Source: Methanothrix harundinacea 6Ac (GTDB lineage: Archaea > Halobacteriota > Methanosarcinia > Methanotrichales > Methanotrichaceae). Taken from it: a stretch of DNA of 64,000 nt. Positions 1 through 64,000 of this stretch are shown here, piece after piece. Each line of letters opens with the position of its first letter. Position 1 is the first letter of the stretch. The notes beneath the pieces were generated by a model. The model did no database searches, was not told where the DNA came from, and was given only the letters and a program-made list of their open reading frames with translations. The DNA lies in assembly GCF_000235565.1 (NCBI RefSeq), contig NC_017527.1:2232001-2296000 (forward strand). Direction: 5' to 3'. The position numbers and the translations under genes were made by a program.

Positions 1-19
1 ACTTGTAGAAAAGTTTATC

Positions 20-3000
20 TTGTGCGATGCAAAAGCGGTCGTAGCTGGAGGAGGGAGATCTCTGTCTGGATCGCGTAGGCTTTTGATATCTATAACCTGC
101 CTTCTGATATTTCAGGGGGCCTATGCCATCGATATGCACTTCTCGGCGAGCGATGGCAGTGGAGATAGGGTGAGCATCTGGGACTCCTACAACGTCGACG
201 ACGACGTCAAGGTGTGGGGGAAGTCGTCGGCCGGCTTCGGGGAAGGCCTGAAGATCGACGACATCAGAGGGCTTGCAGGGCCCGGGAGCATCTACGCCGT
301 CCAGGGATATGCCGGGAGCGGCGGCTACGTCGGCATGAGCTACATCTATGCCGAAGATGCATCCCAGACCCTGGCCCGAGGGTCAGCCCATCTCACCCCC
401 GATGCCCTGGGGGTCGTCCAGGACGTCTCCATAAAGGACGCTGAGATGAGCGCCGTCGTCTCCACCGCAGACCGGTGCGGCCGGGGGGCGATGCAGCACG
501 CCTTCGTCGGGGACGGGTCCCTCAAATCCACCCAGACGATCAGCGTCAACGGAGGGATCGCCACCTCCCAGGATACTCAGATGGTCGGGTACCTTCCGAC
601 GGCCTTCGGGACCGCGGGTTACATGGACGTAAACATGGGCCCTGGAACTCTGAACCTCCAGGGTGAGGGAGCTGCCGTGGCGGTATCATCCCTGGACGTC
701 GCGGGGCCCGCGACCGTCGACTGTAAGCTCGCCACGGGGACGGGAAACAGCGCCTGGGCTTATGGCGACATAAGATATGCTGAAAGCGACCTCGGGGCGG
801 TAGGCGCGGCCGCGGGGGCGGGAAAGATCGACCTCGAAGCCGACTGGACAGGGGGCCTTCCGGGGCTCTTCATAGACGGCTATGGAGAGGCGGCGGCGGC
901 CGGAATCGGTGCCATCGGCCTGGATAACGAGATCAAAGGTACCCTGGAAGCCCGGACCGGGGATGCCGGAACCTCCGCCTCCGGCAGGGGCATTGAGGCC
1001 TCCAACAGGGAAGGCATCGTCGCCGCAGCAGCAGCAGCCGGAAACCTGGGGGTTGGGGTTGACCTCCAGAACGGCATCATCGGAGGTGGCGCGGAGGCTG
1101 CGGGCGTCGGAATCCTGGCAGAAGGCAGAAAGAATGAGATCACTAGCGAAACCCTGGCGGCAGGAACTGGATTCTATGGGACCGGCGCCTACGGCGGAGG
1201 CATTGAGGCCTCCAACAGAGTAGGAACCGTGGTGGCAGCCGCTGCCGCCGGGGGGCTAGGCGGGATCGTCGACCTCCAGAACGGTTTCATCGGCGGAGGG
1301 GCGGAGGCCGCTGGCGTGGGAGTGATGGCTGAAGGCCGGAGAAACTGGATCGCAAGCGACGTCCTGGCGGCCGGAACCGGATGGGATGGAACCGGCGCCT
1401 ACGGCGGAGGCATAGAGGCTCAGAACAGGGAGGGTGCGATTGGAGCTGCAGCGGCCGCCGGAGGCCTGGGTGCAGGTATCGACCTCCAGAACGGTTTCAT
1501 CGCAGGATGGGCGGAGGCCGCTGGCGTGGGAGTCATGGCTGAAGGCCGGAGAAACTGGATCGCAAGCGACGTCCTGGCGGCCGGAACCGGATGGTATGGA
1601 ACCGGCGCCTATGGCGGAGGCATAGAGGCTCAGAACAGGGAGGGTGCGGTTGGAGCTGGAGCGGCCGCCGGAGGCCTGGGTGCAGATATCGACCTCCAGA
1701 ACGGTTTCATCGCAGGATGGGCGGAGGCTGCTGGCGTGGGAGTCCTCGCAGAAGGATACAGAAACCGGATCAGCAGCGGTACCCTGGCGGCCGGAACCGG
1801 ATGGTATGGAACCGGCGCCATCGGCCAAGATATCGAAGCCTCCAACAAGGAGGGTGGAGTTGCCGCGGCCGCCGCCGCTGGCGGCCTGGGCGCAAGCTTC
1901 GACCTCCAGAGTGGATTCATAGCCGGAGGCGCAGAGGCCGCAGGAGTCGGAGTCCTCGCTGAAGGAAGAAGGAACGAGATCAGCAGCGGTACCCTGGCGG
2001 CCGGAACCGGATGGTACGGAACCGGCGCCATCGGCCAAGATATCGAAGCTTCCAACAAGGAGGGTGGAGTTGCCGCGGCCGCCGCCGCTGGCGGCCTGGG
2101 CGCAATCGTCGACCTCCAGAGTGGATTCATAGCCGGAGGCGCGGAGGCCGCGGGAGTCGGAGTCGTCGCCGACGGCAAGAAGAACGAGATCAGCAGCGGA
2201 ATTCTGGCCGCAGGGACCGGATTCTTCGGGACCGGCGCCCTCGGCGCGGAGATCGAAGCCTCCAACAAGGAGGGGTACGTCGTCGCCGCCGCCGCCGCTG
2301 GAGGCGTGGAAGGAGCATTCGACTTCAATAGCGGGAACGGCATCGTCGAGGCGGAAGGCGCCATCTTCGGCGCCGGGGCCGAAGGCGGCGAGAACGAGAT
2401 CGGCGTCGGATTGGTCGCCGCCAGGGTCGGAAACAGCGCCGACGTGATCGCGATTGATGTGAACGCCCGGAGCATCGAGGGTGCGGCGGGTACTGGCGTC
2501 GCCGCCGGAAACGCCGAGCTCCAGCTGACCGGCGGGACCCCGACCTCTCTCGTCGCTGAAGGGTCGGCCGTCGGCGCCGGGGGTATCGGCGCCACCGCTG
2601 ATGCCAGTGCCGACCTCCTTATGGCAGAGTCCGGAGACAGCACCTCAGCCTCAGGAGAGAATCTGCGGCTCACGGTCATAGAGGGCGATGGGATCATCGG
2701 TGCCATAAGCGGGACCTACGACTCCAGCGGACCTGACCGAGTTGCCAGCGTTGAGGGAGATGTAACGGCCGGGTCCGCCATGATCTGGGGCGACTTCAGC
2801 GCCGATACGAGCTCAAGCGCTTCGGCATCGGCCGAGAACGTGGGCGCGGTTGGGACCAACATATACCTCGGATCCTACGCCGACGATGGGACGGCTTACT
2901 CCGAGGTTTATTCCACGTTGGGTGCCGGTGGATTGAACTTTGGAGAGATGGAGGCGTATGCAGGAGACTCCACCCAGGCCAAACTGAAGTACAAAGTGGT

Positions 3001-3148
3001 GGGCAACTACCAGATCGTCGCTGTGGCCTCTAGCTCGAATCCGCCGGATTTTGATACGGATTCCGACGGAGGCTGGGCAATGACCATTAAAGACGTCAGC
3101 GGGGAGGCTTGGACCGACAACACCGGTGCCCATGCGGATGTGATCTGA
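20..3148 (+). CDS. Repeat-rich secreted surface protein (copy 1 of a tandem module)
   Basis: A 1042-residue Ala/Gly-rich exported protein with no recognised catalytic domain. A signal peptide is visible at about residues 18-37 (ITCLLIFQGAYA before the mature IDMHFSA). Residues ~290-770 consist of seven ~70-residue repeats, each carrying an IEASN/IEAQN turn, an Ala run, DLQNGFI and AEAAGVGV-AEGR-N. The regular hydrophobic and Gly turns suggest a beta-solenoid or fibre-forming wall component; this is inference. The start is the TTG at 20, chosen because the N-terminus then aligns with the paralogue starting near 4217 (shared GGRSLSG and the signal peptide); no ATG is available. The stop is directly followed by the ATG of the next gene, implying translational coupling. 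The promoter lies outside the window. It has no C-terminal membrane anchor, so its attachment to the cell is unclear. Confidence 0.8.
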   Translation: MCDAKAVVAGGGRSLSGSRRLLISITCLLIFQGAYAIDMHFSASDGSGDRVSIWDSYNVDDDVKVWGKSSAGFGEGLKIDDIRGLAGPGSIYAVQGYAGSGGYVGMSYIYAEDASQTLARGSAHLTPDALGVVQDVSIKDAEMSAVVSTADRCGRGAMQHAFVGDGSLKSTQTISVNGGIATSQDTQMVGYLPTAFGTAGYMDVNMGPGTLNLQGEGAAVAVSSLDVAGPATVDCKLATGTGNSAWAYGDIRYAESDLGAVGAAAGAGKIDLEADWTGGLPGLFIDGYGEAAAAGIGAIGLDNEIKGTLEARTGDAGTSASGRGIEASNREGIVAAAAAAGNLGVGVDLQNGIIGGGAEAAGVGILAEGRKNEITSETLAAGTGFYGTGAYGGGIEASNRVGTVVAAAAAGGLGGIVDLQNGFIGGGAEAAGVGVMAEGRRNWIASDVLAAGTGWDGTGAYGGGIEAQNREGAIGAAAAAGGLGAGIDLQNGFIAGWAEAAGVGVMAEGRRNWIASDVLAAGTGWYGTGAYGGGIEAQNREGAVGAGAAAGGLGADIDLQNGFIAGWAEAAGVGVLAEGYRNRISSGTLAAGTGWYGTGAIGQDIEASNKEGGVAAAAAAGGLGASFDLQSGFIAGGAEAAGVGVLAEGRRNEISSGTLAAGTGWYGTGAIGQDIEASNKEGGVAAAAAAGGLGAIVDLQSGFIAGGAEAAGVGVVADGKKNEISSGILAAGTGFFGTGALGAEIEASNKEGYVVAAAAAGGVEGAFDFNSGNGIVEAEGAIFGAGAEGGENEIGVGLVAARVGNSADVIAIDVNARSIEGAAGTGVAAGNAELQLTGGTPTSLVAEGSAVGAGGIGATADASADLLMAESGDSTSASGENLRLTVIEGDGIIGAISGTYDSSGPDRVASVEGDVTAGSAMIWGDFSADTSSSASASAENVGAVGTNIYLGSYADDGTAYSEVYSTLGAGGLNFGEMEAYAGDSTQAKLKYKVVGNYQIVAVASSSNPPDFDTDSDGGWAMTIKDVSGEAWTDNTGAHADVI
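880..2330 (+). repeat. Seven tandem 210-bp coding repeats
   Basis: The segment encoding GACCTCCAGAACGG recurs at about 1061, 1271, 1481, 1691, 1901 and 2111, with a degenerate copy near 2321. This is an exact 210-bp (70-codon) period. Neighbouring copies 3-4 and 5-6 are the most alike, which indicates expansion by local duplication. The high identity also creates long open frames on the other strand that are not genes. Confidence 0.9.
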
Positions 3149-4036
3149 ATGAGGACGGTATTCGTATATCTACTGCTCCTGGCGGGGCTGATCTCCTCAG
3201 CCTCCGCCGCCTCTTACACCTTCGGGGTGTACAACGTCACCGACGGCTCCTCCTTCTGGATCAGCCGCGTGAGCGCGAACATGACCCTCGACCTCTCCGG
3301 CTCGGTGGAGGGCGACATCGCCCCCATCTCCGTCACCCCCGCCGGGAGGGTTCTATCGCCTTACTACTCGGCCTCCTCCACCTTCGACGTCAACGACGTC
3401 AGGCTGAAGGAGAGGACCGCCGCCCTGGAGGGGACCTACAGCTCCGAGGAGGCGATATACCTCCAAGCCTGGGCTAAGGCCGCCGTCAACCGGACCTACT
3501 TCAAGCCCGCCGGAAGCGACGTCTGGACGATCACCCTCGAAGAGAACTGGCCCGTCAGGCTCAACTCCAGCAAGACCGTCGACTACGCCGGGAAGATGAT
3601 AAACGACCGGGACTCTGCCGGAAATAACGGCGACTCGGTGGGGTCGAGCTTCCTATACAACACCGAGCTGTCGAAGGAGAGGAACGTTGCCCTGCGGCTT
3701 GACCGGCTGAACGCCACCGTCATCGCCACCAACGATACCATCATCAGCGCCGAGGTATTCCCCACCAGGTCCACCGTCTACGACATCGCATCCCACTCCA
3801 CCGGGATCGCAGACCTCAGGTACCGCCAGGTAGACGTCCGGGGCGATTTGATCAACCTCGGGGAGGAGAGGTACAGCGGCACCTACGACATAACCCGGAG
3901 GGTCCAGATGGAGCTCGTCGATACGAACGTGACGAACAAGACCGACTGGCTCTCCTGTTGCATCGAAGGGTGCTCCGGCCTCGATCCCTGCGACACCAGC
4001 CCCTGGAGCGGGGCCGGGGTATTCGGATGCGTCTAG
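3149..4036 (+). CDS. Secreted partner protein with C-terminal cysteine cluster (copy 1)
   Basis: A 295-residue exported protein of unknown function. The signal peptide (VYLLLLAGLISSASA) is followed by a mature part rich in Ser/Thr and possible N-glycosylation sites (NVT, NMT, NRT, NSS, NAT, NDT, NKT). The last ~30 residues carry five or six cysteines (SCCIEGC, DPCDT, FGC), probably disulfide-bonded. Its ATG abuts the stop of the repeat protein upstream, so the two are expected to be co-translated. It is almost identical along its length to the product of 5227-6120. The arrangement suggests a chaperone, linker or co-assembling wall subunit for the large upstream protein; that is inference. Confidence 0.85.
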   Translation: MRTVFVYLLLLAGLISSASAASYTFGVYNVTDGSSFWISRVSANMTLDLSGSVEGDIAPISVTPAGRVLSPYYSASSTFDVNDVRLKERTAALEGTYSSEEAIYLQAWAKAAVNRTYFKPAGSDVWTITLEENWPVRLNSSKTVDYAGKMINDRDSAGNNGDSVGSSFLYNTELSKERNVALRLDRLNATVIATNDTIISAEVFPTRSTVYDIASHSTGIADLRYRQVDVRGDLINLGEERYSGTYDITRRVQMELVDTNVTNKTDWLSCCIEGCSGLDPCDTSPWSGAGVFGCV

Positions 4037-4052
4037 CGGATGAGGGTCGAGG

Positions 4053-4080
4053 GCGCTCTCCCATTTTTTCCATTTTTATA
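4053..4080 (+). terminator. T-rich terminator after module copy 1
   Basis: A short GC-rich stretch with weak dyad symmetry (GAG/CTC) is followed by two T runs (TTTTTT at about 4064 and TTTTT at about 4073). It sits directly after the stop of the first secreted partner gene, consistent with archaeal oligo-U termination. Confidence 0.5.
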
Positions 4081-4216
4081 TTGGTTTGATGATCTCCGAC
4101 ATTCTTGAAGGTTAGGGATACCTAACACGACTTTGGATGATCTATCTGAGGATGCCGTCTGCCGATTGAAACTCTTTTACCTGCCGGCAGGATACCGTCA
4201 GAATTATCTTGTGCAA

Positions 4217-5224
4217 ATGACAAACATTAATTTAGCTGTAGGAGGGAGATCTCTGTCCGGATTACATCGGATATCAATATCGATAACCTGCCTTCTGATA
4301 TTCCAGGGGGCCTATGCCATCGACTTCCATTTCTCTGCGAATAGCGGCAGCGGGACCGTCGGGATCGCGGAGTCGTATAACGTAGAGGAGAGCATCGGGG
4401 TCAGCAGCAGGGCCTCGGCGAGCTTCGACGGCGAATTTCGAATCGCTGAGGAGAACTGCCTCTGGGGCTCGGGGAACGCCGACATAAACCAGGCATTCTA
4501 CGGGAGCGGCGGAGGTGCCGACTACGTCATTAATTATGCCCTGGAGACCGTTGGAGCATCAGATATCACGGGCCGGGGAAGCGCCTGCCTGATGCCGTCG
4601 AAGGGAAGCGTTTCCAGATCCGCAGCCACGGCCGGAGCCTTCGAGACTTCCGCAGAGCTATGGGGCACCGAAGGCGGAGACGTGGCAGGCGTTGGATCTT
4701 ACGGATTCCTGGCCGACATATCCGCATCCCAGGCCGTCGCCACCGGCGGAAGCGTCGCTGCCTCTCAGAAGGTCGAAGCCCAAGGGATTAGCGCTGTGGC
4801 TCGCGGTGAAGGGGTGGACTCCGAGGGGAGCTACGTCGACATCTACGCCCAGGTCTACTACGGAACCCTGGATGCTTCCCAGGGGGTCAAAGCTGGAAAC
4901 AGCGCTGCAGGTCGCCAGTCGGCGGTGGTCGATGGAGACTTCGCCTACGCCTACTGCCAAGCCTACAACCCCGAAAAGGACTACCTTGCCTACGTCGACA
5001 ATTACATCTTAGGCAACGCGTACTTCGAGTTTTTGGGCGAGGCCGAGGTGGACGAGAGGGAGGCCAGGGCCCATCAGATATCCTACGCCGAGGGGGACTT
5101 TTTATGGCCCTGGGCTCAATCGACTTACGAACTAGAGGAAAGGTTTTGGACTGGTGCCGGATCTTTTGAGTCTTGGGCCTGGACCAACGCGAACGACTAC
5201 GGTCAAGATATTGTGGAGCTTTGA
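4217..5224 (+). CDS. Secreted surface protein (copy 2, without the long repeat array)
   Basis: About 335 residues from the ATG at 4217; a GTG at 4211 and a TTG at 4133 are also in frame. The N-terminus (GGRSLSG, then ITCLLIFQGAYAID) matches the signal region of the 1042-residue protein at 20-3148, and the DNA just upstream (TTATCTTGTGC) is also shared. The mature part is rich in Gly, Ala, Ser and Tyr and contains tracts such as GSYGFLADISASQAVATGG, but lacks the 70-residue repeats. It appears to be a diverged, shorter paralogue. It ends three bases before the start of its partner gene, repeating the two-gene arrangement of copy 1. Its function is unknown; a surface or sheath role is inferred from export and composition. 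Confidence 0.8.
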   Translation: MTNINLAVGGRSLSGLHRISISITCLLIFQGAYAIDFHFSANSGSGTVGIAESYNVEESIGVSSRASASFDGEFRIAEENCLWGSGNADINQAFYGSGGGADYVINYALETVGASDITGRGSACLMPSKGSVSRSAATAGAFETSAELWGTEGGDVAGVGSYGFLADISASQAVATGGSVAASQKVEAQGISAVARGEGVDSEGSYVDIYAQVYYGTLDASQGVKAGNSAAGRQSAVVDGDFAYAYCQAYNPEKDYLAYVDNYILGNAYFEFLGEAEVDEREARAHQISYAEGDFLWPWAQSTYELEERFWTGAGSFESWAWTNANDYGQDIVEL

Positions 5225-5226
5225 AG

Positions 5227-6120
5227 ATGGACGCATATCGCACTTTAACGACCGCGCTCCTCCTGGCGGGGCTGATCTCCTCAGCCTCCGCCGCCTCGTA
5301 CACCTTCGGGGTGTACAACGTCACCGACGGATCCTACTTCTGGATCAGCCGCCAGAGCGCGAACATGACCCTCGACCTCTCCGGCTCGGTGGAGGGAGAC
5401 ATCGCCCCCATCTCCGTCACCCCCGCCGGGAGGGTTCTATCGCCTTACTACTCGGCCTCCTCCACCTTCGACGTCAACGAAGTCCGGCTGAAGGAGAGGA
5501 CCGCCGCCCTGGAGGGGACCTACAGCTCCGAGGAGGCGATCTACCTCCGGGCCTCGGCCCAGGCCGCCGTCAACCGGAGCTACTTCAAGCCCGCAGGAAG
5601 CGACGTCTGGACGATCACCCTCGAAGAGAACTGGCCCGTCAGGCTCAACTCCAGCAAGACCGTCGACTACGCCGGAAAGATGATCAACGACCGGGACTCT
5701 GCCGGAAATAACGGCGACTCGGTGGGGTCGAGCTTCCTATACAACACCGAGCTGTCGAAGGAGAGGAACGTTGCCCTGCGCCTTGAGCGGCTGAACGCCA
5801 CCGTCATCGCCACCAACGATACCATCATCAGCGCCGAGGTCTTCCCCACCAGGTCCACCGTCTACGACCTCGCATCCCACTCCACCGGGATCGCAGATCT
5901 CAGGTACCGCCAGGTAGACGTCCGGGGCGATTTGATCAACCTCGGGGAGGAGAGGTACAGCGGCATCTACGACATAACCCGCAAGGTAAAGATGGAGCTC
6001 GTCGATACGAACCTGACGAACAAGACCGACTGGCTCTCATGCTGCATCGAAGGGTGCTCCGGCCTCGATCCCTGCGACACCAGCCCCTGGAGCGGGGCCG
6101 GGGTATTCGGATGCGTCTAG
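5227..6120 (+). CDS. Secreted partner protein with C-terminal cysteine cluster (copy 2)
   Basis: A 297-residue exported protein, nearly identical to the product of 3149-4036 from the end of the signal peptide to the C-terminal cysteines (SCCIEGC, DPCDT, FGC). The ATG at 5227 was chosen because it gives a clean signal peptide (TTALLLAGLISSASA) and sits two bases after the upstream stop; an in-frame ATG at 5173 lies inside the preceding gene. Differences from copy 1 are mostly single conservative changes. The near-identity of the partners against strong divergence of the paired large proteins points to recent duplication or gene conversion restricted to this gene. Confidence 0.85.
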   Translation: MDAYRTLTTALLLAGLISSASAASYTFGVYNVTDGSYFWISRQSANMTLDLSGSVEGDIAPISVTPAGRVLSPYYSASSTFDVNEVRLKERTAALEGTYSSEEAIYLRASAQAAVNRSYFKPAGSDVWTITLEENWPVRLNSSKTVDYAGKMINDRDSAGNNGDSVGSSFLYNTELSKERNVALRLERLNATVIATNDTIISAEVFPTRSTVYDLASHSTGIADLRYRQVDVRGDLINLGEERYSGIYDITRKVKMELVDTNLTNKTDWLSCCIEGCSGLDPCDTSPWSGAGVFGCV

Positions 6121-6146
6121 CGTATAAGGGAGGTCCGCTTGGGAGG

Positions 6147-6173
6147 GGCGCGCTTCACCGCGCCACTTTTTTA
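6147..6173 (+). terminator. Hairpin plus T-tract terminator
   Basis: A perfect 6-bp stem GGCGCG/CGCGCC (6147-6152 and 6159-6164) with a 6-nt loop is followed two bases later by TTTTTT. It closes module copy 2 and resembles a bacterial intrinsic terminator. Confidence 0.75.
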
Positions 6174-6331
6174 TCGGAGATTATGCCCAATTTCAAGGCC
6201 CGGTGGTGGGCCGGAGGCTGGCGATCCGACCATCCAGCCCCTAGGGATGACGGGCTTATCGGTCTTGGCGCCCTCGATCCGCCGCCCTCAGGCCTTCGCT
6301 AGGAGGAGGGAAGGATAAAAGGGAGGTGGGG

Positions 6332-6427
6332 GGCAAAAGTCTATGTCATAGGGATTCGGGAGGGAAGGAAGTTTTTAGGTCAGACTTTTGCCTGATACTA
6401 CTCCGTCATCTGACGAATATATACTTT
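6332..6427 (+). promoter_or_regulatory. Promoter-like element, copy 1 (inverted arms, palindrome, TATA)
   Basis: About 95 bp, starting with the arm GGCAAAAGTC (6332-6341), with the inverted arm GACTTTTGCC at 6383-6392. The palindrome CGTCATCTGACG (6404-6415) directly abuts an AATATATA TATA-like box (6416-6423). A second copy lies exactly 239 bp downstream with all three parts at the same offset. The rest of 6174-6748 shows no gene; an open frame runs through it into engB but has atypical composition. Confidence 0.6.
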
Positions 6428-6570
6428 TCTCTTCCTCGGAGGAGATCCTCGCCTCCGGCCCCTCCTGGGGGCCGACCCATCGAGGAAGGTGATATCAGTC
6501 GCCGGCGGAAGACCAATCCTGCTGGAAGGGGCCAACGGGACGTAGACCGGTCAAAGGATAATGAAGGGGG

Positions 6571-6666
6571 GGCAAAAGTCGGATGTAGGGATTTTTGGGA
6601 GGGAGGAAAAAGTTCAATCGACTTTTGCCTTGTTCCCATACGTCATTTGTCGAATATAAGCCTTTC
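6571..6666 (+). promoter_or_regulatory. Promoter-like element, copy 2, upstream of engB
   Basis: The arms GGCAAAAGTC (6571-6580) and GACTTTTGCC (6622-6631), the imperfect palindrome CGTCATTTGTCG (6643-6654) and an AATATAAG TATA-like box (6655-6662) repeat copy 1 without net insertion or deletion. The TATA box would place a transcription start near 6685, about 65 nt before the engB start codon. Confidence 0.6.
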
Positions 6667-6748
6667 GGTCCCCAAAAACCCCCCTTCCCCAGAAGAAGAG
6701 AAACGAATTTCTAAGGGGGGCTCGAGGAGGAAGGGGGATGATCGGTCC

Positions 6749-7339
6749 ATGGCTTCGGAGATAGTGCTGATAGGAAGGTCGAACGTCGGAAAGTCCACCC
6801 TATTCCGCCTCCTGACGGGCAAGAGGGTCCGGGTGGGAAGGAGGCCCGGGGTGACGGTAGGCCCCGCGAGGGCCCTGGCGGGGGCCGTCACCTACGTCGA
6901 CATGCCCGGCTACGGGTACATGAAGGGCGCCGAGAGGGGGGTCCAGGAGGGGACGAAGGACTTCATCGTCCGCTACCTCGAGGAGAAGGCCGACGAGATC
7001 CTCCTCGCGGTCCAGGTGATCGACGCCGCCAGCTTTATCGAGATCGCCGACCGGTGGGAGGGGCGGGGGGAGATACCCCTGGAGGTGGAGCTCTTCGAGT
7101 TTTTGACCGACCTGGACCTCGCCGTCGCCGTCGCCGCGAACAAGATGGACAAGGTCGAGGATCGCGACGCCACCCTCGACGCGATCGGCGAAAGGCTGGG
7201 GATGCTCCCCCCCTGGAGGCAGTGGCGAGATCGGATCGCCCCCATCTCCGCCAAGGGCGGAGAGATAGGACCCCTGAAGGAGATCATAAAATCCTCCCTC
7301 CAGGACCGATCGGCAGGGGGGCCCCCTAAGAGGAGATGA
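6749..7339 (+). CDS. engB: EngB-type GTP-binding protein
   Basis: A 196-residue TrmE-Era-EngA-EngB (TRAFAC) GTPase of the EngB/YihA family, which in bacteria acts in large ribosomal subunit assembly. Visible motifs are the P-loop GRSNVGKS (residues 9-16), a Thr-containing switch I (PGVTVGP), G3 DMPGYGYM, G4 NKMDK and G5 SAK. The length matches the family. The ATG at 6749 was chosen because the family N-terminus begins just before the P-loop; the ~140 extra in-frame codons upstream are low-complexity and cover the duplicated promoter-like element. It stands alone, convergent with the MscS gene, and is probably transcribed from the element at 6571-6666. Confidence 0.9.
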   Translation: MASEIVLIGRSNVGKSTLFRLLTGKRVRVGRRPGVTVGPARALAGAVTYVDMPGYGYMKGAERGVQEGTKDFIVRYLEEKADEILLAVQVIDAASFIEIADRWEGRGEIPLEVELFEFLTDLDLAVAVAANKMDKVEDRDATLDAIGERLGMLPPWRQWRDRIAPISAKGGEIGPLKEIIKSSLQDRSAGGPPKRR

Positions 7340-7359
7340 GGCGGAAGACCGGAGGGTCT

Positions 7360-8511
7360 TCACCGTCCGGCCCCTCCTCCAGAGGGCGCATCACGACATG
7401 ACGATCTGCTGGCCGGCAGGTCTCCCCCCGCCAAGCCCTCTTCTGCAGGCCCCGGGGACGGCCCCTCCCCCCTCTGGAGGATGAGGTTTCTGTAGGGGTA
7501 AGGTATCTCGATCCCCTCCTCATCGAACCTCTTCTTTATAGCCTCTCGGAGGTCGCAGGCGGTGGAGTACGCCACATCTCGGTGAGGCACGTCCACGGTG
7601 AGCCTCATGTTCACGGCGAAATCGGCGAGATCGGTGATCCTAACCGTTATGTCGTGATCCTTCAAGACCAGGGGGTGCCTCCTCGCCACCTCGAGCATGA
7701 TCTCTCTCGCCCGGTCGATGTCGGCACTGTACCCGATGCCCACATCCACCCTCCAGGTGATGACGGGGTCGGTGATCGACCAGTTGATGATCGGCTGGCT
7801 GCCCATGAGGCTGTTAGGGACGAAGATCCTCCGGCCGTCCCAGGTCTTTATGGTGGTGTGCCTCAGGGTCAGATCCTCTATCTGGCCGTACTCGCCCTTG
7901 AAGTCGACGAAGTCCCCGACGCGGAAGGGATGGAATATCGCAAGGAAGATCCCTGATATCAGGTTGGAGAGGGAGTCCTGGGCCGCAAAGCCTATGGCGA
8001 GGCCCGCCACCCCCGCCCCGGCGAGGAGCGTCACGGAGATACTGCTAAGGGTCGGTATCTGGTATATCACCATCAGAAACCCGGCGACGTAGATCGCCGC
8101 CACCATCAGCCTGCTGATCAGGGTCCTGAAGGTCGTCTCGGTCTCGGCGTCGAGGCCCATCTTCCCACCCCCCGTGATCTTGGGGAGGTGGATGTTGATC
8201 GCCCGTCGGACTATATTGGCGAGTAAATATGTAATAATTATTATAATTAATACCTTTAAGATTATTCCCGCTATGGCCACCAGGTCGATCCCCAGGGCAG
8301 AGTCGAGGTAGTCGATGATCGATTCGATCTTAGAATAGGCGCCGTCCCCCGTCAGCTGGGAAGGGACCTCCGAAGATAGCTCCCTCGGCAGATCCGTGGT
8401 GACGTTTGTGAGGTTCGAATCCTGGTCGAGACCGTCCGGGCCCATCCTGGAGGGGACGGTATAATCGTAGAAGATCTCCTCCTCCCCGGATACGATCTCG
8501 TCATCTTCCAT
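7360..8511 (-). CDS. MscS-family small-conductance mechanosensitive channel
   Basis: A 383-residue integral membrane channel that relieves osmotic pressure. A soluble N-terminus (~1-75) is followed by TM helices at about 78-100 and 130-152. The pore-lining TM3 follows with the family's Gly/Ala pattern (GAGVAGLAIGFAAQDSLSN), then FHPFRVGDFVDF and a cytosolic beta domain (IKTWDGRRIFVPNS). The C-terminal ~40 residues are Gly/Pro/Ser-rich and not part of the family core. The ATG at 8511 gives a plausible acidic N-terminus. It is divergent from the NosD-like gene and convergent with engB. The family is certain; ion selectivity cannot be read from the sequence. Confidence 0.92.
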   Translation of the reverse strand: MEDDEIVSGEEEIFYDYTVPSRMGPDGLDQDSNLTNVTTDLPRELSSEVPSQLTGDGAYSKIESIIDYLDSALGIDLVAIAGIILKVLIIIIITYLLANIVRRAINIHLPKITGGGKMGLDAETETTFRTLISRLMVAAIYVAGFLMVIYQIPTLSSISVTLLAGAGVAGLAIGFAAQDSLSNLISGIFLAIFHPFRVGDFVDFKGEYGQIEDLTLRHTTIKTWDGRRIFVPNSLMGSQPIINWSITDPVITWRVDVGIGYSADIDRAREIMLEVARRHPLVLKDHDITVRITDLADFAVNMRLTVDVPHRDVAYSTACDLREAIKKRFDEEGIEIPYPYRNLILQRGEGPSPGPAEEGLAGGDLPASRSSCRDAPSGGGAGR

Positions 8512-8602
8512 GAGACAGAGGAAAAATCGGAAATACTTAACGATTTCGCTGATGGCTCAAGGATCAATCGCCCAGGAAGAAGAGGCCCAAGAAGAAGAGG
8601 CC

Positions 8603-8624
8603 GCGGTCGTAGCACCCCGACCGC
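8603..8624. other. GC-rich inverted repeat between divergent genes
   Basis: GCGGTCG (8603-8609) and CGACCGC (8618-8624) form a 7-bp stem with an 8-nt loop. A direct repeat of AAGAAGAGGCC lies just upstream. It is located between the mscS start and the NosD-like promoter; its function is unknown. Confidence 0.35.
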
Positions 8625-8642
8625 CTCCCCGGGGCTGAAAAG

Positions 8643-8651
8643 GCTTTAAAG
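8643..8651 (+). promoter_or_regulatory. TATA box of the NosD-like gene
   Basis: The sequence CTTTAAAG is centred near 8647, about 30 bp before the ATG at 8677. This spacing predicts a leaderless or nearly leaderless transcript starting at that ATG and supports it as the original start codon. Confidence 0.5.
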
Positions 8652-8676
8652 GAATAAAACCCGACGATAGGCGGGG

Positions 8677-9869
8677 ATGGTCCCATACCAAGAAAGGGAT
8701 TTTACGGCGGCCTGATTCTGTTCTCGGCCCTGCTCCTCATCCTCTCGGGGGGCCCGGCATCGGCGGCGACTTACGTCGTCAGCCCGGATTACGACGACAA
8801 GTTCATCCAGGCCACAATAAACCGCGCCAGCGAAGGGGACAGGATCATCGTCAAGAGTGGCAATTACCGGGAGAACTTAAACGTCACCAAGAAGCTCTCC
8901 CTCATCGGCCTGGATTCGGGGGGAGGAAAGCCGGTGATCGATGGAGGGGGGTTTGGGAGCGCCGTCGTCATCTCCGCCGACGAGGTTCTCTTTGAGGGAT
9001 TCGACGTTACGAACTCGGGGAAGCTCTGGAAGGACGCCGGAATAAAGGCGATCTCAAAGGAGAACACCATCCGGAATAACATGGTCACCGGGAACGAGTA
9101 CGGCATAGTCCTCGACGGCGCAGCCCGAAATAGCGTCCTGAAGAACTTTGTCTGCAAAAACGACGTCGGCATCTCCCTCTATTCCTCGGAGCGGTGCACC
9201 ATCGTGGAGAACGAGGCCTGCAACAACACCTTCGGCGGCATCCTTCTCAGCAGGGCCAACAACAACACCATAAGGAACAACAACGCCAGCCAAAACAGGT
9301 GGGCTGGGATAATCCTCGGCGAGTGCAGCGACAACACCGTCTCCAACAACGTCGTCCGGCAGAACGACAATCAGGGGATATGGCTCCTCCGCTCCTCCGC
9401 CAACACCATCCGAGGAAACAGGGTGAGGTTCAACTACATCTTCGGGGTCCGTCTCCTATACTCCAGCAGAAACGCCATCACCAGCAACACGATAAGAAAT
9501 AACCTCGACGGCGTCAGCCTGGAGAGCTCCAACGGGAACGTCCTCGCCGGAAACAACCTGAGCATCAACGAGTACGGGGTCTACGTCGACAACTCCTTCA
9601 ACAATAGAATTTATATGAACAACCTCATCGGCAACAATAACGACGCCCATTCCTGGAACTCCACCAACTACTGGAACTCCACAGAGCTTTTGAAGTATAT
9701 TTACAACGGCGTTCAGTACAGGAGGTACGTCGGCAACTACTGGAGCGGCTACTTCGGACCCGACCCCTTCGGCGACGGCCTCGTGGACAGGCCTCACGCC
9801 GTATCGGGAAGGGAGAGGGACTACAACCCCCTTAAGAAACCCTCGGAGAATTACACCCTTCGGGGCTGA
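8677..9869 (+). CDS. NosD-like exported parallel beta-helix protein, apparent frameshift at the N-terminus
   Basis: An exported protein of right-handed beta-helix (PbH1/CASH, NosD-like) type. The main frame contains a signal peptide (LILFSALLLILSGGPASA), then repeats such as NTIRNNNASQN, NTVSNNVVRQN and NAITSNTIRNN, and ends with the NosD-like tail NYWSGYFGPDPFGDGLVD. The main frame has no ATG, GTG or TTG between the upstream TAA (8655) and the signal peptide. The ATG at 8677 is in another frame and stops at a TGA after 12 codons. One extra A near 8690 would give MVPYQRKGFYGG joined to the signal peptide. Either a real frameshift, a sequence error, or a non-standard start (ATA at 8685) is present. 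An internal ATG at 8934 would discard the signal peptide. Confidence 0.75.
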
Positions 9870-9931
9870 AGAGATCGTGAAGGAAAAATGAGGGAGGATG
9901 AGGGAGGGCCCCAAGCCCGGTCCTCCTCCCC

Positions 9932-11170
9932 TTAAGAGAACATCCTCATCGACTCGTCGACCCGCGGGAGCATCTCCTCGCCGAGGACCTTGTCGACGGC
10001 CCTCTTGAAGTCCTCCGGGGTGACGGCGGTTCCCCGCCGCCTTATGGCCATCATCCCCGCCTCGACGGCGATGGACTTGAGGTCGGCACCGCTCGCCCCC
10101 TCCGTCTCCTTGGCTATCACCCGCAGGTCCACCTCGGGGCTCATCTTCATCTTCGCAGTGTGGATCGAAAGGATGGCCAGGCGGCCGTCGAAGTTGGGCA
10201 TGGGGATCTCGATGATCCGATCGAACCTCCCCGGCCGGAGGAGGGCGGGGTCCAGGATGTCTATCCTGTTGGTGGCGGCGATGACCTTGACGTCCCCCCT
10301 CGCCCTGAAGCCGTCCAGCTCCGCCAACAGCTGCATCATCGTCCGGTTCACCTCGGCGGACCCGGTGGTCCCATCGTGGGTCCTGATGGATCCGACGGAG
10401 TCTATCTCGTCGATGAAGACGATCGCTGGGGCCTTGTCCCTCGCCATCTGGAATATGTCCCTGACGAGCTGGGCTCCCTCGCCTATGAACTTGTGGACGA
10501 GCTCGCTCCCCGACATGTGGATGAAGGTGGCCCGGGAGTGGTGGGCCACCGCCTTGGCTATGAGGGTCTTGCCGGTCCCGGGGGGCCCGAAGAGGAGGAC
10601 CCCCTTCGGCGGCTCCACCCCGATCTCGGCAAAGAGCTCCGGCTGGGTGAGGGGAAGCTCGACGGTCTCGCTCACCTCCCGGATCTGGTCCTCCAGGCCC
10701 CCCACCTGATCGTAAGATACGGTGGGAGCCTCTATCAGCTCCATCGTCTTGGCCCTGACGTCCACGGACTTGTCCATGACCCTCACTATCGTCAGGGAGT
10801 TGTTTATCGCGACCCTGGTGTTCGGCTCCAGAGCCTCCATCATCTCCGGGGAGGTGGTGGTGATGAACTCCTGGTTGTTACCGTGCTGTCGGAGGAGGAC
10901 GTAGTCCTCCCCCATCTCCACCACCGTCGCCAGGAAGAGGGGCATCCTCCGGAGGAGGGCGTTCTCTTTCTTCAGCCTCTCCTCTTCCCGCATGTACTTC
11001 TTGTTGGATATGAGGGTCTCTACGAGCTTGGCTCTGGTGTCCTCTTTCTCCATCCTGAGGGTCTCGATCTCCTCACTCAGGCGCTTGTTCTCGTTCTCCA
11101 GAGCTGTGATCCTCTTTAGATGTAATTCCTGAATCGACTCCTGATCTGGCGTAATTGTTGACTCAGTCAT
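9932..11170 (-). CDS. pan: Proteasome-activating nucleotidase (PAN)
   Basis: A 412-residue AAA ATPase that unfolds substrates and feeds them into the archaeal 20S proteasome. The N-terminal coiled coil (~10-70) is followed by an OB domain and the AAA module with Walker A GPPGTGKT, Walker B IVFIDEIDS, the SRH (ATNRIDILDPALLRPGRFD) and an aromatic-hydrophobic pore loop (FIHMSGSELVHKF). The C-terminus ends RVDESMRMFS; an HbYX-like ending (hydrophobic-Tyr-X) is not present, with M-F-S in its place, which is notable for 20S docking. The ATG at 11170 (MTESTITPD) was preferred over one 13 codons upstream because a TATA box lies 30 bp before it, implying an almost leaderless message. It is convergent with the NosD-like gene. 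Confidence 0.93.
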   Translation of the reverse strand: MTESTITPDQESIQELHLKRITALENENKRLSEEIETLRMEKEDTRAKLVETLISNKKYMREEERLKKENALLRRMPLFLATVVEMGEDYVLLRQHGNNQEFITTTSPEMMEALEPNTRVAINNSLTIVRVMDKSVDVRAKTMELIEAPTVSYDQVGGLEDQIREVSETVELPLTQPELFAEIGVEPPKGVLLFGPPGTGKTLIAKAVAHHSRATFIHMSGSELVHKFIGEGAQLVRDIFQMARDKAPAIVFIDEIDSVGSIRTHDGTTGSAEVNRTMMQLLAELDGFRARGDVKVIAATNRIDILDPALLRPGRFDRIIEIPMPNFDGRLAILSIHTAKMKMSPEVDLRVIAKETEGASGADLKSIAVEAGMMAIRRRGTAVTPEDFKRAVDKVLGEEMLPRVDESMRMFS

Positions 11171-11190
11171 GTAAATAGTCGAATGCTCAT

Positions 11191-11220
11191 TCAGGAATAT
11201 AAATTGCACCCTCAGGAATA
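11191..11220 (-). promoter_or_regulatory. pan promoter: TATA box bracketed by direct repeats
   Basis: On the minus strand the TATA box ATTTATAT (plus-strand 11197-11204) lies ~30 bp before the pan start. Two perfect 9-bp copies of TCAGGAATA (plus strand 11191-11199 and 11212-11220) flank and overlap it, 21 bp apart, i.e. two helical turns. This looks like a tandem operator. Confidence 0.55.
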
Positions 11221-11431
11221 GGGCCGATATTATAAATGACCAACCCCGGCCGGCGGCGGTCTTCGCCGGATAATTTACGCCGCGGGAGAGGGCGCCGCCG
11301 TAATTTTCGGAAGAGGATCACCGACGATTTGCCAGGTAAACCACGTCAATAAGCGTACTTCATCATCGAAGCTCCGGGGCAACCGATCGGAATATCAAGC
11401 TGGAGGTTCTGTAATATATTCGGGTGTTTTG

Positions 11432-12529
11432 ATGATCGAGTTTGAGAAGTACAGACCTTTGACCTTCGAGGTGGTGGAGCGGAAGGGGCTGGGCCATCCC
11501 GACACCCTCGCGGATGGGATATCAGAGGCCATCTCGATGGAGCTATCGCGGTCCTACCTGGAGGAGTTCGGGGAGATCCTCCACCACAACGTCGACAAGG
11601 TCCTGATCACCGCCGGAAGGGTCGAGGTGGAGTTCGGCGGCGGCCGGGTCCTGGAGCCGCCGACGGTGATCGTCGGGGGAAGGGCCACCCCGCCGGCGGG
11701 GGAGGATCTGGAAGGCCTCATCGCGAGGGTCGCCTCCGACCACCTAAAGCGGTCCCTCGCGAACCTGCTCGAGCACCGGATCGACGCCAGGGTGAGGGGA
11801 GGGTCGCCGGAGCTCGTAAGCCTGATGAGGCGGGGGGCGAACGACACCTCGATAGGGGTGGGTTTTGCTCCCCTCAACCCCACCGAGGAGCTGGTCCTGG
11901 AGCTGGAGGAGAGGGTCCGGATGGTCAGGGGGGTCGGCGAGGACACGAAGGTGATGGCGGTGCGGATCCGCGATCGCCTGAACCTGGTGGTGGCGGCGGC
12001 GATCGTATCGAAGTTCGTCTCCTCGATGGAGGAGTACCGGGAGGTGAAGGAGAGGGTCCGGGAGACGATCGCCACGGCGGCAGACGCGGAGGTCGCCGTC
12101 AACGCCGCCGACGGAGGAAACAACATCTTCCTCACCCTGACGGGCTCCTCGATAGAGATGGGGGACGACGGCGCCACCGGCCGCGGAAACCGGGGGAGCG
12201 GCCTCATCACCCCCATGCGGCCGATGTCCATCGAGGCGATCGCCGGAAAGAACCCGGTAAACCACGTCGGCAAGATCTACAACGTCGTCGCCGGGAGGGC
12301 CGCCGCGGAGATCGCCGAGCTCGACGGCGTCGAAGAGGCGTACGTCACCCTGGTGAGCAGGATCGGCGCCCCCCTCACCGAGCCCCTCCTCAGGGCGGTG
12401 GAGATCAGGGGTGACGAGCGGCCGGACGGCGGCGCCGAGAGGAGGATCGAGGAGATAGTAGACCGGCACCTCCAGGGGATCGGAGACCTGGTGGAGGATT
12501 TCGTGGCGGGGAGGCTCCGGGTCTGCTAG
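11432..12529 (+). CDS. mat: Archaeal-type S-adenosylmethionine synthetase
   Basis: A 365-residue methionine adenosyltransferase of the archaeal (type II, AdoMet_Synthase) family, making SAM from methionine and ATP. Family hallmarks are the N-terminal ERKGLGHPDTLADGI and the GANDTSIGVGFAPL and GRGNRGSGLITPMRPMSIEA segments. It is about 40 residues shorter than the ~400-residue members known from other archaea. The start ATG (11432) follows an in-frame TTG at 11429. It is convergent with the DUF5611 gene. Confidence 0.92.
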   Translation: MIEFEKYRPLTFEVVERKGLGHPDTLADGISEAISMELSRSYLEEFGEILHHNVDKVLITAGRVEVEFGGGRVLEPPTVIVGGRATPPAGEDLEGLIARVASDHLKRSLANLLEHRIDARVRGGSPELVSLMRRGANDTSIGVGFAPLNPTEELVLELEERVRMVRGVGEDTKVMAVRIRDRLNLVVAAAIVSKFVSSMEEYREVKERVRETIATAADAEVAVNAADGGNNIFLTLTGSSIEMGDDGATGRGNRGSGLITPMRPMSIEAIAGKNPVNHVGKIYNVVAGRAAAEIAELDGVEEAYVTLVSRIGAPLTEPLLRAVEIRGDERPDGGAERRIEEIVDRHLQGIGDLVEDFVAGRLRVC

Positions 12530-12593
12530 AGATGTTCCGAGCAAAAACCGAGCGGCTGAGGCTGTAAAGAAGAGCCGGCTCGGGAGAGGGGCC

Positions 12594-12902
12594 CTAGCTC
12601 TTGCTCACTTCTTTCTTCGCCTGCTGGAGCCGCTGCTTTGCGGTGTAGCCGGTGGCCCGCTCCAGGAAGTCTCGAAATCTCTTGTTGGTATCGAGGATAA
12701 CCTCGTCGGTGACCCCGTCGGTGGACTCGGTGGTGACGAGGAGCTTCTTCCCCACGATCGAGACCTCGATGGACTTGAGGGCGCCGTAGCTGAGAAGAAG
12801 CCTACCGCCCTCCTCCCGGATCTCGGTGGGAAACTCCTCCTCCAGGGCCGATCTGATCCTCTCAAGCTCGGGGCCGAAGCCCCTCTTGAACGAGTATTCC
12901 AT
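12594..12902 (-). CDS. DUF5611 family small protein
   Basis: A 102-residue soluble protein starting MEYSFKRGFGPELERIRSALEEEF, containing LSYGALKSIEV and DTNKRFRDFLERATGYTAKQR. This matches the conserved small euryarchaeal family I recall as DUF5611; no function is established. It has no cysteines, TM segments or signal peptide. It lies downstream of enolase on the same strand with a ~70-bp gap and may be transcribed separately. Confidence 0.7.
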   Translation of the reverse strand: MEYSFKRGFGPELERIRSALEEEFPTEIREEGGRLLLSYGALKSIEVSIVGKKLLVTTESTDGVTDEVILDTNKRFRDFLERATGYTAKQRLQQAKKEVSKS

Positions 12903-12972
12903 GGACCGGCCCTTCGTTTCATTCGATTATAGACCTTTCGAGCCGCACCTTCGAGGCGCCGCGCTGCCGTCT

Positions 12973-14229
12973 CTAGATCCGGGCATAGCTCGCGGCGGAG
13001 CCGAGCGCCTCCTCGATCCGGAGGAGCTGGTTGTACTTGGCGTTCCTCTCGCTTCGAGCGGGGGCGCCGGTCTTGAGCATCTCGGCGCCGAGGGCCACGG
13101 TCACGTCGGCGAGGGCGGAGTCCTCCGTCTCGGCGGACCTGTGGCTTGCCATCACCTTGAAGCCGTTTCTGAAGGCCATCCGGGCGGCGTCGAAGGCCTC
13201 GGAGACGGTCCCGATCTGGTTGAGCTTGAGCAAAAGCGCGTTGGTCGCCTTCATCTCGATCCCCTTCGCCAGCCTCTGGACGTTCGTAACGTAGATGTCG
13301 TCGCCGACGATGATCGTCCCCGGCAGCCGCGCCGTCAGGGCGGCGAAGTCCCCGAAGGCCTCCTCCTCGAAGGGGTCCTCGATGAGGATTATGGGATAAG
13401 TCGAAACGAGGTCGGCGTAGAAGTCGACCATCTCGCCGCCGGAGAGCTTCTTGCCGTCGATGGCGTAAGAGCCGTTTTCAAAGAAGCTGGAGGCGGCGGC
13501 GTCCATCCCGATCCCGATCTCTTTATCGTAGCCGGTGGCGTCGAGGGCGGACATCAGGGAGTCGAGGGCGTCAGCAGTCTTGTTCAGGGGCGGGGCGTAG
13601 CCTCCCTCGTAGCCGACGTTCGTCGCCCCAACGCCGTACCTCCCCCGGAGGATCTTTCCGAGGGCGTGGTAGGTCTCGGCGGCCATCCGCAGGCCCTCGG
13701 AGAAGCAGCTTGCTCCCTTGGGGAGGATCATGAACTCCTGGATGGCGAGGTCGTTACCGGCATGCTGGCCGCCGTTGAGGACGTTCAAGGAAGGCACGGG
13801 AAGGGTGGTGGTGTTGACGCCGCCGAGGTACTGGTACAGCGGGATCGCCAGCTCGTCGGCGGCGGCCTTGGCCACCCCCAGAGAGACCCCCAAAATCGCG
13901 TTGGCGCCGAGGTTCGACTTGTGGGAGGTCCCGTCCAGGGCGAGCATGAAGTTGTCGACGGCCCGCTGCTCGAGAGCGGTGATCCCGGACTCGATCAGCT
14001 TCGGCCCGATGACGTCGTTGACGTTCTTGACCGCCTGGAGGACGCCCTTGCCGCCGTAGCGGTCGTCGCCGTCTCGGAGCTCCAGGGCCTCGTGGGTCCC
14101 GGTCGAGGCGCCCGAGGGGACGGCGGCTCGGCCGAAGCCGCAGCAGGTCCAGACGTCTACTTCTACAGTCGGGTTTCCTCGCGAGTCGAGGATCTCGCGA
14201 GCGTGAATGTTCTCTATTTCGAATGACAT
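12973..14229 (-). CDS. eno: Enolase
   Basis: A 418-residue phosphopyruvate hydratase of glycolysis and gluconeogenesis. It starts with the family's IHAREILDSRGNPTVEVDV and contains PSGASTGTHEALELRD, NVLNGGQHAGND, the metal-binding LIEDPFEEEAF and GDDIYVTN, and the C-terminal LLKLNQIGTVSEAF and MASHRSAETED signature. The length is typical. The ATG at 14229 is ~36 bp downstream of a TATA-like box (TTAAATAA, about 14262-14268). Confidence 0.97.
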   Translation of the reverse strand: MSFEIENIHAREILDSRGNPTVEVDVWTCCGFGRAAVPSGASTGTHEALELRDGDDRYGGKGVLQAVKNVNDVIGPKLIESGITALEQRAVDNFMLALDGTSHKSNLGANAILGVSLGVAKAAADELAIPLYQYLGGVNTTTLPVPSLNVLNGGQHAGNDLAIQEFMILPKGASCFSEGLRMAAETYHALGKILRGRYGVGATNVGYEGGYAPPLNKTADALDSLMSALDATGYDKEIGIGMDAAASSFFENGSYAIDGKKLSGGEMVDFYADLVSTYPIILIEDPFEEEAFGDFAALTARLPGTIIVGDDIYVTNVQRLAKGIEMKATNALLLKLNQIGTVSEAFDAARMAFRNGFKVMASHRSAETEDSALADVTVALGAEMLKTGAPARSERNAKYNQLLRIEEALGSAASYARI

Positions 14230-14259
14230 CGTATATCGCCGGTGGAGCCTTCGCGGCGG

Positions 14260-14270
14260 ATTTATTTAAC
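14260..14270 (-). promoter_or_regulatory. Enolase promoter TATA box
   Basis: The plus-strand TTTATTTAAC reads GTTAAATAAA on the minus strand, centred ~35 bp before the enolase ATG, giving a predicted leader of fewer than ten bases. Confidence 0.5.
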
Positions 14271-14355
14271 CTCTTTGGGAGGTCGGAAAAGAGATGGCCG
14301 CCACCAGCGCATCCATCACATCGGCCAGCTTAGAGGCGCTGCGGCCTTCGGCTTG

Positions 14356-17300
14356 TCAGGCGTTCTCCAGCCGGAGGAAGTGCAACCTTCCCGATGATTC
14401 GCCAGCTACGATGGTGACGCCATCGGGTCCGATAGTGCAACAACGGATTGAACCGTCTGCTGTGAAGGTAGCGACTATTTCACCGGTTTCCAGGTCCCAT
14501 ACCTTGAGGGTCTGATCGAAGGATGACGATACCGCTTTTCGACCGTCCGGGGTTACCGCCACCGCTCTGACCCAATAAGAATGGCCTTTCAGCGTCCTCA
14601 GCTCTTCGCCCTTCTCCAGGTCCCATACCTTAAGGGTAAGATCACCGGATGCCGATACCGCTCTCAGACCGTCCGGGGTCGCCGCCACCGCGTTGACCCA
14701 ATTGGAATGGCCTTTCAGCGTCCTCAGCTCTTCGCCCCTCTCCAGATCCCATACCTTGAGGGTCCGATCCCTGGATGCCGATACCGCTCTCCGACCGTCC
14801 GGGGTCACCGCCACCGCTCTGACCGAATTGGAATGACCTTTCAGCGTCCTCAGTTCTTCGTACCTCTCCAGATCCCATACCTTGAGGGTCTGATCGAAGG
14901 ATGCCGATACCGCTCTCAGACCGTCCGGAGTTACCGCCACAGCACTGACCGAATCGGAATGGCCTTTCAGCGTCCTCAGTTCTTCGTACCTCTCCAGGTC
15001 CCATACCTTGAGGGTATGATCATCGGATGCCGATACCGCTCTCCGACCGTCCGGGGTTACCGCCACAGCACTGACCCAATTGGAATGGCCTTTCAGCGTC
15101 CTCAGCTCTTCGTACCTCTCCAGGTCCCATACCTTGAGGGTCTTATCCCTGGATGCTGATACCACTCTCCGACCGTCGGGAGTCAACGCTACCGCGTTGA
15201 CCCAACAGTAATGACCTTTCAGAGTCAAAAGCATCTCGCCTCTCTCAAGGTCCCATACCTTGAGGGTTTGATCATCGGATGCTGAAACCGCTCTCAGACC
15301 ATCCGGGGTCACAGCCACCTCGTTGACCCAACTGGAATGACCTTTCAGGGTCAAAAGCATCTCGCCTCTCTCCAGGTCCCATACCTTGAGGGTTTGATCA
15401 TCGGATGCCGATACCGCTCTCCGACCGTCAGGGGTCAACGTTACCGCGTTGACCCAACTGGAATGACCTTTCAGAGTCAAAAGCATCTCACCACTCTTCA
15501 GGTCCCATACCTTGAGGGTTTGATCACCGGATGCTGAAACCGCTCTCAGACCGTTCGGTGTTACCTTCACCGCGTTGACCCAACAGGAATGGCCTATCAG
15601 GGTCCTCAGCTCTTCGCCCCTCTCAAGGTCCCATACCTTAAGGGTCAGATCACCGGATGCCGATACCGCCCTCAGACCGTCAGGGGTCACCGCCACCGCA
15701 CTGACCGAATTGGAATGGCCTTTCAGGGTCCTCAGCTCTTCGCCCCTCTCAAGGTCCCATACCTTGAGGGTCCGATCCCTGGATGCCGATACCGCTCTCC
15801 GACCGTCAGGGGTCACCGCCACCGCACTGACCGAATTGGAATGGCCTTCCAGGGTCCTCAACTCTTCGCCCCTCACCAGGTCCCAGACCCTAAGGGTCGA
15901 ATCATCGGATGCCGATACCGCCCTCAGACCGTCCGGGGTCACCGCCACCGCTCTGACCGAATTGGAATGGCCTATCAAGGTCCTCAGCTCTTCGCCCCTC
16001 TCCAGGTCCCATACCTTAAGGGTCCGATCACCGGATGCCGATACCGCTCTCCGACCGTCTGGGGTCACTGCCACCGCCCTAACCGAATCGGAGTGGCCTT
16101 TCAGTATTCGGAGCAGGGGTCCGCCCGGCGGCGTCAGGTTTGGGGTCATTGGGCGTATCCAGGATTCGTGTACACTCTCTCCAATGTGATCGAGGAGTGC
16201 CTGTATCGAGCGAGATGGCAGAGCCATCAATCGGCCCAGGATCTGACTTGCGAGCTGAGCTTTATCGGTGGCAAGAACGTGAGCCGAGAGTTGGAAAGCA
16301 TCACGCACCAAAAACGCGTCTGAATCTTCCGGAAGAAAATCGTAATCCGCAACGAGAGACGAAACATCTGTGGTTTCTAGCTTCGCTCTTATCCAATTAA
16401 AATCAAGGAGAATATTGCGCAGTTCATCTTTTCGCCCAGCTTCGATCAAATGGCGGGCCAAATGCTGAAAGATATAGCCGTCATCTGGACCGGTGTGCCA
16501 GCCGTCAAGACATTTCCGACGGTAAGCTTCCAGTAGGCGGTTGTGTAGCTCGGTGACGTCTTCAACCTGTTTTCTCACATAGTCGAATTGGAGGTCGTGA
16601 AGGCTCAAGCGTCCTTCATCAGATCGTCTCGCCAGCGACCGAGCGACAAATAGGTCGACCGCATCTTGGGATTCGTCCTCGTCAAGACCTTCCGGCGCCC
16701 AGAAGGTCTGCAAAACAGCTTCTGGGATAGGCGTATCTTCCGGGAATACTGCAAAATCAAAATAGCGAGATTGAAGATCAGGCTTCAGATTTTCTACACT
16801 TACCTGAATCGTCTTCAATAAGTCGTGATAGGGATAATGTGGAAAGTCACGTTCGATTTTATCGAGATCAGTACTTTGGAGCTTATGCAACACATTTTTC
16901 CAGCGATTAAGAGGTTTTCCTTGCAGCATGGCGCCGATTATGGCTAGCGCCAAAGGCAATCTGCCACATTCTTGCACAATCTCATTAGCCTCTCGGGGCA
17001 GAGAATCGGCATCTATACCAGCCCAATCCGCAAGCAGCTTCAGGGCCTTAGGCACCTCCAGAAGGTCCAACGAGTATTCCGAGCCACCCAAATTTGTGAT
17101 TATGTCTGCGTTTCTAGTGGTGATAAGCATCCTGCAGTTTGGCCCCAACGAGTCAAAGGCACCCGCGTCTCTGGCTTTCCATACATCGTCCAAGATTAGC
17201 AGGCAGACCTTGTCAGCTAGCAGCTCCAGCAGCTTTTCTTTGCCGTCATTTAAATTCTCGAAGACGCTTTCATCGCCCAAAATTCTGGCCAGCTTTGACT

Positions 17301-18054
17301 GAATTTGAAGCAGATCTGCCTCTCGGATATCTCGACCGATGCTCAGCCAAAATATCCCATCCGGAAAGGCCAGGCGGACTCCATCATCCCGCGCCACCAC
17401 CGCAGCCAGCACTGACTTTCCTATCCCGCCCATCCCCTGAACGCCGACCTTCTTAGAGACCCCAGTGATCCCGGTCGCCTTCTTTTCTCCGGAAAAAACT
17501 AGCTCTTTTATCCCCTTCAGCTCCTCATCGCGGGGGAGGAAGTTCGGCGGCAGCTCCGGGACGTTGACGAGCCTGCCTACCTTGCCGGGAAAGCGTTCGG
17601 GCTTGGGGACGGAATGGCCTTGGAGTCCAGGAAAGATGGGTGCTTCAGGTGGCCGTGTTCGTTCACGCTTCACTCCAGCGAGTAGGCTGTCCATAGCGAT
17701 CTTTTCATCGAGCCCGACGAGGTCGATATAGACGATGGGGCCCAGCAGTCCTCCGGGCTTGCATTCCCTGACGCGGACCGGAAGAAGTGAGCCCTTTTCG
17801 CCCTTCGGGTCCTTCTTGAATGCAGCTGCCCATTCTGGCTGGGTGTAAAAGGCCTCCAGATAATTCGGCGAGAGGACTGCGATCGTCCGCTCAGTCTCCC
17901 TGGAGGCTTTGTCCATCTCCAGCACGAAGTTGGAGCCTGGCCTAAAGTCCCAGACCTGGATCACGGTCGAATAGCCCGTCTCCTCCAGGTGCCAGGCGAT
18001 CCACTCCGCCCATTCTTTGTCGGCCTTGGTGTAGCTGATGAAGAAGTCTTTCAC
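14356..18054 (-). CDS. TIR-NB-ARC-WD40 STAND protein (NLR-like)
   Basis: A 1232-residue STAND ATPase with the architecture of an immune sensor. TIR domain, residues ~1-130: it opens DFFISYTKADKEWAEWIAWHLEE, and Glu74 in SPNYLEAFYTQPEW sits at the NADase catalytic position. NB-ARC, ~200-480: P-loop GMGGIGKS (207-214), Walker B LLILDDVW (285-292), RMLITTRN, GLPL-like CGRLPLAL (363-370), MHD-like LHDLQFDY. Helical linker, ~500-640. Then 14 WD40 blades to the end, enough for two seven-bladed propellers. In known relatives, ligand binding at the WD40 end drives oligomerisation and TIR NAD+ cleavage or signalling; that role here is inferred. The start is GTG (18054), ~29 bp after a TATA-like TTTTAAG. 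A DUF488 gene lies upstream on the same strand. The NB-ARC part is less GC-rich than neighbouring genes, suggesting transfer. Confidence 0.93.
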   Translation of the reverse strand: MKDFFISYTKADKEWAEWIAWHLEETGYSTVIQVWDFRPGSNFVLEMDKASRETERTIAVLSPNYLEAFYTQPEWAAAFKKDPKGEKGSLLPVRVRECKPGGLLGPIVYIDLVGLDEKIAMDSLLAGVKRERTRPPEAPIFPGLQGHSVPKPERFPGKVGRLVNVPELPPNFLPRDEELKGIKELVFSGEKKATGITGVSKKVGVQGMGGIGKSVLAAVVARDDGVRLAFPDGIFWLSIGRDIREADLLQIQSKLARILGDESVFENLNDGKEKLLELLADKVCLLILDDVWKARDAGAFDSLGPNCRMLITTRNADIITNLGGSEYSLDLLEVPKALKLLADWAGIDADSLPREANEIVQECGRLPLALAIIGAMLQGKPLNRWKNVLHKLQSTDLDKIERDFPHYPYHDLLKTIQVSVENLKPDLQSRYFDFAVFPEDTPIPEAVLQTFWAPEGLDEDESQDAVDLFVARSLARRSDEGRLSLHDLQFDYVRKQVEDVTELHNRLLEAYRRKCLDGWHTGPDDGYIFQHLARHLIEAGRKDELRNILLDFNWIRAKLETTDVSSLVADYDFLPEDSDAFLVRDAFQLSAHVLATDKAQLASQILGRLMALPSRSIQALLDHIGESVHESWIRPMTPNLTPPGGPLLRILKGHSDSVRAVAVTPDGRRAVSASGDRTLKVWDLERGEELRTLIGHSNSVRAVAVTPDGLRAVSASDDSTLRVWDLVRGEELRTLEGHSNSVSAVAVTPDGRRAVSASRDRTLKVWDLERGEELRTLKGHSNSVSAVAVTPDGLRAVSASGDLTLKVWDLERGEELRTLIGHSCWVNAVKVTPNGLRAVSASGDQTLKVWDLKSGEMLLTLKGHSSWVNAVTLTPDGRRAVSASDDQTLKVWDLERGEMLLTLKGHSSWVNEVAVTPDGLRAVSASDDQTLKVWDLERGEMLLTLKGHYCWVNAVALTPDGRRVVSASRDKTLKVWDLERYEELRTLKGHSNWVSAVAVTPDGRRAVSASDDHTLKVWDLERYEELRTLKGHSDSVSAVAVTPDGLRAVSASFDQTLKVWDLERYEELRTLKGHSNSVRAVAVTPDGRRAVSASRDRTLKVWDLERGEELRTLKGHSNWVNAVAATPDGLRAVSASGDLTLKVWDLEKGEELRTLKGHSYWVRAVAVTPDGRKAVSSSFDQTLKVWDLETGEIVATFTADGSIRCCTIGPDGVTIVAGESSGRLHFLRLENA
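14375..16115 (-). repeat. WD40 array: 13 near-identical 126-bp repeats plus one degenerate
   Basis: The 42-codon unit (GHS-xx-V-x-AVAVTPDG-xx-AVSAS-x-D-x-TLKVWDLERGEELRTL) recurs 13 times, followed by one decayed blade at the C-terminus. Copies are highly similar in DNA as well as protein, so the array is young or kept uniform by recombination. Confidence 0.9.
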
Positions 18055-18213
18055 CGGTTACCATCAAGGTCCGGATCGCTTAAAATCTTTCGGCGAGATC
18101 GGCGAAATTTGGGGTGTTTCTGTGCTCATCGTCGGTTGTCACCATTCCCCCAGCCTCGTCTGCCCCCGATCCTCCTCGCCGCCCGCGCCCACCTCCGGCA
18201 CCGATACCCCCAG

Positions 18214-18528
18214 CTACTCCTCGAACCACTCCGCCACCAGCCGCCGGTGGCAGAAGGCCCCCGCCCTCTCCCAGCAGAGGAGGATGGCGTCCTCGCCGAG
18301 GTCGGCATAGACCGTGGCGTGGTCGAGCTTCGAGAGGACCTCCGAGCGGTAGCGCCGGATGTACTCGTCCTCGTCGATGGCGCCGCTCTTCGCCGCCGCG
18401 AGGAGGCGCCAGGGTGGCGCCAGCGGCTCGTACGCGCGGCCGGTCCAGCCGCGAGGTTGGGTGCGGGAGATGGCGACGGCCCGGGGGTCGGAGCCGGACC
18501 GGGCGAAGTTGGAGGTCTGCATATCCAT
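18214..18528 (-). CDS. DUF488 family protein
   Basis: A protein of about 104 residues from the ATG at 18528 (MDMQTSNFARSG); an in-frame upstream start at 18567 is also possible. It shows the pattern of the DUF488 family: VAISRTQPRGW, YEPLAPPW, LLCWERAGAFCHRRLVAEW at the end, with the conserved Cys and His-Arg near the C-terminus. The biochemical role of the family is unknown. It lies 160 bp upstream of the TIR-NB-ARC-WD40 gene on the same strand, but that gene appears to have its own TATA box, so a functional link is not shown. Confidence 0.75.
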   Translation of the reverse strand: MDMQTSNFARSGSDPRAVAISRTQPRGWTGRAYEPLAPPWRLLAAAKSGAIDEDEYIRRYRSEVLSKLDHATVYADLGEDAILLCWERAGAFCHRRLVAEWFEE

Positions 18529-18631
18529 CAACGAATTTTTTTTGTAGATTCTATTGGGTTTTGACATTCAGGCCATAAAATGAAAGGCGGACAAGAAGAA
18601 AACGTAAATGGGGACGGTTGGCGGCCGCGGC

Positions 18632-21019
18632 CTAGTTGATCCGCGCCACCGCCGCCACCTCGTCCCCCGCCTTCAGCCGCATGATCCGGACCCCCTGGGT
18701 CGCCCGGCCCTGGATCCTGATGTCGGAGGCGGGGATCCTGATCATCACCCCGTCCTTGGTGGTGATCATCAGCTCGTCCTCCTCGGAGACGGTCCGGGAG
18801 GCGACGACGTCCCCCTTCCTGGAGTCGATGTTCTTCATCCCCTTGCCGCCCCGCCGGTGGGGAGAGTACTCGGAGAGCTCCGTCCTCTTACCGTACCCCT
18901 GCCTCGTCACGGTGAGGAGGGAGGCTCCCGGCCGGACCACGTCCATAGAGATCACCTCGTCGTCGCCCTCCAGGGTGATCCCCCGGACCCCCATGGACCC
19001 CCGGTTGCTGGGGCGGACGTCCCCCTCGGAAAACCTGATCGCCTTGCCGCCGGCGGTGGCCAGGATCAGGTCCTGGTCGCCGCCCGTGAGCCTTGCGGCC
19101 ACGAGCCGGTCGCCCCGGAGGTTGACGGCCTTGATCCCCCCCTTCCGGGGGTTGCTGTAGGCCCGGATGGGGGTCTTGACGACCTGACCCAGGGACGTGG
19201 CCATGACGATGAACCCCTCGGAGTCGAAGCTCTTGACCGGGATCGCCTCGGTGATCTTCTCGTCCGCCTCCAGGGATAGGAGGTTTACGATCGACTTGCC
19301 CCGGGCGGTCCTGCCGAAGGATGGGACGTCGAAGACCCGGAGCCAGTGGGCCTTGCCCATATCGGTGAAGAAGAGGATGTACTCGTGGGTGGTGGCGATG
19401 AAGAGGTCGGTGACGAAGTCCTCGCTCTTGGTGTCGGCCCCCATGACCCCCATCCCACCCCGCCTCTGCTGGCGGTAGGCGGAGAGGGGCTGCCGCTTGA
19501 TGTAGCCGTCGCTGGTGATGGTCACCGCCACCTCCTCCTCCTGGATCAGATCCTCCAGCTCGATCTCCTCCTCCGCCTCGATGATCTGGGTGCGCCGGCC
19601 GTCGCCGTACTTTCCTACGAGCTCTGCCAGCTCCTGCTTTATGATGTTGAGGATCTCCCGGGGGTCGGCGAGGATCTCCCGGAACCGGGCGATCGCCACC
19701 TCCAGGTCCATCTCCTCGGACCGGATCTTCCCCTGCTCGAGAGCGGTCAGCCTCTGAAGCCTCATATCCAGGATCGCCTTCGTCTGCTCCTCGGAGAGGC
19801 CGAAGGCCTCGGTGAGGGCGGCCCTGGCCTCGGAGGGCGACTCGGCGGCGCGGATGAGCTTGATCACCTCATCGATCTTCCCGAGGGCTATGAGGAGCCC
19901 CGCCAGGATGTGGGCCCTCTTCTCCGCCCGGTCGAGGTCGTAGCTGGTCCTCCTCTCGATCACCTCGGCCCTGTGAGATACGTACTGCTTCAGGATATCC
20001 CGGAGGGGGAGGGTTGCCGGCTGGCCGTCGACGAGGACGACGTTGATGATGCTGTAAGAGGTCTCCAGCTGGGTCTGCCGGTGGAGCTGGTTGATGACCA
20101 CCTCGGGGTTGACCCCGGACCGGAGCTCGACGACGAGCCGGATCCCCTCCCGGTCCGACTCGTCCCGGAGGTCGGAGATCCCGTCGACCCGGTCCGCCTT
20201 GATCAGGTCGGCGATCGTCTCGACGACCTTCGCCTTGTTCACCTGGTAGGGCAGCTCCGTCACCACGATCTTAGGCCGGTCGCCCCTCTCGATCACCGAC
20301 TTTGCCCGGAGCTTGATGATCCCCCGGCCGGTGGCGTAGGCGGCCTCGATCCCGGAGCTTCCGAGGATGTAGCCCCCCGTCGGAAAGTCGGGGCCGGGGA
20401 GCTCCTCCATCAGGTCCTCTAAAGTCGAATCGGGATCGTCGATCAGCCTCGTAATCCCCCCCGCCACCTCGCTCAAGTTGTGGGGCGGGACGTTCGTCGC
20501 CATCCCCACGGCGATCCCGGAGGAGCCGTTGACGAGGAGGTTGGGGAGCTTCGAGGGGAGGACCGTCGGCTCCTTGAGGGAGTCGTCGTAGTTGGGGACG
20601 AAGTCGACGGTATCCTTCTCGATATCCGTCAGCATCTCCCCGGCGATCTCTGAGAGGCGGACCTCGGTGTACCTCATCGCCGCCGCCGGATCGCCGTCTA
20701 TGGATCCGAAGTTCCCCTGGCCGTCGATGAGGGGATACCTCATCGAGAAGTCCTGGGCCATCCTCACCATCGTCTCGTAGATGGCAGCGTCGCCGTGGGG
20801 GTGGTACTTACCCATAACGTCTCCGACGACCCTCGCCGACTTCTTGTAGGGCTGATCGTGGGTCATCCCCTGCTCGTACATGGCGTAGAGGATCCGGCGG
20901 TGGACGGGCTTGAGGCCGTCCCGGACGTCCGGGAGGGCCCGCCCTACGATGACGCTCATGGCGTAATCGATGTATGAGGACTTCATCTCCGAAGTTATGT
21001 CGACGTCTATCTCCGTCAT
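18632..21019 (-). CDS. gyrA: DNA gyrase subunit A
   Basis: A 795-residue bacterial-type type IIA topoisomerase A subunit, which cuts and reseals DNA to introduce negative supercoils with GyrB. Visible features are [28 protein letters not shown], the catalytic Tyr117 in [11 protein letters not shown], the tower/coiled-coil region, and a C-terminal beta-pinwheel. The GyrA box reads QRRGGMG rather than the usual Q(R/K)RGG(R/K)G, so one basic residue is replaced by Met. It starts 9 bp after gyrB and is clearly co-transcribed with it. Methanosarcinales are known to carry gyrase of bacterial origin alongside topoisomerase VI. Confidence 0.97.
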
Positions 21020-21028
21020 CTTCTCACC

Positions 21029-22969
<1,941 letters not shown>

Positions 22970-22976
22970 TTATCGC

Positions 22977-22987
22977 ATTATATATAA
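22977..22987 (-). promoter_or_regulatory. gyrBA promoter TATA box
   Basis: An ATTATATATAA run (TTATATATAAT on the minus strand) is centred ~31 bp upstream of the gyrB ATG. It is flanked by AT-rich DNA that contrasts with the surrounding GC-rich sequence. Confidence 0.65.
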
Positions 22988-23242
22988 CGGTTTTCCCGAA
23001 TTAATCGCAAGCCGGCAGCTGCGAAATTTTGATTTGATATATTTTATTCGAAGACTTCATCCCGCCGGGGGGGGATCTCCCATCCCCGAGGCTTTTGCGG
23101 GAAAGGAGGGATAGACCTTTGGCTACTTAGCCTTAACGTGCCCCCCCCTCCAGCCCCGGGGGGGGCGGAGGTCCCCGCAGGCAAGCGGACTTCCCGGGCC
23201 GGGGAGAAGAATGGACGGTGCCGGGAGCCGGCCGGGAGGGGG

Positions 23243-23647
23243 CTATATGGAGCCCTCGACGGGGACGAACTTCGTCCCGTAGTAGATTATCCCCCGGTCC
23301 CCGTCTTTGCCGAGGATCCTGAAGACGGGCTTCACCCTCATCCCGATCTCGATCTCCTCGGGGGCGCAGATCACCTGGCCCGTCAGCCTCGGCCCCTCCT
23401 CCAGCTCTATGATGGCGAGGTTGTAGGGGGTCTGCCTCTTGAAGTCGTCGGTGGCGTTGTAGATGGTGGTGTAGGTGACCACCGTCCCTCGGCCATCGAA
23501 CTTGTAATCCTCCATCTTGGCGGCTCTCCGGCAGTTGGGGCAGATCGTCCTCGGCGGGTAGTAATACTCGTCGCACTTGGGACAGTGGGTCCCCACCAGG
23601 TTGTACCTCTGGGGTATGTGTCTCCAGAACCGTGGGACTGTGGACAA
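23243..23647 (-). CDS. DUF35 zinc-ribbon/OB-fold protein of the thiolase-HMG-CoA synthase complex
   Basis: A 134-residue protein with an N-terminal rubredoxin-like zinc ribbon (CPKC then CPNC, residues ~22-40) and a C-terminal OB fold (GRGTVVTYTTIYNATDDF, GPRLTGQV). In archaea DUF35 proteins bridge acetoacetyl-CoA thiolase and HMG-CoA synthase, channelling acetoacetyl-CoA. It is the last gene of the regulator-HMGS-thiolase-DUF35 operon, four bases after the thiolase stop, which supports that role. Confidence 0.9.
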   Translation of the reverse strand: MSTVPRFWRHIPQRYNLVGTHCPKCDEYYYPPRTICPNCRRAAKMEDYKFDGRGTVVTYTTIYNATDDFKRQTPYNLAIIELEEGPRLTGQVICAPEEIEIGMRVKPVFRILGKDGDRGIIYYGTKFVPVEGSI

Positions 23648-23651
23648 TTGG

Positions 23652-24815
23652 TCACCTCGACATGATGTGGACGATGGCGGTGCCGCCGCACCCGCCGACG
23701 TTGTGGGTGAGGCCGACGTCGGCGCCCTCGACCTGCCGCTCTCCCGCCTCGCCCCGGAGCTGGAGGACCATCTCGTAGGCCTGCTTTATCCCCGTGGCGC
23801 CGACGGGATGGCCGCAGGCCTTCAGCCCTCCAGAGGTGTTGATGGGGATCTCCCCGCCGATGGCGGTGAGCCCCTCCCGGGTGGCTCTCCCCCCATCGCC
23901 TTTATCGAAGAATCCCAGATCCTCGATCGCCACGATCTCCCCGATGGTGAAGGCGTCGTGGACCTCGGCGAGGTCCACGTCCTCCGGCTCCAGCCCCGCC
24001 ATGCGGAAGGCCCTCCTGGCGGCGAAGACCGAGGCGTCGAGGGTGGTGATATCCCGCCGGTCGTGGAGGGCGAGGGTGTCGCTGGCCTGGGCCGTCGCCA
24101 GGATCCTGATGGGGCTGTCGGTGTACTTTTTAGCCTCCTCCGTCGGGGCGAGGACGACGGCGGCAGCCCCGTCGGTGATCGGCGAGCAGTCCAGGACCCG
24201 GAGGGGGTCGGCGACGAGGGGGGAGTTCAAGACCTTATCGACGGTGATCTCCATCTGGTACTGAGATATGGGGTTCATGCTCCCGTGGTGATGGTTCTTC
24301 ACCGCCACCGCCGCCAGGTCCTCCCGGGTCGTAGCGTACCGGTGCATGTGGAGCCTCGCGATCATGGCGTAGAGGGCGGGGAAGGTCGCCCCGAAGAAGC
24401 ATTCCCACTCCCGGTCGGCGGCGGCGGCCAGGGCGTCCGCGGCGACGCCGCCGGTGACGTCGGTCATCTTCTCGACCCCGGCGGCGATGACGACGTCGGA
24501 GTAGCCGCTCGCCACCGCCAGGATCCCCTGGCGGAGGGCGAGCCCCCCGGATGCGCAGGCCGCCTCGACCCTGGTGCTGGGGACGTGGAGGCGGGAGAGG
24601 CCGGCGCAGTCGGATATCAGGGCGCCGATGTGCTCCTGCTCCACGAACCGGCCGCCGCTCATGTTCCCGACGTAGAGGCCGTCGATCTCCTCGCCGGAGA
24701 CGTTCCCATCCTCCAGGGCCCTGATCCCCGTCTCCACCACCAGGTCCCGGAGGGAGTCGTCCCACCTTTCCCCAAACCGGGTGCATCCAGCTCCGATAAT
24801 CGATACCGATCTCAT
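23652..24815 (-). CDS. Acetyl-CoA C-acetyltransferase (archaeal thiolase)
   Basis: A 387-residue thiolase-fold enzyme that condenses two acetyl-CoA to acetoacetyl-CoA, the first step of the mevalonate pathway. The acyl-accepting Cys87 lies in [17 protein letters not shown] second-half active-site region shows [17 protein letters not shown], and the C-terminus has [14 protein letters not shown]. The archaeal class works in a complex with HMG-CoA synthase through DUF35. It sits between those genes with 4-bp gaps on both sides. Confidence 0.93.
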
Positions 24816-24819
24816 GGTC

Positions 24820-25857
24820 TCACAGCCTCAGCTTTCCCTTGTGCTTGGCGTAGACGGCGTAGTCCAGGTAGCGGACGTCCTTCATGTAATCTCTTACCCG
24901 CGGCCCTCGGTCCCTTATCTCCTCTATCCCCTCTTCGACCCTGATGCTGAAGGCGTCGCTCCCCGCCCCCGACCCGAAGCTCGCGAGGAATATCCTCTCC
25001 CCGGGGCGGGCTACGTCCAGGGTCGCGGCGAGGCCGATGAGGCTTGAGCCCGAGTAGGTGTTTCCGATCCAGGGGACGACGAGCCCCGGCTCGATCTGTT
25101 CGGCGGAGAAGCCGAGCTTCGAGGCGACCCTCGCGGGAAACTTCCCGTTCGGCTGGTGGAAGACGGCGTAATCGTAATCCTCGGGGATCGTCCCCATCTT
25201 CTTGAAGAGGCCCCGGGTGGCGCTGGTGACGTGCTTGAAGTAGCCCGGCTCCCCCGTGAACCTCCCCCCGTGCTCCGGGTAGGCCATCCCCTCCCGCCTC
25301 CAGAAGTCGGGGGTGTCGGTGGTGAAGGAGTAGAACCCCTCGATCTCCGCCGCCAGGTTCTCGCAGCCTATGACGTACGCGGCGGCGCCGGCAGCGGCTG
25401 TGTACTCCAGGGCGTCGCCGGGGGCGCCCTGGCTCGTGTCGGTGCCGATGGCAAGGCCCAGATCGATCAGCTTTCCCGCCACCAGGCCGAGGCAGGCCTG
25501 GACCGCCGCCGTCCCCGCCTTGCAGGCGAACTCGAAGTCCGCCGCCGTCAGCTGGTGGTCGACGCCCAGGGCCTCGCCGACGATCGTCCCCGTCGGCTTT
25601 ACGGCGTAGGGGTGGCTCTCGGAGCCCGCGTAGATCGCCCCGATCCTGAAGGGATCGATGGAGGCTCGCCTGACGGCATTCCTCGCCGCTTCAACGGCCA
25701 TAGTCACCGCGTCCTCGTCGGTGTCCGGGACGGATTTCTCGAAGACGTTCAGCCCCTTGGCCATGTCCTCCCTCTCTCCCCAGACCCTGGCGATCTCCTC
25801 GGCCTTTATCCTGTACCTGGGCACGTAGACCCCATAGCTGACTATCCCCGCGGGCAA
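24820..25857 (-). CDS. Hydroxymethylglutaryl-CoA synthase (archaeal)
   Basis: A 345-residue enzyme making HMG-CoA from acetoacetyl-CoA and acetyl-CoA, the committed supply for archaeal isoprenoid lipids. The catalytic Cys112 lies in [16 protein letters not shown], the general-base Glu region in [15 protein letters not shown], and the His in [12 protein letters not shown]. The length matches archaeal HMGS, which is shorter than the eukaryotic enzyme. It starts four bases after the stop of the HTH regulator, placing it second in the operon. Confidence 0.95.
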
Positions 25858-25861
25858 AGCA

Positions 25862-26581
25862 TCACCTGTTGTTCAGATTCTCGGCGAGATCCTCGGTGGA
25901 GAGGGTCGTCGCGAGGAGGGGTATCCTCTCCAGCTCCGCGATCCTCCTGGCGACGCCGTCCACCCCCGAGGGGTCGATCCCCTGGAGGATCACGGCGCCG
26001 GGCTTGAGGTGGCTTACCCTCACCGCCACCATCGGCGACCTGCCGGTGGAGACGCCGGTGAAGATCAGGGCCCGGGCGGTGCTCCGGCCGTAGATCCTGT
26101 GAAACTGTTCGGGAAGAAGCTCCAAAATAGCCTTCAAGCTGTCGATGATCGTATAGCCGTAGATAGGGACGTCGACGTCCCCGCAGACGACGCAGGCGCC
26201 GATCCGATCTACGAACTTGGAGAGGGGGACCGGCTCGGAGTATTCGCATACGCAGCATATCCGCCCGAAGGACCCGCCGTCGCTGAGCAGGGCGCTGTAG
26301 GTCCGGGCGGTGCAGCTCCCCCGGAGCTCGTCGATGGTGAGGAGGGCATCGATGATCTTGCTGACGATCAAAATGCCGGGCGACCGTCTTCTTCCGCTTT
26401 CGTAGTCGCTTATCACCGACGGCGAGATTCCCAGATGGTTGGAGAGCTCCGTCTGGGTTACGCCGAAGTTCCTCCGCCACTTCTTCAGGGTCTCGCCGGG
26501 ATTCTGTGATAAAGTTATCTCACCAGCCATCTTCTCTGCGAGCAGTCCTCGAACATCGGAGATATCCCCCCCGGCAGACAT
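25862..26581 (-). CDS. HTH transcriptional regulator leading the mevalonate operon
   Basis: A 239-residue protein from the ATG at 26581 ([12 protein letters not shown]). An XRE-type helix-turn-helix occupies ~30-85 ([34 protein letters not shown]). A middle segment with a cysteine pair-rich stretch ([15 protein letters not shown]) follows, and then a C-terminal alpha/beta domain of a kind seen in archaeal regulators next to HMG-CoA synthase; its ligand is unknown. The start was chosen because a TTTATATT box lies ~27 bp before it, predicting a leaderless message; a longer in-frame version would run into the tRNA gene. First gene of the operon, so it likely regulates isoprenoid supply and itself. 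Confidence 0.85.
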
Positions 26582-26604
26582 GAGCCAGAGAGGGGGCTCT
26601 TTAG

Positions 26605-26612
26605 AATATAAA
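26605..26612 (-). promoter_or_regulatory. TATA box of the mevalonate operon
   Basis: AATATAAA on the plus strand reads TTTATATT on the minus strand, ~27 bp from the ATG at 26581, so transcription should begin at or next to the start codon. Confidence 0.65.
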
Positions 26613-26629
26613 GTTAACGAAGAGGAGTT

Positions 26630-26641
26630 CGTCATATGACG
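26630..26641. promoter_or_regulatory. Perfect 12-bp palindrome upstream of the mevalonate operon
   Basis: CGTCATATGACG lies 17 bp upstream of the operon's TATA box. The same half-sites (CGTCA-NN-TGACG) occur in the promoter-like element at 6404-6415 and, with one mismatch, at 6643-6654. It is a possible operator for the HTH regulator or an activator site. Confidence 0.45.
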
Positions 26642-26669
26642 AGGTTGAGCCGGATCCCACAAAACAAGA

Positions 26670-26762
26670 TGCGCCGACCGGGATTCGAACCCGGGTTTTG
26701 GGCTTGCTCCGCGATCCCTGCCGCTTGGAAGGCCCAAGTCATAACCACTAGACCATCGGCGC
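26670..26762 (-). tRNA. tRNA-Gly (UCC) with a 21-nt intron
   Basis: The acceptor stem GCGCCGA/TCGGCGC with discriminator A and no encoded CCA, the T arm CCGGG-TTCGAAT-CCCGG and the D arm fold normally. The anticodon stem TGGGC pairs with GCCCA only after removing a 21-nt insert (plus-strand 26705-26725) directly 3' of A37, the canonical archaeal 37/38 intron site. The anticodon is UCC. The splicing enzyme would recognise a bulge-helix-bulge there. The gene lies between the mevalonate operon promoter and carS. Confidence 0.9.
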
Positions 26763-27005
26763 TCACCACCTCCATCCCCTCGTCGAACTTAACGTTTTCG
26801 ATCCGAGGGGTGGGGCGCCCCCGGGCCGGGGCGCTCCCCCGAAGGATGGCAGGGGAAGGGCCGACCCCCGCCCGGCGGGAGGGGTCTTGGCGGCGCCACC
26901 CAGATCTCCCCCATGCCCGATAGGCAGCTACGCCTCGGATACCTTGATATATCGAGGCGTCGGTGGAGTCACGCCGTTAGGCGAGCCCCTGGAGGGAACG
27001 AGATC

Positions 27006-27551
27006 TTGCACTCGGTGATAATCGCGATCTGGCTGATGCTGCCGGCCTACCTGCCGAACAACTTCGCCGTCATCTTCGGCGGGGGGAGGCCCCTCGACTT
27101 CGGGAGGACCTTCCCGGACGGCCGCCGGATCCTCGGCGACGGGAAGACCTTTCGGGGAACGATCGCCGGCACCCTGGCGGGGGTGCTCTTGGGCCTCCTC
27201 CTCCACGCCATCGCGGCCGTGAGGCCTGATCTAGGCCTCCCGGGCTTCGGCCGCGGATTCGAGCTGATCCTCGTCCTCGTCGGCCTCTCCCTGGGGGCGA
27301 TGGCCGGGGACATCGTCGCCAGCTTCTTCAAGCGGAGGATGGGGATGGAGCGGGGGGCGGCGCTCTTCCTCGTCGACCAGCTCGACTTCGTCTTCGGGAG
27401 CTGGGCCCTCACCCTCCTCCTCGCCCCCCGGTGGTTCTCCGAGAGCTTCACCGCCGAGGTGATATTCATCGTCCTGGTCGTCACCCCCGTCCTCCACAGG
27501 GTGATGAACGTCCTCGGCTACAGGATCAAGGCGAAGAAGGAGCCGTGGTGA
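27006..27551 (+). CDS. carS: CDP-archaeol synthase
   Basis: A 181-residue polytopic membrane enzyme (CarS, formerly DUF46) that activates 2,3-di-O-geranylgeranyl-glycerol phosphate with CTP in archaeal phospholipid synthesis. Hydrophobic segments are at the N-terminus ([17 protein letters not shown]) and in the second half ([41 protein letters not shown]). The family motifs [26 protein letters not shown] and [11 protein letters not shown] are clear. The start is taken as the TTG at 27006 behind a GGAGGG site (26993-26998); an ATG at 26913 adds a non-conserved Arg-rich stretch. It lies close to the mevalonate operon, so two lipid steps are clustered. Confidence 0.88.
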
Positions 27552-27778
27552 GGGAGATAGAGGGCATCTTCCGGACGATCTGGGATTTATATCGATCATT
27601 CCGAGTTAGATGGGCCATATCGCCATTATTCCTACATATTTCAGGAATAATTCGCCCCAAACTGTTCTTCCTTGTTTTTTTTATATTTCAGGCTTTTATT
27701 TGGGGATTTCAGATCTTTCGGGCTCACTAAAACCGGGACAAAAAACAAAAATGGGGCTTTCATTTCCATTTCGAAAGC
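27552..27778. other. AT-rich intergenic region before the mtr operon
   Basis: No gene is visible. It holds a T-rich stretch (about 27664-27682) that may end carS transcription, and a perfect 8-bp inverted repeat TTATTCCT/AGGAATAA (27626-27633 and 27643-27650, 9-nt spacer). TCAGGAATA (27641-27649), also present twice in the pan promoter, overlaps that repeat. Confidence 0.5.
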
Positions 27779-27786
27779 TTTATAAG
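27779..27786 (+). promoter_or_regulatory. mtr operon TATA box
   Basis: TTTATAAG lies in an AT-rich region and predicts transcription from about 27809, leaving a leader of roughly 60 nt before mtrE. Confidence 0.6.
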
Positions 27787-27787
27787 T

Positions 27788-27866
27788 CCAGTAACCGATA
27801 GTCAGTACGTTACTGGCCAAATTTTTCATAGATTACTATGATTTGGCAAGAATTAAAAAGGAGGAG
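27788..27866 (+). promoter_or_regulatory. mtr leader with two inverted repeats and a Shine-Dalgarno site
   Basis: CCAGTAAC (27788-27795) and GTTACTGG (27809-27816) form an 8-bp inverted repeat with a 13-bp spacer around the predicted transcription start, so it is more likely an operator than an RNA hairpin. CATAG-ATTA-CTATG (27827-27840) is a small hairpin in the leader. A strong AAGGAGGAG site follows shortly before the mtrE ATG. Confidence 0.55.
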
Positions 27867-27871
27867 AGCAA

Positions 27872-28780
27872 ATGGACATGGTTAGCATGGGGCTCCTAGC
27901 AGCTATGGGCGCCCTTGCGACAGTAGCCGGTGCAAGCGAGGACTTAGAGTCCGATGTGGGTTCTCAGAGCAACCCCAACTCACAGGTCCAGTTGGCTGCC
28001 CAGGTGGGTCACACCCACAGGATATACAACAAAGCCATCTCTGGAGAGCCCCCATCGAACGCTCTTTACGCCGCCCTTGCCGCAGTTACAGCTAGTGTCT
28101 TGATGTCCGGGTATGGCATGAACGCGTTCTTTGCGATCGCCATCGGCTCGGTTATGGCCGCGATCTTCAACGGCATCTTTTCTGTCACCGCCTACATGGG
28201 CAGGAACACGAGCCAGGCGCGGTTCAACCAGTACGTCTACCTGGACGTTCTGCGGACTCACACCACCGCCATCATGGCACATGCGTACATCACTGCCTTC
28301 TGCGTAGTCACCATCTCCTACATCATGACAGCCCCGTGGCTTCCGATTCAGCACCCGTTCCCGTTCCCCCTCGTCGCCATGATATGGGGGCTCGCCATCG
28401 GAGCCATAGGATCGTCTACGGGAGACGTCCACTATGGAGGAGAGAGGGAGTTTCAGAACTACATCTTCGGGGCGGGGCTCAACGCCGCCAACTCCGGTGA
28501 CATCGTCACCAGGGCCGAGGCTGGCCTGAGGAGCTCCATCGACAACGTCTGGTTCTGCGCCCGATTCGGAGGCCCCGTCACCGGGATGGCCTTCGGGCTG
28601 ACGGTCTTCCTGGACAACTGGCGGACCACCATCTTCGATCCCGCCACCCAGGGATGGTATGCGGTCCTGACCGGGATAGTGATCGTCATTCTGTTCATCG
28701 TCTACAACAGAATCCTGGAGATCAGAGCGAGAAAGAGGTACGGGCCCTATCCCGAATACAAGGGGGACATTGAGGCATGA
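27872..28780 (+). CDS. mtrE: Methyl-H4(S)MPT:CoM methyltransferase subunit E
   Basis: A 302-residue integral membrane subunit of the Mtr complex, which couples methyl transfer to coenzyme M with Na+ export. It has several hydrophobic helices (YAALAAVTASVLMSGYGMNAFFAIAIGS, VVTISYIMTAPWLPI, LVAMIWGLAIGAIGSSTGD) and the conserved VGSQSNPNSQVQLAAQVGHTHRIYNKAISGEPP near the N-terminus. It is the first gene of the eight-gene operon and overlaps mtrD by four bases (ATGA). It is preceded by a strong ribosome binding site, fitting high expression. Confidence 0.97.
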   Translation: MDMVSMGLLAAMGALATVAGASEDLESDVGSQSNPNSQVQLAAQVGHTHRIYNKAISGEPPSNALYAALAAVTASVLMSGYGMNAFFAIAIGSVMAAIFNGIFSVTAYMGRNTSQARFNQYVYLDVLRTHTTAIMAHAYITAFCVVTISYIMTAPWLPIQHPFPFPLVAMIWGLAIGAIGSSTGDVHYGGEREFQNYIFGAGLNAANSGDIVTRAEAGLRSSIDNVWFCARFGGPVTGMAFGLTVFLDNWRTTIFDPATQGWYAVLTGIVIVILFIVYNRILEIRARKRYGPYPEYKGDIEA

Positions 28781-29472
28781 TTCCTCCGATTGACGCTAAC
28801 ATGCTAGTGCACATAATTGAGATCGTCATTGGCGGGCTATTGGTGGGCATAGGCGTCCACTTCGTCCCCGTCGGTGGCGCACCAGCCGCCATGGCCCAGG
28901 CCACCGGGGTGGGGACCGGGACTGTGCAGCTGGCCGCCGGCTCTGGCCTCACCGGCCTCTTGAGCGCCGGCCTGATGTTGAACTACACCGACAGCATTCT
29001 CCTGGTGGTTATCAGCGGTGCCGTCGGCGCCATGATCATGATCGATGCCACCATGATCGTCGGAAACTGGGTCTACATCTACGGCGTCGGGACTCCCTTG
29101 GCATCCGCCAAGGCGAACTACGACCCGATCACCAAAGATTCCCAGGCGCCCTACGTCGCCCCCGGGACCGTCGGCCAGGGCATACCCACCGTCTGCTTCG
29201 TCAGCGGGACGATCGGCGGCCTCCTCGGCGGCGCCGGTGGATCCCTGATCTACTACGTCCTCTATCAGATCAACCGGGACCCGGGCCTCTCGGCCTTCTT
29301 CGCCATCGGAATCTTCGTGGTGAACGCCGTCATCGCCTCCTACAACATCCAGGGGACGATCGAGGGGTTCCACGACCCCAAGTTCAAGCGGGTTCCGCGG
29401 GCCTTCCAGGTCTGTCTGGTGGCATCGCTGATCATTGCAATATTCGCCGTCCTGATTTCGGGAGGTCACTGA
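28777..29472 (+). CDS. mtrD: Mtr subunit D
   Basis: A 231-residue polytopic membrane subunit of the Na+-translocating methyltransferase. It has about six predicted helices and typical segments such as IGGLLVGIGVHFVPVGGAPAAMAQATGVGTG and GTPLASAKANYDPITKD. It overlaps mtrE and is separated by a single base from mtrC. With MtrC and MtrE it forms the membrane part thought to conduct sodium. Confidence 0.96.
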   Translation: MIPPIDANMLVHIIEIVIGGLLVGIGVHFVPVGGAPAAMAQATGVGTGTVQLAAGSGLTGLLSAGLMLNYTDSILLVVISGAVGAMIMIDATMIVGNWVYIYGVGTPLASAKANYDPITKDSQAPYVAPGTVGQGIPTVCFVSGTIGGLLGGAGGSLIYYVLYQINRDPGLSAFFAIGIFVVNAVIASYNIQGTIEGFHDPKFKRVPRAFQVCLVASLIIAIFAVLISGGH

Positions 29473-29473
29473 T

Positions 29474-30277
29474 ATGAGCGTTGCAGCAGGTGGAGGAGCA
29501 GCCAAGATCGACAAGACGAAGCTGATGATGTACGGCCTCGGCGGCGGAGTCCTCGGCATATACCTGGCCCACGTCCTAAACGAGGTCACCGGGACCGATT
29601 ACTTCTCGTTCCTGGCTGGCCTCGGCGTCATCGCCGCTGTGGTGATGGGGTCGGACGCCGTCAGGAGGGTCTGCAGCTACGGCATCGGCACGGGAGTTCC
29701 GTCCATCGGCCTGATGGCCATGGGGATGGGGCTCGTCGCAGCGATGTTCGGCCTATCCATCGGAGGCGTCGCCGGCCCCATCATAGGGATCGCCGTCTCC
29801 ATGGGCTTCGGATACGTCGTAGGCCTTCTCACTAACAAGATCATCAAGATGAACATCCCCGTCCTGGAGGAGGCTCTGATGACCCTGGGCGGCGCCGGGG
29901 CGATAGTCCTGATAGGCCTGGGGGTCATGATCTCCGGAGTTATAGACTATCGGGTTATCATCGCAAACGTCATCGATACCGGATATATAGCCATAGTCTT
30001 CATCATCGGAAGCCTGGCCATACTGCACCCCTTCAACGCCAACCTCGGCCCCGACGAGACCCAGGACAGAACCCTCGTCCACTCCGTCTCCGCGGGAGCC
30101 CTGGCGATGTTCGCCGTCGGGATCGCGTCCCTGGAGACCATAGGCGTCGAGGGCTTCGTCTCGATATTCGTGGCCGCCGTCGTCTGGATCGTCTTCTTCA
30201 AGAAGTTCTTCGATCTGGTGAAGAGGGACTCCGCCGGCGTCAAGGGGACGGGTCTTCTTCCTGAGGGAGGTATGTAG
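29474..30277 (+). CDS. mtrC: Mtr subunit C
   Basis: A 267-residue membrane subunit with about seven hydrophobic helices (LSIGGVAGPIIGIAVSMGFGYVVGLL, LGGAGAIVLIGLGVMISGVIDY) and the conserved GSDAVRRVCSYGIGTGVPSIG and HPFNANLGPDETQDRT segments. It is translated directly after mtrD and abuts mtrB without a gap. Confidence 0.96.
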   Translation: MSVAAGGGAAKIDKTKLMMYGLGGGVLGIYLAHVLNEVTGTDYFSFLAGLGVIAAVVMGSDAVRRVCSYGIGTGVPSIGLMAMGMGLVAAMFGLSIGGVAGPIIGIAVSMGFGYVVGLLTNKIIKMNIPVLEEALMTLGGAGAIVLIGLGVMISGVIDYRVIIANVIDTGYIAIVFIIGSLAILHPFNANLGPDETQDRTLVHSVSAGALAMFAVGIASLETIGVEGFVSIFVAAVVWIVFFKKFFDLVKRDSAGVKGTGLLPEGGM

Positions 30278-30589
30278 ATGGGAATAGTCAGAGCTTCTCC
30301 CTCCGATCTGCACCTGGTCTTCGATCCCCTGGAGGGGATGATCGCAGAGGAGAGGGACGACGTCATCCAGTTCGCTCTGGACCCGATCATGGCCCAGATC
30401 GATGAGATAAACAAGGCAGCCGACGACCTGGTCAACTCCCTTGACCCCCGGGCGCCGCTCCTCAACTCCTACAAGGGGAGGGAGGGGGCGAGCTACATGG
30501 CGGGGATCTACACCAACATCTGGTACGGGTTCATCATCGGCCTCGTCGTCGCCTTCGTGTACTTACTCTCCCATGGGGGTGTCTTCTGA
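30278..30589 (+). CDS. mtrB: Mtr subunit B
   Basis: A 103-residue single-span membrane protein: a soluble acidic N-terminal part (DPLEGMIAEERDDVIQFALDPI), then one C-terminal TM helix (FIIGLVVAFVYLLS). Its length and arrangement match MtrB. Its start and stop abut mtrC and mtrA. Confidence 0.95.
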   Translation: MGIVRASPSDLHLVFDPLEGMIAEERDDVIQFALDPIMAQIDEINKAADDLVNSLDPRAPLLNSYKGREGASYMAGIYTNIWYGFIIGLVVAFVYLLSHGGVF

Positions 30590-31318
30590 ATGGCCAACAA
30601 GAAGCCGACATCCGACCCCTGGCCCTGGCTCACCGGCGAGTACGTGGTGGGAAACCCCGAGAGCCCGGTGGCTGTGGTGACCTGCGGGTCTCACCTGAAC
30701 AACGCGCCTTTCATCGATGCGGGATCAGCCCTCGCAGGCCCCTGCAAGACCGAGAACATCGGCATCGAGAAGATGGTGGCCAACATCATCTCCAACCCCA
30801 ACATCAGGTTTCTGATCATAACCGGGATGGAGGTCAAGGGCCACATCACGGGGCAGGCGATTGAGGCCTTCGCCGCCAACGGCATCGATCAGGAAGGAAG
30901 GATCGTGGGGGCGACGGGCGCCATCCCCTTCATCCAGAACCTGACTCCAGAGGCGATTGAGAGGTTCAAGCAGCAGATAACTACGATCAACATCATCGAC
31001 ACCGAGGATACCGGCACCATCGTCTCCAAGATCAAGGAGTGCGTCTCCAAAGATCCGGGCGCCCTAGACGTTGAGCCCATGGCGGTGGAGATATCCGAGG
31101 GCGAAGCGGAGGAGGAGGCCCACGGCCTTCGTCCCATGGCGGGGGAGATCGCCAACATCCGGGCACGGATGAGGCAGATCGACGCCGCAGTCATGAACAT
31201 GGGGATCCAGAACAAGTACTCTGCCGGCATCTACGCCGGAAAGATCGAGGGGATCGCAGCGGGGCTGACGATCGTTCTGGTCCTCTTCGGACTGATCCTC
31301 AGCATCGGAGGGATGTGA
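30590..31318 (+). CDS. mtrA: Mtr subunit A, corrinoid-binding
   Basis: A 242-residue subunit that carries the cobamide accepting the methyl group. The cytosolic domain contains PWPWLTGEYVVGNPESPVAVVTCGSHL. The ligand histidine is His85 in ITGMEVKGHITGQ, equivalent to His84 of the characterised Methanothermobacter protein. One C-terminal membrane anchor (LTIVLVLFGLILSIGGM) is present. It abuts mtrB, with mtrF starting one base after its stop. Confidence 0.97.
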   Translation: MANKKPTSDPWPWLTGEYVVGNPESPVAVVTCGSHLNNAPFIDAGSALAGPCKTENIGIEKMVANIISNPNIRFLIITGMEVKGHITGQAIEAFAANGIDQEGRIVGATGAIPFIQNLTPEAIERFKQQITTINIIDTEDTGTIVSKIKECVSKDPGALDVEPMAVEISEGEAEEEAHGLRPMAGEIANIRARMRQIDAAVMNMGIQNKYSAGIYAGKIEGIAAGLTIVLVLFGLILSIGGM

Positions 31319-31319
31319 G

Positions 31320-31592
31320 ATGGCAGATGAAGAGATTGTGAGCGGAGAGGGCGCAGGAGCAGGGAAGCCGATAACTGCCGACATCCCATACGGAAAGGGG
31401 CTTCCCACGGTGCTGGCCCCCTTCATGGGGCCCTTCGACCAGATCACCGACAGCGTCCTGTACAGGGCGCAGCTGGTGGTCAGAGATCAGAAGCTCAGCT
31501 CGGGGGTAAACGCCGCGATGCCGATCGGAGCGGTCGTCGGGTTCCTCTTCGCGATCCTGATGGTCCTCTTGCCAGTGTACATTATGACCTGA
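31320..31592 (+). CDS. mtrF: Mtr subunit F
   Basis: A 90-residue small subunit with a cytosolic N-terminus (GKGLPTVLAPFMGPFDQITDSVLYRAQL) related to part of MtrA, and a single C-terminal TM helix (VVGFLFAILMVLLPVYIM). Sixth gene of the operon. Confidence 0.94.
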   Translation: MADEEIVSGEGAGAGKPITADIPYGKGLPTVLAPFMGPFDQITDSVLYRAQLVVRDQKLSSGVNAAMPIGAVVGFLFAILMVLLPVYIMT

Positions 31593-31604
31593 GGTGATAC
31601 ATTC

Positions 31605-31829
31605 ATGGCTCAAAACAATCGAGACGTAGTACCCAGCGTCGTAGTAGACCCGGACCAGTACAGGGAGGTCCTGGACAAGCTGGCCAAGATCGACGAGAAG
31701 ATCGAGTTCGTCAGCGCGGAGATAGCCCAGAGGCAGGGCAAGAAGATCGGCAGAGATATAGGCGTCCTTTATGGGGTCTGTGGAGGATTAATATTAGTGC
31801 TGGCATACTATTTGCTGGCGGTTGCGTGA
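31605..31829 (+). CDS. mtrG: Mtr subunit G
   Basis: A 74-residue single-span subunit. The N-terminal helix (DPDQYREVLDKLAKIDEKIEFVSAEIAQRQGKKIGRDIG) is followed by one membrane helix (LYGVCGGLILVLAYYLLAV). Its length and order match MtrG. Confidence 0.94.
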   Translation: MAQNNRDVVPSVVVDPDQYREVLDKLAKIDEKIEFVSAEIAQRQGKKIGRDIGVLYGVCGGLILVLAYYLLAVA

Positions 31830-31838
31830 GGGTTTGAT

Positions 31839-32774
31839 ATGTTCAGGTTTGACAAGAAACAAGAGGTATTCGAGTTCGGCAAGATCAAGGTGGGAGGTCA
31901 GCCCGGCGAGTACCCCACCGTGTGCATTGGGACGATGTTCTACTCCCGGCACAAGATAGTGACCAACGAGGAGAAGGGTATCTTCGATGTGGCTGCCGCG
32001 GAGAAGCTCTGGAAGGACCAGGAAGAGATGAGCGACACCACCGGGAACCCCTGCTTCAACCAGATCGTCGCCGAGACGAACGAAGCCATGACCAAGTACC
32101 TGGACTGGTTCGTCGAGATATCCGACGCCCCCTTCCTGGTGGACTCCAGCGCCCCGAGCGTGCGGGGCTTCGGGGTCAAGTACGCCACCGAGATCGGCGT
32201 CGCCGACCGGGCGATCCACAACTCCATCAACGCCAGCATCACCCCTGAGGAGTTCCAGGCCGTCAAGGAGAGCGACCTCGACGCCGCCATAGTCCTCGCC
32301 TTCAACGCCCTCGACTCCACCACCAAGGGGAAGATGGACGTCCTCACCAAGGCTGCGGGAGGCGCGGAGAAGGGGATGCTCGACTACGCCGCCGAGGCGG
32401 GGATCACCAGGCCCCTCATCGACGTCGCCGCCATGCCCCTCGGGAACGGCTCCGGCGCCACCATCCGGGCCGGGATCGCCGTCAAGGCCCTCCTGGGGCT
32501 CCCCGTCGGCGCAGGCTACCACAACGGCGCCTCCGCCTGGGACTGGATGAAGAAGTACAAGAAGGTGAACAAGGCAGCCTTCCCGCCGGTGGACATCGGA
32601 TCGAACCTCGTCGCCGGGATCATGGGAGCCGACTACTACCTCTACGGCCCCATCGAGAACGCGACGATGGTCTTCCCAGCCGCGGCCATGGTCGACATCA
32701 TGTGCGCAGAGAGCGCAAAAGAGCTCGGCCTGGAAGTTCTGGACCCGAACCACCCGATCAAGAAGCTCCTTTGA
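31839..32774 (+). CDS. mtrH: Mtr subunit H, methyltransferase
   Basis: A 311-residue soluble TIM-barrel subunit that moves the methyl group from methyl-H4(S)MPT to the corrinoid on MtrA. It starts MFRFDKKQEVFEFGKIKVGGQPGEYPTV, with typical DTTGNPCFNQ, SAPSVRG and GVADRAIHNSINAS segments. It is the last gene of the operon and is followed by a T-rich tract. Confidence 0.97.
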   Translation: MFRFDKKQEVFEFGKIKVGGQPGEYPTVCIGTMFYSRHKIVTNEEKGIFDVAAAEKLWKDQEEMSDTTGNPCFNQIVAETNEAMTKYLDWFVEISDAPFLVDSSAPSVRGFGVKYATEIGVADRAIHNSINASITPEEFQAVKESDLDAAIVLAFNALDSTTKGKMDVLTKAAGGAEKGMLDYAAEAGITRPLIDVAAMPLGNGSGATIRAGIAVKALLGLPVGAGYHNGASAWDWMKKYKKVNKAAFPPVDIGSNLVAGIMGADYYLYGPIENATMVFPAAAMVDIMCAESAKELGLEVLDPNHPIKKLL

Positions 32775-32782
32775 AACCCCCT

Positions 32783-32802
32783 TCTCTTTTTTTCTTTTTT
32801 TG
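32783..32802 (+). terminator. Oligo-T terminator of the mtr operon
   Basis: CTTTTTTTCTTTTTTT directly follows the mtrH stop, without a hairpin. This is typical of archaeal termination on U-rich transcripts. Confidence 0.7.
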
Positions 32803-32812
32803 AGGGATCTTC

Positions 32813-33463
32813 TTGCCGGTCCGGGTGGAGATCAGAGCCGCCTTCGGCGGCGTTCGTTTCAAGTGTCAGCGCTGCGGCTCCTGCTGCCATCACCGGAGGC
32901 CCCGGGAGTTCGACGACCTCATCCCCCCCGAGAGGATGGCGGAGTTCTTGGAGAAGAGCAACCTGATTTACCTGACGGAGAGGGACATCGACGCCATCAG
33001 CAAGAAGACGGGCCTGGACCCCCAAGAGTTTGTCGACACCCTCTATGAAGATAGGAGGGGATCTGTCATGGTCGAGGAAGGCGGGAAGAAGGTGATCCTG
33101 GACCTCCCGGTGATGAGGTCGAGGGAGCCGGACGGATCCTGCGTCTTCTTCCAGGAAGGGAGGGGGTGCACCATCTACCCAGTGCGGCCGACGGCCTGCC
33201 GCCTCTTTCCCTTCGTCGTCGTCGAAAAGTCCGGCCCTGCGGGAGCGATCGTCCTCGAGATAGGCTACAACCCCACCTGCCCCGGGATCGGCGAGGGGAA
33301 GGGGCCGGAGAGAAAGAGGCTCGAGAAGCTCGTCGCCGGCCAGTTCGCCGAGAGGATGGGGTCGGTGGGGGCGCAGGTCCAGAGGCTGAGGATGGAGGGA
33401 AAGATCCACCCCGAGGCCCGGATCTACAGGACGATGCCGGGGAGGAGGAGAAGGCCTGGATGA
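32813..33463 (+). CDS. YkgJ-type cysteine-cluster protein
   Basis: A 216-residue member of the YkgJ/FliB zinc- or iron-chelating family. The metal ligands are visible as FKCQRCGSCCHHR near the N-terminus and GCTIYPVRPTACRLFPF in the middle. The start is the TTG at 32813; a GTG at 32825 is an alternative. It begins just after the mtr terminator, so it may be read by leak-through or from its own promoter. The function of the family is poorly defined. Confidence 0.85.
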   Translation: MPVRVEIRAAFGGVRFKCQRCGSCCHHRRPREFDDLIPPERMAEFLEKSNLIYLTERDIDAISKKTGLDPQEFVDTLYEDRRGSVMVEEGGKKVILDLPVMRSREPDGSCVFFQEGRGCTIYPVRPTACRLFPFVVVEKSGPAGAIVLEIGYNPTCPGIGEGKGPERKRLEKLVAGQFAERMGSVGAQVQRLRMEGKIHPEARIYRTMPGRRRRPG

Positions 33464-33692
33464 AATGGATCGAAGAGAGCAGCAGATGCCAATATGCCGG
33501 GATCACCGAAATTCTCTCCCTTCGTCTACACTTTGGATACCGGGTTGGGAGCTCTTGGGCCGAGACGATCCTCTCTTTCCAGCCTGGATACATACCATCT
33601 AGATCGGATTAATCTTAAACATGATTATTAAATAAGATCAGTGCGGTGGTCTCGTTCGGATCTTCGCAGATCGCTCAATTAGAGGGATACTC

Positions 33693-35747
33693 ATGAAACG
33701 AGCTTTAATTGGAGTAGCGGTCCTTGCCCTCCTCTCGATAGTGGGATGGGCCCAGGGGATCGGCTCGACGGATGGAGAGATGCCCGCGGAAGATGCAGAT
33801 CCGCTCATATCGCGAGAACTGCTCTTCGGCAATCCCGACAAGATCACTGTACGAACGAGCCCCGACGGTTCCAGGATCAGCTACCTCGCCCCCAAAGACG
33901 GGGTCCTGAACGTCTGGGTGGGACCTATAGAGGACCCGGAAGCTGCAGAGCCCGTCACCAACGACACCTATCGGGGCATCCGCTCCTACTCATGGGCCCA
34001 CACCAACGAGCACATCCTCTATATCCAGGACAAGGACGGGGATGAGAACTGGCGGATCTACAGCGTCAACCTGAGGAGCGGCGAGATGAGAGACCTCACC
34101 CCCTTCGAGGATGTCCAGGCCAGGATTGTAAAGGTCAGCCGCAACTTCCCTGAGGAGATCATCGTCGGCCTCAACGACCGCGATCCCGAGTACCACGACC
34201 TCTATCGCCTGAACATAGAGACCGGGAAGATGACCCTGATCCAGGAGAACGGATATTTTTCATCCTTCGACATCGATGACGATTATGCCGTCAGGTTTGC
34301 GACGAATATGACCTGCGACGGCGGTGCCGAGATCTTCCGGCCGACGGGAGAAGGCGGATGGGAGGTCTTCACGGAGATCCCGATGGAGGACGTGATTACG
34401 ACGGGATCGATCGGCTTCAACAAGACCGGCGAGATCTTGTACTTCGTCGACAGCCGCGGCCGGAATACGGCGGCGCTCTTCGCCATGAATCCAGCGACGG
34501 GGGTAAAGACCCTGATCGCCGAAGATCCGAGGTCGGATTTCAGCGACTGGATGGTCCACCCCACTGAGAAGAACGTCCAGGCGGCTGCCTTCACCTACGA
34601 GCGGAAGGACTGGCAGGTGATCGACGGATCGGTGGGCGACGACCTGGCCTTCCTCAAAACCGTCGACGATGGCGACATCGAGGTGGTGAGCCGGTCTCTC
34701 GACGACAGGACCTGGATCGTCGTCTACGTCGTGGACGATGGCCCCTTCAGATATTACCGGTACGATAGCGAGAAGAAAGAGGCGGAGTTCCTCTTCACAA
34801 ATCGTAAGGATCTGGAAGATCTGGCCTTAGCCAAGATGATGATCCCGACCGTCATCGTCTCGCGGGACGGTCTGAACCTGGTGAGCTACTATACGTTGCC
34901 TCTCGGATCCGACCGGGATGGGGACGGAAGGCCGGAGGAGCCCCTCCCCATGGTCCTGTACGTCCACGGCGGCCCCTGGGCCCGGGACGTCTGGGACTAT
35001 AACCCCGCCCATCAGTGGCTTGCCAACCGGGGGTACGCCGTCCTGAGCGTCAACTTCCGCGGATCTACGGGCTTTGGGAAGGATTTCGTCAACAGAGGAA
35101 ACCTGGAATGGGGAGCGAGGATGCACGACGACCTGATCGACGCCGTCGATTGGGCGGTGGGAGAGGGGATCGCAGATCCAGATAGGGTGGCGATCATGGG
35201 CGGGAGCTACGGAGGGTACGCGACCCTGGTGGGGCTCACCTTCACTCCGGAGGTCTTTGCCTGCGGCGTCGACATAGTGGGCCCCTCAAACCTCACCTCC
35301 CTGATCGAGACGATACCCCCCTACTGGCAGCCTCAGATCGAGCTCTTCGCGACCCGGATGGGCGACCACAGGACCGAAGAGGGACGACGGCTCCTCTTCG
35401 AGCGCTCTCCCATCAACCGCGTCGAGAATATCGCGCGGCCTCTTCTGATAGGCCAGGGCGCCAACGATCCCCGGGTCAGCCAGAACGAGTCGGACCAGAT
35501 CGTCGGGGCGATGCAGGAGAAGGGGATTCCTGTGACCTACGTCCTCTATCCAGATGAGGGTCACGGCTTCGCTCGGCCGGAGAACAGAATGTCGTTCTTC
35601 GCCGTCGCTGAGGCCTTCCTATCCGAGCACCTCGGCGGAAGGTTTGAGCCCGTAGGAGACGACTTCGATAATTCGACGATCACCGTCCCCATAGGGGCTG
35701 AGGAGGTCCCAGGGCTGAAGGAGGCCCTCTCGGACCGATCAGCCTGA
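33693..35747 (+). CDS. Exported S9-family prolyl oligopeptidase-type peptidase
   Basis: A 684-residue peptidase with a signal peptide (ALIGVAVLALLSIVGWAQG). The N-terminal beta-propeller (~50-390) is followed by an alpha/beta hydrolase domain. The nucleophile is Ser505 in GGSYGGYAT; the acid is likely the Asp in GQGANDPRVS and the base is the His in DEGHGF. The oxyanion region is LYVHGGPWARD. The family hydrolyses short peptides or acyl-amino acids. It is convergent with the exported M3 peptidase gene, so both may serve peptide turnover outside the membrane. Confidence 0.93.
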   Translation: MKRALIGVAVLALLSIVGWAQGIGSTDGEMPAEDADPLISRELLFGNPDKITVRTSPDGSRISYLAPKDGVLNVWVGPIEDPEAAEPVTNDTYRGIRSYSWAHTNEHILYIQDKDGDENWRIYSVNLRSGEMRDLTPFEDVQARIVKVSRNFPEEIIVGLNDRDPEYHDLYRLNIETGKMTLIQENGYFSSFDIDDDYAVRFATNMTCDGGAEIFRPTGEGGWEVFTEIPMEDVITTGSIGFNKTGEILYFVDSRGRNTAALFAMNPATGVKTLIAEDPRSDFSDWMVHPTEKNVQAAAFTYERKDWQVIDGSVGDDLAFLKTVDDGDIEVVSRSLDDRTWIVVYVVDDGPFRYYRYDSEKKEAEFLFTNRKDLEDLALAKMMIPTVIVSRDGLNLVSYYTLPLGSDRDGDGRPEEPLPMVLYVHGGPWARDVWDYNPAHQWLANRGYAVLSVNFRGSTGFGKDFVNRGNLEWGARMHDDLIDAVDWAVGEGIADPDRVAIMGGSYGGYATLVGLTFTPEVFACGVDIVGPSNLTSLIETIPPYWQPQIELFATRMGDHRTEEGRRLLFERSPINRVENIARPLLIGQGANDPRVSQNESDQIVGAMQEKGIPVTYVLYPDEGHGFARPENRMSFFAVAEAFLSEHLGGRFEPVGDDFDNSTITVPIGAEEVPGLKEALSDRSA

Positions 35748-35821
35748 TGGAGTCCTCCTCCCTTCGGCGGTGGAGAAGAAAATAGAGATAGAAATAGAGA
35801 CGAAGGGGGCCGGGGGAGGGC

Positions 35822-37759
35822 TCAAAGCCCCGTCACCCCAACCTCTTCCAGCTCCTGGAGCTGGTTCACTCTCATCTCCACCACGTCCATGGCGTCCTCG
35901 AAGAGGGTCCTGTTTATCTCTATCCCGAAGAACTTCTCGAGCTTCTCGGGCGGGGTCATCGTCGTCCCAGCGGAGAGGTAGCCGACGTATCTCTCGTTGA
36001 ACTCCTGGGGGTTCTCCTTGTAGATCTTGAAGAGAGATAGGGTAATCGCTTTTGAAAGCGAGTAGCTGAAGGTGTAGTAGTTATTGGTGAGGTAGATGTG
36101 GTCTACATACGTCCATTCCGCAGAGTCTTCGTCGTAGTAGCCGATATTCTCGTCCTCGTACTCCTTGCAGAGGTCTCTCCATAGGGAGTTCAGCTCGGCC
36201 CCGCTTATCTCGTCCTTTCCATCGCAGAGGATATGGGCCTGGCGCTCGAACTCGGTGATCATGCTCTGGAAGGTGAAGTAGTTTTTGTACTCGCCTATGT
36301 GCTGGTCCAGGACCGCTAGGGCGGTCTCTCGATCGGAGTTCTCCAGGACGTAATCCACAAAGAGCTCTTCGTTGAAGGTGGAGGGGATCTCCATCTCGTA
36401 CTCCGGGCCGCCGCAGTAGATGAAATCGACGGAGTTGCCCATGAGGTAGAAGTTGATGGCGTGGCCCACCTCGTGGGTCACCGTCTTCTTGTCGTATATC
36501 AGCCCCTCGTAGTTCAAAAAGATCATGCCCGGGAGCTTCAGGGGAAAGAGGCTCATGCAGTATTCGCTGGTCTGCTTTCCGTTATCGGGGTTCGGGTATA
36601 CGTCGATCAAGTTGCTGGTGACCATATATGCGAAGATCTCGCTGAAGATGGGGTCCATCCCGGAGTAAGAGGCGCCGATCTCGGCCAGGGTCTCGGTGTA
36701 GTTGTAGATCTGGTCGGGGTCGTCGGTGAGCTGGAGGAAAAGATCGTAGGGCATCAGCCGGTCCACCCCCATCTTCTCCCTCTTGAACTCGTGGTACCCA
36801 TAAAAGGCGTCTTTCCTCTCCTTGAATACGGAGTTCATCTCCTCGATCTGCTCCTCGGAGAGGTAGCTATCGAAGATCGTGGAGGCGTAAGCATCGGAGT
36901 AGTTCAGCTCCCGGCTGAGGTGGTCGTCCTTCTTCGCCTTCAGCAGGTAAAGGGCCGCCATCTTGTCGGACTCGTCCTTGAGGTGGTAGAACCTCTTATC
37001 GTAACAGAGCTTCCTGTTCTCTCGGTCCGGATCGGTGGCCAGGAGCCTGTAGTAGGATTGGTAGTTGACCGGGTATTCCGTACCGTCGGTGAGGGTAACA
37101 TTCCCGGCGACGGTGACGTTGTTTGTGATCTCCTTTATGGCCTGGGTCTCAAGCTTCATCAGCTGATCTGCGATCTCGGCTATGAAGGCGGCGTGGGTCT
37201 CGTTTCGCGGCCTGTGGTCAGCGTACCTGATGTAGCCGCTCTCGAGGTACGTCCGATATTCTTCGAGCCCCGGCTCCCCGCCGAAGAGGACCTCCCACTC
37301 CTCTCTCGACAGCGACTTGAGCCTGATCTCCGCGAAGGACGTGGCTGCGTAATAGTCGGCATAGAAGGTCTGGATCTCGGAGATGAAGGTCTCGAAGAAG
37401 TCGTCGTTGACGTTGAGGCTGTTTTGGGCGTAGACGTAGGTTGAGAGGAGGTCGAGGGAGATGGAGAGGTTCCTCTCGTCCTCCAGGTATCCCAGAAGGA
37501 CCGGACCGTTCAGCTCCTCGAAGGCGGGCCGGTAGGTCTCGTTGATCGTCTCGGCCTCCAGCTTCAGGCGGTCGAACTCCGCCCTCGCCTCTTCTCTATT
37601 CTCGAAGAGAAATGTGAGGTTCCAGGACTTGGTGATATTCTCCAAATTGAGATGAGGGGCCGGGGCCCCCTCGGCGGCGGATTGGTCGCCTGCGCCCGAG
37701 GGCAACAGGACGAAAACCGCCGCCACAACGAATGCTACTGCCAGGATGCTACTCTTCAT
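35822..37759 (-). CDS. Exported M3-family metallopeptidase (oligoendopeptidase F-like)
   Basis: A 645-residue zinc peptidase with an N-terminal signal peptide (SILAVAFVVAAVFVLLPSGAG). The HExxH zinc motif is THEVGHAINFYL, followed by the expected downstream Glu region (EIPSTFNEELFVDYVL) and a conserved Tyr/His-rich C-terminal part (YTFSYSLSKAITLSLF). The length and the PF01432/PF08439-type layout fit oligoendopeptidase F. Most relatives are cytosolic, so export is noteworthy. It has its own promoter region and is convergent with the S9 peptidase gene. Confidence 0.92.
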   Translation of the reverse strand: MKSSILAVAFVVAAVFVLLPSGAGDQSAAEGAPAPHLNLENITKSWNLTFLFENREEARAEFDRLKLEAETINETYRPAFEELNGPVLLGYLEDERNLSISLDLLSTYVYAQNSLNVNDDFFETFISEIQTFYADYYAATSFAEIRLKSLSREEWEVLFGGEPGLEEYRTYLESGYIRYADHRPRNETHAAFIAEIADQLMKLETQAIKEITNNVTVAGNVTLTDGTEYPVNYQSYYRLLATDPDRENRKLCYDKRFYHLKDESDKMAALYLLKAKKDDHLSRELNYSDAYASTIFDSYLSEEQIEEMNSVFKERKDAFYGYHEFKREKMGVDRLMPYDLFLQLTDDPDQIYNYTETLAEIGASYSGMDPIFSEIFAYMVTSNLIDVYPNPDNGKQTSEYCMSLFPLKLPGMIFLNYEGLIYDKKTVTHEVGHAINFYLMGNSVDFIYCGGPEYEMEIPSTFNEELFVDYVLENSDRETALAVLDQHIGEYKNYFTFQSMITEFERQAHILCDGKDEISGAELNSLWRDLCKEYEDENIGYYDEDSAEWTYVDHIYLTNNYYTFSYSLSKAITLSLFKIYKENPQEFNERYVGYLSAGTTMTPPEKLEKFFGIEINRTLFEDAMDVVEMRVNQLQELEEVGVTGL

Positions 37760-37907
37760 AGTTCAACACCGTCTCCAGAATGCCGATAAGCCCTAATTTA
37801 AAATCCGGCAAATCAACTCGCCATGATCTCTAGGCTACTTAAATTTTCGTCTACAATTATCCCTTCTCTATCCCTTCTCAATAGGCCACCCGCCCAGGGT
37901 CGGCGGA

Positions 37908-39047
37908 TCAGAGCGCCTCCAGATAACCCTCGATCCGATCGAGCCCCTCGGCGATCCTCTCGATGGAGCTGGCGTAGGAGAAGCGGAGGTACCCCTCGCC
38001 TTCGGCCCCGAAGTCGATCCCGGGAGCGACGCCGACCCGGGCCCGCTCCAGGATATCGAAGGCGAGGTTATACGAATTGGAGGAGAGGTGCCGGGCGTCG
38101 GCGAAGACGTAGAAGGCCCCCGTCGGCTCGACTGCGACCCCGAAGCCGAGCTTACGGAGCCGTTTTACCATGAACCGCCTCCGCTCGTCGTAGGTCCGCC
38201 TCATCCGTTCGACGTCGTCGCTGGCCTCCCGGAGGGCGGCGATCCCCGCCCTCTGGACGGCGGAGTTGGCGCAGATGAAGAGGTTCTGCTGCATCTTCTG
38301 GATCGGCCGGATGAGCTCGGGAGGAGCGATCAGGTACCCCAATCGAAGGCCGGTCATGGCGTAGAGCTTCGAGAAGCCGTTGAGGACGATGGCGTCCTCG
38401 GCGAACTCCAGAATCGAGCGCTCCCGCCCAGCGTAGACGAGGCCGTGGTAGATCTCGTCGGAGATGACCCGGACCCCCAGATCGGAGATCGCCTCCATCC
38501 TTCGGGCGGAGAGGAGGGTCCCCGTGGGGTTCGACGGCGAGTTGATGACGATGGCCTTCGTCTTATCGGTGATCCGCGAGGCGACGGCCCCGGGGTTGAG
38601 CTGAAAGCCGTCCGCCTCGGCGGCCGGCACCGGCACGGGGACGCCGCCGGAAAATCTGATGAAGTTCGGGTAGCAGGCGTAGCCGGGGTCGGAGATGATC
38701 GCCTCATCCCCCGCCTCCAGAAGCGCCGAGAAGACGAGCATCATCGCCGGGGACGTCCCCGAGCAGACGACGATCCTATCGGGGTCGACGGTGACGGAGT
38801 ACCTTTCGGCGTAGTGGTCGGATATCGCCTCCCGGAGTTCCGGGTCGCCGCAGCTGTGGGTGTAGTGGGTGTGCCCCTCGGCTAAGGCGGCCGCGACCGC
38901 CTCCCGGACTGGGGCGGGGATGTCGAAGTCCGGCTCGCCCACCTCCAGGTGGACGACGTCGATCCCCTGGCGCTCCATCGCCCGGGCGCGCTCCAATACG
39001 TCCATCACCAAAAAGGGGGTCATCTCCTCGGCTCGTCGTGAGATCAT
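37908..39047 (-). CDS. Pyridoxal-phosphate aminotransferase, class I/II
   Basis: A 379-residue fold-type I aminotransferase. The PLP lysine is Lys227 in LNGFSKLYAMTGLRLG. Cofactor contacts are Asn173 in SPSNPTG, Asp197 and Tyr200 in ISDEIYHG, and a C-terminal Arg in YLRFSYASS. The ATG at 39047 follows AAGGAG; an upstream in-frame ATG at 39110 adds an unconserved leader. The substrate cannot be read with certainty; the aspartate/aromatic aminotransferase group is most likely. It stands alone. Confidence 0.9.
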   Translation of the reverse strand: MISRRAEEMTPFLVMDVLERARAMERQGIDVVHLEVGEPDFDIPAPVREAVAAALAEGHTHYTHSCGDPELREAISDHYAERYSVTVDPDRIVVCSGTSPAMMLVFSALLEAGDEAIISDPGYACYPNFIRFSGGVPVPVPAAEADGFQLNPGAVASRITDKTKAIVINSPSNPTGTLLSARRMEAISDLGVRVISDEIYHGLVYAGRERSILEFAEDAIVLNGFSKLYAMTGLRLGYLIAPPELIRPIQKMQQNLFICANSAVQRAGIAALREASDDVERMRRTYDERRRFMVKRLRKLGFGVAVEPTGAFYVFADARHLSSNSYNLAFDILERARVGVAPGIDFGAEGEGYLRFSYASSIERIAEGLDRIEGYLEAL

Positions 39048-39147
39048 GTTGGCGGGCTCCTTAAGTGGGTGACAGTTTTGATAAGTATAAATTTCTCTTA
39101 GATCGCACAAGGACTATCTTTAAACCCAACGTGATGGAACGTTTTAT

Positions 39148-41361
39148 CTAATCCATTTTCCATTTCGACCTAACCCATGAGTCGTTCGGATCTTCTCCAC
39201 CTTCAAGAATTTCGTACTCTTTGATGAACTGTTTTAGTGCATTTCTTTGGTTTTCTGTTATCCCTTCATCATAGGCGATTTTTCTGGCACGATCTATAAT
39301 TTGAGAAAGATCGAGAAACAGCTCCAGGACTCTAGGGTCGAGCCTGTAATAGGCTTCTGTGTATCCATCGGAATAACCCTTATAGCCTTTTGAAAGGAAT
39401 TTCTCCAAAAACATGGCTAAAACGTCGTCATCAGTTATAACTTCTTGGACCCAATGCCTTATATCTTCAATTTTATCGAATTTGTTCCACCAATAAAGGA
39501 CATATACTAGATCTGATATATTAAGAAGTGTCCCGTTTTGCGCAGCTTCAACCACCTTTTCGAGAGCGATTTTCTCCAACAAATCGAGATGATCTGAATT
39601 GATAAGTATTTCATCAGCACCACTTCCCACCTCTCCCTCTTTATGCTTGTCGAGTCCTTGGCGTTGGACACTTACTTCATGTACGATCATCGAAATTGCT
39701 CGACCCTCAGACATGGATTTATTCAGGATATTATATCGTTCATTTTCGTCAAATCGAAGTAAGAGTTGCCGTGAAATACGTATAATGCGAATGCTATTTC
39801 CAAATGGCATCTCATCTCTATCTTCTGGGCACAGAAGTTCATCTCCTATATCGAAAAATACCTTTAAAATTTTAGGTATAGCTTCTTCAGGGACATCCTC
39901 AGCTGTGTAATCCTCGAGTTTTTCAAAAAATTGCCTAACACGGGTCGTGCCATCTGGTCTTTTTTGGTTTGCAAGTTCTAGAAGTTTATTAGCGAAGGCC
40001 ACTGGATCATCGGCTAAAGCTAGTAAAGCCTTCATTTCCGTGTACGATATGCTGCCTTCTGGCAGATTCAAGCGGAAATACATAGGGAATGCATCGTGGC
40101 TGCATACGCGAAGCTGCCTACGCCATGTAGACTCCCAGTCCCAACCGTAATTACTACCACCCCAAGCCGAACCCACGCGGGGGAAAATCGCCGTCAACAA
40201 TCTTTTGACAGATTCACGATCTTTATCCTGAACTGTTTCTATCCAAGAGTTATGGAACTTTTTGAGACCTTCAATTTTTGAATCTATAAAGCCGTCCCTT
40301 TTATTATGTCTCGTAAATTCTTCTTCATTTTCTCCAATCATGTGATACGCTATGGGGCAAAAGACTCGTAGGGTTTCAATCGCAATGAAATCAACAGAGT
40401 TGACTTCTCCTTTTACAGCCGGATATGTTACGTTCAACGTGTTAGTCAGTCGGATAACATCTCGGGGTGTGGTTATGAAATGATCAATACCTTGAAAGTA
40501 AACATTTAGCCAATATCTCTTATCAAATAGTTCTTCAGGAGTATCGGTGAGAATTAGGTTTAATTTCTCAAAAAGTAGTGAACGAAGAGAGTTCTTATCT
40601 GGAATGGGAAGTTCAAATGGGGTTTGAACAATTTTCTCAAGATATTCTTCCCCAGCCCCAGGAATATCTTGTGTCTTTTCCAATGCGTTTATAACAACTC
40701 GCTTATCAAAAGCTAGAAGGTAAATGACGTTGGGAAAATCTGCAACCGATTTAATAACTCGGAAAAGCTGTCGAATTTCATCAGCCGTGAGACGATCAAT
40801 ATCATCTATGATCACTAAGATTTTCTTTTGCTGCTCTCGTAATGTTTTCGCAATTTTATCTTTAAATTCTGATACACTTTTATGAGTTTTTGTAAATTTA
40901 TTTATTACGCGCGCTAATATGTTGATAGTGGGTTCAGGGGTTTTAGATAAAAGATCCGAAAATTCTGCAATCAAGTGTTTTAACTTGTCAGGATCAGTTA
41001 TCCATTTCTCTTTGCCTAATTCAGCCTGTAGTTGGCCAAAAAAGTGAATTGTTAGATCTTCTTGACCAGAAAACCACCAGGGATTAAAATGTACAATTAT
41101 CGGCTGTTCGTCCTCAGGCAATTGATTTAGGTAATATTTTATGAAATTTATTAATGTTGATTTCCCTGACCCCCAGGACCCATAAACTGAGATCACAAAT
41201 CCCTCAAGGGGAGCCATCTTGCAAATACTATCTGCAAGGTGCTCTGCAAAATTACTGTATCCTAATCGATCTAGTTCAGGATCTTCTAGCGGTTTATCTG
41301 GTGATAAATAATCTATTTGATCGTGATTCGCCATTTTATCGACCCCTTTTTTTGCTCTCAT
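39148..41361 (-). CDS. KAP-family P-loop NTPase
   Basis: A 737-residue KAP NTPase of the STAND-related group. Walker A is GSWGSGKST (61-69), the KAP-typical FNPWWFSGQEDL lies at ~92-103, and Walker B is ILVIIDDIDR (181-190). A long helical C-terminal part has no recognisable effector. The pair of TM helices inserted in many KAP proteins is not evident, so this one is probably soluble. Its base composition is strongly AT-rich compared with every neighbour, pointing to horizontal acquisition. The ATG overlaps the stop of the nucleotidyltransferase gene (ATGA) and follows GGAGG, so the two are coupled. KAP NTPases recur in phage-defence settings; the role here is unproven. Confidence 0.88.
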   Translation of the reverse strand: MRAKKGVDKMANHDQIDYLSPDKPLEDPELDRLGYSNFAEHLADSICKMAPLEGFVISVYGSWGSGKSTLINFIKYYLNQLPEDEQPIIVHFNPWWFSGQEDLTIHFFGQLQAELGKEKWITDPDKLKHLIAEFSDLLSKTPEPTINILARVINKFTKTHKSVSEFKDKIAKTLREQQKKILVIIDDIDRLTADEIRQLFRVIKSVADFPNVIYLLAFDKRVVINALEKTQDIPGAGEEYLEKIVQTPFELPIPDKNSLRSLLFEKLNLILTDTPEELFDKRYWLNVYFQGIDHFITTPRDVIRLTNTLNVTYPAVKGEVNSVDFIAIETLRVFCPIAYHMIGENEEEFTRHNKRDGFIDSKIEGLKKFHNSWIETVQDKDRESVKRLLTAIFPRVGSAWGGSNYGWDWESTWRRQLRVCSHDAFPMYFRLNLPEGSISYTEMKALLALADDPVAFANKLLELANQKRPDGTTRVRQFFEKLEDYTAEDVPEEAIPKILKVFFDIGDELLCPEDRDEMPFGNSIRIIRISRQLLLRFDENERYNILNKSMSEGRAISMIVHEVSVQRQGLDKHKEGEVGSGADEILINSDHLDLLEKIALEKVVEAAQNGTLLNISDLVYVLYWWNKFDKIEDIRHWVQEVITDDDVLAMFLEKFLSKGYKGYSDGYTEAYYRLDPRVLELFLDLSQIIDRARKIAYDEGITENQRNALKQFIKEYEILEGGEDPNDSWVRSKWKMD

Positions 41362-41720
41362 ACCATTTGAACCTCCTCCAGGATGCGCCGGCCTATGGCG
41401 GGCTTGAGGGCGCTCTTCTCCACCAGGTCCACCTTCGCCCCCAAGAGATCGCTCAGATGGTTTTCGAGGGCGATGAACTCCAGAAGGGTGAGGGGCTCGT
41501 CGCCATCCTCCAGATCCACCAGAAGGTCGATGTCGCTCTCCTCGTCCGCCTCGCCCCGGAGGTAGGAGCCGAAGATCCCGATGGACGCCACCTTGTAGCG
41601 ACGAGAGAGCTCCGGCATCTGCGACCTCAGAATTTCGGCTATCTCCTCGGCGGTCTTCACCCCCCGTTGAGATACCGATCGCGTCTTCTTCTTTGCCGAT
41701 ATGGACAATTCAACCTCCAT
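41358..41720 (-). CDS. MNT-type nucleotidyltransferase
   Basis: A 120-residue minimal nucleotidyltransferase from the ATG at 41720 (MEVELSISAKKK). The active-site motif is FGSYLRGEADEESDIDLLVDL, with the paired Asp residues. Such proteins often act as antitoxins that AMPylate HEPN toxins. No HEPN gene is adjacent; the KAP gene overlaps it by four bases downstream and a cysteine-rich protein precedes it. A longer in-frame version adds a translated shadow of the upstream gene and was rejected. Unlike the KAP gene it has normal high GC. Confidence 0.88.
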   Translation of the reverse strand: MEVELSISAKKKTRSVSQRGVKTAEEIAEILRSQMPELSRRYKVASIGIFGSYLRGEADEESDIDLLVDLEDGDEPLTLLEFIALENHLSDLLGAKVDLVEKSALKPAIGRRILEEVQMV

Positions 41721-41722
41721 CC

Positions 41723-42046
41723 TCACCCCACCTTCAGCTGCGCCTCGACGAGCTCGTCGAGGAAGGACCTCCTCACCTCCGCAGCGTAGTCCCAGAGGTC
41801 GGGGCCGCAGGCGTCGCACTCCCGCCCCCGCTCCTCCATCACCCGGACCAGGTCGAGGAGGGAGGCGTAGAGGAGGGGCGCCGCCTCCCGGAGGCGGGCG
41901 TCGAAGGCGCTCGCGGCCTCTTTTGTCGGGATCAGCCTGCATCCGCCGCCGTGCTCGTCCCAGGCCATGCACCCCGCCTGCAGGCACGACCGCGCCACGA
42001 AGGGGCAGGCCCGCAACTCCCCGATCTCATCTCTACGATCCGTCAT
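41723..42046 (-). CDS. Small cysteine-containing protein
   Basis: A 107-residue protein from the ATG at 42046 (MTDRRDEIGELRACPFV). The N-terminal C-x6-C-x3-C-x10-C pattern (CPFVARSCLQAGCMAW, then GGGCRL) suggests a metal or Fe-S site. A second CDAC pair is near residue 75, followed by a helical C-terminus. It resembles short CPF...C...CALW-type proteins seen in methanogens; no function is known to me. It is the first gene of a three-gene set with the MNT and KAP genes, two bases before the MNT start. Confidence 0.65.
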   Translation of the reverse strand: MTDRRDEIGELRACPFVARSCLQAGCMAWDEHGGGCRLIPTKEAASAFDARLREAAPLLYASLLDLVRVMEERGRECDACGPDLWDYAAEVRRSFLDELVEAQLKVG

Positions 42047-42082
42047 GGTATATGCCACCAGCCGAGGGAATCGATCTCGCAT

Positions 42083-42350
42083 CTCGATGATCTCTTCGGC
42101 CTGATATTATATCAGCGTTCTCCAGGATCTCAGGAGGTCTCCGATCTGATATTCAACTTTTCTTCCATGTTTTGGGGCACGCCCCAGAGATATCCCTCGC
42201 GAAATTCGGGTTTGAGGAGACAGAAATAGGATAAAATCAGTAGATATTTGGGTATATATTAATTTCCATCTACATTAATTGCATTTCTGCGTATCGGCGG
42301 AGTTTGTCAGCAGAACAAGAATTTAAATAACATGCAGACCGAGAAGGTTA
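42083..42350. other. AT-rich intergenic region with promoter
   Basis: No gene is visible. It contains an AT-rich stretch (about 42230-42290) and a TATA box ATTTAAATAA at 42321-42330, which predicts transcription of the exported protein gene from about 42352. Confidence 0.45.
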
Positions 42351-42379
42351 TTTAGTTCTGTATCGCGGATGGACAATAG

Positions 42380-42463
42380 ATCTATCGACCGGCCCTATCC
42401 GCTAGACCGTCTCGCGATAGATGGTTCGGGCCGGCCCGGGAAAGATCCCGATCCGGGAATCTT
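42380..42463 (+). promoter_or_regulatory. Structured leader with interleaved stems (pseudoknot-like)
   Basis: Arms ATCTATCG (42380-42387) and CGATAGAT (42415-42422) interleave with CCGGCCC (42389-42395) and GGGCCGG (42428-42434), the order expected of an H-type pseudoknot. A further hairpin AAGATCCCG/CGGGAATCTT follows at 42442-42463. All lie within a predicted ~155-nt leader before the gene at 42509. Confidence 0.45.
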
Positions 42464-42508
42464 CCCCTCGGGTCCTGCCGGGGTCCGTCCGGATGAGGAG
42501 GTCTGCTC

Positions 42509-43429
42509 ATGATGAAAAAACCCTTAAGTGCGGCGATCCTGGCCCTCCTTCTGCTGGCATCGCCGACCTTGGCGGCCGACGCCGCCTCAGCCCAGGTGAT
42601 GCCCGTCCTGGAGATGAAGCCGGGTACGATGACCGTCATGGAGAGGTTCGCCCCCATCTATTACGCCGACGGGGGCGAGACGACCGGATCGGTCTACTAC
42701 GCCGGCACCGCCACAGCAGCCGACAACATCATCTATACAAGGCCCTTGGAGAGGCTCTACAGCTTCACCTTCCATCCGGGGGTCCCCGAGAAGCTCTACT
42801 ACGCCAACGCCAACGAGTTCAACATTTACTTGACCGCTGAGACTGGATCAGGCTGGTCCGCGGAGTCGGTCGTCTTCACCCACACCACCTACGTCCGGGA
42901 CTTAGCCTTCGCCTGGGACCAGAACGGGAACTTCGGCCTCTACTTCAGCGAGGCGACGGGGGCCGGAGGCGACGGTAGGATTTACCGGGTCGACGGAGCC
43001 GCCGCGACCCCGATCTACACCGTCAAGCTCGCCGACGTCGGCGGATTCTGGGCCGGAGACTTCGCCTTCGATTACGAAGGAAACCTCTACCTCAGCTCGG
43101 GAAATAGGGTTCCCGCCAGCATATACAAGGTCGCCACCGGCACCGGGGCTGTGACCAAGATCTTCGAATCGACGGAGGGCTCCATAGCCGGCCTCGTCTA
43201 CCGGGGCGGCCGCCTCTACTACGCCGACTGGCGCCAGAACATATACCGCCTCGATTTGAGCAGTATGACGAGCACCCTCTACTACACCAACCCCGCCAGG
43301 CAGTGGCTCTCCGACGTCGGTTTCAAGGAGAGGAGGGATGCCGCCGGCAGCCGGCCGACGGCCGGAACCTATACGAGATTCTCGACGATGCCGATGGCAC
43401 CGATGCAGAAAGTCCTGATGCCATCTTAA
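42509..43429 (+). CDS. Exported beta-propeller-like protein
   Basis: A 306-residue exported protein. The signal peptide (LSAAILALLLLASPTLA) precedes a mature domain with repeating GxxYYA/GxIYRxD units (KLYYANANEFNIYLT, GRIYRVDG, NLYLSSGN, SIYKVATGTGAV, RLYYADWRQNIYRLDLSS), consistent with a six-bladed propeller. The start ATG follows GAGGAGG. No enzymatic residues stand out. It has an unusually long, folded leader and ends at a strong hairpin terminator. Confidence 0.8.
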   Translation: MMKKPLSAAILALLLLASPTLAADAASAQVMPVLEMKPGTMTVMERFAPIYYADGGETTGSVYYAGTATAADNIIYTRPLERLYSFTFHPGVPEKLYYANANEFNIYLTAETGSGWSAESVVFTHTTYVRDLAFAWDQNGNFGLYFSEATGAGGDGRIYRVDGAAATPIYTVKLADVGGFWAGDFAFDYEGNLYLSSGNRVPASIYKVATGTGAVTKIFESTEGSIAGLVYRGGRLYYADWRQNIYRLDLSSMTSTLYYTNPARQWLSDVGFKERRDAAGSRPTAGTYTRFSTMPMAPMQKVLMPS

Positions 43430-43432
43430 TTT

Positions 43433-43465
43433 GAGGGATGCCCGCCCCATCCCTCCCCCTTTTTT
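43433..43465 (+). terminator. Hairpin plus T-tract terminator
   Basis: A perfect 8-bp stem GAGGGATG/CATCCCTC (43433-43440 and 43448-43455) with a 7-nt loop is followed by CCCC and six T, directly after the exported protein gene. Confidence 0.75.
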
Positions 43466-43550
43466 CCGGGCGCATGGCCAGATGATGGCCTGAGATATTG
43501 ATCCATCTCGTCAATACCATATGGGCGGGGGTTCTGCCATCAAAAAATGA

Positions 43551-44502
43551 TCAGGTCCCTAGACGGCTCCGGCGAGTCCGAGCACCATCTTTGGAGGCTT
43601 CCCTGCCCTTGCGCCTCCCGGCCAGGGCCGAGAGGAGGATATAAAAGGCGGTCTCGGTGAAGATGCAGACCGCCGCCGGGACCCCCGCCCGGGGGCCGAA
43701 GAGGAGGAGGGCAACAGCGGCGGCGAGCCCCAGGTTCTTGAAGGAGGCGAAGAGGGTGAGGGCGATCCTCTGGGGGGCCTCGACCCCGGCGAAGGCCGCG
43801 GCGGCGTAGACCGCCGCCCCCGAGACGAAGGTCCGGGCGATGGCGATGAAGAGGACCCCCGCCGCCTCTCCCGAGATGGCGCCGCTGTTCTGACCCACCA
43901 CGATGTAGGTGACGGCGAAGAGGCCTGCGTTTATGGGGTGGGCGGGATCGATCCCGAGGCGTCCGACGTACCTTGAGGCGAGGATGGGAAGGAGGATCAG
44001 GAGGAGGACGATCTTCGCCGTCTCGCCGAGCCCGACCCCAGCCCCATCTCCCGCATCCCTGGCGAAGATGTAGATGATCGACGGCATCAGGACGATGGAG
44101 GCGATGTACGAGAGAGCCTCCGAGTAGAGGGCGAGGCGGACGTCGCCGGCGAGAAGCCTCGTCAGGGGGATGACGGCCACCGCCGGGGGGACCGCGGCCA
44201 TCACCACAAACCCGAGGACGAGGGCCTCCGCCTCCAGGACGGCGGGAGCGATGGAGAGGATGAGGCCGGATAGGAAGAGGTAGTTTGCGAGAAATCCTGC
44301 CACTGCTCCCCGCATCGGCGGAAGGTCGAGGTCGATCCCGGCGAGGGAGAAGGCCATCATCAGAAATAGCGCCGGGATCAGGAGGGGCTCAAGCCCCCGG
44401 GCCGGAGCCGGGAAGAGAAGGCCCAGGGCCGCGGCCGCCGTCAGGATGAAGGCGGTATTTCTATGAAGGTCGATCCGCAGGATGGCCCCCCCGCCCTTTC
44501 AT
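43551..44502 (-). CDS. BASS-type (bile acid:Na+ symporter-like) transporter, apparent frameshift
   Basis: A polytopic membrane protein whose main frame runs from 43551 up to a TGA near 44503. Helices include LSYIASIVLMPSIIYIFA, TAKIVLLLILLPILASRYVG, LTLFASFKNLGLAAAVALLLFG and VPAAVCIFTETAFYILLSAL; the FASFKNLGLAAA segment and layout fit the SBF/BASS superfamily. The first ATG in this frame (44360) would remove the first helix (NTAFILTAAAALGLLFPAP), which is clearly coding. Upstream an ATG at 44502 (MKGRG) is in another frame, separated by a run of seven G (plus-strand C at 44486-44492). Removing one G joins them into a normal N-terminus. It is either a sequence error, a recent frameshift, or slippage control. 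Confidence 0.7.
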
Positions 44503-44659
44503 GGTCTGCCTTTTGATCCCTCGCCTCTTGAAGATATGCCCTCCGGATCGGCACCTCGGCCCTGACGAACTCCTGCCCGGAGGTCCGGATAAGCGATGGA
44601 CCCAAGGAGGAAGGAAGAAACGAAGGAGAGGAGGAGATGCAATCGTCTAAAAGGGCCCT

Positions 44660-44680
44660 GGCGCAGCGGATGGCTGCGCC
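44660..44680. terminator. Perfect GC hairpin downstream of the TRAM gene
   Basis: GGCGCAGC/GCTGCGCC (44660-44667 and 44673-44680) with a 5-nt loop lies ~40 bp past the TRAM stop on the minus strand. A CCCTTTTAG follows in that direction. It is a likely terminator separating TRAM from the transporter gene. Confidence 0.5.
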
Positions 44681-44719
44681 GACCATTTTACATCTAAATG
44701 ATCAAAAGGACAGATAATA

Positions 44720-44950
44720 TCAGACCTTGTGGGCTATGGCGAACCTTCGCATAACCCTGTCGATGGATATGGAGACCTTGTCTCCGACCTTCGTATCAGA
44801 GACGAAGATGACGAAGCCCTCAACCCGGGCGATGCCGTCTCCCTGCCTCGATATGTCCTCAATCTCCACCTCATACGTCTTTCCAGCCTCAACTGGAGAA
44901 GAGCTTGTGAATCCGCCACTGCTGAAGGATCCTCGATCGTTTCCGTACAC
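44720..44950 (-). CDS. TRAM-domain small RNA-binding protein
   Basis: A 76-residue protein made of a flexible Gly/Ser N-terminus (MYGNDRGSFSSGG) and a single TRAM domain (YEVEIEDISRQGDGIARVEGFVIFVSDTKVGDKVSISI). Stand-alone TRAM proteins in methanogens act as RNA chaperones, comparable to cold-shock proteins. The start is GTG at 44950. It is monocistronic. Confidence 0.9.
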   Translation of the reverse strand: MYGNDRGSFSSGGFTSSSPVEAGKTYEVEIEDISRQGDGIARVEGFVIFVSDTKVGDKVSISIDRVMRRFAIAHKV

Positions 44951-45057
44951 TCAGTTCACATCCATTTTGCGAAAAACCGCGAAAACAGCTTCTCACGCTC
45001 GCTGGAGATGCCGGCAGGATATTTAAACCTATGGATGGGCAGCCGGAGCCGGAGATC

Positions 45058-45783
45058 TCATTCCGCCCGACAGATCTCCTGGGTGACGAACTCATCCCCA
45101 TCTCGGCGCATCTCGCATACGATCCTGCCGTCGACGATCCGCAGTATCCTATCCGTCTTCTCGGCCATGGTCATGTCATGGGTGACGAGGATGAAGGTCT
45201 GGTTCATCTGGCGGTTGAGCTTCCTCAGAAGCTCGTATATCATGTCGGAGCTCTTGGTGTCCAGGTTTCCGGTGGGCTCGTCCCCTATGACGATGGAGGG
45301 GTGGCCCGCTAAAGCTCTCGCCACCGCCACCCTCTGGTTCTGGCCCCCGGAGAGCTGGTTTGGCCTGTTCATCAGCCGGTCGGCGAGCCCCACCTCCTGG
45401 AGGAGGGCTATCGCCCGATCCCTCGCCTCGTCCCTATCGACCCCGGCGATCAGAAGGGGCATCATCACGTTCTCGACGGCGTTGAACTCCGGTAGGAGGT
45501 GGTGAAACTGGAATATGAACCCCAGCTCCTTATTTCTCAGCCTCGCCCTCTCTTTGGGGGTCGCCCTCGTTATGTTCTGACCCTTCAGCCAGATCTCGCC
45601 GCCGGAGGGGGTATCCAACAGGCCGATCATGTTCAGGAGGGTCGACTTCCCGCTCCCGCTGGGCCCCACAATCGATAGGACCTCCCCCTCCTTTATCGTC
45701 AGGTCGACGTCGTCGAGGGCCACCACCTCCACCCCGTCTCCGTAGATCTTCCTCAGCTTCTTTATCTCTATGATGTTGGTCAA
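45058..45783 (-). CDS. ABC transporter ATP-binding protein (LolD/MacB type)
   Basis: A 241-residue ATPase. Walker A is GPSGSGKST, the Q-loop region is FIFQFHHLLPEF, the signature is LSGGQNQRVAVARAL, Walker B is IVIGDEPTGNLD, and the H-loop is LVTHDMTMAEK. Its sequence type and its two FtsX-like neighbours identify a MacB/LolCDE-like exporter or lipoprotein-release class. It is last in a three-gene operon, ~20 bp after the permease stop. Confidence 0.94.
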   Translation of the reverse strand: MTNIIEIKKLRKIYGDGVEVVALDDVDLTIKEGEVLSIVGPSGSGKSTLLNMIGLLDTPSGGEIWLKGQNITRATPKERARLRNKELGFIFQFHHLLPEFNAVENVMMPLLIAGVDRDEARDRAIALLQEVGLADRLMNRPNQLSGGQNQRVAVARALAGHPSIVIGDEPTGNLDTKSSDMIYELLRKLNRQMNQTFILVTHDMTMAEKTDRILRIVDGRIVCEMRRDGDEFVTQEICRAE

Positions 45784-45805
45784 AGCAAGATCGCCTCCCC
45801 GATTC

Positions 45806-46960
45806 TCATTCTGTTGCTATCGCCTTCACCGGATCGAGCCTGGAGGCCTTGAAGGCGGGGTATATCCCGGCGATGAAGTTGACGACGAGGGCGAAGAGGG
45901 CGACGTAGAGGAACGTCCCCAGATCCAGGACCACCGTCATCCTGTCGGTCATGTAGAACTCCGCCGGGACCTCGATCGTCCCGATCAGCTTCGCCGCGAC
46001 GTGGGCGAGGCCGCCGCCGAGGAGGGCCGAAGGCGGCCCCAGGATGACGCTCTCCAGGATGAAGATCTTTATGATCGATCCCCGGGAGGCGCCCATCGCC
46101 ATCAAGATCCCTATCTCCCTCGTCCTCCGGCTCACTATCATGATCATGGTGTTGACTATTCCCAGGCCGGATATGAAGAATATTAATAAATAGAAAGCCC
46201 AGGAGTAGTACTGCTGGGTATCCAGCATCTCCAGGACGTCCCGGCTCTTCTCCTGCCAGCTCTCGGCCTTGTAGAGGGTCCTTCCGTTCAGGTCCGCGGC
46301 GATGGCGGGGGCGGCATAGATCTCCGACAGCCTAATCCCCACCTCGGTCACCACGTCCCCCTCCCCCAAAAGTTGCTGGGCCGTCCCCAGGGGGAGGTAT
46401 ATGAGGGTCCTGTCGAGCCCCGTCCCGGTCTCGATGATCCCGACCGCCGTCAGCTGCAGGGACGCGTCCAGCCTGGTGATCCTGAACTTGTCTCCCACCT
46501 TCAGCTCCAGGTCGTCGGCGAGGGCGGATCCGACTACGGCGGCGTACCTCCTGAACTGCAGATCGTAGAAGTCGCCCCAGACCACCTCCTCCTGGACCCT
46601 CAGGAGGAGGTCCTCCTGGAGGGGGTCCACCCCTATGAAGGTGATACCCTTAACGTTATCTCGGTGCTTGGCCGCCGCCCCCCCCACCAGCCTCGGGGAC
46701 GCCGCCACGACCTCGGGATGCTCCGTAGCGATGGCGGCGAGGGTCCTATAGAGGTATATGTAATCCTCCCCCTCCTTCGGGGATACGGTGACGTGGGGGG
46801 AGTTCTCCACAGTGTTATCGATCAGGTCCTGCCTGTACCCCTCCGTCAGCCCTATCAGGACCACGATCACCCCCACCGCCAGGGCGACGGAGATGACGGT
46901 GAAGAGGACCATCCGGGGGTTTCCGAGGATGTGCCTCTCTGCGATCGATAGCTCGAACAT
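45806..46960 (-). CDS. FtsX-like/MacB-type permease 2
   Basis: A 384-residue permease: an N-terminal TM helix (VISVALAVGVIVVLIGLTEG), a large extracytoplasmic MacB-type domain (~50-260), and three C-terminal TM helices (FYLLIFFISGLGIVNTMIMIVS, FILESVILGPPSALLGGGLAH, FLYVALFALVVNFIAGIYPAFKASRLDPVKAI). It is related to the next gene upstream, so the pair probably forms the heterodimeric membrane part served by the ATPase at 45058. Confidence 0.92.
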   Translation of the reverse strand: MFELSIAERHILGNPRMVLFTVISVALAVGVIVVLIGLTEGYRQDLIDNTVENSPHVTVSPKEGEDYIYLYRTLAAIATEHPEVVAASPRLVGGAAAKHRDNVKGITFIGVDPLQEDLLLRVQEEVVWGDFYDLQFRRYAAVVGSALADDLELKVGDKFRITRLDASLQLTAVGIIETGTGLDRTLIYLPLGTAQQLLGEGDVVTEVGIRLSEIYAAPAIAADLNGRTLYKAESWQEKSRDVLEMLDTQQYYSWAFYLLIFFISGLGIVNTMIMIVSRRTREIGILMAMGASRGSIIKIFILESVILGPPSALLGGGLAHVAAKLIGTIEVPAEFYMTDRMTVVLDLGTFLYVALFALVVNFIAGIYPAFKASRLDPVKAIATE

Positions 46961-46966
46961 CTTATC

Positions 46967-48133
46967 TCAACCTCGGAGGGCGACCACCGGGTCCAGCTGG
47001 GATGCTCGGTGGGCGGGGTAGACCCCGGCGATCATGCTCAGGACCAGGGCCAGAAGAGGGAAGGCGATGAGGTCGAAGGGGTCGACGAGGAACTTGAAGA
47101 CTATCGGCTGGGGCGCATTGGGCGCGGTAATCGTTATCTGGAGGCTGTGGAGATAGGCTGAGATGAGGTAGCCGGAGGCGCTTCCGGCGATCCCGCCCGC
47201 GAGCCCCAGTATGCCGCTCTCGATGACGAATATCCTCCTGATCGCGGAGCTGTCCGCCCCCATCGCCATCAGCATCCCGACGTCCCTCGTCTTCTCCAGG
47301 ACGAGCATGTTCATGACGTTGGCGATCCCGAAGGAGGCGATGAGAAGGACGAGGGCGAGGATCAGGTTGTTGGAGAGGGTCTCGAAGGCGAGGGTCTTCT
47401 CGAACTCGGGGAAGAGGCTCCGCCAGCTCTCCGCCTCGTAGCCGCGGGCGGAGATCTCCTCGGCGACGGCGTCGGCCTGGTAGGGGTCCTGGAGGTGGAT
47501 GTTGATGTAGTTTATGACGTCCCCATCCCCTACAAACTCCCGGGCCGTACCAAGGGAGACGAAGGCGGCGCCGTCCCACTCCTCGACCCCCGTTCTGAAG
47601 ATCCCCGCCACCACCAGGTTCATCGTCTTCGCGTCCGGGAAGCTGGCTACGACCCCCTCGCCGATCTTGACCCCCAGCTTCTCCGCCACCTTATCCCCCA
47701 GGACCACCCTTCTTCCGCTCGCGATCGAGTAAAAATCCCCCTCTATCATGTACTTCTCGATGCTCATCACCTTGTTCATCTCCGCCGGGACGCCCCCGGT
47801 CATCTCGACGTTCTCGACGTTCCCCTCGAAGGCGAGGGCGGCCGTGCCGCTGAGGGCGGGAGATACCGCAGCGACTCCGGGGATAGTCCAGACGAACTCG
47901 ATGAGGGTCTTGTAAAGGTATATGTACTCCTCCCCCTCCTTGGGGAGGACCAGGACGTGGGGGGCCAGCTCGAATATCAGGCTGAAGAAGGTATCGATGC
48001 TGCCGTTCATGATGGCCCGGAAGACGATGATGATGGCGACGGCGAGGCCGACGGCGCCGACGGCGAGGAGGGTCTGCCTCTTTCTGGTCCTTATGTGCTT
48101 CATCGCGACGAAGAGCTCGAGCAAGGGTCCCAC
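46967..48133 (-). CDS. FtsX-like/MacB-type permease 1
   Basis: A 388-residue permease with the same layout as its neighbour: TM1 (LLAVGAVGLAVAIIIVFRAIMNG), an extracytoplasmic domain, and three C-terminal TM helices ending with LLALVLSMIAGVYPAHRASQLDPVVALRG. It is the first gene of the operon, with six bases to permease 2. The shared VLPKEGEEYIYLYKTL-type segment shows it and permease 2 arose by duplication. The substrate is unknown. Confidence 0.92.
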   Translation of the reverse strand: MGPLLELFVAMKHIRTRKRQTLLAVGAVGLAVAIIIVFRAIMNGSIDTFFSLIFELAPHVLVLPKEGEEYIYLYKTLIEFVWTIPGVAAVSPALSGTAALAFEGNVENVEMTGGVPAEMNKVMSIEKYMIEGDFYSIASGRRVVLGDKVAEKLGVKIGEGVVASFPDAKTMNLVVAGIFRTGVEEWDGAAFVSLGTAREFVGDGDVINYINIHLQDPYQADAVAEEISARGYEAESWRSLFPEFEKTLAFETLSNNLILALVLLIASFGIANVMNMLVLEKTRDVGMLMAMGADSSAIRRIFVIESGILGLAGGIAGSASGYLISAYLHSLQITITAPNAPQPIVFKFLVDPFDLIAFPLLALVLSMIAGVYPAHRASQLDPVVALRG

Positions 48134-48401
48134 CTTCTCCGGCGCGGCCGGGGCGGCAACGCCAATCCTGGGTTCTTAGGATCTTATTTATAGAGATCGG
48201 CGTTGGACCGAGGAACGGCGGGGGACCGCCGAAGCCATCAAGCTCTCGGAAGCTCAATCCTCAGAAGTGGGTTTCCTGCCCTCAACCTCCCCCTACTCCC
48301 CAGGCTGATTGGGGGATCGAGGGTTACGGCGGCGGGCCGCCCCCCTGGCCCTCGGCGGGCCGCTGACGGCCCTGGAGCGGAGATAAAAGATGGCCGGCCC
48401 C

Positions 48402-49199
48402 TCAGAGGGCGACCTCTTCGGCCTCATCCACCGAGTAGTCCTCGTGGACTATCTTGCAGAGCCTCCTGACGAAGAGGGTCGGGTCTTTGGCCTGGAAGAT
48501 GTTCCTTCCTATGGATAGGCCGCCTCCGCCGACCTTTATCGAGTCGTAGACCATCTCCAGGACCTGGTGCTCCGTATCCATCTTGGGGCCGCCCGCGATC
48601 ACCACCGGTACGCTGCAGCCTTTGACCACCTCCCGGAAGGTCTCAGGAGATCCGGTGTAGTTGGTCTTGACTATGTCGACGCCCAGTTCAGCCCCGATCC
48701 GAGCGGCGTGCTTGACGTACTCGACGTCGTGCTCCGACTTCACCTTCGTCCCCCGCGGATACATCATGGCGAGGAGGGGCATACCCCAGCCGTCGCAGGT
48801 CCGAGCGACCCGTCCCAGGTCCTGGAGCATCGTGGCCTCGTCCTCCGCCCCGACGTTTACGTGGATGCTGACGGCGTCGGCGCCGACCCGGATGGCGTCC
48901 TCCACCTCGGTGACGAGGACCTTGTGGTTGGGGTCGGGCCCCAGGCTGGAGCTGGCGGATAGGTGGACGATCAGCCCCACGTCCCGGCCGTACCCCCGAT
49001 GGCCGAAGAGGGGGAGGCCCATGTGGCCGAGGACGGCGTTCGCCCCGCCCTCGGCCACCTTGTCCACCGCCTCCTGGAGGTCTATCAGCCCCTGTATCGG
49101 CCCCACCGTCAGCCCGTGGTCCATGGGGACGATGACCGTCCGCCCCGTCCTTCTGTTGAAGATCCTCTCCATCCTGATGGACTTTCCGACGTTCCTCAT
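48402..49199 (-). CDS. 2-amino-3,7-dideoxy-D-threo-hept-6-ulosonate synthase
   Basis: A 265-residue class I aldolase-family enzyme of the archaeal route to 3-dehydroquinate, starting aromatic amino acid synthesis. It contains [15 protein letters not shown], the Schiff-base Lys in [12 protein letters not shown], the active-site Tyr in AMMYPRG, and the phosphate-binding [11 protein letters not shown] and [13 protein letters not shown]. The length and motifs match MJ0400-type ADH synthase rather than fructose-bisphosphate aldolase of the same fold. Monocistronic here. Confidence 0.9.
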
Positions 49200-49279
49200 G
49201 GGTGAAGGGGATCGAGGAGTCGAGATTAAAAGATGGTGGTTGGATCTCCGGAGGGCAAAACCTCTCCTCGGTAATGATC

Positions 49280-49396
49280 CAGGTCCTGGAGAGGGGGCGA
49301 TTTGTCGAATCCGGCAGCTGGAGAGAGCTTATGGAGACTAACGGCCATCTCGCCGGGGTCTGGAGGTCTCAGGAGATGGATGATCCTTCAAAGGGC
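49280..49396 (+). pseudogene. Remnant of an ABC exporter ATPase C-terminus
   Basis: Within a 74-codon open frame (49202-49426) the stretch [19 protein letters not shown], followed by NGHLAGVWRSQE, matches the last ~35 residues of MsbA-type ABC exporter ATPases (VLEKGRIVESGTHEEL...YAxLWxxQ). The H-loop and everything before it are absent and the flanking residues are unrelated, so it is a fragment left by deletion. Confidence 0.55.
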
Positions 49397-49510
49397 GGTC
49401 CACCTGACGATCCCCCTCATAGCTGATGGGATCCTCTGGTTCCACCCGCGGCCGAAGACCGACCGATTTATTTAATTACTTTCGGATCTATCATTTATGG
49501 GGGTTTATTC

Positions 49511-50248
49511 ATGAAGATCTTTGAAGCCCTTCTGCTGGGAATTATGGTGCTTTCCGCCTCTTCTGGCAACGCACTAGGAGAGAATTATGAAAGCGGAGAC
49601 GTATCGACCCTGACGGTATCGGGGACGGGAGAAGCGACTGCCGATTCCGATTCGGTGACGATAACTCTTGGAGTCCAGACGAGGGACGAGAGCGCGGCCA
49701 AAGCGGCGGACGATAACGCCCGACGTATGGCCGCCTCCATCGAGGCCCTCCAGGCGGCTGGGGTCCCCGAGGAGGAGATAAAGACCTCCAGCTACTCGAT
49801 CTACCCCACCCGAGACTGGATCGATGGGAGACAGTCCGAGAAGGTCATCTTCGAGGTCTCAAACCGGGTCACCTTCACCCTAAACCTCACCGATGAGGTG
49901 GACGTGGGCGGGATCATCGACGCCGCCGTCGGCGCCGGAGCCAACACCATCGATGGCGTATCCTTCGGCCTCCGGGACCCGACCCCGGTCCGGGAGGAGG
50001 CCCTGGAGGAGGCCGTCCTCGACGGCATGGGGAAGGCGGCGGTGATCGCCGAGGCCGCCGGGGTGAGCCTCGGCCGGATCCTATCGATCTCTGAGGGCGG
50101 ATCGGCCCCGATCCCGATGGCGGAGAGCAAGGTCTTCTTCGCCGCCGATGCGGGGGCGGCGACGCCGATAGCCCCCGGCGACGTCAAGGTGACGGCGACG
50201 GTCACCATCACCTATGAGATCAAGGACTTGGTCGAAGCTCCGGCCTGA
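49511..50248 (+). CDS. Exported SIMPL-domain (DUF541) protein
   Basis: A 245-residue exported protein. The signal peptide (ALLLGIMVLSASSGNALG) is followed by a SIMPL/DUF541 domain with TLTVSGTGEATADSDSVTITLGV, the SYSIYP segment and a C-terminal VKVTATVTITYEI strand. The family's molecular role is unclear (oxidative-stress and signalling links have been reported in bacteria). It has a hairpin terminator directly after the stop. Confidence 0.9.
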   Translation: MKIFEALLLGIMVLSASSGNALGENYESGDVSTLTVSGTGEATADSDSVTITLGVQTRDESAAKAADDNARRMAASIEALQAAGVPEEEIKTSSYSIYPTRDWIDGRQSEKVIFEVSNRVTFTLNLTDEVDVGGIIDAAVGAGANTIDGVSFGLRDPTPVREEALEEAVLDGMGKAAVIAEAAGVSLGRILSISEGGSAPIPMAESKVFFAADAGAATPIAPGDVKVTATVTITYEIKDLVEAPA

Positions 50249-50252
50249 GGTA

Positions 50253-50288
50253 GGGGTCCCGCCCTCGAGCGGACCCCCATCATTTTTT
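50253..50288 (+). terminator. Hairpin plus T-tract terminator
   Basis: A 7-bp stem GGGGTCC/GGACCCC (50253-50259 and 50271-50277) is followed by TTTTTT at 50283-50288, immediately after the SIMPL gene. Confidence 0.7.
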
Positions 50289-50341
50289 CCGGCCCGCACA
50301 AGAGCCGTTTTGCCTTGGATAATGGAGGGTCGGCACCCAGC

Positions 50342-50740
50342 CTAACCTGCATCGTAGTAGCAGACGCTGTCGACTTCCAGGACCGTCGGGGACCCGATCT
50401 TGAGGCTCTTCACCCGCCTCACCCTGCCGTGGCCGACGATCACGAGCTGGACCCGAGCCGCCTGAGACTCCCTCTCCTCGTAGAAGTCGGCTCCCGCCTG
50501 GACGACCTTGTGGGTCACCACCTGGATCTCCCGGACCCTGGTCAGCATCCCCCCAGTCCCGGCTACGATGTCGGGTCCGCTCGCCTCCGTCAGGAATATG
50601 ACGTCCCCGGGGTTGGTCTGGAGGAGGGCCAGGAAGTTGCCGGGGCTCCTGATCTCCAGGGTCCTGATCCCGTTGGTCAATAGCTCCCTGATCACCGGCC
50701 TTGATATTCCAGTAAGTGCAACGCATTCCATCTTCATCAC
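50342..50740 (-). CDS. DUF473 family protein
   Basis: A 132-residue soluble protein with ALTGISRPVIRELLTNGIRTLEIRSPGNF and FLTEASGPDIVAGTGGM, matching the archaeal DUF473 family as I recall it. No function is established. Its ATG overlaps the PAC2 gene stop (ATGA), so they are translationally coupled. Confidence 0.75.
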   Translation of the reverse strand: MMKMECVALTGISRPVIRELLTNGIRTLEIRSPGNFLALLQTNPGDVIFLTEASGPDIVAGTGGMLTRVREIQVVTHKVVQAGADFYEERESQAARVQLVIVGHGRVRRVKSLKIGSPTVLEVDSVCYYDAG

Positions 50741-51474
50741 CCGTACATCGGGAACTGCAGCTCCCTCTTGCCCGGAACCTCTTCCGCAGAGGTGCTCTGC
50801 ACCTGATCGGCGAGCTTCTGCATCTGCAGCTCGATCTCCTCCGCCCTCTCCTCCAGATCCGTCGTATCAACCTGGAGGCCGTAGAGGGTGTTGAGCATCT
50901 TGACGGTGACCACCGCCGCCCGGGGGTCGGGGGCCATGCTGTGGGTCTCCCCCAGGAGGCATATCGCCGGCATCTTCCGGAGGAGGCACTCGTTCATGAC
51001 GGACCCCGATATCCCAGAGATGGTCCCAAACTCGAAGACCTCCACCTCTCCCCTGATCTTCTCCAGCATCTCCCTGTTGGTCGCAGCCCCGAAGACCCGC
51101 TGCTGGTCGCCCATCACCGTAATCCCGGCGAGACAGACCATCTCCCTCGATCCTATCGACTCCGCCCAGGATACGATCCCCCGGGCTAGGTCGTAGGAGG
51201 CGGCGGGGTGGACGGGGATGTCCGAGCTGACCACCACCACCCCCAGCTCCGGCTTCTCGTATATCCTCACCGGCATGTGGGCGACCCCCCCCACCAGGAC
51301 GGATATCGGCGGGAAGAACCGGGAGTCTATGGCGCCGAGGTAGTCCATCTCCAGCTTGTTGACGACGTACTGGCTTGCGATATTTCCGATCAGCCCGATC
51401 CCCGGAAACCCCTCGATCACGACGGGGCTCTCGGATCGGGGCGCTTCAGCCCTGACCTGGACTTCGTCAGTCAT
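50737..51474 (-). CDS. PAC2-family proteasome assembly chaperone-like protein
   Basis: A 245-residue PAC2-fold protein: SPVVIEGFPGIGLIGNIASQYVV near the N-terminus, then VGGVAHMPVRIYE, VCLAGITVMGDQQRVFGAATN and CLLGETHSMAPDPRAAVVTVKML. Archaeal PAC2 proteins are related to eukaryotic proteasome assembly chaperones; a role with the PAN/20S system is possible but unproven. The ATG at 51474 (MTDEVQ) is preferred over 51528. It is divergent from the glutaredoxin gene. Confidence 0.88.
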   Translation of the reverse strand: MTDEVQVRAEAPRSESPVVIEGFPGIGLIGNIASQYVVNKLEMDYLGAIDSRFFPPISVLVGGVAHMPVRIYEKPELGVVVVSSDIPVHPAASYDLARGIVSWAESIGSREMVCLAGITVMGDQQRVFGAATNREMLEKIRGEVEVFEFGTISGISGSVMNECLLRKMPAICLLGETHSMAPDPRAAVVTVKMLNTLYGLQVDTTDLEERAEEIELQMQKLADQVQSTSAEEVPGKRELQFPMYG

Positions 51475-51609
51475 GAAAATATCTTTGTCCACTGATGGGT
51501 GATAAGAGCATCGGTCATCGCCCTTCAAGAGGAGGAGACTTGCTGTAACAACTTATTAATTCCATCACCGCCTAAGATGAAGAGCAAATCTCGGAGATGG
51601 TGTGATTCT

Positions 51610-51891
51610 ATGGGATTCGAACGCGTCGAGGGAGAGGACCGGGGCGATATAACCCTCTACGCCCTCAGCACCTGCGTCTGGTGCCACAAGACCAAGAAGC
51701 TCCTGGAGAGGCTGGGAGCGAAGTTCAGATACGTCTACGTCGACCTTCTGGAGGGGGATGAAAGGGATAGAACCCTGGAAGATGTAAAGAAGCACAATCC
51801 AAGTGTCACCTTCCCCACCACGGTCATAGGCGGCGATAAGTCCATCGTGGGGTTCAAAGAGAGGGAGATGAAGGAGGCCCTGGGAGTATGA
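51610..51891 (+). CDS. Glutaredoxin-like protein
   Basis: A 93-residue thioredoxin-fold protein with the active site [13 protein letters not shown] (CxxC) and the cis-Pro region [18 protein letters not shown]. The ATG at 51610 is used; an upstream in-frame start at 51499 adds a non-homologous stretch. Its stop overlaps the start of the ferredoxin:disulfide reductase gene by four bases, identifying it as the probable redox partner reduced by that enzyme. Confidence 0.92.
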
Positions 51892-52406
51892 CCGCCTTTG
51901 AGCCATCTCGAGAGGAGGGAGAGAACCTCCGCGAGCAGCTGGACCGGGAGGCGGAGGAGATGGGCTACCACCTCAACCCAGACCTCGACTTTACGACGAG
52001 CCTCGTCCGGGGGCTCCTGGTGAACGAGAGGAGATACGGCTACCCCTCATGCCCCTGCAGGCTCGCCTCCGGCGACAGGGACGAAGACCTGGACATAATA
52101 TGCCCCTGCGACTATCGGGACCAGGATCTGAACGAGTACGGTGCCTGCTACTGCGCCCTATACGTCTCCGAGGAGGTCCTGGCCGGAGAGCGGGATCTCT
52201 CGGCCGTCCCCGAAAGGAGGCCATCTCCCGAGGAGAGGGCGAGGGCGGCGAAGGCTTTATCCGCCCCGTCGGGGGAGGCCTTCTCCGCCCTCCCTTACCC
52301 GGTCTGGAGGTGCAGGGTCTGCGGATACCTCTGCGCCAGAGACGAGCCTCCGGGGGTCTGCCCCATCTGCAAGGCCAAGGTCGATCGGTTCGAGCGGTTC
52401 CTCTGA
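51888..52406 (+). CDS. Ferredoxin:thioredoxin reductase catalytic subunit fused to rubredoxin
   Basis: A 172-residue enzyme passing electrons from ferredoxin to a disulfide. The FTR catalytic part has SCPC (C55, C57), ICPC (C72, C74) and a CYC variant of the usual CHC (C87, C89) around the [4Fe-4S] and active disulfide; the His of the plant enzyme is replaced by Tyr. A C-terminal rubredoxin-like domain carries RCRVCGY and GVCPIC (C142, C145, C158, C161). Such fusions occur in methanogens as ferredoxin:disulfide reductases. Its overlap with the glutaredoxin gene indicates the partner. Confidence 0.92.
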
Positions 52407-52440
52407 TGGCAGGTCCGAAGGGAGAGGGAGGTGAGGGACG

Positions 52441-54897
52441 ATGGACGAGAGGTCAGGGGGGAAGAAGCGGGCAGAGCTCCAGATATCCGGGATGACCTGT
52501 GCATCCTGCGCCGCCGCCGTCGAGGAGGCCCTGATGGAGGTGGAGGGGGTCTCCGAGGCGAGGGTGAACCTGGGAAAGGAGACCGCCATGGTGGAGCTCG
52601 ACCCTTCGAAGGCCAGGCTGGCGGACCTGGAGAGGGCGGTATCGGATGCAGGATACGCCGTCGTCAACGAGCGGGTCTCCCTGAAGGTGGGGGGGATGAT
52701 CTGCGCCTCCTGCGTCTCCTCGGTGGAGGAGGCGATCGGGGAGGTGGAGGGGGTGGTCGAGGTCGCCGTCAACCTGGGGGACGAGAGGGCCAGGGTGACC
52801 TACAACCCCAGGATCGCCTCCGTCGCCGATATGAGGGCGGCGATCGAGGAGGCGGGATACCAGTACCTCGGGATCGCCGGGGAGGAGAGCGAGGGGAGGG
52901 AGAGGGAGGCGCGGGAGAGGGACCTCCGGGATAAGAAGCGAAGGGCGGCGGTGGGCTTTGCCGTCGGCTCCTTTCTGATGATCATCGATATGGCCCACCT
53001 CCGCCTTCCAGTCCCGATGCCGATCTTCATGCTCGTCATATCCACCCCCGTCTTCATCCACCTCAGCCGGCCTATTTTCTCGGCGGGTCTCCGGGCCCTC
53101 CGCCATCGGTCTCTGACGATGGACGTCATGTACTCCATGGGGATTGGTGTCGCCTTCATATCGAGCGTGATGGGGACCTTCGGGATCCTCCTGACGGACC
53201 AGTTCATCTTCTACGAGACCGCCGTCTTCCTCGCCGCCTTCCTCACCCTGGGGAGGTACCTGGAGGCGAGGGCGAAGGGGAGGACCTCCGAGGCGATCAA
53301 GAAGCTGATGGGGCTGCAGCCCAAGACCGCCACCGTCCTCCGGGACGGCCAGGAGGTGGAGGTGGCAGCCGCCGACCTCCTCGTCGGCGACGTGATCCTC
53401 GTCCGGCCGGGGGAGAAGGTCCCCGCCGACGGCGTCGTGCTGGAGGGCGAGAGCTACGTCGACGAGGCGATGATCACCGGCGAGCCGATCCCGGTCAAGA
53501 AGAGTAGGGGGGACGCCGTCGTCGGCGGGACCCTAAACAAGAACGGCGCGATAAAGTTCGAGGCCTCTAAGGTCGGAAGGGAGACGGCTTTGGCTCAAAT
53601 AATCGCCCTGGTGGAGGAGGCCCAGGGGTCTAGGCCCTCGATCCAGAGGATGGCGGATCGGGCCGTCGCCCTCTTCATCCCCGCGGTCCTGACGGTGGCG
53701 GCCGCCACCTTCCTCCTATGGCGGTTCGTCCTCGCAGACCTCGTCCCCGGCGACCCCCTCCTCTTCGCCCTCACTGCCACCATATCGGTCCTGGTCGTCG
53801 CCTGCCCCTGCGCCCTCGGCCTGGCGAGCCCCACCGCCATCACCGTCGGGATCGGCCGGGCGGCGGAGCTGGGGGTCCTGGTGAAGAGCGGCGAGGCTCT
53901 GGAGGCCTCCGAGAAGCTGAACACCGTCGTCTTCGACAAGACGGGGACCCTCACCGTGGGGAGGCCGGAGGTGACGGATATACTCCCCTTCGGGGTCGAC
54001 GAGAGGGAGCTCCTCCGGATCGCCGGAGGGATCGAGGCCAATTCGGAGCATCCCCTGGCGGAGGCGGTGGTGAGAAAGGCGAGAAGCGAGGGGATCGACC
54101 TCGCCGAGGCGACCTCTTTTGAGGCCCTCGGCGGGAAGGGGGTCCTGGCAGAGATCGAGGGGAGGGACGCGGCCGTCGGAAACAGGATCCTCCTCCGGGA
54201 GTTGGGTATAGAGGTCCCTGAGGGGACGGAGGCGGCCGCCCTCCGGATCGAGGAGGAGGGGAAGACCGCCCTCCTCGTCGCCCTCGCCGGCCGGATCGTC
54301 GGCGTCGTCGGGGTGGCCGACGCCCTCAAGAAGAACTCGGTAGAAGCGGTCGGTCGGCTGAAGGCTATGGGCTTTGAGGTGCTGATGATCACCGGCGACA
54401 ACCCCTCCACCGCCGGGATCGTAGCAAAAGAGACGGGGATCGAGAGGGTCCTCGCCGAGGTCCTCCCCTCGGAGAAGGCCCGGGAGATAAAGAGGCTCCA
54501 GGATGAGGGCGAGGTCGTCGCCTTCGTCGGGGACGGGATCAACGACGCGCCGGCCCTCGCCCAGGCCGACGTGGGGATCGCCATCGGGAGCGGGACCGAC
54601 GTGGCGATCGAGAGCGGCGAGATCGTCCTTATCCGAGACGACCTCCTGGATGTGGTGGCGGCGATTGAGCTCAGCCGGAAGGTGATCGGGAGGGTGAAAC
54701 TGAACCTCTTCTGGGCCTTCGCCTACAACTCCGCCCTGATCCCGATGGCGGCGGGGGTGCTGTACCCCACCTTCGGGATCGCCTTCCGGCCGGAGTTTGC
54801 GGCCCTGGCCATGGCCGCGAGCTCTGTGACGGTGGTGAGCCTCTCGCTGCTGCTGAAGGGGTACGTCCCCCCCTCCAAGAGGGTAGCTCGAGGGTGA
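52441..54897 (+). CDS. copA: Copper-transporting P1B-type ATPase
   Basis: An 818-residue heavy-metal pump with two N-terminal HMA domains (GMTCASC, C20/C23; GMICASC, C88/C91), eight TM helices, the TGE actuator loop (346-348), the Cu(I)-site CPC (C455-P-C457) in [12 protein letters not shown], phosphorylation Asp499 in DKTGTLT, the SEHPLAEAV motif and the hinge [14 protein letters not shown]. These define Cu+ export. It starts 34 bp after the reductase gene and is followed by a YHS-domain gene. Confidence 0.96.
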
Positions 54898-54934
54898 TTA
54901 TTTCAACGCCGAGATAGTTCTAGGTCGCTGAGAG

Positions 54935-55090
54935 GTGAAGATTTTGGCTATAGATCCGGTATGCAAGATGACCGTCGACGAGAAGACGGCTAAGTTCAAG
55001 ACCGAGTATAAAGGGACAGCCTACTACTTCTGCGCCCCAGGGTGCAAGAAGGCCTTCGAGAAGGACCCCGAGAGGTACCTGAAGAGCTGA
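54935..55090 (+). CDS. YHS-domain protein, 51 residues
   Basis: A short gene just after copA. The protein begins VKILAIDPVCKMTVDEKTAK and contains KGTAYYFCAPGCKKAF, then DPERYLKS: a complete YHS domain with the DPVC and FC..GC cysteines that bind a metal. The start is GTG at 54935 after GAGAG; a TTG lies three codons later. Stand-alone or fused YHS domains commonly accompany copper/heavy-metal ATPases, so it is likely a copper chaperone or sensor for CopA. Confidence 0.88.
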   Translation: MKILAIDPVCKMTVDEKTAKFKTEYKGTAYYFCAPGCKKAFEKDPERYLKS

Positions 55091-55140
55091 TCGGCGATAT
55101 TCGAGGTCTGAAAGAGCCACAAAAGATTGGGGGTCAGAGG

Positions 55141-56556
55141 ATGAAGAAGTACGACGTCATAGTCGTCGGCTCCGGCGCCGGGATGATCATCGTCTCCCGG
55201 GGGATCCGGGCCGGGATGAGGATCGCCCTCGTCGACCACGGCCCCATGGGGGGGACCTGCCTCAACAACGGCTGCATCCCCTCGAAGGTTCTGATCTACC
55301 CCGCCGACGTGGTCCGGACCCTGGAGGCGGCCCGGGCCGTCGGGGTGGAGGCCCGGGTCGAGAGGATCGACTTCGACCTCATCATGAGGCGGATGCGCGC
55401 CGTCGTCGATGAGGGTAGACGCGGCATGGAAAGGTCCGCCGAGAGGGCCGAGGGCCTCGACTGGTACCGGGGATGGGGGGAGTTCGTCGGAGACTTTCTG
55501 ATCAAGATCGGCGATGAGACGATCACCGCCCCTAGGATCTTCATCGCCTCGGGGTCGAGGCCGCTCGTCCCCCCCATCCCCGGCCTCGCGGAGGCGGGGT
55601 ACCTAGACAACGTCTCAGTCCTCTCGCTACAGCGCCCTCCTGAGAGCCTCATCATCCTCGGCGGGGGATACCTCGCCTCCGAGTACGCCCACTTCTTCTC
55701 TGCCCTGGGTACGAAGGTGACGATCCTGGGCAGAAACCGGATGCTTCTCAAGGACGAGGACCCCGAGATCTGCGAGATCGTAAAGAGACGTCTCTCCAGA
55801 TACGTCGACGTCAGGACCGGACACGAGGCGGTGAAGGTGGAGGTGAAAGGAGGCAAAAAGGTCGTATCCGCCCTGGACCTCGCCTCCGACGCCGTCAGAG
55901 AGTTCGCCGCCGAGGAGGTGATGGTCGCCCTGGGGAGGAGGAGCAACTCCGACATCCTGAAGCCGGAGAAGACGGGGGTCGAGGTCGACCGCTCCGGCTG
56001 GATCGTGGTGAACGACCGGATGGAGACGAGACGGGAGGGGATCTGGACCTTCGGCGACGCCATCGGAAAGCATATGTTCAGGCATACAGCCAACCGCGAG
56101 GCGAGGGTCGCCTGGGACAACGCCTTCGGCTCCACCAGCCGGGAGATGGACTACCACGCCGTCCCTCACGCCGTCTTCACCTACCCCCAGGTGGGGTCGG
56201 TGGGGATGACGGAGGCGGAGGCGAAGGCCGCCGGATATAAGGTCCTGGTGGGGAGGGCGGAGTACGGGGACGTCACCAAGGGGTATGCCATGGCGGAGGA
56301 GGAGAGCCTGGTGAAGGTCGTCGTCAATGCCGGAGACGGCCGGATCCTCGGCTGCTCCATCGCCGGGAGCGGGGCGGCGGAGCTCGTCCAGCAGGTCGTC
56401 TACCTGATGAACGCCGGCGACCGCGACAGCGGGCCGATCGGGAGGGCTCTGGTGATCCACCCGGCCACAAGCGAGGTCGTCGCCCGAGCCTTCGCCAACC
56501 TGTTGCCGCCTAAAGAGGAGATGAAAGGGGACATAAGAGAGGGCATTATAAGATGA
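55141..56556 (+). CDS. FAD-dependent pyridine nucleotide-disulfide oxidoreductase (dihydrolipoamide dehydrogenase/mercuric reductase type)
   Basis: A 471-residue flavoprotein. FAD-binding VIVVGSGAGMIIVSRGI, the redox pair C40/C45 in GGTCLNNGCIPSK, NAD(P)-binding IILGGGYLASEYAHFF, the second FAD motif IWTFGDAI, and the dimer-interface HPATSE at the C-terminus are visible. The ATG at 55141 is chosen over an upstream in-frame start that overlaps the YHS gene. No lipoyl-dependent complex genes are nearby; the context of copA and YHS favours a metal- or thiol-related reductase. It overlaps the deaminase start by four bases. Confidence 0.9.
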   Translation: MKKYDVIVVGSGAGMIIVSRGIRAGMRIALVDHGPMGGTCLNNGCIPSKVLIYPADVVRTLEAARAVGVEARVERIDFDLIMRRMRAVVDEGRRGMERSAERAEGLDWYRGWGEFVGDFLIKIGDETITAPRIFIASGSRPLVPPIPGLAEAGYLDNVSVLSLQRPPESLIILGGGYLASEYAHFFSALGTKVTILGRNRMLLKDEDPEICEIVKRRLSRYVDVRTGHEAVKVEVKGGKKVVSALDLASDAVREFAAEEVMVALGRRSNSDILKPEKTGVEVDRSGWIVVNDRMETRREGIWTFGDAIGKHMFRHTANREARVAWDNAFGSTSREMDYHAVPHAVFTYPQVGSVGMTEAEAKAAGYKVLVGRAEYGDVTKGYAMAEEESLVKVVVNAGDGRILGCSIAGSGAAELVQQVVYLMNAGDRDSGPIGRALVIHPATSEVVARAFANLLPPKEEMKGDIREGIIR

Positions 56557-57017
56557 ACGAGTTTCTGGCCCTCGCCCTGGAGGAGGCCCGGGCCGGGATC
56601 GAGAACGACGACGGCGGCCCCTTCGGCGCGGTCATCGTTCAGGAGGGCGTCGTCATCTCGAAGGCCCATAACGAGGTCCTGAGACGGAACGACCCCACCG
56701 CCCACGCCGAGATCCTGGCGATCCGGGAGGCGTCAGCGATCCTCGGAAGCTTTGACCTCTCTACTTGCGAGATCTACTCGACCTCGGAGCCCTGCCCCAT
56801 GTGCTTTGCCGCCATATTCTGGGCGAGGATCAAAAGGCTCGTCTACGGGACGACCCGGGAGGACGTGGCCGAGATCGGCTTCGATGACAGCCTCATCTAC
56901 GACGTAATCAGGGGCGAGGCGGAATTGGAGCAGATGGAGCTGGTGAAACTCGATCGGGAGGGGTGCCGGGCGGTTCTGGAGGAGTGGAGGAGGAAGCCGG
57001 GGCGGAGGATGTACTGA
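56553..57017 (+). CDS. Nucleoside/guanine deaminase (CDA-like zinc enzyme)
   Basis: A 154-residue zinc deaminase with HAE (H51-A-E53) and PCPMC (C81, C84) motifs, and FDLSTCEIYSTSEPCPMCFAAIFW typical of guanine deaminase (GuaD) and tRNA adenosine deaminase relatives. The residues around the motif favour a free base or nucleoside substrate. It is translationally coupled to the oxidoreductase gene by an ATGA overlap. Confidence 0.88.
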   Translation: MNEFLALALEEARAGIENDDGGPFGAVIVQEGVVISKAHNEVLRRNDPTAHAEILAIREASAILGSFDLSTCEIYSTSEPCPMCFAAIFWARIKRLVYGTTREDVAEIGFDDSLIYDVIRGEAELEQMELVKLDREGCRAVLEEWRRKPGRRMY

Positions 57018-57074
57018 ACTGTTTGTTTGCCTGTCGCATTGTCGGTGGGTCCGACAGTCGCTTTTCACCTGCCC

Positions 57075-60000
57075 TCAAATCTGAGGCGTTCTGGCGCTCG
57101 GCGGGATAAACGCATCTCGCAATCTCCAAACGGCTTCCATCGTCAGGGTTTCGCCTTCGAAGATGATCTGACGACTCTCTTTGTCCTCCCGATTCTTGAG
57201 GTATTGCGTAACATTCATCCAGCGGATTGTTCCTCCGTTGGTTCGTTCGTCAGTCTGACGGATAACGAGATAGACGTCGGCGGGCTGACTGACCCAATAT
57301 TGCAGGTGGCGGTCTTTTTTGACGTCGAAGACTTCCCGGCCGTCTCTCCGGCGCGTCCGCAGGTAGGAATTGCCGCTCTTGAGCTGGACGTAGATCTTCT
57401 TCCCGCTCGGCTGGCCGTCGTTGTCCCTGAATTCCACCTCGCCATCGATACCGTAATCGAACATGCTCACCGGGCGGAACACCTGGTTCGCCTCACCGCA
57501 AATCGCCATCATGTGACCGATCAGGATCTGCTCCAGCGCCTGCGTATCGAGCTCCCGCGTGGCAATCTCTTCCATGTCCAGGATCTTTCTCGCCACCGGG
57601 TCGCTCTTCAGTCGCTGTTCTATGTGATCGATCAACAGCACCCGCTCGTCGCAGTTTTGGCAGGTGATGAAATTCTTCCCCGAATCCAAGCGATTTCGAA
57701 CTATGGTGAGATTCGTAACGGGCGTGCCGCAATGGACGCATACATACCTCCGGTCCCGCCTTACGTCGCAGCCGTACTTGGCCAGGTGACGATGCACGTA
57801 CTCGATGAAGATCACCTTCAGCTCGTCCGGCGTCGCAACGTCGAAGAAGAGGCTGATCGTCGCCTCGCCTTCGCCCTGCAGGTTGTCGATCTTTAGGCCC
57901 AGCAGGTGCCCACGGCTGGAGGAGAACTCAGCAGCGTTCCGCCACAGCTCACGATGCTCGAACTCCTGACTGTACCAGAGCCGCACCACTAGCGTCGTCC
58001 AGATCGTCTGCCACTCGCCGCCAAAGGTATAGGAGACGAATACGTCGGGCTGCCACGGGAGGTTTTTCTCGCGGCGGTACTGCGAGGGGAAGACGAGCTG
58101 CCTGCCCTGCTCCGTATCTTCGGCGATGCAAAGAGAGTGATCGAGGAATGTCTGCACCATCGCCCGCAGCAGCAGCTCTTCGTCTGGCCGCGCGAGCCGG
58201 TCGACGCCCGTGAAATCGAAGTCCGGCCGGTAGATGTCGTCCTCCAGGACGCAGCCGATCTCGTCGGTGTGGGCGCGGGCGGGGCGGATGATCGCTCCGG
58301 CGTAGCCGTTCATAAGCTCAGGCTGCAGTAGCACCAGATCGCCGAACTTCAGTGGCAGGGCCAGACCGTGGTTGGCCAAGAGCGTCACCGCCGTGCGGAC
58401 GTCGGACTCGTCGAACTGCTCTCCCGGCAAGGTATTCTCCAGCCGCTGCGCCAGCTCAGCGAAGCGGAGCAAGCGGATGTCGGCCGAATCGCGCATCTTC
58501 AGTAGAGCGTTCTTCAGCTCGGCCAATAGCAGCGGTGTGGCAGTCCACGGCAGTTTTTCCCAGGGAATGCTGTCAGCGATGAGCCGCTTCAGCTTCGACG
58601 GCTGGCCTCCGTTCGCCTCGTCCGAACAGTTCTCGCCGGTCTTGGCGCTGGTGGCCAGCCATTTGGCGAAGCCATGCTCCTGGGCAAACCGTTTGATCTT
58701 GGCGTCGCTGAGCTTCATATATCCGACGTCAACTTGCGAGAAGATTAGCAGCCGGGCCGCTTCGCATTTCGATTTGTGGTTGCTTGCCGTGTCGAGAGCC
58801 TTGAGCCAGTCGCCCGCCTCGGCGAAGGGATCGTCCTTCTGCGGATTGATCAGCAGCAGGGCCAGCGCGGTCTCGTCGAGGAAGAGCCGGTGGATCAGTC
58901 GGTAGTCCTCCTGCCCGGCCAAGTCCCAGAGCAACGCCTCACTGTCCATCGTTGCGTCGGGCGGCAGCGGCAGCTCCAGCGGCCAGACGTTCATGCCGTG
59001 GGTGCGGTCTTTCACCACGTACTCGTCTTCAATCAACCGATATGCCAGCGAGGTCTTGCCGACAGCACCTTCGCCCAGCAAGACCACCTTGGCGTTGACG
59101 TAGCGGCGTGTGGGTTCGGCAGACGGGGCGGCGCGTACACCGGTGAGGCGGTAGATGTAGATCACGCCCCCAAATGTCCCGACTACGACCCGCGAACCAT
59201 CGGGGCTGAAGGCGACGGACGTCGGAGTTGGCCATCCTTCGGACGCTAGCACCTGCAAGCATGCCCCCGACATCCAATCCCAGAGCCGAACCGTACCGTC
59301 AATAAACCCCGTGGAGGCGATCAAGCTGCCGTCGGGAGAGATGGAGACCGAATGCACATCACTCTGATGGCCTTCCAGCGTTCCAACGCAGGTTCCGTCT
59401 TCCAGGTCCCAGACCTTGACGGTCATGTCCTCGGAACCCGAAACGGCAAACTGGCCGTCCAGCGTGATCTGGACGGATCGCACAATTCCCGAATGGCCCT
59501 TCAGTGTCGCCTGGCATTCGCCCGTTTCGAAGTTCCAGAGCCTGACCGTTCTGTCGAAAGAGCCGGAAACAAAGCGATTATGAGTTTCGTCCAACGCAAC
59601 TGAAACGGCTGGCCCAGTGTGACCTTGGAACTTTCGGATAGACTTGCCTGTCCCTCGATCCAATAGTGTTATTACCGAATTACTGCTACATACCAACAGT
59701 TGCTCCCTGTTTGACAATTCCTTGACACAATGAATTTCACCAAGATTAGAATCAAGCGACGAAAGCAGCTTTCTTTCCCTGATATCCCAGGTTCGGATTT
59801 TTCCATCGTTTGCAGACGATAATACGTAATCGGTTTGACAAGCTATGAACCGCACAGCTTTTGAATGTCCTGTCAGCGTCGCCAGGCACTCGCCGGTCTC
59901 CAGGTCCCAGATCTTGACAGTCTTGTCACCTGAGCCGGAAGCCGCCCATTTCCCATCTGGGCTGATGGCCACGCTATAGACCCAACCCTTGTGACCCGTG

Positions 60001-60524
60001 AGCTTGCGTTCCGACACAACCAGCGGCTTTGCCCGCTCCGGTGGCTTATCCGGCTTGAGCTTCCGCTTCGCCGGTTTCTTCTTCGGCTCGGGCCGTGGAG
60101 CGGGCGCCGCCGCTTCCGCCTCCTCCCTGCACGCAGCCAGCAGCTCGTCGAACGCGGCTGGCGTCTCCTGGCGGAAGTCCACGTACTTGTAGCGGCGCAG
60201 TGTGTCGGGCAGTGTGCACTCAGCCAGCAGCAGCGGGACGAAGCGGCGGCCGGAATTGCTGGGATCGCGGAAAAGGACCGTGCTGCGTTCGAGCGTCACC
60301 CACTCCGAGCCCAGCGCCGCGGGCGAGAGGCAGAGCACCTGCACCCGGGCCGCCTCAAGGCCGCCCTCGATGGCCAGGTAGATGTCGTCGCCCGGCTTGA
60401 TGACCCAGTCATCGAACCACACCCGAAGCCCGGCTTCCTTCAACCGCTCGGCCAGCTTGCGCACCTGGGGCTTATCCCGCGAGTTATGGCTCAGAAAAAC
60501 ATCATAGGCGAAGTTAGCTGGCAT
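57075..60524 (-). CDS. TIR-WD40-ROC/COR-zinc ribbon-DUF4365 multidomain protein
   Basis: A 1149-residue protein. TIR, ~5-130: YDVFLSHNSRDKP, VWFDDWVIKPGD, and Glu79 in SEWVTLE at the NADase position. Basic Pro/Lys linker, 140-168. Seven WD40 blades, ~174-463. ROC GTPase: P-loop GEGAVGKT (484-491), G3 DLAGQE (534-539), G4 SQVD in place of NKxD, G5 SAK. A COR-like winged-helix part follows, containing PLKFGDLVLLQPELMNGYAG. A zinc ribbon (C929/C932, C955/C958) comes next. The C-terminal DUF4365, ~1000-1140, has Asp1027, Glu1029 and YVQLKSG spaced like a PD-(D/E)xK nuclease site. It is probably a sensor coupling a GTPase switch to NADase and/or nuclease effectors; this role is inferred. Monocistronic, between metabolic genes; the WD40 part has locally lower GC. 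Confidence 0.9.
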   Translation of the reverse strand: MPANFAYDVFLSHNSRDKPQVRKLAERLKEAGLRVWFDDWVIKPGDDIYLAIEGGLEAARVQVLCLSPAALGSEWVTLERSTVLFRDPSNSGRRFVPLLLAECTLPDTLRRYKYVDFRQETPAAFDELLAACREEAEAAAPAPRPEPKKKPAKRKLKPDKPPERAKPLVVSERKLTGHKGWVYSVAISPDGKWAASGSGDKTVKIWDLETGECLATLTGHSKAVRFIACQTDYVLSSANDGKIRTWDIRERKLLSSLDSNLGEIHCVKELSNREQLLVCSSNSVITLLDRGTGKSIRKFQGHTGPAVSVALDETHNRFVSGSFDRTVRLWNFETGECQATLKGHSGIVRSVQITLDGQFAVSGSEDMTVKVWDLEDGTCVGTLEGHQSDVHSVSISPDGSLIASTGFIDGTVRLWDWMSGACLQVLASEGWPTPTSVAFSPDGSRVVVGTFGGVIYIYRLTGVRAAPSAEPTRRYVNAKVVLLGEGAVGKTSLAYRLIEDEYVVKDRTHGMNVWPLELPLPPDATMDSEALLWDLAGQEDYRLIHRLFLDETALALLLINPQKDDPFAEAGDWLKALDTASNHKSKCEAARLLIFSQVDVGYMKLSDAKIKRFAQEHGFAKWLATSAKTGENCSDEANGGQPSKLKRLIADSIPWEKLPWTATPLLLAELKNALLKMRDSADIRLLRFAELAQRLENTLPGEQFDESDVRTAVTLLANHGLALPLKFGDLVLLQPELMNGYAGAIIRPARAHTDEIGCVLEDDIYRPDFDFTGVDRLARPDEELLLRAMVQTFLDHSLCIAEDTEQGRQLVFPSQYRREKNLPWQPDVFVSYTFGGEWQTIWTTLVVRLWYSQEFEHRELWRNAAEFSSSRGHLLGLKIDNLQGEGEATISLFFDVATPDELKVIFIEYVHRHLAKYGCDVRRDRRYVCVHCGTPVTNLTIVRNRLDSGKNFITCQNCDERVLLIDHIEQRLKSDPVARKILDMEEIATRELDTQALEQILIGHMMAICGEANQVFRPVSMFDYGIDGEVEFRDNDGQPSGKKIYVQLKSGNSYLRTRRRDGREVFDVKKDRHLQYWVSQPADVYLVIRQTDERTNGGTIRWMNVTQYLKNREDKESRQIIFEGETLTMEAVWRLRDAFIPPSARTPQI

Positions 60525-60814
60525 GACCTATCCCCAATGTGTCGGCCCTTGCATGATTGCGGTCGCCAGCGTCAGCAGGCCAGCGACTAGGCTCACCAGC
60601 GGCGATGGAGCGGAGTGGAACTGTCATCGTAGAGCCCCTTGTCATTATCGGTATCTTTGCCCTCTTCCATCGATTTACTAGATCGCTTATTTAAGTTTCT
60701 CCAATTATGTCGGGATCGGGTCGTCATCGATGCGCTGATGCTCTAACGATGTCCTCCACCGTCAGCTCACATTCACCGGAAATCCTGATATAAACCGCCG
60801 GCAAAAATCCGTCC
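60525..60814. other. Intergenic region between the TIR-ROC gene and the methyltransferase gene
   Basis: No coding frame with normal composition is visible. It carries a moderately AT-rich segment near 60640-60715 that may hold promoters for both divergent genes; no clear repeat was found. Confidence 0.4.
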
Positions 60815-61621
60815 ATGGCCGATCCCTACGTCCACGGCTACCACCCGAGGGAGAGCACCCGGCTCCAGGACCAGGCGGCGACCCTGGTCGACCTCCTCCA
60901 CTCCGACACCTCCTACCCTCCGGGGTCCCTCGTCCTGGAGGCGGGCTGCGGCGTCGGGGCCCAGACCCTCCCCCTCGCACAAAACAGCCCCGCCTCGACG
61001 ATCGTCGCCCTCGAGATCTCCCGCCCCTCCGCCGCCGAGGCGAGGGGGAGGGCGGAGGCCGCGGGCCTCGCAAACGTCCGGGTCCTCCAGGGGGACATCT
61101 TCAGCCTCCCCTTCCGAAAGGCCTCCTTCGACCACCTCTTCGTCTGCTTCGTCCTGGAGCACCTCCCGCGGCCCGTCGAGGCCCTCTCCATCCTCAAGGA
61201 GTTCATCAAGCCGGGAGGGACGATCACGGCGATCGAGGGGGACCACGGCTCGGCGTACTTCTACCCCGACAGCCCCGCCGCCCGGCAGGCCATCGGCTGC
61301 CAGGTGAGGCTCCAGGAGAGGGCGGGGGGGAACGCCATGATCGGGCGGGAGCTTTATCCGCTCCTCGTCCGGGCCGGGTTCGCCGAGGTCTGCGTCTCCC
61401 CCCGGATGGTCTACGCCGACGGGTCCAGGCCCGCGATGGCGGACGGGTTCACCCGGAAGACCTTCACCGCCATGATCGAGGGGGTCCGGGATGCGGCGCT
61501 GGCGGAGGGGATGATGGAGGAGGAGGAGTTCGATTTGGGGGTATCCGACCTGTACAGGACGGCGGAGGAGGACGGGGTCTTCTGCTACACCTTCTTCAAG
61601 GCGACCGGAAAGAAGGGATGA
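60815..61621 (+). CDS. SAM-dependent class I methyltransferase
   Basis: A 268-residue Rossmann-fold methyltransferase. Motif I is VLEAGCGVGAQT, the acidic end of strand 2 is ALEIS, and motif post-I/II is LPFRKASFDHLFVCFVLEHLPRP. A C-terminal lid helps bind an unknown small-molecule substrate. It is monocistronic and divergent from the TIR-ROC gene. Confidence 0.9.
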   Translation: MADPYVHGYHPRESTRLQDQAATLVDLLHSDTSYPPGSLVLEAGCGVGAQTLPLAQNSPASTIVALEISRPSAAEARGRAEAAGLANVRVLQGDIFSLPFRKASFDHLFVCFVLEHLPRPVEALSILKEFIKPGGTITAIEGDHGSAYFYPDSPAARQAIGCQVRLQERAGGNAMIGRELYPLLVRAGFAEVCVSPRMVYADGSRPAMADGFTRKTFTAMIEGVRDAALAEGMMEEEEFDLGVSDLYRTAEEDGVFCYTFFKATGKKG

Positions 61622-61714
61622 GCCGAATGAGCCGGACGTGCCGGGCCGATCGCTTCCGTCACATGAGCCTAAAGGTCGAAAAGATAATTAGCCCCTCCAT
61701 CCCACCTCACCCCC

Positions 61715-62356
61715 ATGATCCTAAACTCCCGCCTCATCCTCGCCCTCGACGTCCTGTCGAGAGATAGGGCCCTCCACCTCGCCACCGCCCTGAAGGATAG
61801 GGTCGACTACGTCAAGGTCGGCTACCCCCTCATCCTGGCGGCGGGGCTCGACATCGTCGGAGAGATCGCCAGGATCGCGCCGGTCATCGCCGACCTGAAG
61901 ATCGCTGACATCCCAAACACCAACACCCTCATCTGCGAGGAGGTCTTGGATTCGGGGGCCGCCGGGATTATAGCCCACGCCTTTGTGGGGCGGGACAGCC
62001 TCTCCGCCTGCGTCGAGGCTGCCCGGGAGGCAGGGGGCCTCGTCTTCGCCGTTACGGAGATGAGCCACCCCGGGGCGGAGGAGCTGATGGGACCGGCCGC
62101 CGAGAGGCTCGCCCGGATGGCGGCGGACTGCGGCGTCGACGGGGTCGTCGCCCCCGCCACCCGGCCCGAGAGGATAAGCCTCGTCAGGTCGATCGTCGGC
62201 GAGCGGGCGATAATATCCCCGGGGGTGGGGGTCCAGGGCGGATCGCCTTCGGCAGCCCTGAAAGCCGGGGCCGACAGCCTCATCGTCGGAAGGAGTATCA
62301 CCGAGTCGCCGAACCCGGCGGCCTCGGCGGACGCCATCCTGAGGGAGATCCGCTGA
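61715..62356 (+). CDS. pyrF: Orotidine 5'-phosphate decarboxylase
   Basis: A 213-residue TIM-barrel enzyme converting OMP to UMP. It starts LILALDVLSRDRA, with the catalytic network Asp-Lys-x-x-Asp in ADLKIADIPNTN, the phosphate-binding end GVGVQGG and VGRSITES. The length matches archaeal PyrF. Confidence 0.95.
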   Translation: MILNSRLILALDVLSRDRALHLATALKDRVDYVKVGYPLILAAGLDIVGEIARIAPVIADLKIADIPNTNTLICEEVLDSGAAGIIAHAFVGRDSLSACVEAAREAGGLVFAVTEMSHPGAEELMGPAAERLARMAADCGVDGVVAPATRPERISLVRSIVGERAIISPGVGVQGGSPSAALKAGADSLIVGRSITESPNPAASADAILREIR

Positions 62357-62406
62357 CGCCTGATTCGTAAAAACTTTTTTATCGTCCGCGGTAGGAGATA
62401 CAGTCC

Positions 62407-62697
62407 ATGATAGTCGCGGAGCTTTCCATGATAACGATGGGGACGGGGACGAGCGCCAGCCGGTACGTCCGGGCCGTCCACCAGGTCCTGAAGGAGTCGG
62501 GGCTCAAGTTCGTCCCCGGCCCCATGTCAACCTCTATCGAGGCGGGTTCGATGAAAGAGATCTTTGAGGTGGTGGAGAAGGCCGACGCCGTCCTGGCGGG
62601 GATGGGGGCGGGGAGGATCGTCACCACCATCAAGATCGACCACCGGCTGGATAAGGAGATCTCCATCGAGACGAAGATGGAGGCGATAAGAAGGTGA
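62407..62697 (+). CDS. MTH1187/YqgV-type thiamine-binding protein
   Basis: A 96-residue alpha/beta ferredoxin-like protein of the MTH1187 (DUF77) family, starting MIVAELSMITMGTGTSASRYV and containing PMSTSIEAGSMKEIFEVV and GRIVTTIKIDHR. Family members have been found to bind thiamine. A TTTTTTAT tract upstream (about 62377-62383) separates it from pyrF and may be a terminator or promoter. Confidence 0.9.
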   Translation: MIVAELSMITMGTGTSASRYVRAVHQVLKESGLKFVPGPMSTSIEAGSMKEIFEVVEKADAVLAGMGAGRIVTTIKIDHRLDKEISIETKMEAIRR

Positions 62698-62802
62698 GGC
62701 GGGAGAGGTAGATCCTGGAGAAGGCGACGGATGAGGGGCCGAGGGAGGCCGATTAAGGGTTGGAGATCAGGGATGATGATGCAGTTTATCGGCAGGGCCG
62801 GG

Positions 62803-64000
62803 TCACTGGACCGCCCCCTTCACCTCGTCGACGATCTTGCCGAGGAGCCCCTTCTCCTTCTTCTCTCCAGGCTTCTCCTTCCCCCTGGCGCCCTCGGTCC
62901 CTTTGGACTCCCTCTCTCCCTCGCCGAACTCGACCGCCAGCTCCTCCAGCAGCTCCCTCTGCCTCCCGGTGAGGGTGGCGGGGGTCTTGACGTTCACCCG
63001 GACGTGCATGTCGCCGGTCCCGCCGAAGCCGTGGAGGCGGGGGATCCCCTTCCCCTTCAGCCGGAAGACCGAGCCGCTCTGGGTCCCGGGGGGTACCTTT
63101 ATCCTAGCCCGCATCCCGTCGAGGGTCGGCACCTCCAGGTCGGCTCCCAGAGCCGCCTGGGTGATGGAGAGGTCCGCCTCGTAGAGGAGGTCGTCGTCGG
63201 CCCTCTTGAAGAGGGGGTGGGGGCGGACGTTGACGAAGACGTATAAATCGCCGGATTCGCCGCCGGGGTCGGGGCTCGCCTCCCCCTGGCCACCAAGCCT
63301 CAGGTGCTGGCCGGAGTCCACCCCCGCCGGGACCTTGACGTTGATCCTCCTCGTCTTCCGGACCCGCCCCGACCCCCGGCACTCAGAGCAGGGGTCGGAG
63401 ACGGTCTGGCCGCGGCCCCCGCACTTCGGGCAAGTGGAAGAGGTCATCATCTGCCCGAAGGGGGTCTTCTGGACCCTCGTCACCTGGCCAGATCCCTGGC
63501 ACTGGTCACAGGTCTGGGGACTGGTTCCCGGCTTCGCCCCGGTGCCGCCGCAAGTAGAGCAGGCCTCCATCCGGGGAACCTCGATGGAGGTCTCAACGCC
63601 CTTCGCCACCTCCTCCAGGGTCATCTCCAGGTCGTAGCGGAGGTCTCGCCCCCGGGACGGCCCCCGGCGGCCGCCCCTTCCGCCTCCGAAGAACATCTCG
63701 AAGATGGACCCGCCGCCGCCAAACCCCCCGCCGAAGCCGAAGCCCCGGAGGAGGTCCTCGAAGTCCACCCCCCGGAAGAGGTCCTCCTGGGAGTAGCGGC
63801 CGTCGATCCCGGCGTGGCCGAACTGATCGTACTGCCTCCTCTTGTCGGGGTCGGAGAGGACGGCGTAGGCCTCGGAGATCTCCTTGAACCTCTCCTCGGC
63901 GTCGGGCTCCTGGGACCGATCGGGATGGTACTTGAGGGCTAGCTTCCGGTAAGCGCTCTTGATCTCCTTCTGGTCCGTCTCTTTTCCGACCCCGAGGACC
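62803..64000 (-). CDS. dnaJ: Chaperone DnaJ, truncated by the window edge
   Basis: The C-terminal ~399 residues of DnaJ (type I Hsp40), co-chaperone of DnaK. The J domain with HPD ([16 protein letters not shown]) lies at the window end, missing only the first ~10 codons. A Gly/Phe region ([18 protein letters not shown]), four CxxCxGxG zinc motifs ([32 protein letters not shown]) and the C-terminal substrate-binding domains follow. A GTG at 63768 is internal, not the start. Confidence 0.95.

What the first reader, a model, noticed from the sequence alone, without database searches (positions are those of the whole stretch)
14356..18054. NLR-like TIR-NB-ARC protein with 14 young WD40 blades that vary at specific surface positions
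The 13 intact blades are almost identical except at the two residues after GHS (DS, NS, CW, SW, YW, NW), the residue after the next Val (R, S, N), and the residues on both sides of the SAS-x-D-x-T aspartate (G, D, R, F / R, S, L, Q, K, H). In fungal STAND proteins such as HET-D/HET-E, WD40 arrays with high internal conservation vary at just such positions, which form the ligand face, and evolve by repeat shuffling. This archaeal gene shows the same signature, with TIR as the effector. Fourteen blades equal two full propellers.
Basis: partly seen in the sequence, partly recalled or inferred. Interest (0 to 1): 0.82.

Follow-up and report, generated by a model that had tools for sequence, protein, structure and literature searches.

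The report
Archaeal TIR receptor with diversifying WD40 sensor
A filament-forming methane-producing archaeon carries a receptor built like animal APAF-1, with a likely NAD-cutting or death domain, an ATPase switch and a double WD40 ring whose binding face varies at the same four positions as fungal self/non-self receptors, and comparison with a sister species suggests that whole sensors are swapped between genes.

Summary
The gene is real and correctly described, with two corrections: the blades are 79% identical (aa), not 'almost identical', and the 14th is degenerate. It encodes TIR_2, NB-ARC, APAF1-like winged helix, APAF-1 helical domain and 13+1 WD40 blades, modelled as two seven-bladed propellers (best solved match 2YMU). 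Variation is concentrated on the top face. Codons 7, 9, 25 and 27, named beforehand by the fungal het-d/het-e study, are enriched in variation (exact p=0.0002), with omega 1.60 here and 1.39 (CI 1.08-1.75) over five archaeal genes, against 0.55 at other exposed codons. Blades evolve in concert within each gene.

New here: in sister species Ca. Methanocrinis natronophilus the gene at the same locus has the same TIR-NB-ARC half but a sensor half belonging to a different paralog. The join lies at residue ~489, just after the LHD motif; AU tests show conflicting trees for the two halves. A Methanothrix locus shows a similar break.

The kind itself (highly repetitive prokaryotic STAND-WD40 proteins with variable hotspots, TIR/STAND immunity) is known. 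I file this as a new variant: an archaeal, HET-E-like diversifying NLR family with sensor-cassette exchange. Ligand, NADase activity and immune function are untested.

The parts
14356..18054 (-). whole gene: TIR-NB-ARC-WHD-helical-WD40 receptor, 1232 aa ('hA')
17695..18045 (-). TIR_2 domain, residues 4-120; candidate catalytic glutamate E74 in 'TQPEW'
   Evidence: Pfam E 1e-34; E74 aligns with the glutamate of TLR 'WCQYEL'
16789..17451 (-). NB-ARC ATPase, residues 202-422, Walker A GMGGIGKS at 207, Walker B LLILDDVW at 285
   Evidence: Pfam E 2e-34; motifs
16579..16779 (-). APAF-1-like winged helix, residues 426-492, with LHD (MHD-like) motif at 485-487
   Evidence: Pfam, motif position
16588..16590 (-). 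residue 489: position of the module join seen when this gene is compared with the sister-species gene and paralog hB
16339..16554 (-). APAF-1 helical domain, residues 501-572
   Evidence: Pfam E 9e-15
14467..16104 (-). 13 WD40 blades of 42 aa, residues 651-1196
14359..14466 (-). degenerate closing blade, residues 1197-1232; a similar closing blade is found in family members hB, sA, sB, g25 and g13
12973..14229 (-). enolase, downstream flank of the receptor site (context only)
   Evidence: Pfam, synteny
18214..18567 (-). DUF488 protein, upstream flank of the receptor site (context only)
   Evidence: Pfam, synteny

Best explanation
This is an archaeal NLR-like (STAND) immune receptor whose sensor is under diversifying selection. 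At rest the double WD40 propeller and the helical domain hold the NB-ARC switch closed. A ligand bound across the propellers' top faces (probably a viral or other foreign protein) opens the switch, the protein oligomerises, and the clustered TIR domains become active, most likely depleting NAD+ and stopping or killing the affected cell in the filament. The repertoire is renewed at three levels: amino-acid change at codons 6, 7, 9, 25 and 27 of each blade; amplification and recombination of blades inside the array; and exchange of whole sensor cassettes (helical domain plus propellers) between paralogs at a join just after the LHD motif, with effector domains also differing at the N terminus. 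Shown here: domains, top-face variation, concerted evolution, a mosaic gene. Inferred: ligand class, oligomerisation, NADase activity, immune function.
For: Domain order matches APAF-1 (phmmer to Apaf-1 covers residues 183-937, E 1e-121; Pfam). Variation sits at the fungal codons (exact p 0.0002). Omega at codons 7/9/25/27 is 1.60 (CI 1.01-2.52) in this gene and 1.39 (1.08-1.75) over five archaeal genes; 2.03 (1.49-2.70) at 25/27; control exposed codons 0.55 (0.44-0.66). 12 distinct six-residue faces among 13 blades. All 13 blades are nearest to blades of the same gene. The DUF488-enolase site is occupied in two species and empty in two others. Mosaic: informative sites favour hA 268:56 before residue 489 and hB 107:17 after it, 0 of 2000 shuffles as extreme; AU p 1e-4 and about 1e-91 against the exchanged trees. 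A second break of the same kind is seen in Methanothrix. Different effectors on the same body.
Against: No functional data. The gene sits between housekeeping genes (enolase, gyrase), not in a recognised defence island, and PADLOC gives only partial domain-level hits. Omega is a counting estimate on recombining repeats, and its lower bound is barely above 1 in this gene. No within-species variation could be examined. NADase activity rests on one conserved glutamate, and the alignment to solved TIRs is weak (E 7e-6 to 7e-4).
Confidence: 0.68

Rival explanations
1. The top-face columns are simply the least constrained positions of a young WD40 array. The blades were amplified recently and drift; the pattern reflects relaxed structural constraint, not selection for new specificities.
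For: In the older, more diverged relative g13 omega at the same columns is below 1 (0.58), and bottom positions vary nearly as much there. The confidence interval in this gene alone starts at 1.01. Variable hotspots are a general feature of highly repetitive WD40 proteins (PMC5587647).
Against: Relaxation predicts omega up to 1, not 1.39 (1.08-1.75) over five genes or 2.03 (1.49-2.70) at codons 25/27, and it predicts similar values at other exposed codons, which have 0.55.
Confidence: 0.2
2. The protein is a TIR-NB-ARC signalling switch for an endogenous cue (for example morphology, filament state or cell-cell communication) and not an immune receptor; the propellers bind an internal partner.
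For: It lies between housekeeping genes at a site where a related gene is also found in the sister species. From memory, the likely host species has a quorum signal controlling filament form (see also abstract of PMC3991700).
Against: An endogenous partner does not call for diversifying top faces, an exchanged sensor half or presence/absence among congeners.
Confidence: 0.1
3. The mosaic sister-species gene is an assembly artefact, and there is only ordinary divergence of one receptor family.
For: The Mx genome was assembled from 100-nt Illumina reads (PMC10598746), contig coverage is about 9, and repeats of this kind misassemble (PMC12222747).
Against: Both flanks of the locus are on the same contig, so two false joins would be needed, and the leftover halves are not found elsewhere in that genome. 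The join is upstream of the repeats in unique sequence. A second case exists in another genus.
Confidence: 0.1

Closest known systems
Podospora anserina NWD/HNWD receptors HET-D, HET-E, HET-R
   Same: STAND switch plus highly similar 42-aa WD40 repeats; variable codons 7, 9, 25, 27; concerted evolution and exchange between family members (PMC1805685); a double propeller proposed for active alleles (PMC12222747).
   Different: NACHT and HET domains instead of NB-ARC and TIR; fungal. Repeat-number polymorphism within the species is shown there and not here. Their second propeller is modelled from canonical plus cryptic repeats; here there are 13 canonical blades plus one degenerate.
Cyanobacterial STAND-WRAP proteins (PDB 2YMU) and the coupled TIR-STAND genes
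   Same: Fourteen highly similar blades in two 7-bladed propellers after a STAND ATPase; proposed prokaryotic innate immunity with rapid turnover (PMC9218822); best structural match.
   Different: There the blades are near identical and TIR is on a neighbouring gene; here TIR, switch and propellers are one protein and the blades have diversified at the face. The sister species' locus B has a separate TIR gene next to the receptor.
APAF-1
   Same: NB-ARC, winged helix, helical domain and double WD40 propeller in the same order.
   Different: TIR in place of CARD; ligand unknown (APAF-1 binds cytochrome c); APAF-1 blades are old and diverged (own knowledge).
Bacterial Avs and bNACHT antiphage STAND proteins
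   Same: STAND switch with N-terminal effector and C-terminal sensor (own knowledge; Avs5 in PMC12931631).
   Different: No Avs or bNACHT model among the PADLOC matches; different sensors, and no comparable top-face diversification known to me.
Highly-Repetitive WD40 class of Hu et al. 2017
   Same: Internal identity above their 0.7 cut-off (0.79 here) and variable interaction hotspots (PMC5587647).
   Different: A statistical class, not a mechanism; no module exchange or locus comparison in the passages read.

Membership tests
STAND / AP-ATPase (NB-ARC) receptors | NB-ARC P-loop ATPase with Walker A, Walker B, GLPL-like and MHD-like motifs, followed by a winged helix | tested here: met
   Pfam NB-ARC and APAF-1-like_WHD above cut-off; motifs located at 207, 285, 366, 485
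STAND / AP-ATPase (NB-ARC) receptors | N-terminal effector and C-terminal repeat sensor | tested here: met
   TIR_2 and WD40 by Pfam
STAND / AP-ATPase (NB-ARC) receptors | ligand-induced, ATP-dependent oligomerisation | not testable with these tools
   needs biochemistry
Highly-Repetitive WD40 (Hu et al. 2017) | internal repeat identity above 0.7 | tested here: met
   mean 0.79 aa; their exact measure was not reproduced
HET-D/HET-E-like diversifying receptors (works like) | hypervariability and omega above 1 at codons 7, 9, 25, 27 | tested here: met
   exact p 0.0002; omega 1.60, CI 1.01-2.52; pooled 1.39, CI 1.08-1.75; counting method only
HET-D/HET-E-like diversifying receptors (works like) | concerted evolution and exchange of repeats or sensors between family members | tested here: met
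   blade nearest neighbours and pS, four-gamete and LD decay, mosaic gene
HET-D/HET-E-like diversifying receptors (works like) | repeat-number polymorphism within a species | not tested
   one genome per species held; the sister-species count (4+1) is unreliable because of short reads
Fungal NWD gene family (is a member of) | NACHT domain with a fungal effector such as HET | tested here: not met
   NB-ARC and TIR_2 instead
TIR NADase effectors | conserved catalytic glutamate of the TIR fold | tested here: met
   E74 aligns with the glutamate of TLR 'WCQYEL'; weak alignment
TIR NADase effectors | NAD+ cleavage on activation | not testable with these tools
   needs an assay
Known antiphage systems in PADLOC-DB 2.0.0 | full-length match to a system model | tested here: not met
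   only partial TIR-region and WD40-region matches
DGR-diversified conflict proteins | reverse transcriptase encoded in the genome | tested here: not met
   no PF00078 hit in the whole genome, control genomes positive

The most novel reading that the evidence does not exclude
Methanotrichaceae archaea run a modular, NLR-type receptor repertoire in which sensor cassettes (helical domain plus double WD40 propeller) recombine between loci at a preferred hinge just after the MHD-like motif, so that one effector-switch can be re-armed with a different sensor, while blades inside each sensor shuffle and their top-face codons diversify: a recombination-driven recognition system in archaea, convergent at codon level with fungal allorecognition.
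Probability: 0.4. Interest if true: 0.8.

Novelty: new variant of a known kind. Interest (0 to 1): 0.6.

Why it matters
It puts the fungal HET-type mode of receptor diversification (the same four codons, concerted repeats, exchange between genes) into an archaeal, APAF-1-like receptor, and it gives a concrete pair of sister-species genes that share effector and switch but differ in sensor. That makes two open questions testable: what archaeal NLR-like proteins recognise, and whether cassette exchange at the switch-sensor hinge yields working receptors. It also bears on the proposal that such conflict systems gather in multicellular prokaryotes (PMC7159879), since Methanocrinis strains are filament-forming and culturable (PMC10598746).

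Tried and rejected
DGR-driven mutation: rejected, no reverse transcriptase in the genome. 'Relaxed loops only': disfavoured by the control codons, although the older g13 array shows omega below 1, so it stays as a rival. Using the sister species' four-blade array as proof of repeat-number change: dropped, because the genome comes from 100-nt reads. Naming the organism by database title did not work: the genome's own records may be left out of the collection. PADLOC gave no system. Paper searches for archaeal NLR-WD40 work gave nothing specific, which is not proof that none exists. A second structure prediction (TIR-NB-ARC half) was not run because Pfam already settles those domains; loci taken by place were not sent to the predictor because its stated rule does not list them.
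Full report
WHAT IS THERE. The ORF 14356-18054 (-) is intact, 1232 aa, with a GTG start. Pfam places TIR_2 at residues 4-120, NB-ARC at 202-422, an APAF-1-like winged helix at 426-492 and the APAF-1 helical domain at 501-572. Then come 13 blades of exactly 42 aa (651-1196) and a degenerate closing blade (1197-1232). phmmer aligns residues 183-937 with Apaf-1 at E 1e-121, and the blades with 2YMU at E 1e-203. The motifs needed for an ATP switch are present: GMGGIGKS, LLILDDVW, LPLAL, and LHD at 485. AlphaFold2 on residues 640-1232 (single sequence, mean pLDDT 84, pTM 0.51) gives two confident halves with a weak point at the blade 7/8 boundary. The best solved match is 2YMU, a pair of 7-bladed propellers (TM 0.72). 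The low pTM means that the relative placing of the two rings is not reliable.

ORGANISM. The genome has 2,571,034 bases, 2,559,043 of them in the main contig. From memory these sizes fit Methanothrix (Methanosaeta) harundinacea 6Ac, proposed as Methanocrinis harundinaceus (PMC10598746). No tool printed this name for the window, so it is an inference. One congener in the search, G005, is Ca. Methanocrinis natronophilus strain Mx, because its contig has the same length and gene positions as the named record.

VARIABLE SITES. Mean blade identity is 79% aa and 83% nt, so the blades are young but not near identical. Mean synonymous difference between blades of this gene is 0.30, minimum 0.07; enolase between the two species gives 0.27. 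Column entropy peaks at 27, 6, 25 and 9, then 36, 39, 41, 7 and 18. Two independent papers fix in advance where to look. Wu et al. 2012 (PMC3419727) define top-face hotspots R1-2, R1 and D-1; by their rules these are columns 7, 9 and 25 here (permutation p 0.007). Paoletti et al. 2007 (PMC1805685) find codons 7, 9, 25 and 27 under positive selection in the het-d/het-e family, flanking constrained codons 8 and 26. V8 and D26 are invariant here too, so the numbering agrees. The exact probability of this four-column set is 0.0002 in this gene, 0.0001 for five highly repetitive family members averaged, and 0.004 in this gene when only 20 plausibly exposed columns compete (I chose those 20 by hand). 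On the model, columns 5-7 and 9 lie in the d-a loop and the start of strand a, and 25-27 in the b-c turn. Mean entropy is 0.96 in top loops against 0.45 in bottom loops, and 0.20 and 0.07 in strands b and c.

SELECTION OR RELAXATION. By Nei-Gojobori counts with Jukes-Cantor correction, omega at the fungal codons is 1.60 (bootstrap CI 1.01-2.52) in this gene and 1.39 (1.08-1.75) over five genes. Codons 25 and 27 alone give 2.03 (1.49-2.70). Other variable exposed codons give 0.55 (0.44-0.66). Relaxed constraint alone does not predict values above 1 at the top face only. But the method ignores phylogeny and recombination, so this is support and not proof.

CONCERTED EVOLUTION. All 13 blades of this gene have their nearest relative inside the same gene. 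Four-gamete conflicts are frequent (116 of 276 site pairs) and linkage falls with distance within the blade (p 0.049 here; 0.0005 to 0.015 in three other genes). The thirteen blades carry 12 different six-residue faces.

SENSOR EXCHANGE (new here). In Ca. M. natronophilus the same site, between a DUF488 gene and enolase, holds a TIR-NB-ARC-WD40 gene (L048 4153-6732). Up to residue ~489 it groups with this gene: 84% aa over residues 165-489, against 55% to the paralog hB. After that it groups with the paralog: 85% to hB against 68% to this gene over 490-650. hB lies elsewhere in the window's genome (L007 7832-11029). Informative sites are 268:56 for hA before the best break and 17:107 after it, with 0 of 2000 shuffles as extreme. 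Trees of the two halves conflict, and AU tests reject the exchanged topology for each (p 1e-4 and about 1e-91). The break is just behind the LHD motif, near the border of winged helix and helical domain. Which species carries the recombinant is not settled. A chimeric assembly would need two false joins and leftover halves, and no leftover halves were found. In Methanothrix-family genomes G025 and G020, two species share a locus (2.4 kb upstream at 91% nt) with trypsin-NB-ARC-WD40 genes that are only 24-57% identical up to the helical domain and 75-82% identical after it. Both of these are draft genomes. These two cases are why I call it a cassette system; two cases do not make it a rule.

EFFECTOR EXCHANGE AND PATCHINESS. 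The same NB-ARC-helical-WD40 body carries TIR (this gene), an N terminus without a Pfam domain that looks by eye like a signal peptide and a transmembrane segment (hB), an AAA_31 domain with a separate TIR gene beside it (sB), or a trypsin-like protease (G025, G020). hB and sB sit at the same locus, with collinear flanks, but have different effectors. The site next to enolase is empty in two congeners, with a DUF488-enolase gap of about 140-170 bp; in two more the gap is 1.0-1.4 kb without a detectable receptor and was not analysed further. TIR proteins of other genomes of the family end in TPR arrays instead.

HOW IT LIKELY WORKS. See the best explanation. Shown: architecture, top-face variation, concerted evolution, mosaicism. 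Inferred: autoinhibition and oligomerisation (established for the STAND class), NAD+ cleavage (E74 in the TIR motif), ligand class and immune role.

WHAT IS KNOWN ALREADY. Highly repetitive prokaryotic WD40 proteins with diverse hotspot sites (PMC5587647), their continuing amplification including in Euryarchaeota, and a proposed immune role for proteins of the STAND/TIR kind (PMC9218822) are published. So is the fungal model (PMC1805685, PMC4986451). Not found in the papers searched: codon-level convergence in an archaeal receptor, and sensor-half exchange between archaeal loci. The library holds open-licence papers only.

CAVEATS. Blade counts in short-read genomes are unreliable (PMC12222747), so the sister array of 4+1 blades is not used as evidence of repeat-number change. 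hB has 10+1 blades in the window's own two-contig genome, which does not make two rings of seven; this is unexplained. Members with 13+1 blades recur in two other species (sB and g13; one g13 blade is inferred from spacing).

Noticed in passing
window 57078-60527 (-): A second TIR-WD40 protein (1150 aa) with a Roc/Ras-type GTPase and a C-terminal DUF4365 domain: a Roco-like architecture.
   Followed up: partly
window 20-3148 (+): Secreted-looking repeat protein with about six 210-bp tandem units rich in GAEAAGVGV, followed by another secreted-looking ORF at 3149-4036.
   Followed up: no
L007 7832-11029 (-): Paralog hB has 10+1 blades, which does not make one or two rings of seven; either real or a collapse in the assembly.
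   Followed up: no
L049 12684-13340 (-) and 8476-12714 (-): A separate TIR gene directly upstream of the AAA_31-NB-ARC-WD40 gene, echoing the coupled TIR/STAND genes of cyanobacteria.
   Followed up: partly
L097 1285-4145 (G005 contig 11): A second enolase, 72-75% identical, in two pieces with stops in one of them: decaying duplicate.
   Followed up: no
window 18214-18567 (-): DUF488 protein ends about 20 residues earlier than its counterpart next to the sister-species receptor.
   Followed up: no
L057 4429-4856: Remnant of a TIR domain (56-68% identical in two pieces, with a TAG stop) in another congener: a decayed family member.
   Followed up: partly

Follow-up and report, generated by a model that had tools for sequence, protein, structure and literature searches.

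A TIR-WD40-Roc-COR-zinc ribbon-DUF4365 protein of Methanothrix harundinacea as a candidate immune receptor with two putative enzymatic ends

The stretch of DNA analysed here, 64,000 nucleotides in length and called the window throughout, derives from the methane-producing archaeon Methanothrix harundinacea 6Ac and encodes, amid metabolic genes and flanked by a deaminase and a methyltransferase gene, a single protein composed of five parts (Table 1). The fusion proposed in the initial annotation has been confirmed by a combination of approaches, with Pfam profiles identifying TIR_2 (residues 9-129), WD40 repeats (about 171 to 460), Ras (479-634, 6e-17), Roc (479-583, 8e-16) and DUF4365 (1014-1137), with COR recovered by fold, and with the CxxC...CxxC zinc ribbon recognized by C929, C932, C955 and C958, which are invariant in 58/58 aligned sequences (including 36 of the 38 frames of five-part order, L064 and L103 being left out). 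The propeller is predicted to possess seven blades from its length of 295 amino acids, about 7 x 42. Equally, Asp1027, Glu1029 and Lys1049 in DUF4365 and the SQVD sequence of the G4 motif are found as initially described. A separate TIR-NB-ARC-WD40 protein is encoded at positions 14356-18054 of the window.

Table 1. Location of the gene, its domains and putative catalytic residues in the window
Feature	Position	Strand	Basis
Whole gene, 1149 aa, TIR-WD40-Roc-COR-zinc ribbon-DUF4365	57075..60524	-	ORF and Pfam; 38 five-part open frames including the window
TIR domain, residues 5-135	60120..60512	-	Pfam TIR_2 5.5e-29; AbTIR among PDB relatives
Glu79, putative NADase catalytic Glu	60288..60290	-	E in 42/42 N-terminal TIRs; aligns with one AbTIR Glu
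Linker, residues 136-170, Lys/Pro-rich	60015..60119	-	Lowest conservation of all parts; identity averages 0.28 over 18 close members
WD40 propeller, residues 171-465, proposed sensor	59130..60014	-	Pfam and variability
Roc GTPase, residues 475-655; G1 GEGAVGKTS, G3 DLAGQ, G4 SQVD, G5 TSAK	58560..59102	-	Pfam, alignment, fold
COR-A/COR-B, residues 656-925	57750..58559	-	Fold recognition; Pfam without match
Zinc ribbon and start of next helix, residues 926-986; C929, C932, C955, C958	57567..57749	-	Cysteines invariant in 58/58
DUF4365 / DREN-type PD-(D/E)xK domain, residues 1000-1140	57105..57527	-	Pfam 2e-20; model (pLDDT 88) matches SPARDA DREN 9qcc
Putative catalytic set D1027 (57444-57446), Q1047 (57384-57386), K1049 (57378-57380)	57378..57446	-	Conservation; DREN homology
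Interval between deaminase and methyltransferase genes, contains the gene	57018..60814	.	115-116 bp in G003, G004

As COR gave no Pfam match in the window protein, even at E 5, a fold search was required. The structure model of the Roc-COR part (pLDDT 87.7) has C. tepidum RocCOR 3dpu as its best Foldseek match (E 5.6e-18; TM 0.49 and rmsd 8.3 A over 467 columns with gaps) and can equally be superimposed on M. barkeri Roco2 4wnr (Z 23.3, 305 residues, 3.6 A, model 1-347) and on LRRK2 8fo9 (Z 21.4, 423 residues, 6.2 A, model 3-466), with the Roc G domain matching Rab GTPases with a Z of about 21. At the level of the model, these matches bear out the COR-like segment that had been suspected, and the Roc-COR-A-COR-B fold appears common to the window protein and these Roco proteins, from which the former differs by a COR invisible to Pfam, by a G4 motif without Lys in the 55 sequences of alignment A3 and by its flanking domains. 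Among aligned relatives, G1 and G3 are kept and G5 mostly so, while Lys is found at G4 in 0/55 and Asp in 55/55 sequences (alignment A3, window included). Since the SQVD pattern is common to these sequences and the guanine-contacting Asp is always kept, SQVD alone gives little ground for an altered nucleotide, and the changed nucleotide specificity initially suggested is not supported. In a paralogue in the same genome (L011), G4 reads TKLD.

Both ends of the window protein are likely to be enzymes, a putative TIR NADase and a putative DREN-type nuclease. The position of Glu79 is occupied by Glu in 42/42 N-terminal TIRs (L084 reassigned by hand), and Glu79 aligns with one Glu of the NAD(+) hydrolase AbTIR, found among the PDB relatives of the domain (3.3e-12). 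At the other end, the DUF4365 model matches the SPARDA DREN nuclease 9qcc (E 2e-8, Z 13.8, 149 residues), which is consistent with the nuclease-like PD-(D/E)xK fold that had been proposed. In DREN, D41/Q60/K62 are the catalytic residues and the nuclease is switched on by tetramerisation on a filament (PMC12205087, in part). Because of the homology to DREN, D1027, Q1047 and K1049 are the likely catalytic set, and among DUF4365 members D is conserved in 64/64, K in 63/65 and Q in 58/65, Q1047 being substituted in 7/65. Furthermore, dN/dS, estimated by a simple counting method in nine pairs picked by hand, ranges from 0.06 to 0.36 for TIR and from 0.04 to 0.22 for DUF4365, indicating purifying selection on both.

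The initial annotation had left open whether the protein possesses two outputs or whether a nuclease-like domain merely recognizes nucleic acids. The real fusion, the nuclease fold, the conserved catalytic residues and the purifying selection together favour two outputs. On the other hand, the N-terminal TIR is missing from up to 8 DUF4365 members, of which four (L076, L078, L081, L086) are secure, their frames being intact and preceded by sufficient sequence, while the frame of L113 is broken upstream and L089, L114 and L115 have <330 bases of upstream DNA; two effectors are thus not obligatory.

In a survey of domain architectures, TIR and DUF4365 ends occur together in the five-part order, encoded by a single open frame, at 38 of the 86 loci analysed, the window among them, distributed over archaea and many bacterial phyla. 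The loci, most of which stem from MAGs, comprise 79 loci obtained with the best 80 of 265 relatives, the window and six loci found by other searches, so that effector and TIR counts lean to close relatives of the query. Of 59 candidate loci, 57 entered alignment A2, and of 70, 54 entered A3, with rows chosen by hand. The conservation profiles rest on 35 and 18 hand-picked members, and six N-TIR members whose frame is broken or whose propeller is absent or doubled were left out of the larger profile. The Roc-COR-ribbon core is a chassis, with the place of DUF4365 taken by a metallophosphatase, cyclase or TIR in relatives: the 83 sorted C-termini consist of 67 DUF4365, 7 TIR, 5 cyclase and 4 metallophosphatase domains, as sorted by BLASTP clusters and a TIR profile with Pfam run on 22, whereby DUF4365 membership rests on clustering (three loci, L101, L121 and L122, unsorted). 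The paralogue L011 carries a phosphoesterase.

On comparison of nucleotide sequences, the WD40 sensor follows a course of divergence of its own, apart from the remaining gene, which is reported as new here. Orthologues mostly 85-97% identical in their DNA elsewhere fall to about 60% over most of WD40, and in three Chlorobi copies WD40 nucleotide identity is mostly 0.54-0.69 with flanks mostly >0.85; where WD40 dS is saturated, exchange is indistinguishable from very fast divergence. Blade permutation was rejected as an explanation for this low identity, as comparison of pieces in any register did not restore identity in four pairs. The most variable blade positions are 5, 7, 4, 23 and 3 (G of GH = 1). 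In fungal HNWD allorecognition receptors, variation resides at blade codons 7, 9, 25 and 27, positions under positive selection (PMC1805685, PMC2873952, PMC12222747, each in part), which equal positions 5, 7, 23 and 25 in the window numbering. In 15 hand-picked members of the window clade, entropy at the HNWD positions is 2.10 vs 1.14 (p 0.0012 in a permutation test treating repeat positions as exchangeable); three of the four positions are raised, position 25 being the exception. Here as in the Nostoc pair below, the comparison covers the 5 of 7 blades that possess a usable GH anchor. The four positions are taken from the literature, while the pattern was first noticed in the window clade. 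In a Nostoc pair, tested with six positions first and with the four HNWD positions after the literature, changes occur at 18/20 HNWD-selected positions vs 21/180 elsewhere, with all four positions affected. Near-identical WD40 repeats are present in the Nostoc members L095 and L098. Fast divergence with top-face variation of the propeller could also be expected of a receptor that binds partners of the cell itself.

The distribution of the gene is patchy and indicates its transfer between archaea and bacteria. The core is matched at E<=1e-30 in 5/392 sampled genomes of the phylum, the own genome included, and the C-terminal 680 residues have no match in seven of eight congeners, while the eighth, G008, contains no more than a relative of a different type. 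In the congeners G003 and G004, the site is empty, with an interval of 115-116 bp between deaminase and methyltransferase. The closest copies are those of Chlorobi, Thiohalocapsa and Methanothrix, and the window gene falls into a supported clade with Chlorobi and Thiohalocapsa in a tree of the quick type, computed with no mixture model, in which long branches are flagged and from which the rows L065, L101, L122, L121, L116, L093 and L092 were dropped. Compared with a Chlorobiaceae MAG, dS amounts to 0.64 for TIR, 0.73 for COR, 1.03 for Roc and 1.14 for DUF4365. The receptor gene is best read as mobile. Searches for carriers retrieved no phage match at 1e-5 and two plasmid matches (E 1e-20), which cover 74-76% of the query and do not reach DUF4365.

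No conserved partner gene was observed in the available flanks of the loci. The family itself, as broken-frame pieces or further copies, makes up the largest cluster of neighbours found in common (12 loci), and the remaining clusters, among those listed, comprise <=3 loci each. For the 103 nearest neighbours, the 25 of 92 Pfam families listed are mostly metabolic, and of 51 PADLOC families matched at 1e-10 the 25 listed match one member each; these neighbours consequently give no sign of a defence island, and such a context is not supported.

The domains, folds and catalytic residues, the purifying selection, the swappable C-terminal slot, the separate divergence of the sensor and the transfer, all read from sequence or models, form the basis for proposing, with moderate confidence, that the gene encodes a one-gene, NLR-like intracellular immune receptor with a Roco switch in place of the STAND ATPase and two putative enzymatic outputs. 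Binding of a foreign, probably viral, protein by the WD40 propeller would alter the Roc-COR module in its nucleotide state or its oligomerisation, which would bring several protomers together at both their ends. NAD+ would then be degraded or converted by the N-terminal TIR, while the C-terminal DREN-type nuclease would cut nucleic acids, upon which the infected cell might die or stop growing, and two unrelated outputs might render this presumed antiviral response harder to block. A broader proposal, which we put forward tentatively as a possibility somewhat below an even chance, is a mobile prokaryotic class in which a Roco GTPase couples a hypervariable propeller, a cassette subject to exchange or diversification, to two different killing enzymes per chain, a counterpart of fungal HET-E-type receptors with the same propeller positions varying, with passage between archaea and bacteria and with re-tooling of the C-terminal weapon.

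Among alternative explanations, a receptor with a single output seems unlikely, although it deserves consideration. DUF4365 would kill with TIR as an oligomerisation or adaptor domain, or TIR would kill with DUF4365 as a nucleic-acid co-sensor. TIR domains can serve as scaffolds, some DUF4365 members, the four secure ones included, lack the TIR, and the C-terminal slot is where effectors vary; the constant Glu79 aligned with one Glu of an NAD+ hydrolase, the conserved D and K of DUF4365 and the purifying selection on both domains speak, however, against it. A receptor that produces a signal is improbable. In such a receptor, the TIR would make a cyclic ADP-ribose messenger that acts on a different effector, with DUF4365 as a second arm. 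Many prokaryotic TIRs do so, as in Thoeris, and PADLOC ThsB models match the TIR weakly (best 4.3e-7), but no conserved neighbour fits as a responder. On a Roco scaffold, a cellular regulator of development or metabolism with no conflict role might also be envisaged, as Roco proteins elsewhere have regulatory roles, the same-genome paralogue bears a phosphoesterase and cyclase versions exist. The sporadic occurrence in the phylum and among congeners, near copies in other domains of life and the hypervariable sensor render this quite improbable.

Allorecognition or kin discrimination instead of antiviral defence, in which the propeller would sense proteins of other strains and bring about cell death in the manner of Podospora HET-E and HET-D, is to be regarded as having a low probability. 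Methanothrix forms filaments, the varying blade positions are those selected in HNWD proteins and the propeller diverges separately from its flanks, while many of the carrier lineages are not known for cell fusion. Moreover, the dynamism of HNWD genes is considered to make no obvious sense for a role in incompatibility only (PMC2873952, in part). Finally, the probability of an assembly or gene-calling artefact is negligible, as the gene is one uninterrupted frame within a contig of 2.56 Mb and the five-part frame recurs 37 times in other genomes.

If the immune receptor with two outputs is the right reading, sensor, switch and both outputs might be assayed in one chain of a single-gene system, and natural swaps of sensor and effector would be open to comparison. 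Equally, the role of prokaryotic Roco proteins, relatives of the disease protein LRRK2, would become testable, as would the question whether prokaryotic propeller sensors diversify like fungal immune receptors.

The statement of the initial annotation, which knew of no described system with this order, holds for the exact TIR-WD40-Roc-COR-zinc ribbon-DUF4365 order, of which no description was found in titles and abstract openings of the open-access literature; equally, the abstract and the term-searched main text of a survey on WD40 proteins in prokaryotes name neither TIR nor Roc (PMC5587647). It does not hold for the principle, as Roco-centred conflict proteins with swappable effectors, and APAZ proteins with REase and TIR, are already known in print. 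LRR-Roc-COR (AP-GTPase) conflict proteins, for which a role against invaders has been predicted, combine, like the window protein, a central Roc-COR with a repeat sensor on the N-terminal side and an exchangeable domain on the C-terminal side, of which no fewer than 24 kinds, TIR among them, are described (Kaur et al., 2021, PMC8195603, in part); the text section on these proteins, its figure aside, does not name DUF4365. The family relative L050, an LRR-Roc-COR-TIR protein, represents their classic form. Unlike these, the window protein possesses no leucine-rich repeats before Roc, where according to Pfam TIR, a 35-residue linker and WD40 fill the N-terminal side, and it has a zinc ribbon between COR and effector and, with the extra N-terminal TIR, two effectors.

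The nuclease fold and D/Q/K set are shared with the DREN/DUF4365-APAZ nuclease of SPARDA (PDB 9qcc, 9jt2, 9qbq; PMC12205087, PMC10810196, both in part), which, however, has APAZ as its fusion partner and acts under the control of a short Argonaute loaded with a guide, whereas in the window protein the nuclease sits on a Roco receptor. Indeed, neither short Argonaute nor APAZ accompanies the gene, which lies between deaminase and methyltransferase; none of the 25 of 57 Pfam matches listed is APAZ, for which the window protein has no room. Double-effector short pAgo proteins, with REase and TIR on one APAZ protein, equally unite TIR and nuclease in one defence protein, yet with an Argonaute trigger and with no WD40 or GTPase (PMC10810196, in part). 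Finally, the fungal HNWD receptors HET-E, HET-D and HET-R share, as far as described in the sources cited above, a TIR-related effector, an NTPase switch and a WD40 sensor with the window protein, but possess a NACHT ATPase in place of Roc-COR, no nuclease end and near-identical repeats, while in the window protein Pfam identifies Roc as the switch, with no NB-ARC or NACHT (STAND) domain, and its propeller is devoid of such repeats.

The gene is a single open frame of 1149 codons in a contig of 2.56 Mb, the genome amounting to 2.57 Mb in two contigs (table below). Pfam matches in the protein comprise TIR, WD40, Roc/Ras and DUF4365, with the segment from the end of Roc to DUF4365 without a match in the Pfam search. 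In a structure search, a model of Roc and the downstream segment (pLDDT 87.7, modelled with 54 relatives) aligned with C. tepidum RocCOR (3dpu; 467 columns, rmsd 8.3 Å), LRRK2 (423 residues, model 3-466, rmsd 6.2 Å) and M. barkeri Roco2 (305 residues, rmsd 3.6 Å), and because of these matches the segment, suspected to be COR-like in the initial annotation, is assigned to COR. The large rmsd values fit a common fold with differently arranged domains. Equally, the nuclease-like fold proposed for the DUF4365 end is borne out, as a model of the last 235 residues (pLDDT 88.1, modelled with 57 relatives) is closest to DREN domains from SPARDA structures (9qcc, E 2e-8; Z 13.8, 149 residues, rmsd 5.5 Å), followed by Hjc resolvases and I-Ssp6803I, and the DUF4365 sequence profile agrees with DREN (9qbq, 4.8e-12).

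Features of the window, of the window genome and of related genomes
Feature	Position	Strand	Remarks
TIR-WD40-Roc-COR-ribbon-DUF4365 gene	window 57075-60524	-	
Deaminase-methyltransferase interval	window 57018-60814		
TIR, NB-ARC, APAF1-like helical domain, WD40 protein	window 14356-18054	-	1232 aa; 13 highly alike WD40 repeats; GC3 0.61
tRNA-like gene	window 26670-26762	-	four-base anticodon (ARAGORN)
WD40-Roc-COR-ribbon paralogue	L011:7875-11402	-	window genome; calcineurin-like phosphoesterase C-terminus
NB-ARC-WD40 protein	L012:6832-10029	-	window genome; near-identical repeats
DUF4365 frame	L043:11032-11475	-	genome G036; lone, 148 aa, 82% identity to window's, Thr for catalytic Lys
TIR and DUF4365 pieces of close relative	L049:5465-6693	+	genome G037; about 600 bp apart, middle absent
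LRR-Roc-COR-TIR protein	L050:3524-6076	+	family relative G024; classic Roco protein
Two full-length copies	L060:3549-7040 and 7794-11309	+	Chlorobium MAG; side by side, mutual identity 74%

A scan of 84,980 species genomes recovered 265 relatives, the best 80 of which (79 loci) were examined together with the window and six loci from other searches, 86 loci in all. The five-part order proposed from the window recurs as a whole in one frame in 38 of these 86 loci, window included, with the ribbon cysteines verified in 36 of the 38. Among the 83 sortable C-termini of this same set (best 80 of 265 relatives plus seven), the slot after the ribbon holds DUF4365 in 67, TIR in seven, a cyclase in five and a metallophosphatase in four, Pfam runs on 22 of them confirming members. 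An N-terminal TIR lies in one frame in 42 of the 86 loci, 41 with DUF4365 and one cut by a contig end, while six further N-terminal TIRs are in broken frames. On the tree, this TIR co-occurs only with DUF4365 and is found in none of the 16 members with other effectors; up to eight DUF4365 members, four of them secure, go without it. The phosphoesterase type of the paralogue in the window genome is also present in G008, G044 and a Calothrix. Double-switch fusions were seen as well, combining the Roco core with phosphoesterase and NACHT (Calothrix, L125) or with DUF4365 and an AAA/NB-ARC-like ATPase (Pyrinomonadaceae, L092). The lone DUF4365 frame of G036 looks like a decayed remnant, and the pieces in G037 are another remnant of a close relative.

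The catalytic residues of DREN have been identified as D41, Q60 and K62 (PMC12205087), and the inactive form of another member is Q62A/K64A (PMC10810196). Among 66 DUF4365 C-termini, two of them broken (L052 and L065), and with gaps set aside, the counterparts of these DREN residues are kept as follows: D1027 in 64/64, K1049 in 63/65 and Q1047 in 58/65; Glu1029, highlighted in the initial annotation, is present in 63/64. Glu79, placed there at the NADase position, is Glu in all 42 N-terminal TIRs and aligns with a Glu in bacterial TIRs of known structure, including one named NAD(+) hydrolase; of the 49 TIRs in total, just two carry another residue, both of them SEFIR-like and located in the C-terminal slot. 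By a counting method over nine pairs, dN/dS is 0.06-0.36 for TIR and 0.04-0.22 for DUF4365. With catalytic residues conserved and dN/dS low, both protein ends therefore look like constrained, putative enzymes. The G4 motif lacks Lys and keeps Asp in 55/55 sequences of one alignment; the paralogue in the window genome reads TKLD.

The propeller behaves differently. Mean pairwise identity among 18 close members is 0.49 for WD40 versus 0.69 for TIR, 0.76 for Roc, 0.76 for COR, 0.66 for the ribbon and 0.74 for DUF4365. In three Chlorobi members, DNA identity over TIR and Roc-COR is 0.82-0.98, mostly above 0.9; over the greater part of the propeller it drops to 0.54-0.69 and then recovers in the last blades. 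In L054 the zinc ribbon falls too. In these pairs, dS is saturated or at least 2.6 for WD40 versus 0.2-0.6 for TIR, Roc, COR and DUF4365. Shifted blades as the cause of the low identity were rejected, identity not being regained on shifting in four pairs. The closest relative by propeller is often not the closest by Roc-COR. These comparisons suit a propeller that is swapped as a cassette, although very fast divergence may also account for them.

Within blades, variation is highest at positions 5, 7, 4, 23 and 3 (G of GH = 1). In the HNWD receptors of fungi, positive selection acts on codons 7, 9, 25 and 27, which lie at the propeller top around the constrained codons 8 and 26 (PMC1805685). 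From how these codons are spaced, and from which of them are constrained, an offset of two was deduced; it places the selected codons at positions 5, 7, 23 and 25 and the constrained ones at 6 and 24. A Nostoc pair differs at 18/20 HNWD-selected sites versus 21/180 other sites, with four differences over 140 residues of TIR. In the window clade, the four HNWD positions have a mean of 2.10 bits versus 1.14 overall (permutation p 0.0012), with no raised variation at position 25 on its own. The 1232-aa protein elsewhere in the window is a prokaryotic HNWD-like receptor, its repeat variation being greatest at positions 25, 4, 23 and 7; the NB-ARC-WD40 protein of the same genome has a possible N-terminal membrane segment, judged by eye.

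Among the best 80 of 265 relatives, core identity is 84% to a Methanothrix MAG, while MAGs of Chlorobiaceae and Thiohalocapsa each reach 83%. In the tree, the window protein groups with this Methanothrix, with Thiohalocapsa and with three Chlorobi, in a clade of six supported at SH-aLRT 99. Towards the Chlorobiaceae copy, dS is 0.64 for TIR, 0.73 for COR, 1.03 for Roc and 1.14 for DUF4365, WD40 and ribbon being saturated. GC3 of the gene is 0.755 versus 0.883-0.948 in six other window genes, and its flanking genes are spaced by 115 bp in G003 and 116 bp in G004, both genus members, versus 3800 bp in the window genome. Since three further genus members (G002, G007 and G008) hold other material between deaminase and methyltransferase (772, 1146 and 3622 bp across the three), this interval may be an insertion hot spot. 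A core match at E 1e-30 occurs in 5/392 sampled genomes of the phylum, own genome counted; a first survey at E 1e-3 had matched 21/99 genomes, several via the G domain only. Such a pattern is that of an accessory gene which is mobile. A carrier element was not found, a phage search giving no match and plasmids just two distant ones.

No steady neighbour gene occurs in the flanks examined across loci. The 103 nearest neighbours belong mostly to metabolic Pfam families (among 25 of 92 families listed), and PADLOC families matched one neighbour each (among 25 of 51 listed). This neighbourhood counts against an immune reading; the system, if one exists, is a single gene.

The protein shares with NLRs the layout of effector, switch and repeat sensor, its switch being Roco. 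Roco proteins undergo a nucleotide-dependent monomer/dimer change (PMC6337361), and DREN shows activity in tetramers but none on its own (PMC12205087). Activation would cluster both ends, TIR and DUF4365, which may be a natural link because the Roco oligomer state follows the nucleotide and DREN works as a tetramer. Kaur et al. (2021; PMC8195603) predicted a class of conflict proteins built around Roco, in which LRR sensors are combined with many different domains at the C-terminus, and two effectors on one protein are recorded for APAZ (PMC10810196). The sensor of that class is LRR, whereas the present family carries a WD40 propeller. Within the open-access papers searched, new aspects are the WD40-Roc-COR-ribbon chassis with exchangeable ends, the pairing of TIR and DREN on it in 38 open frames (best 80 of 265 relatives plus seven), the hypervariable propeller, and the occurrence of close copies of the gene across archaea and bacteria.
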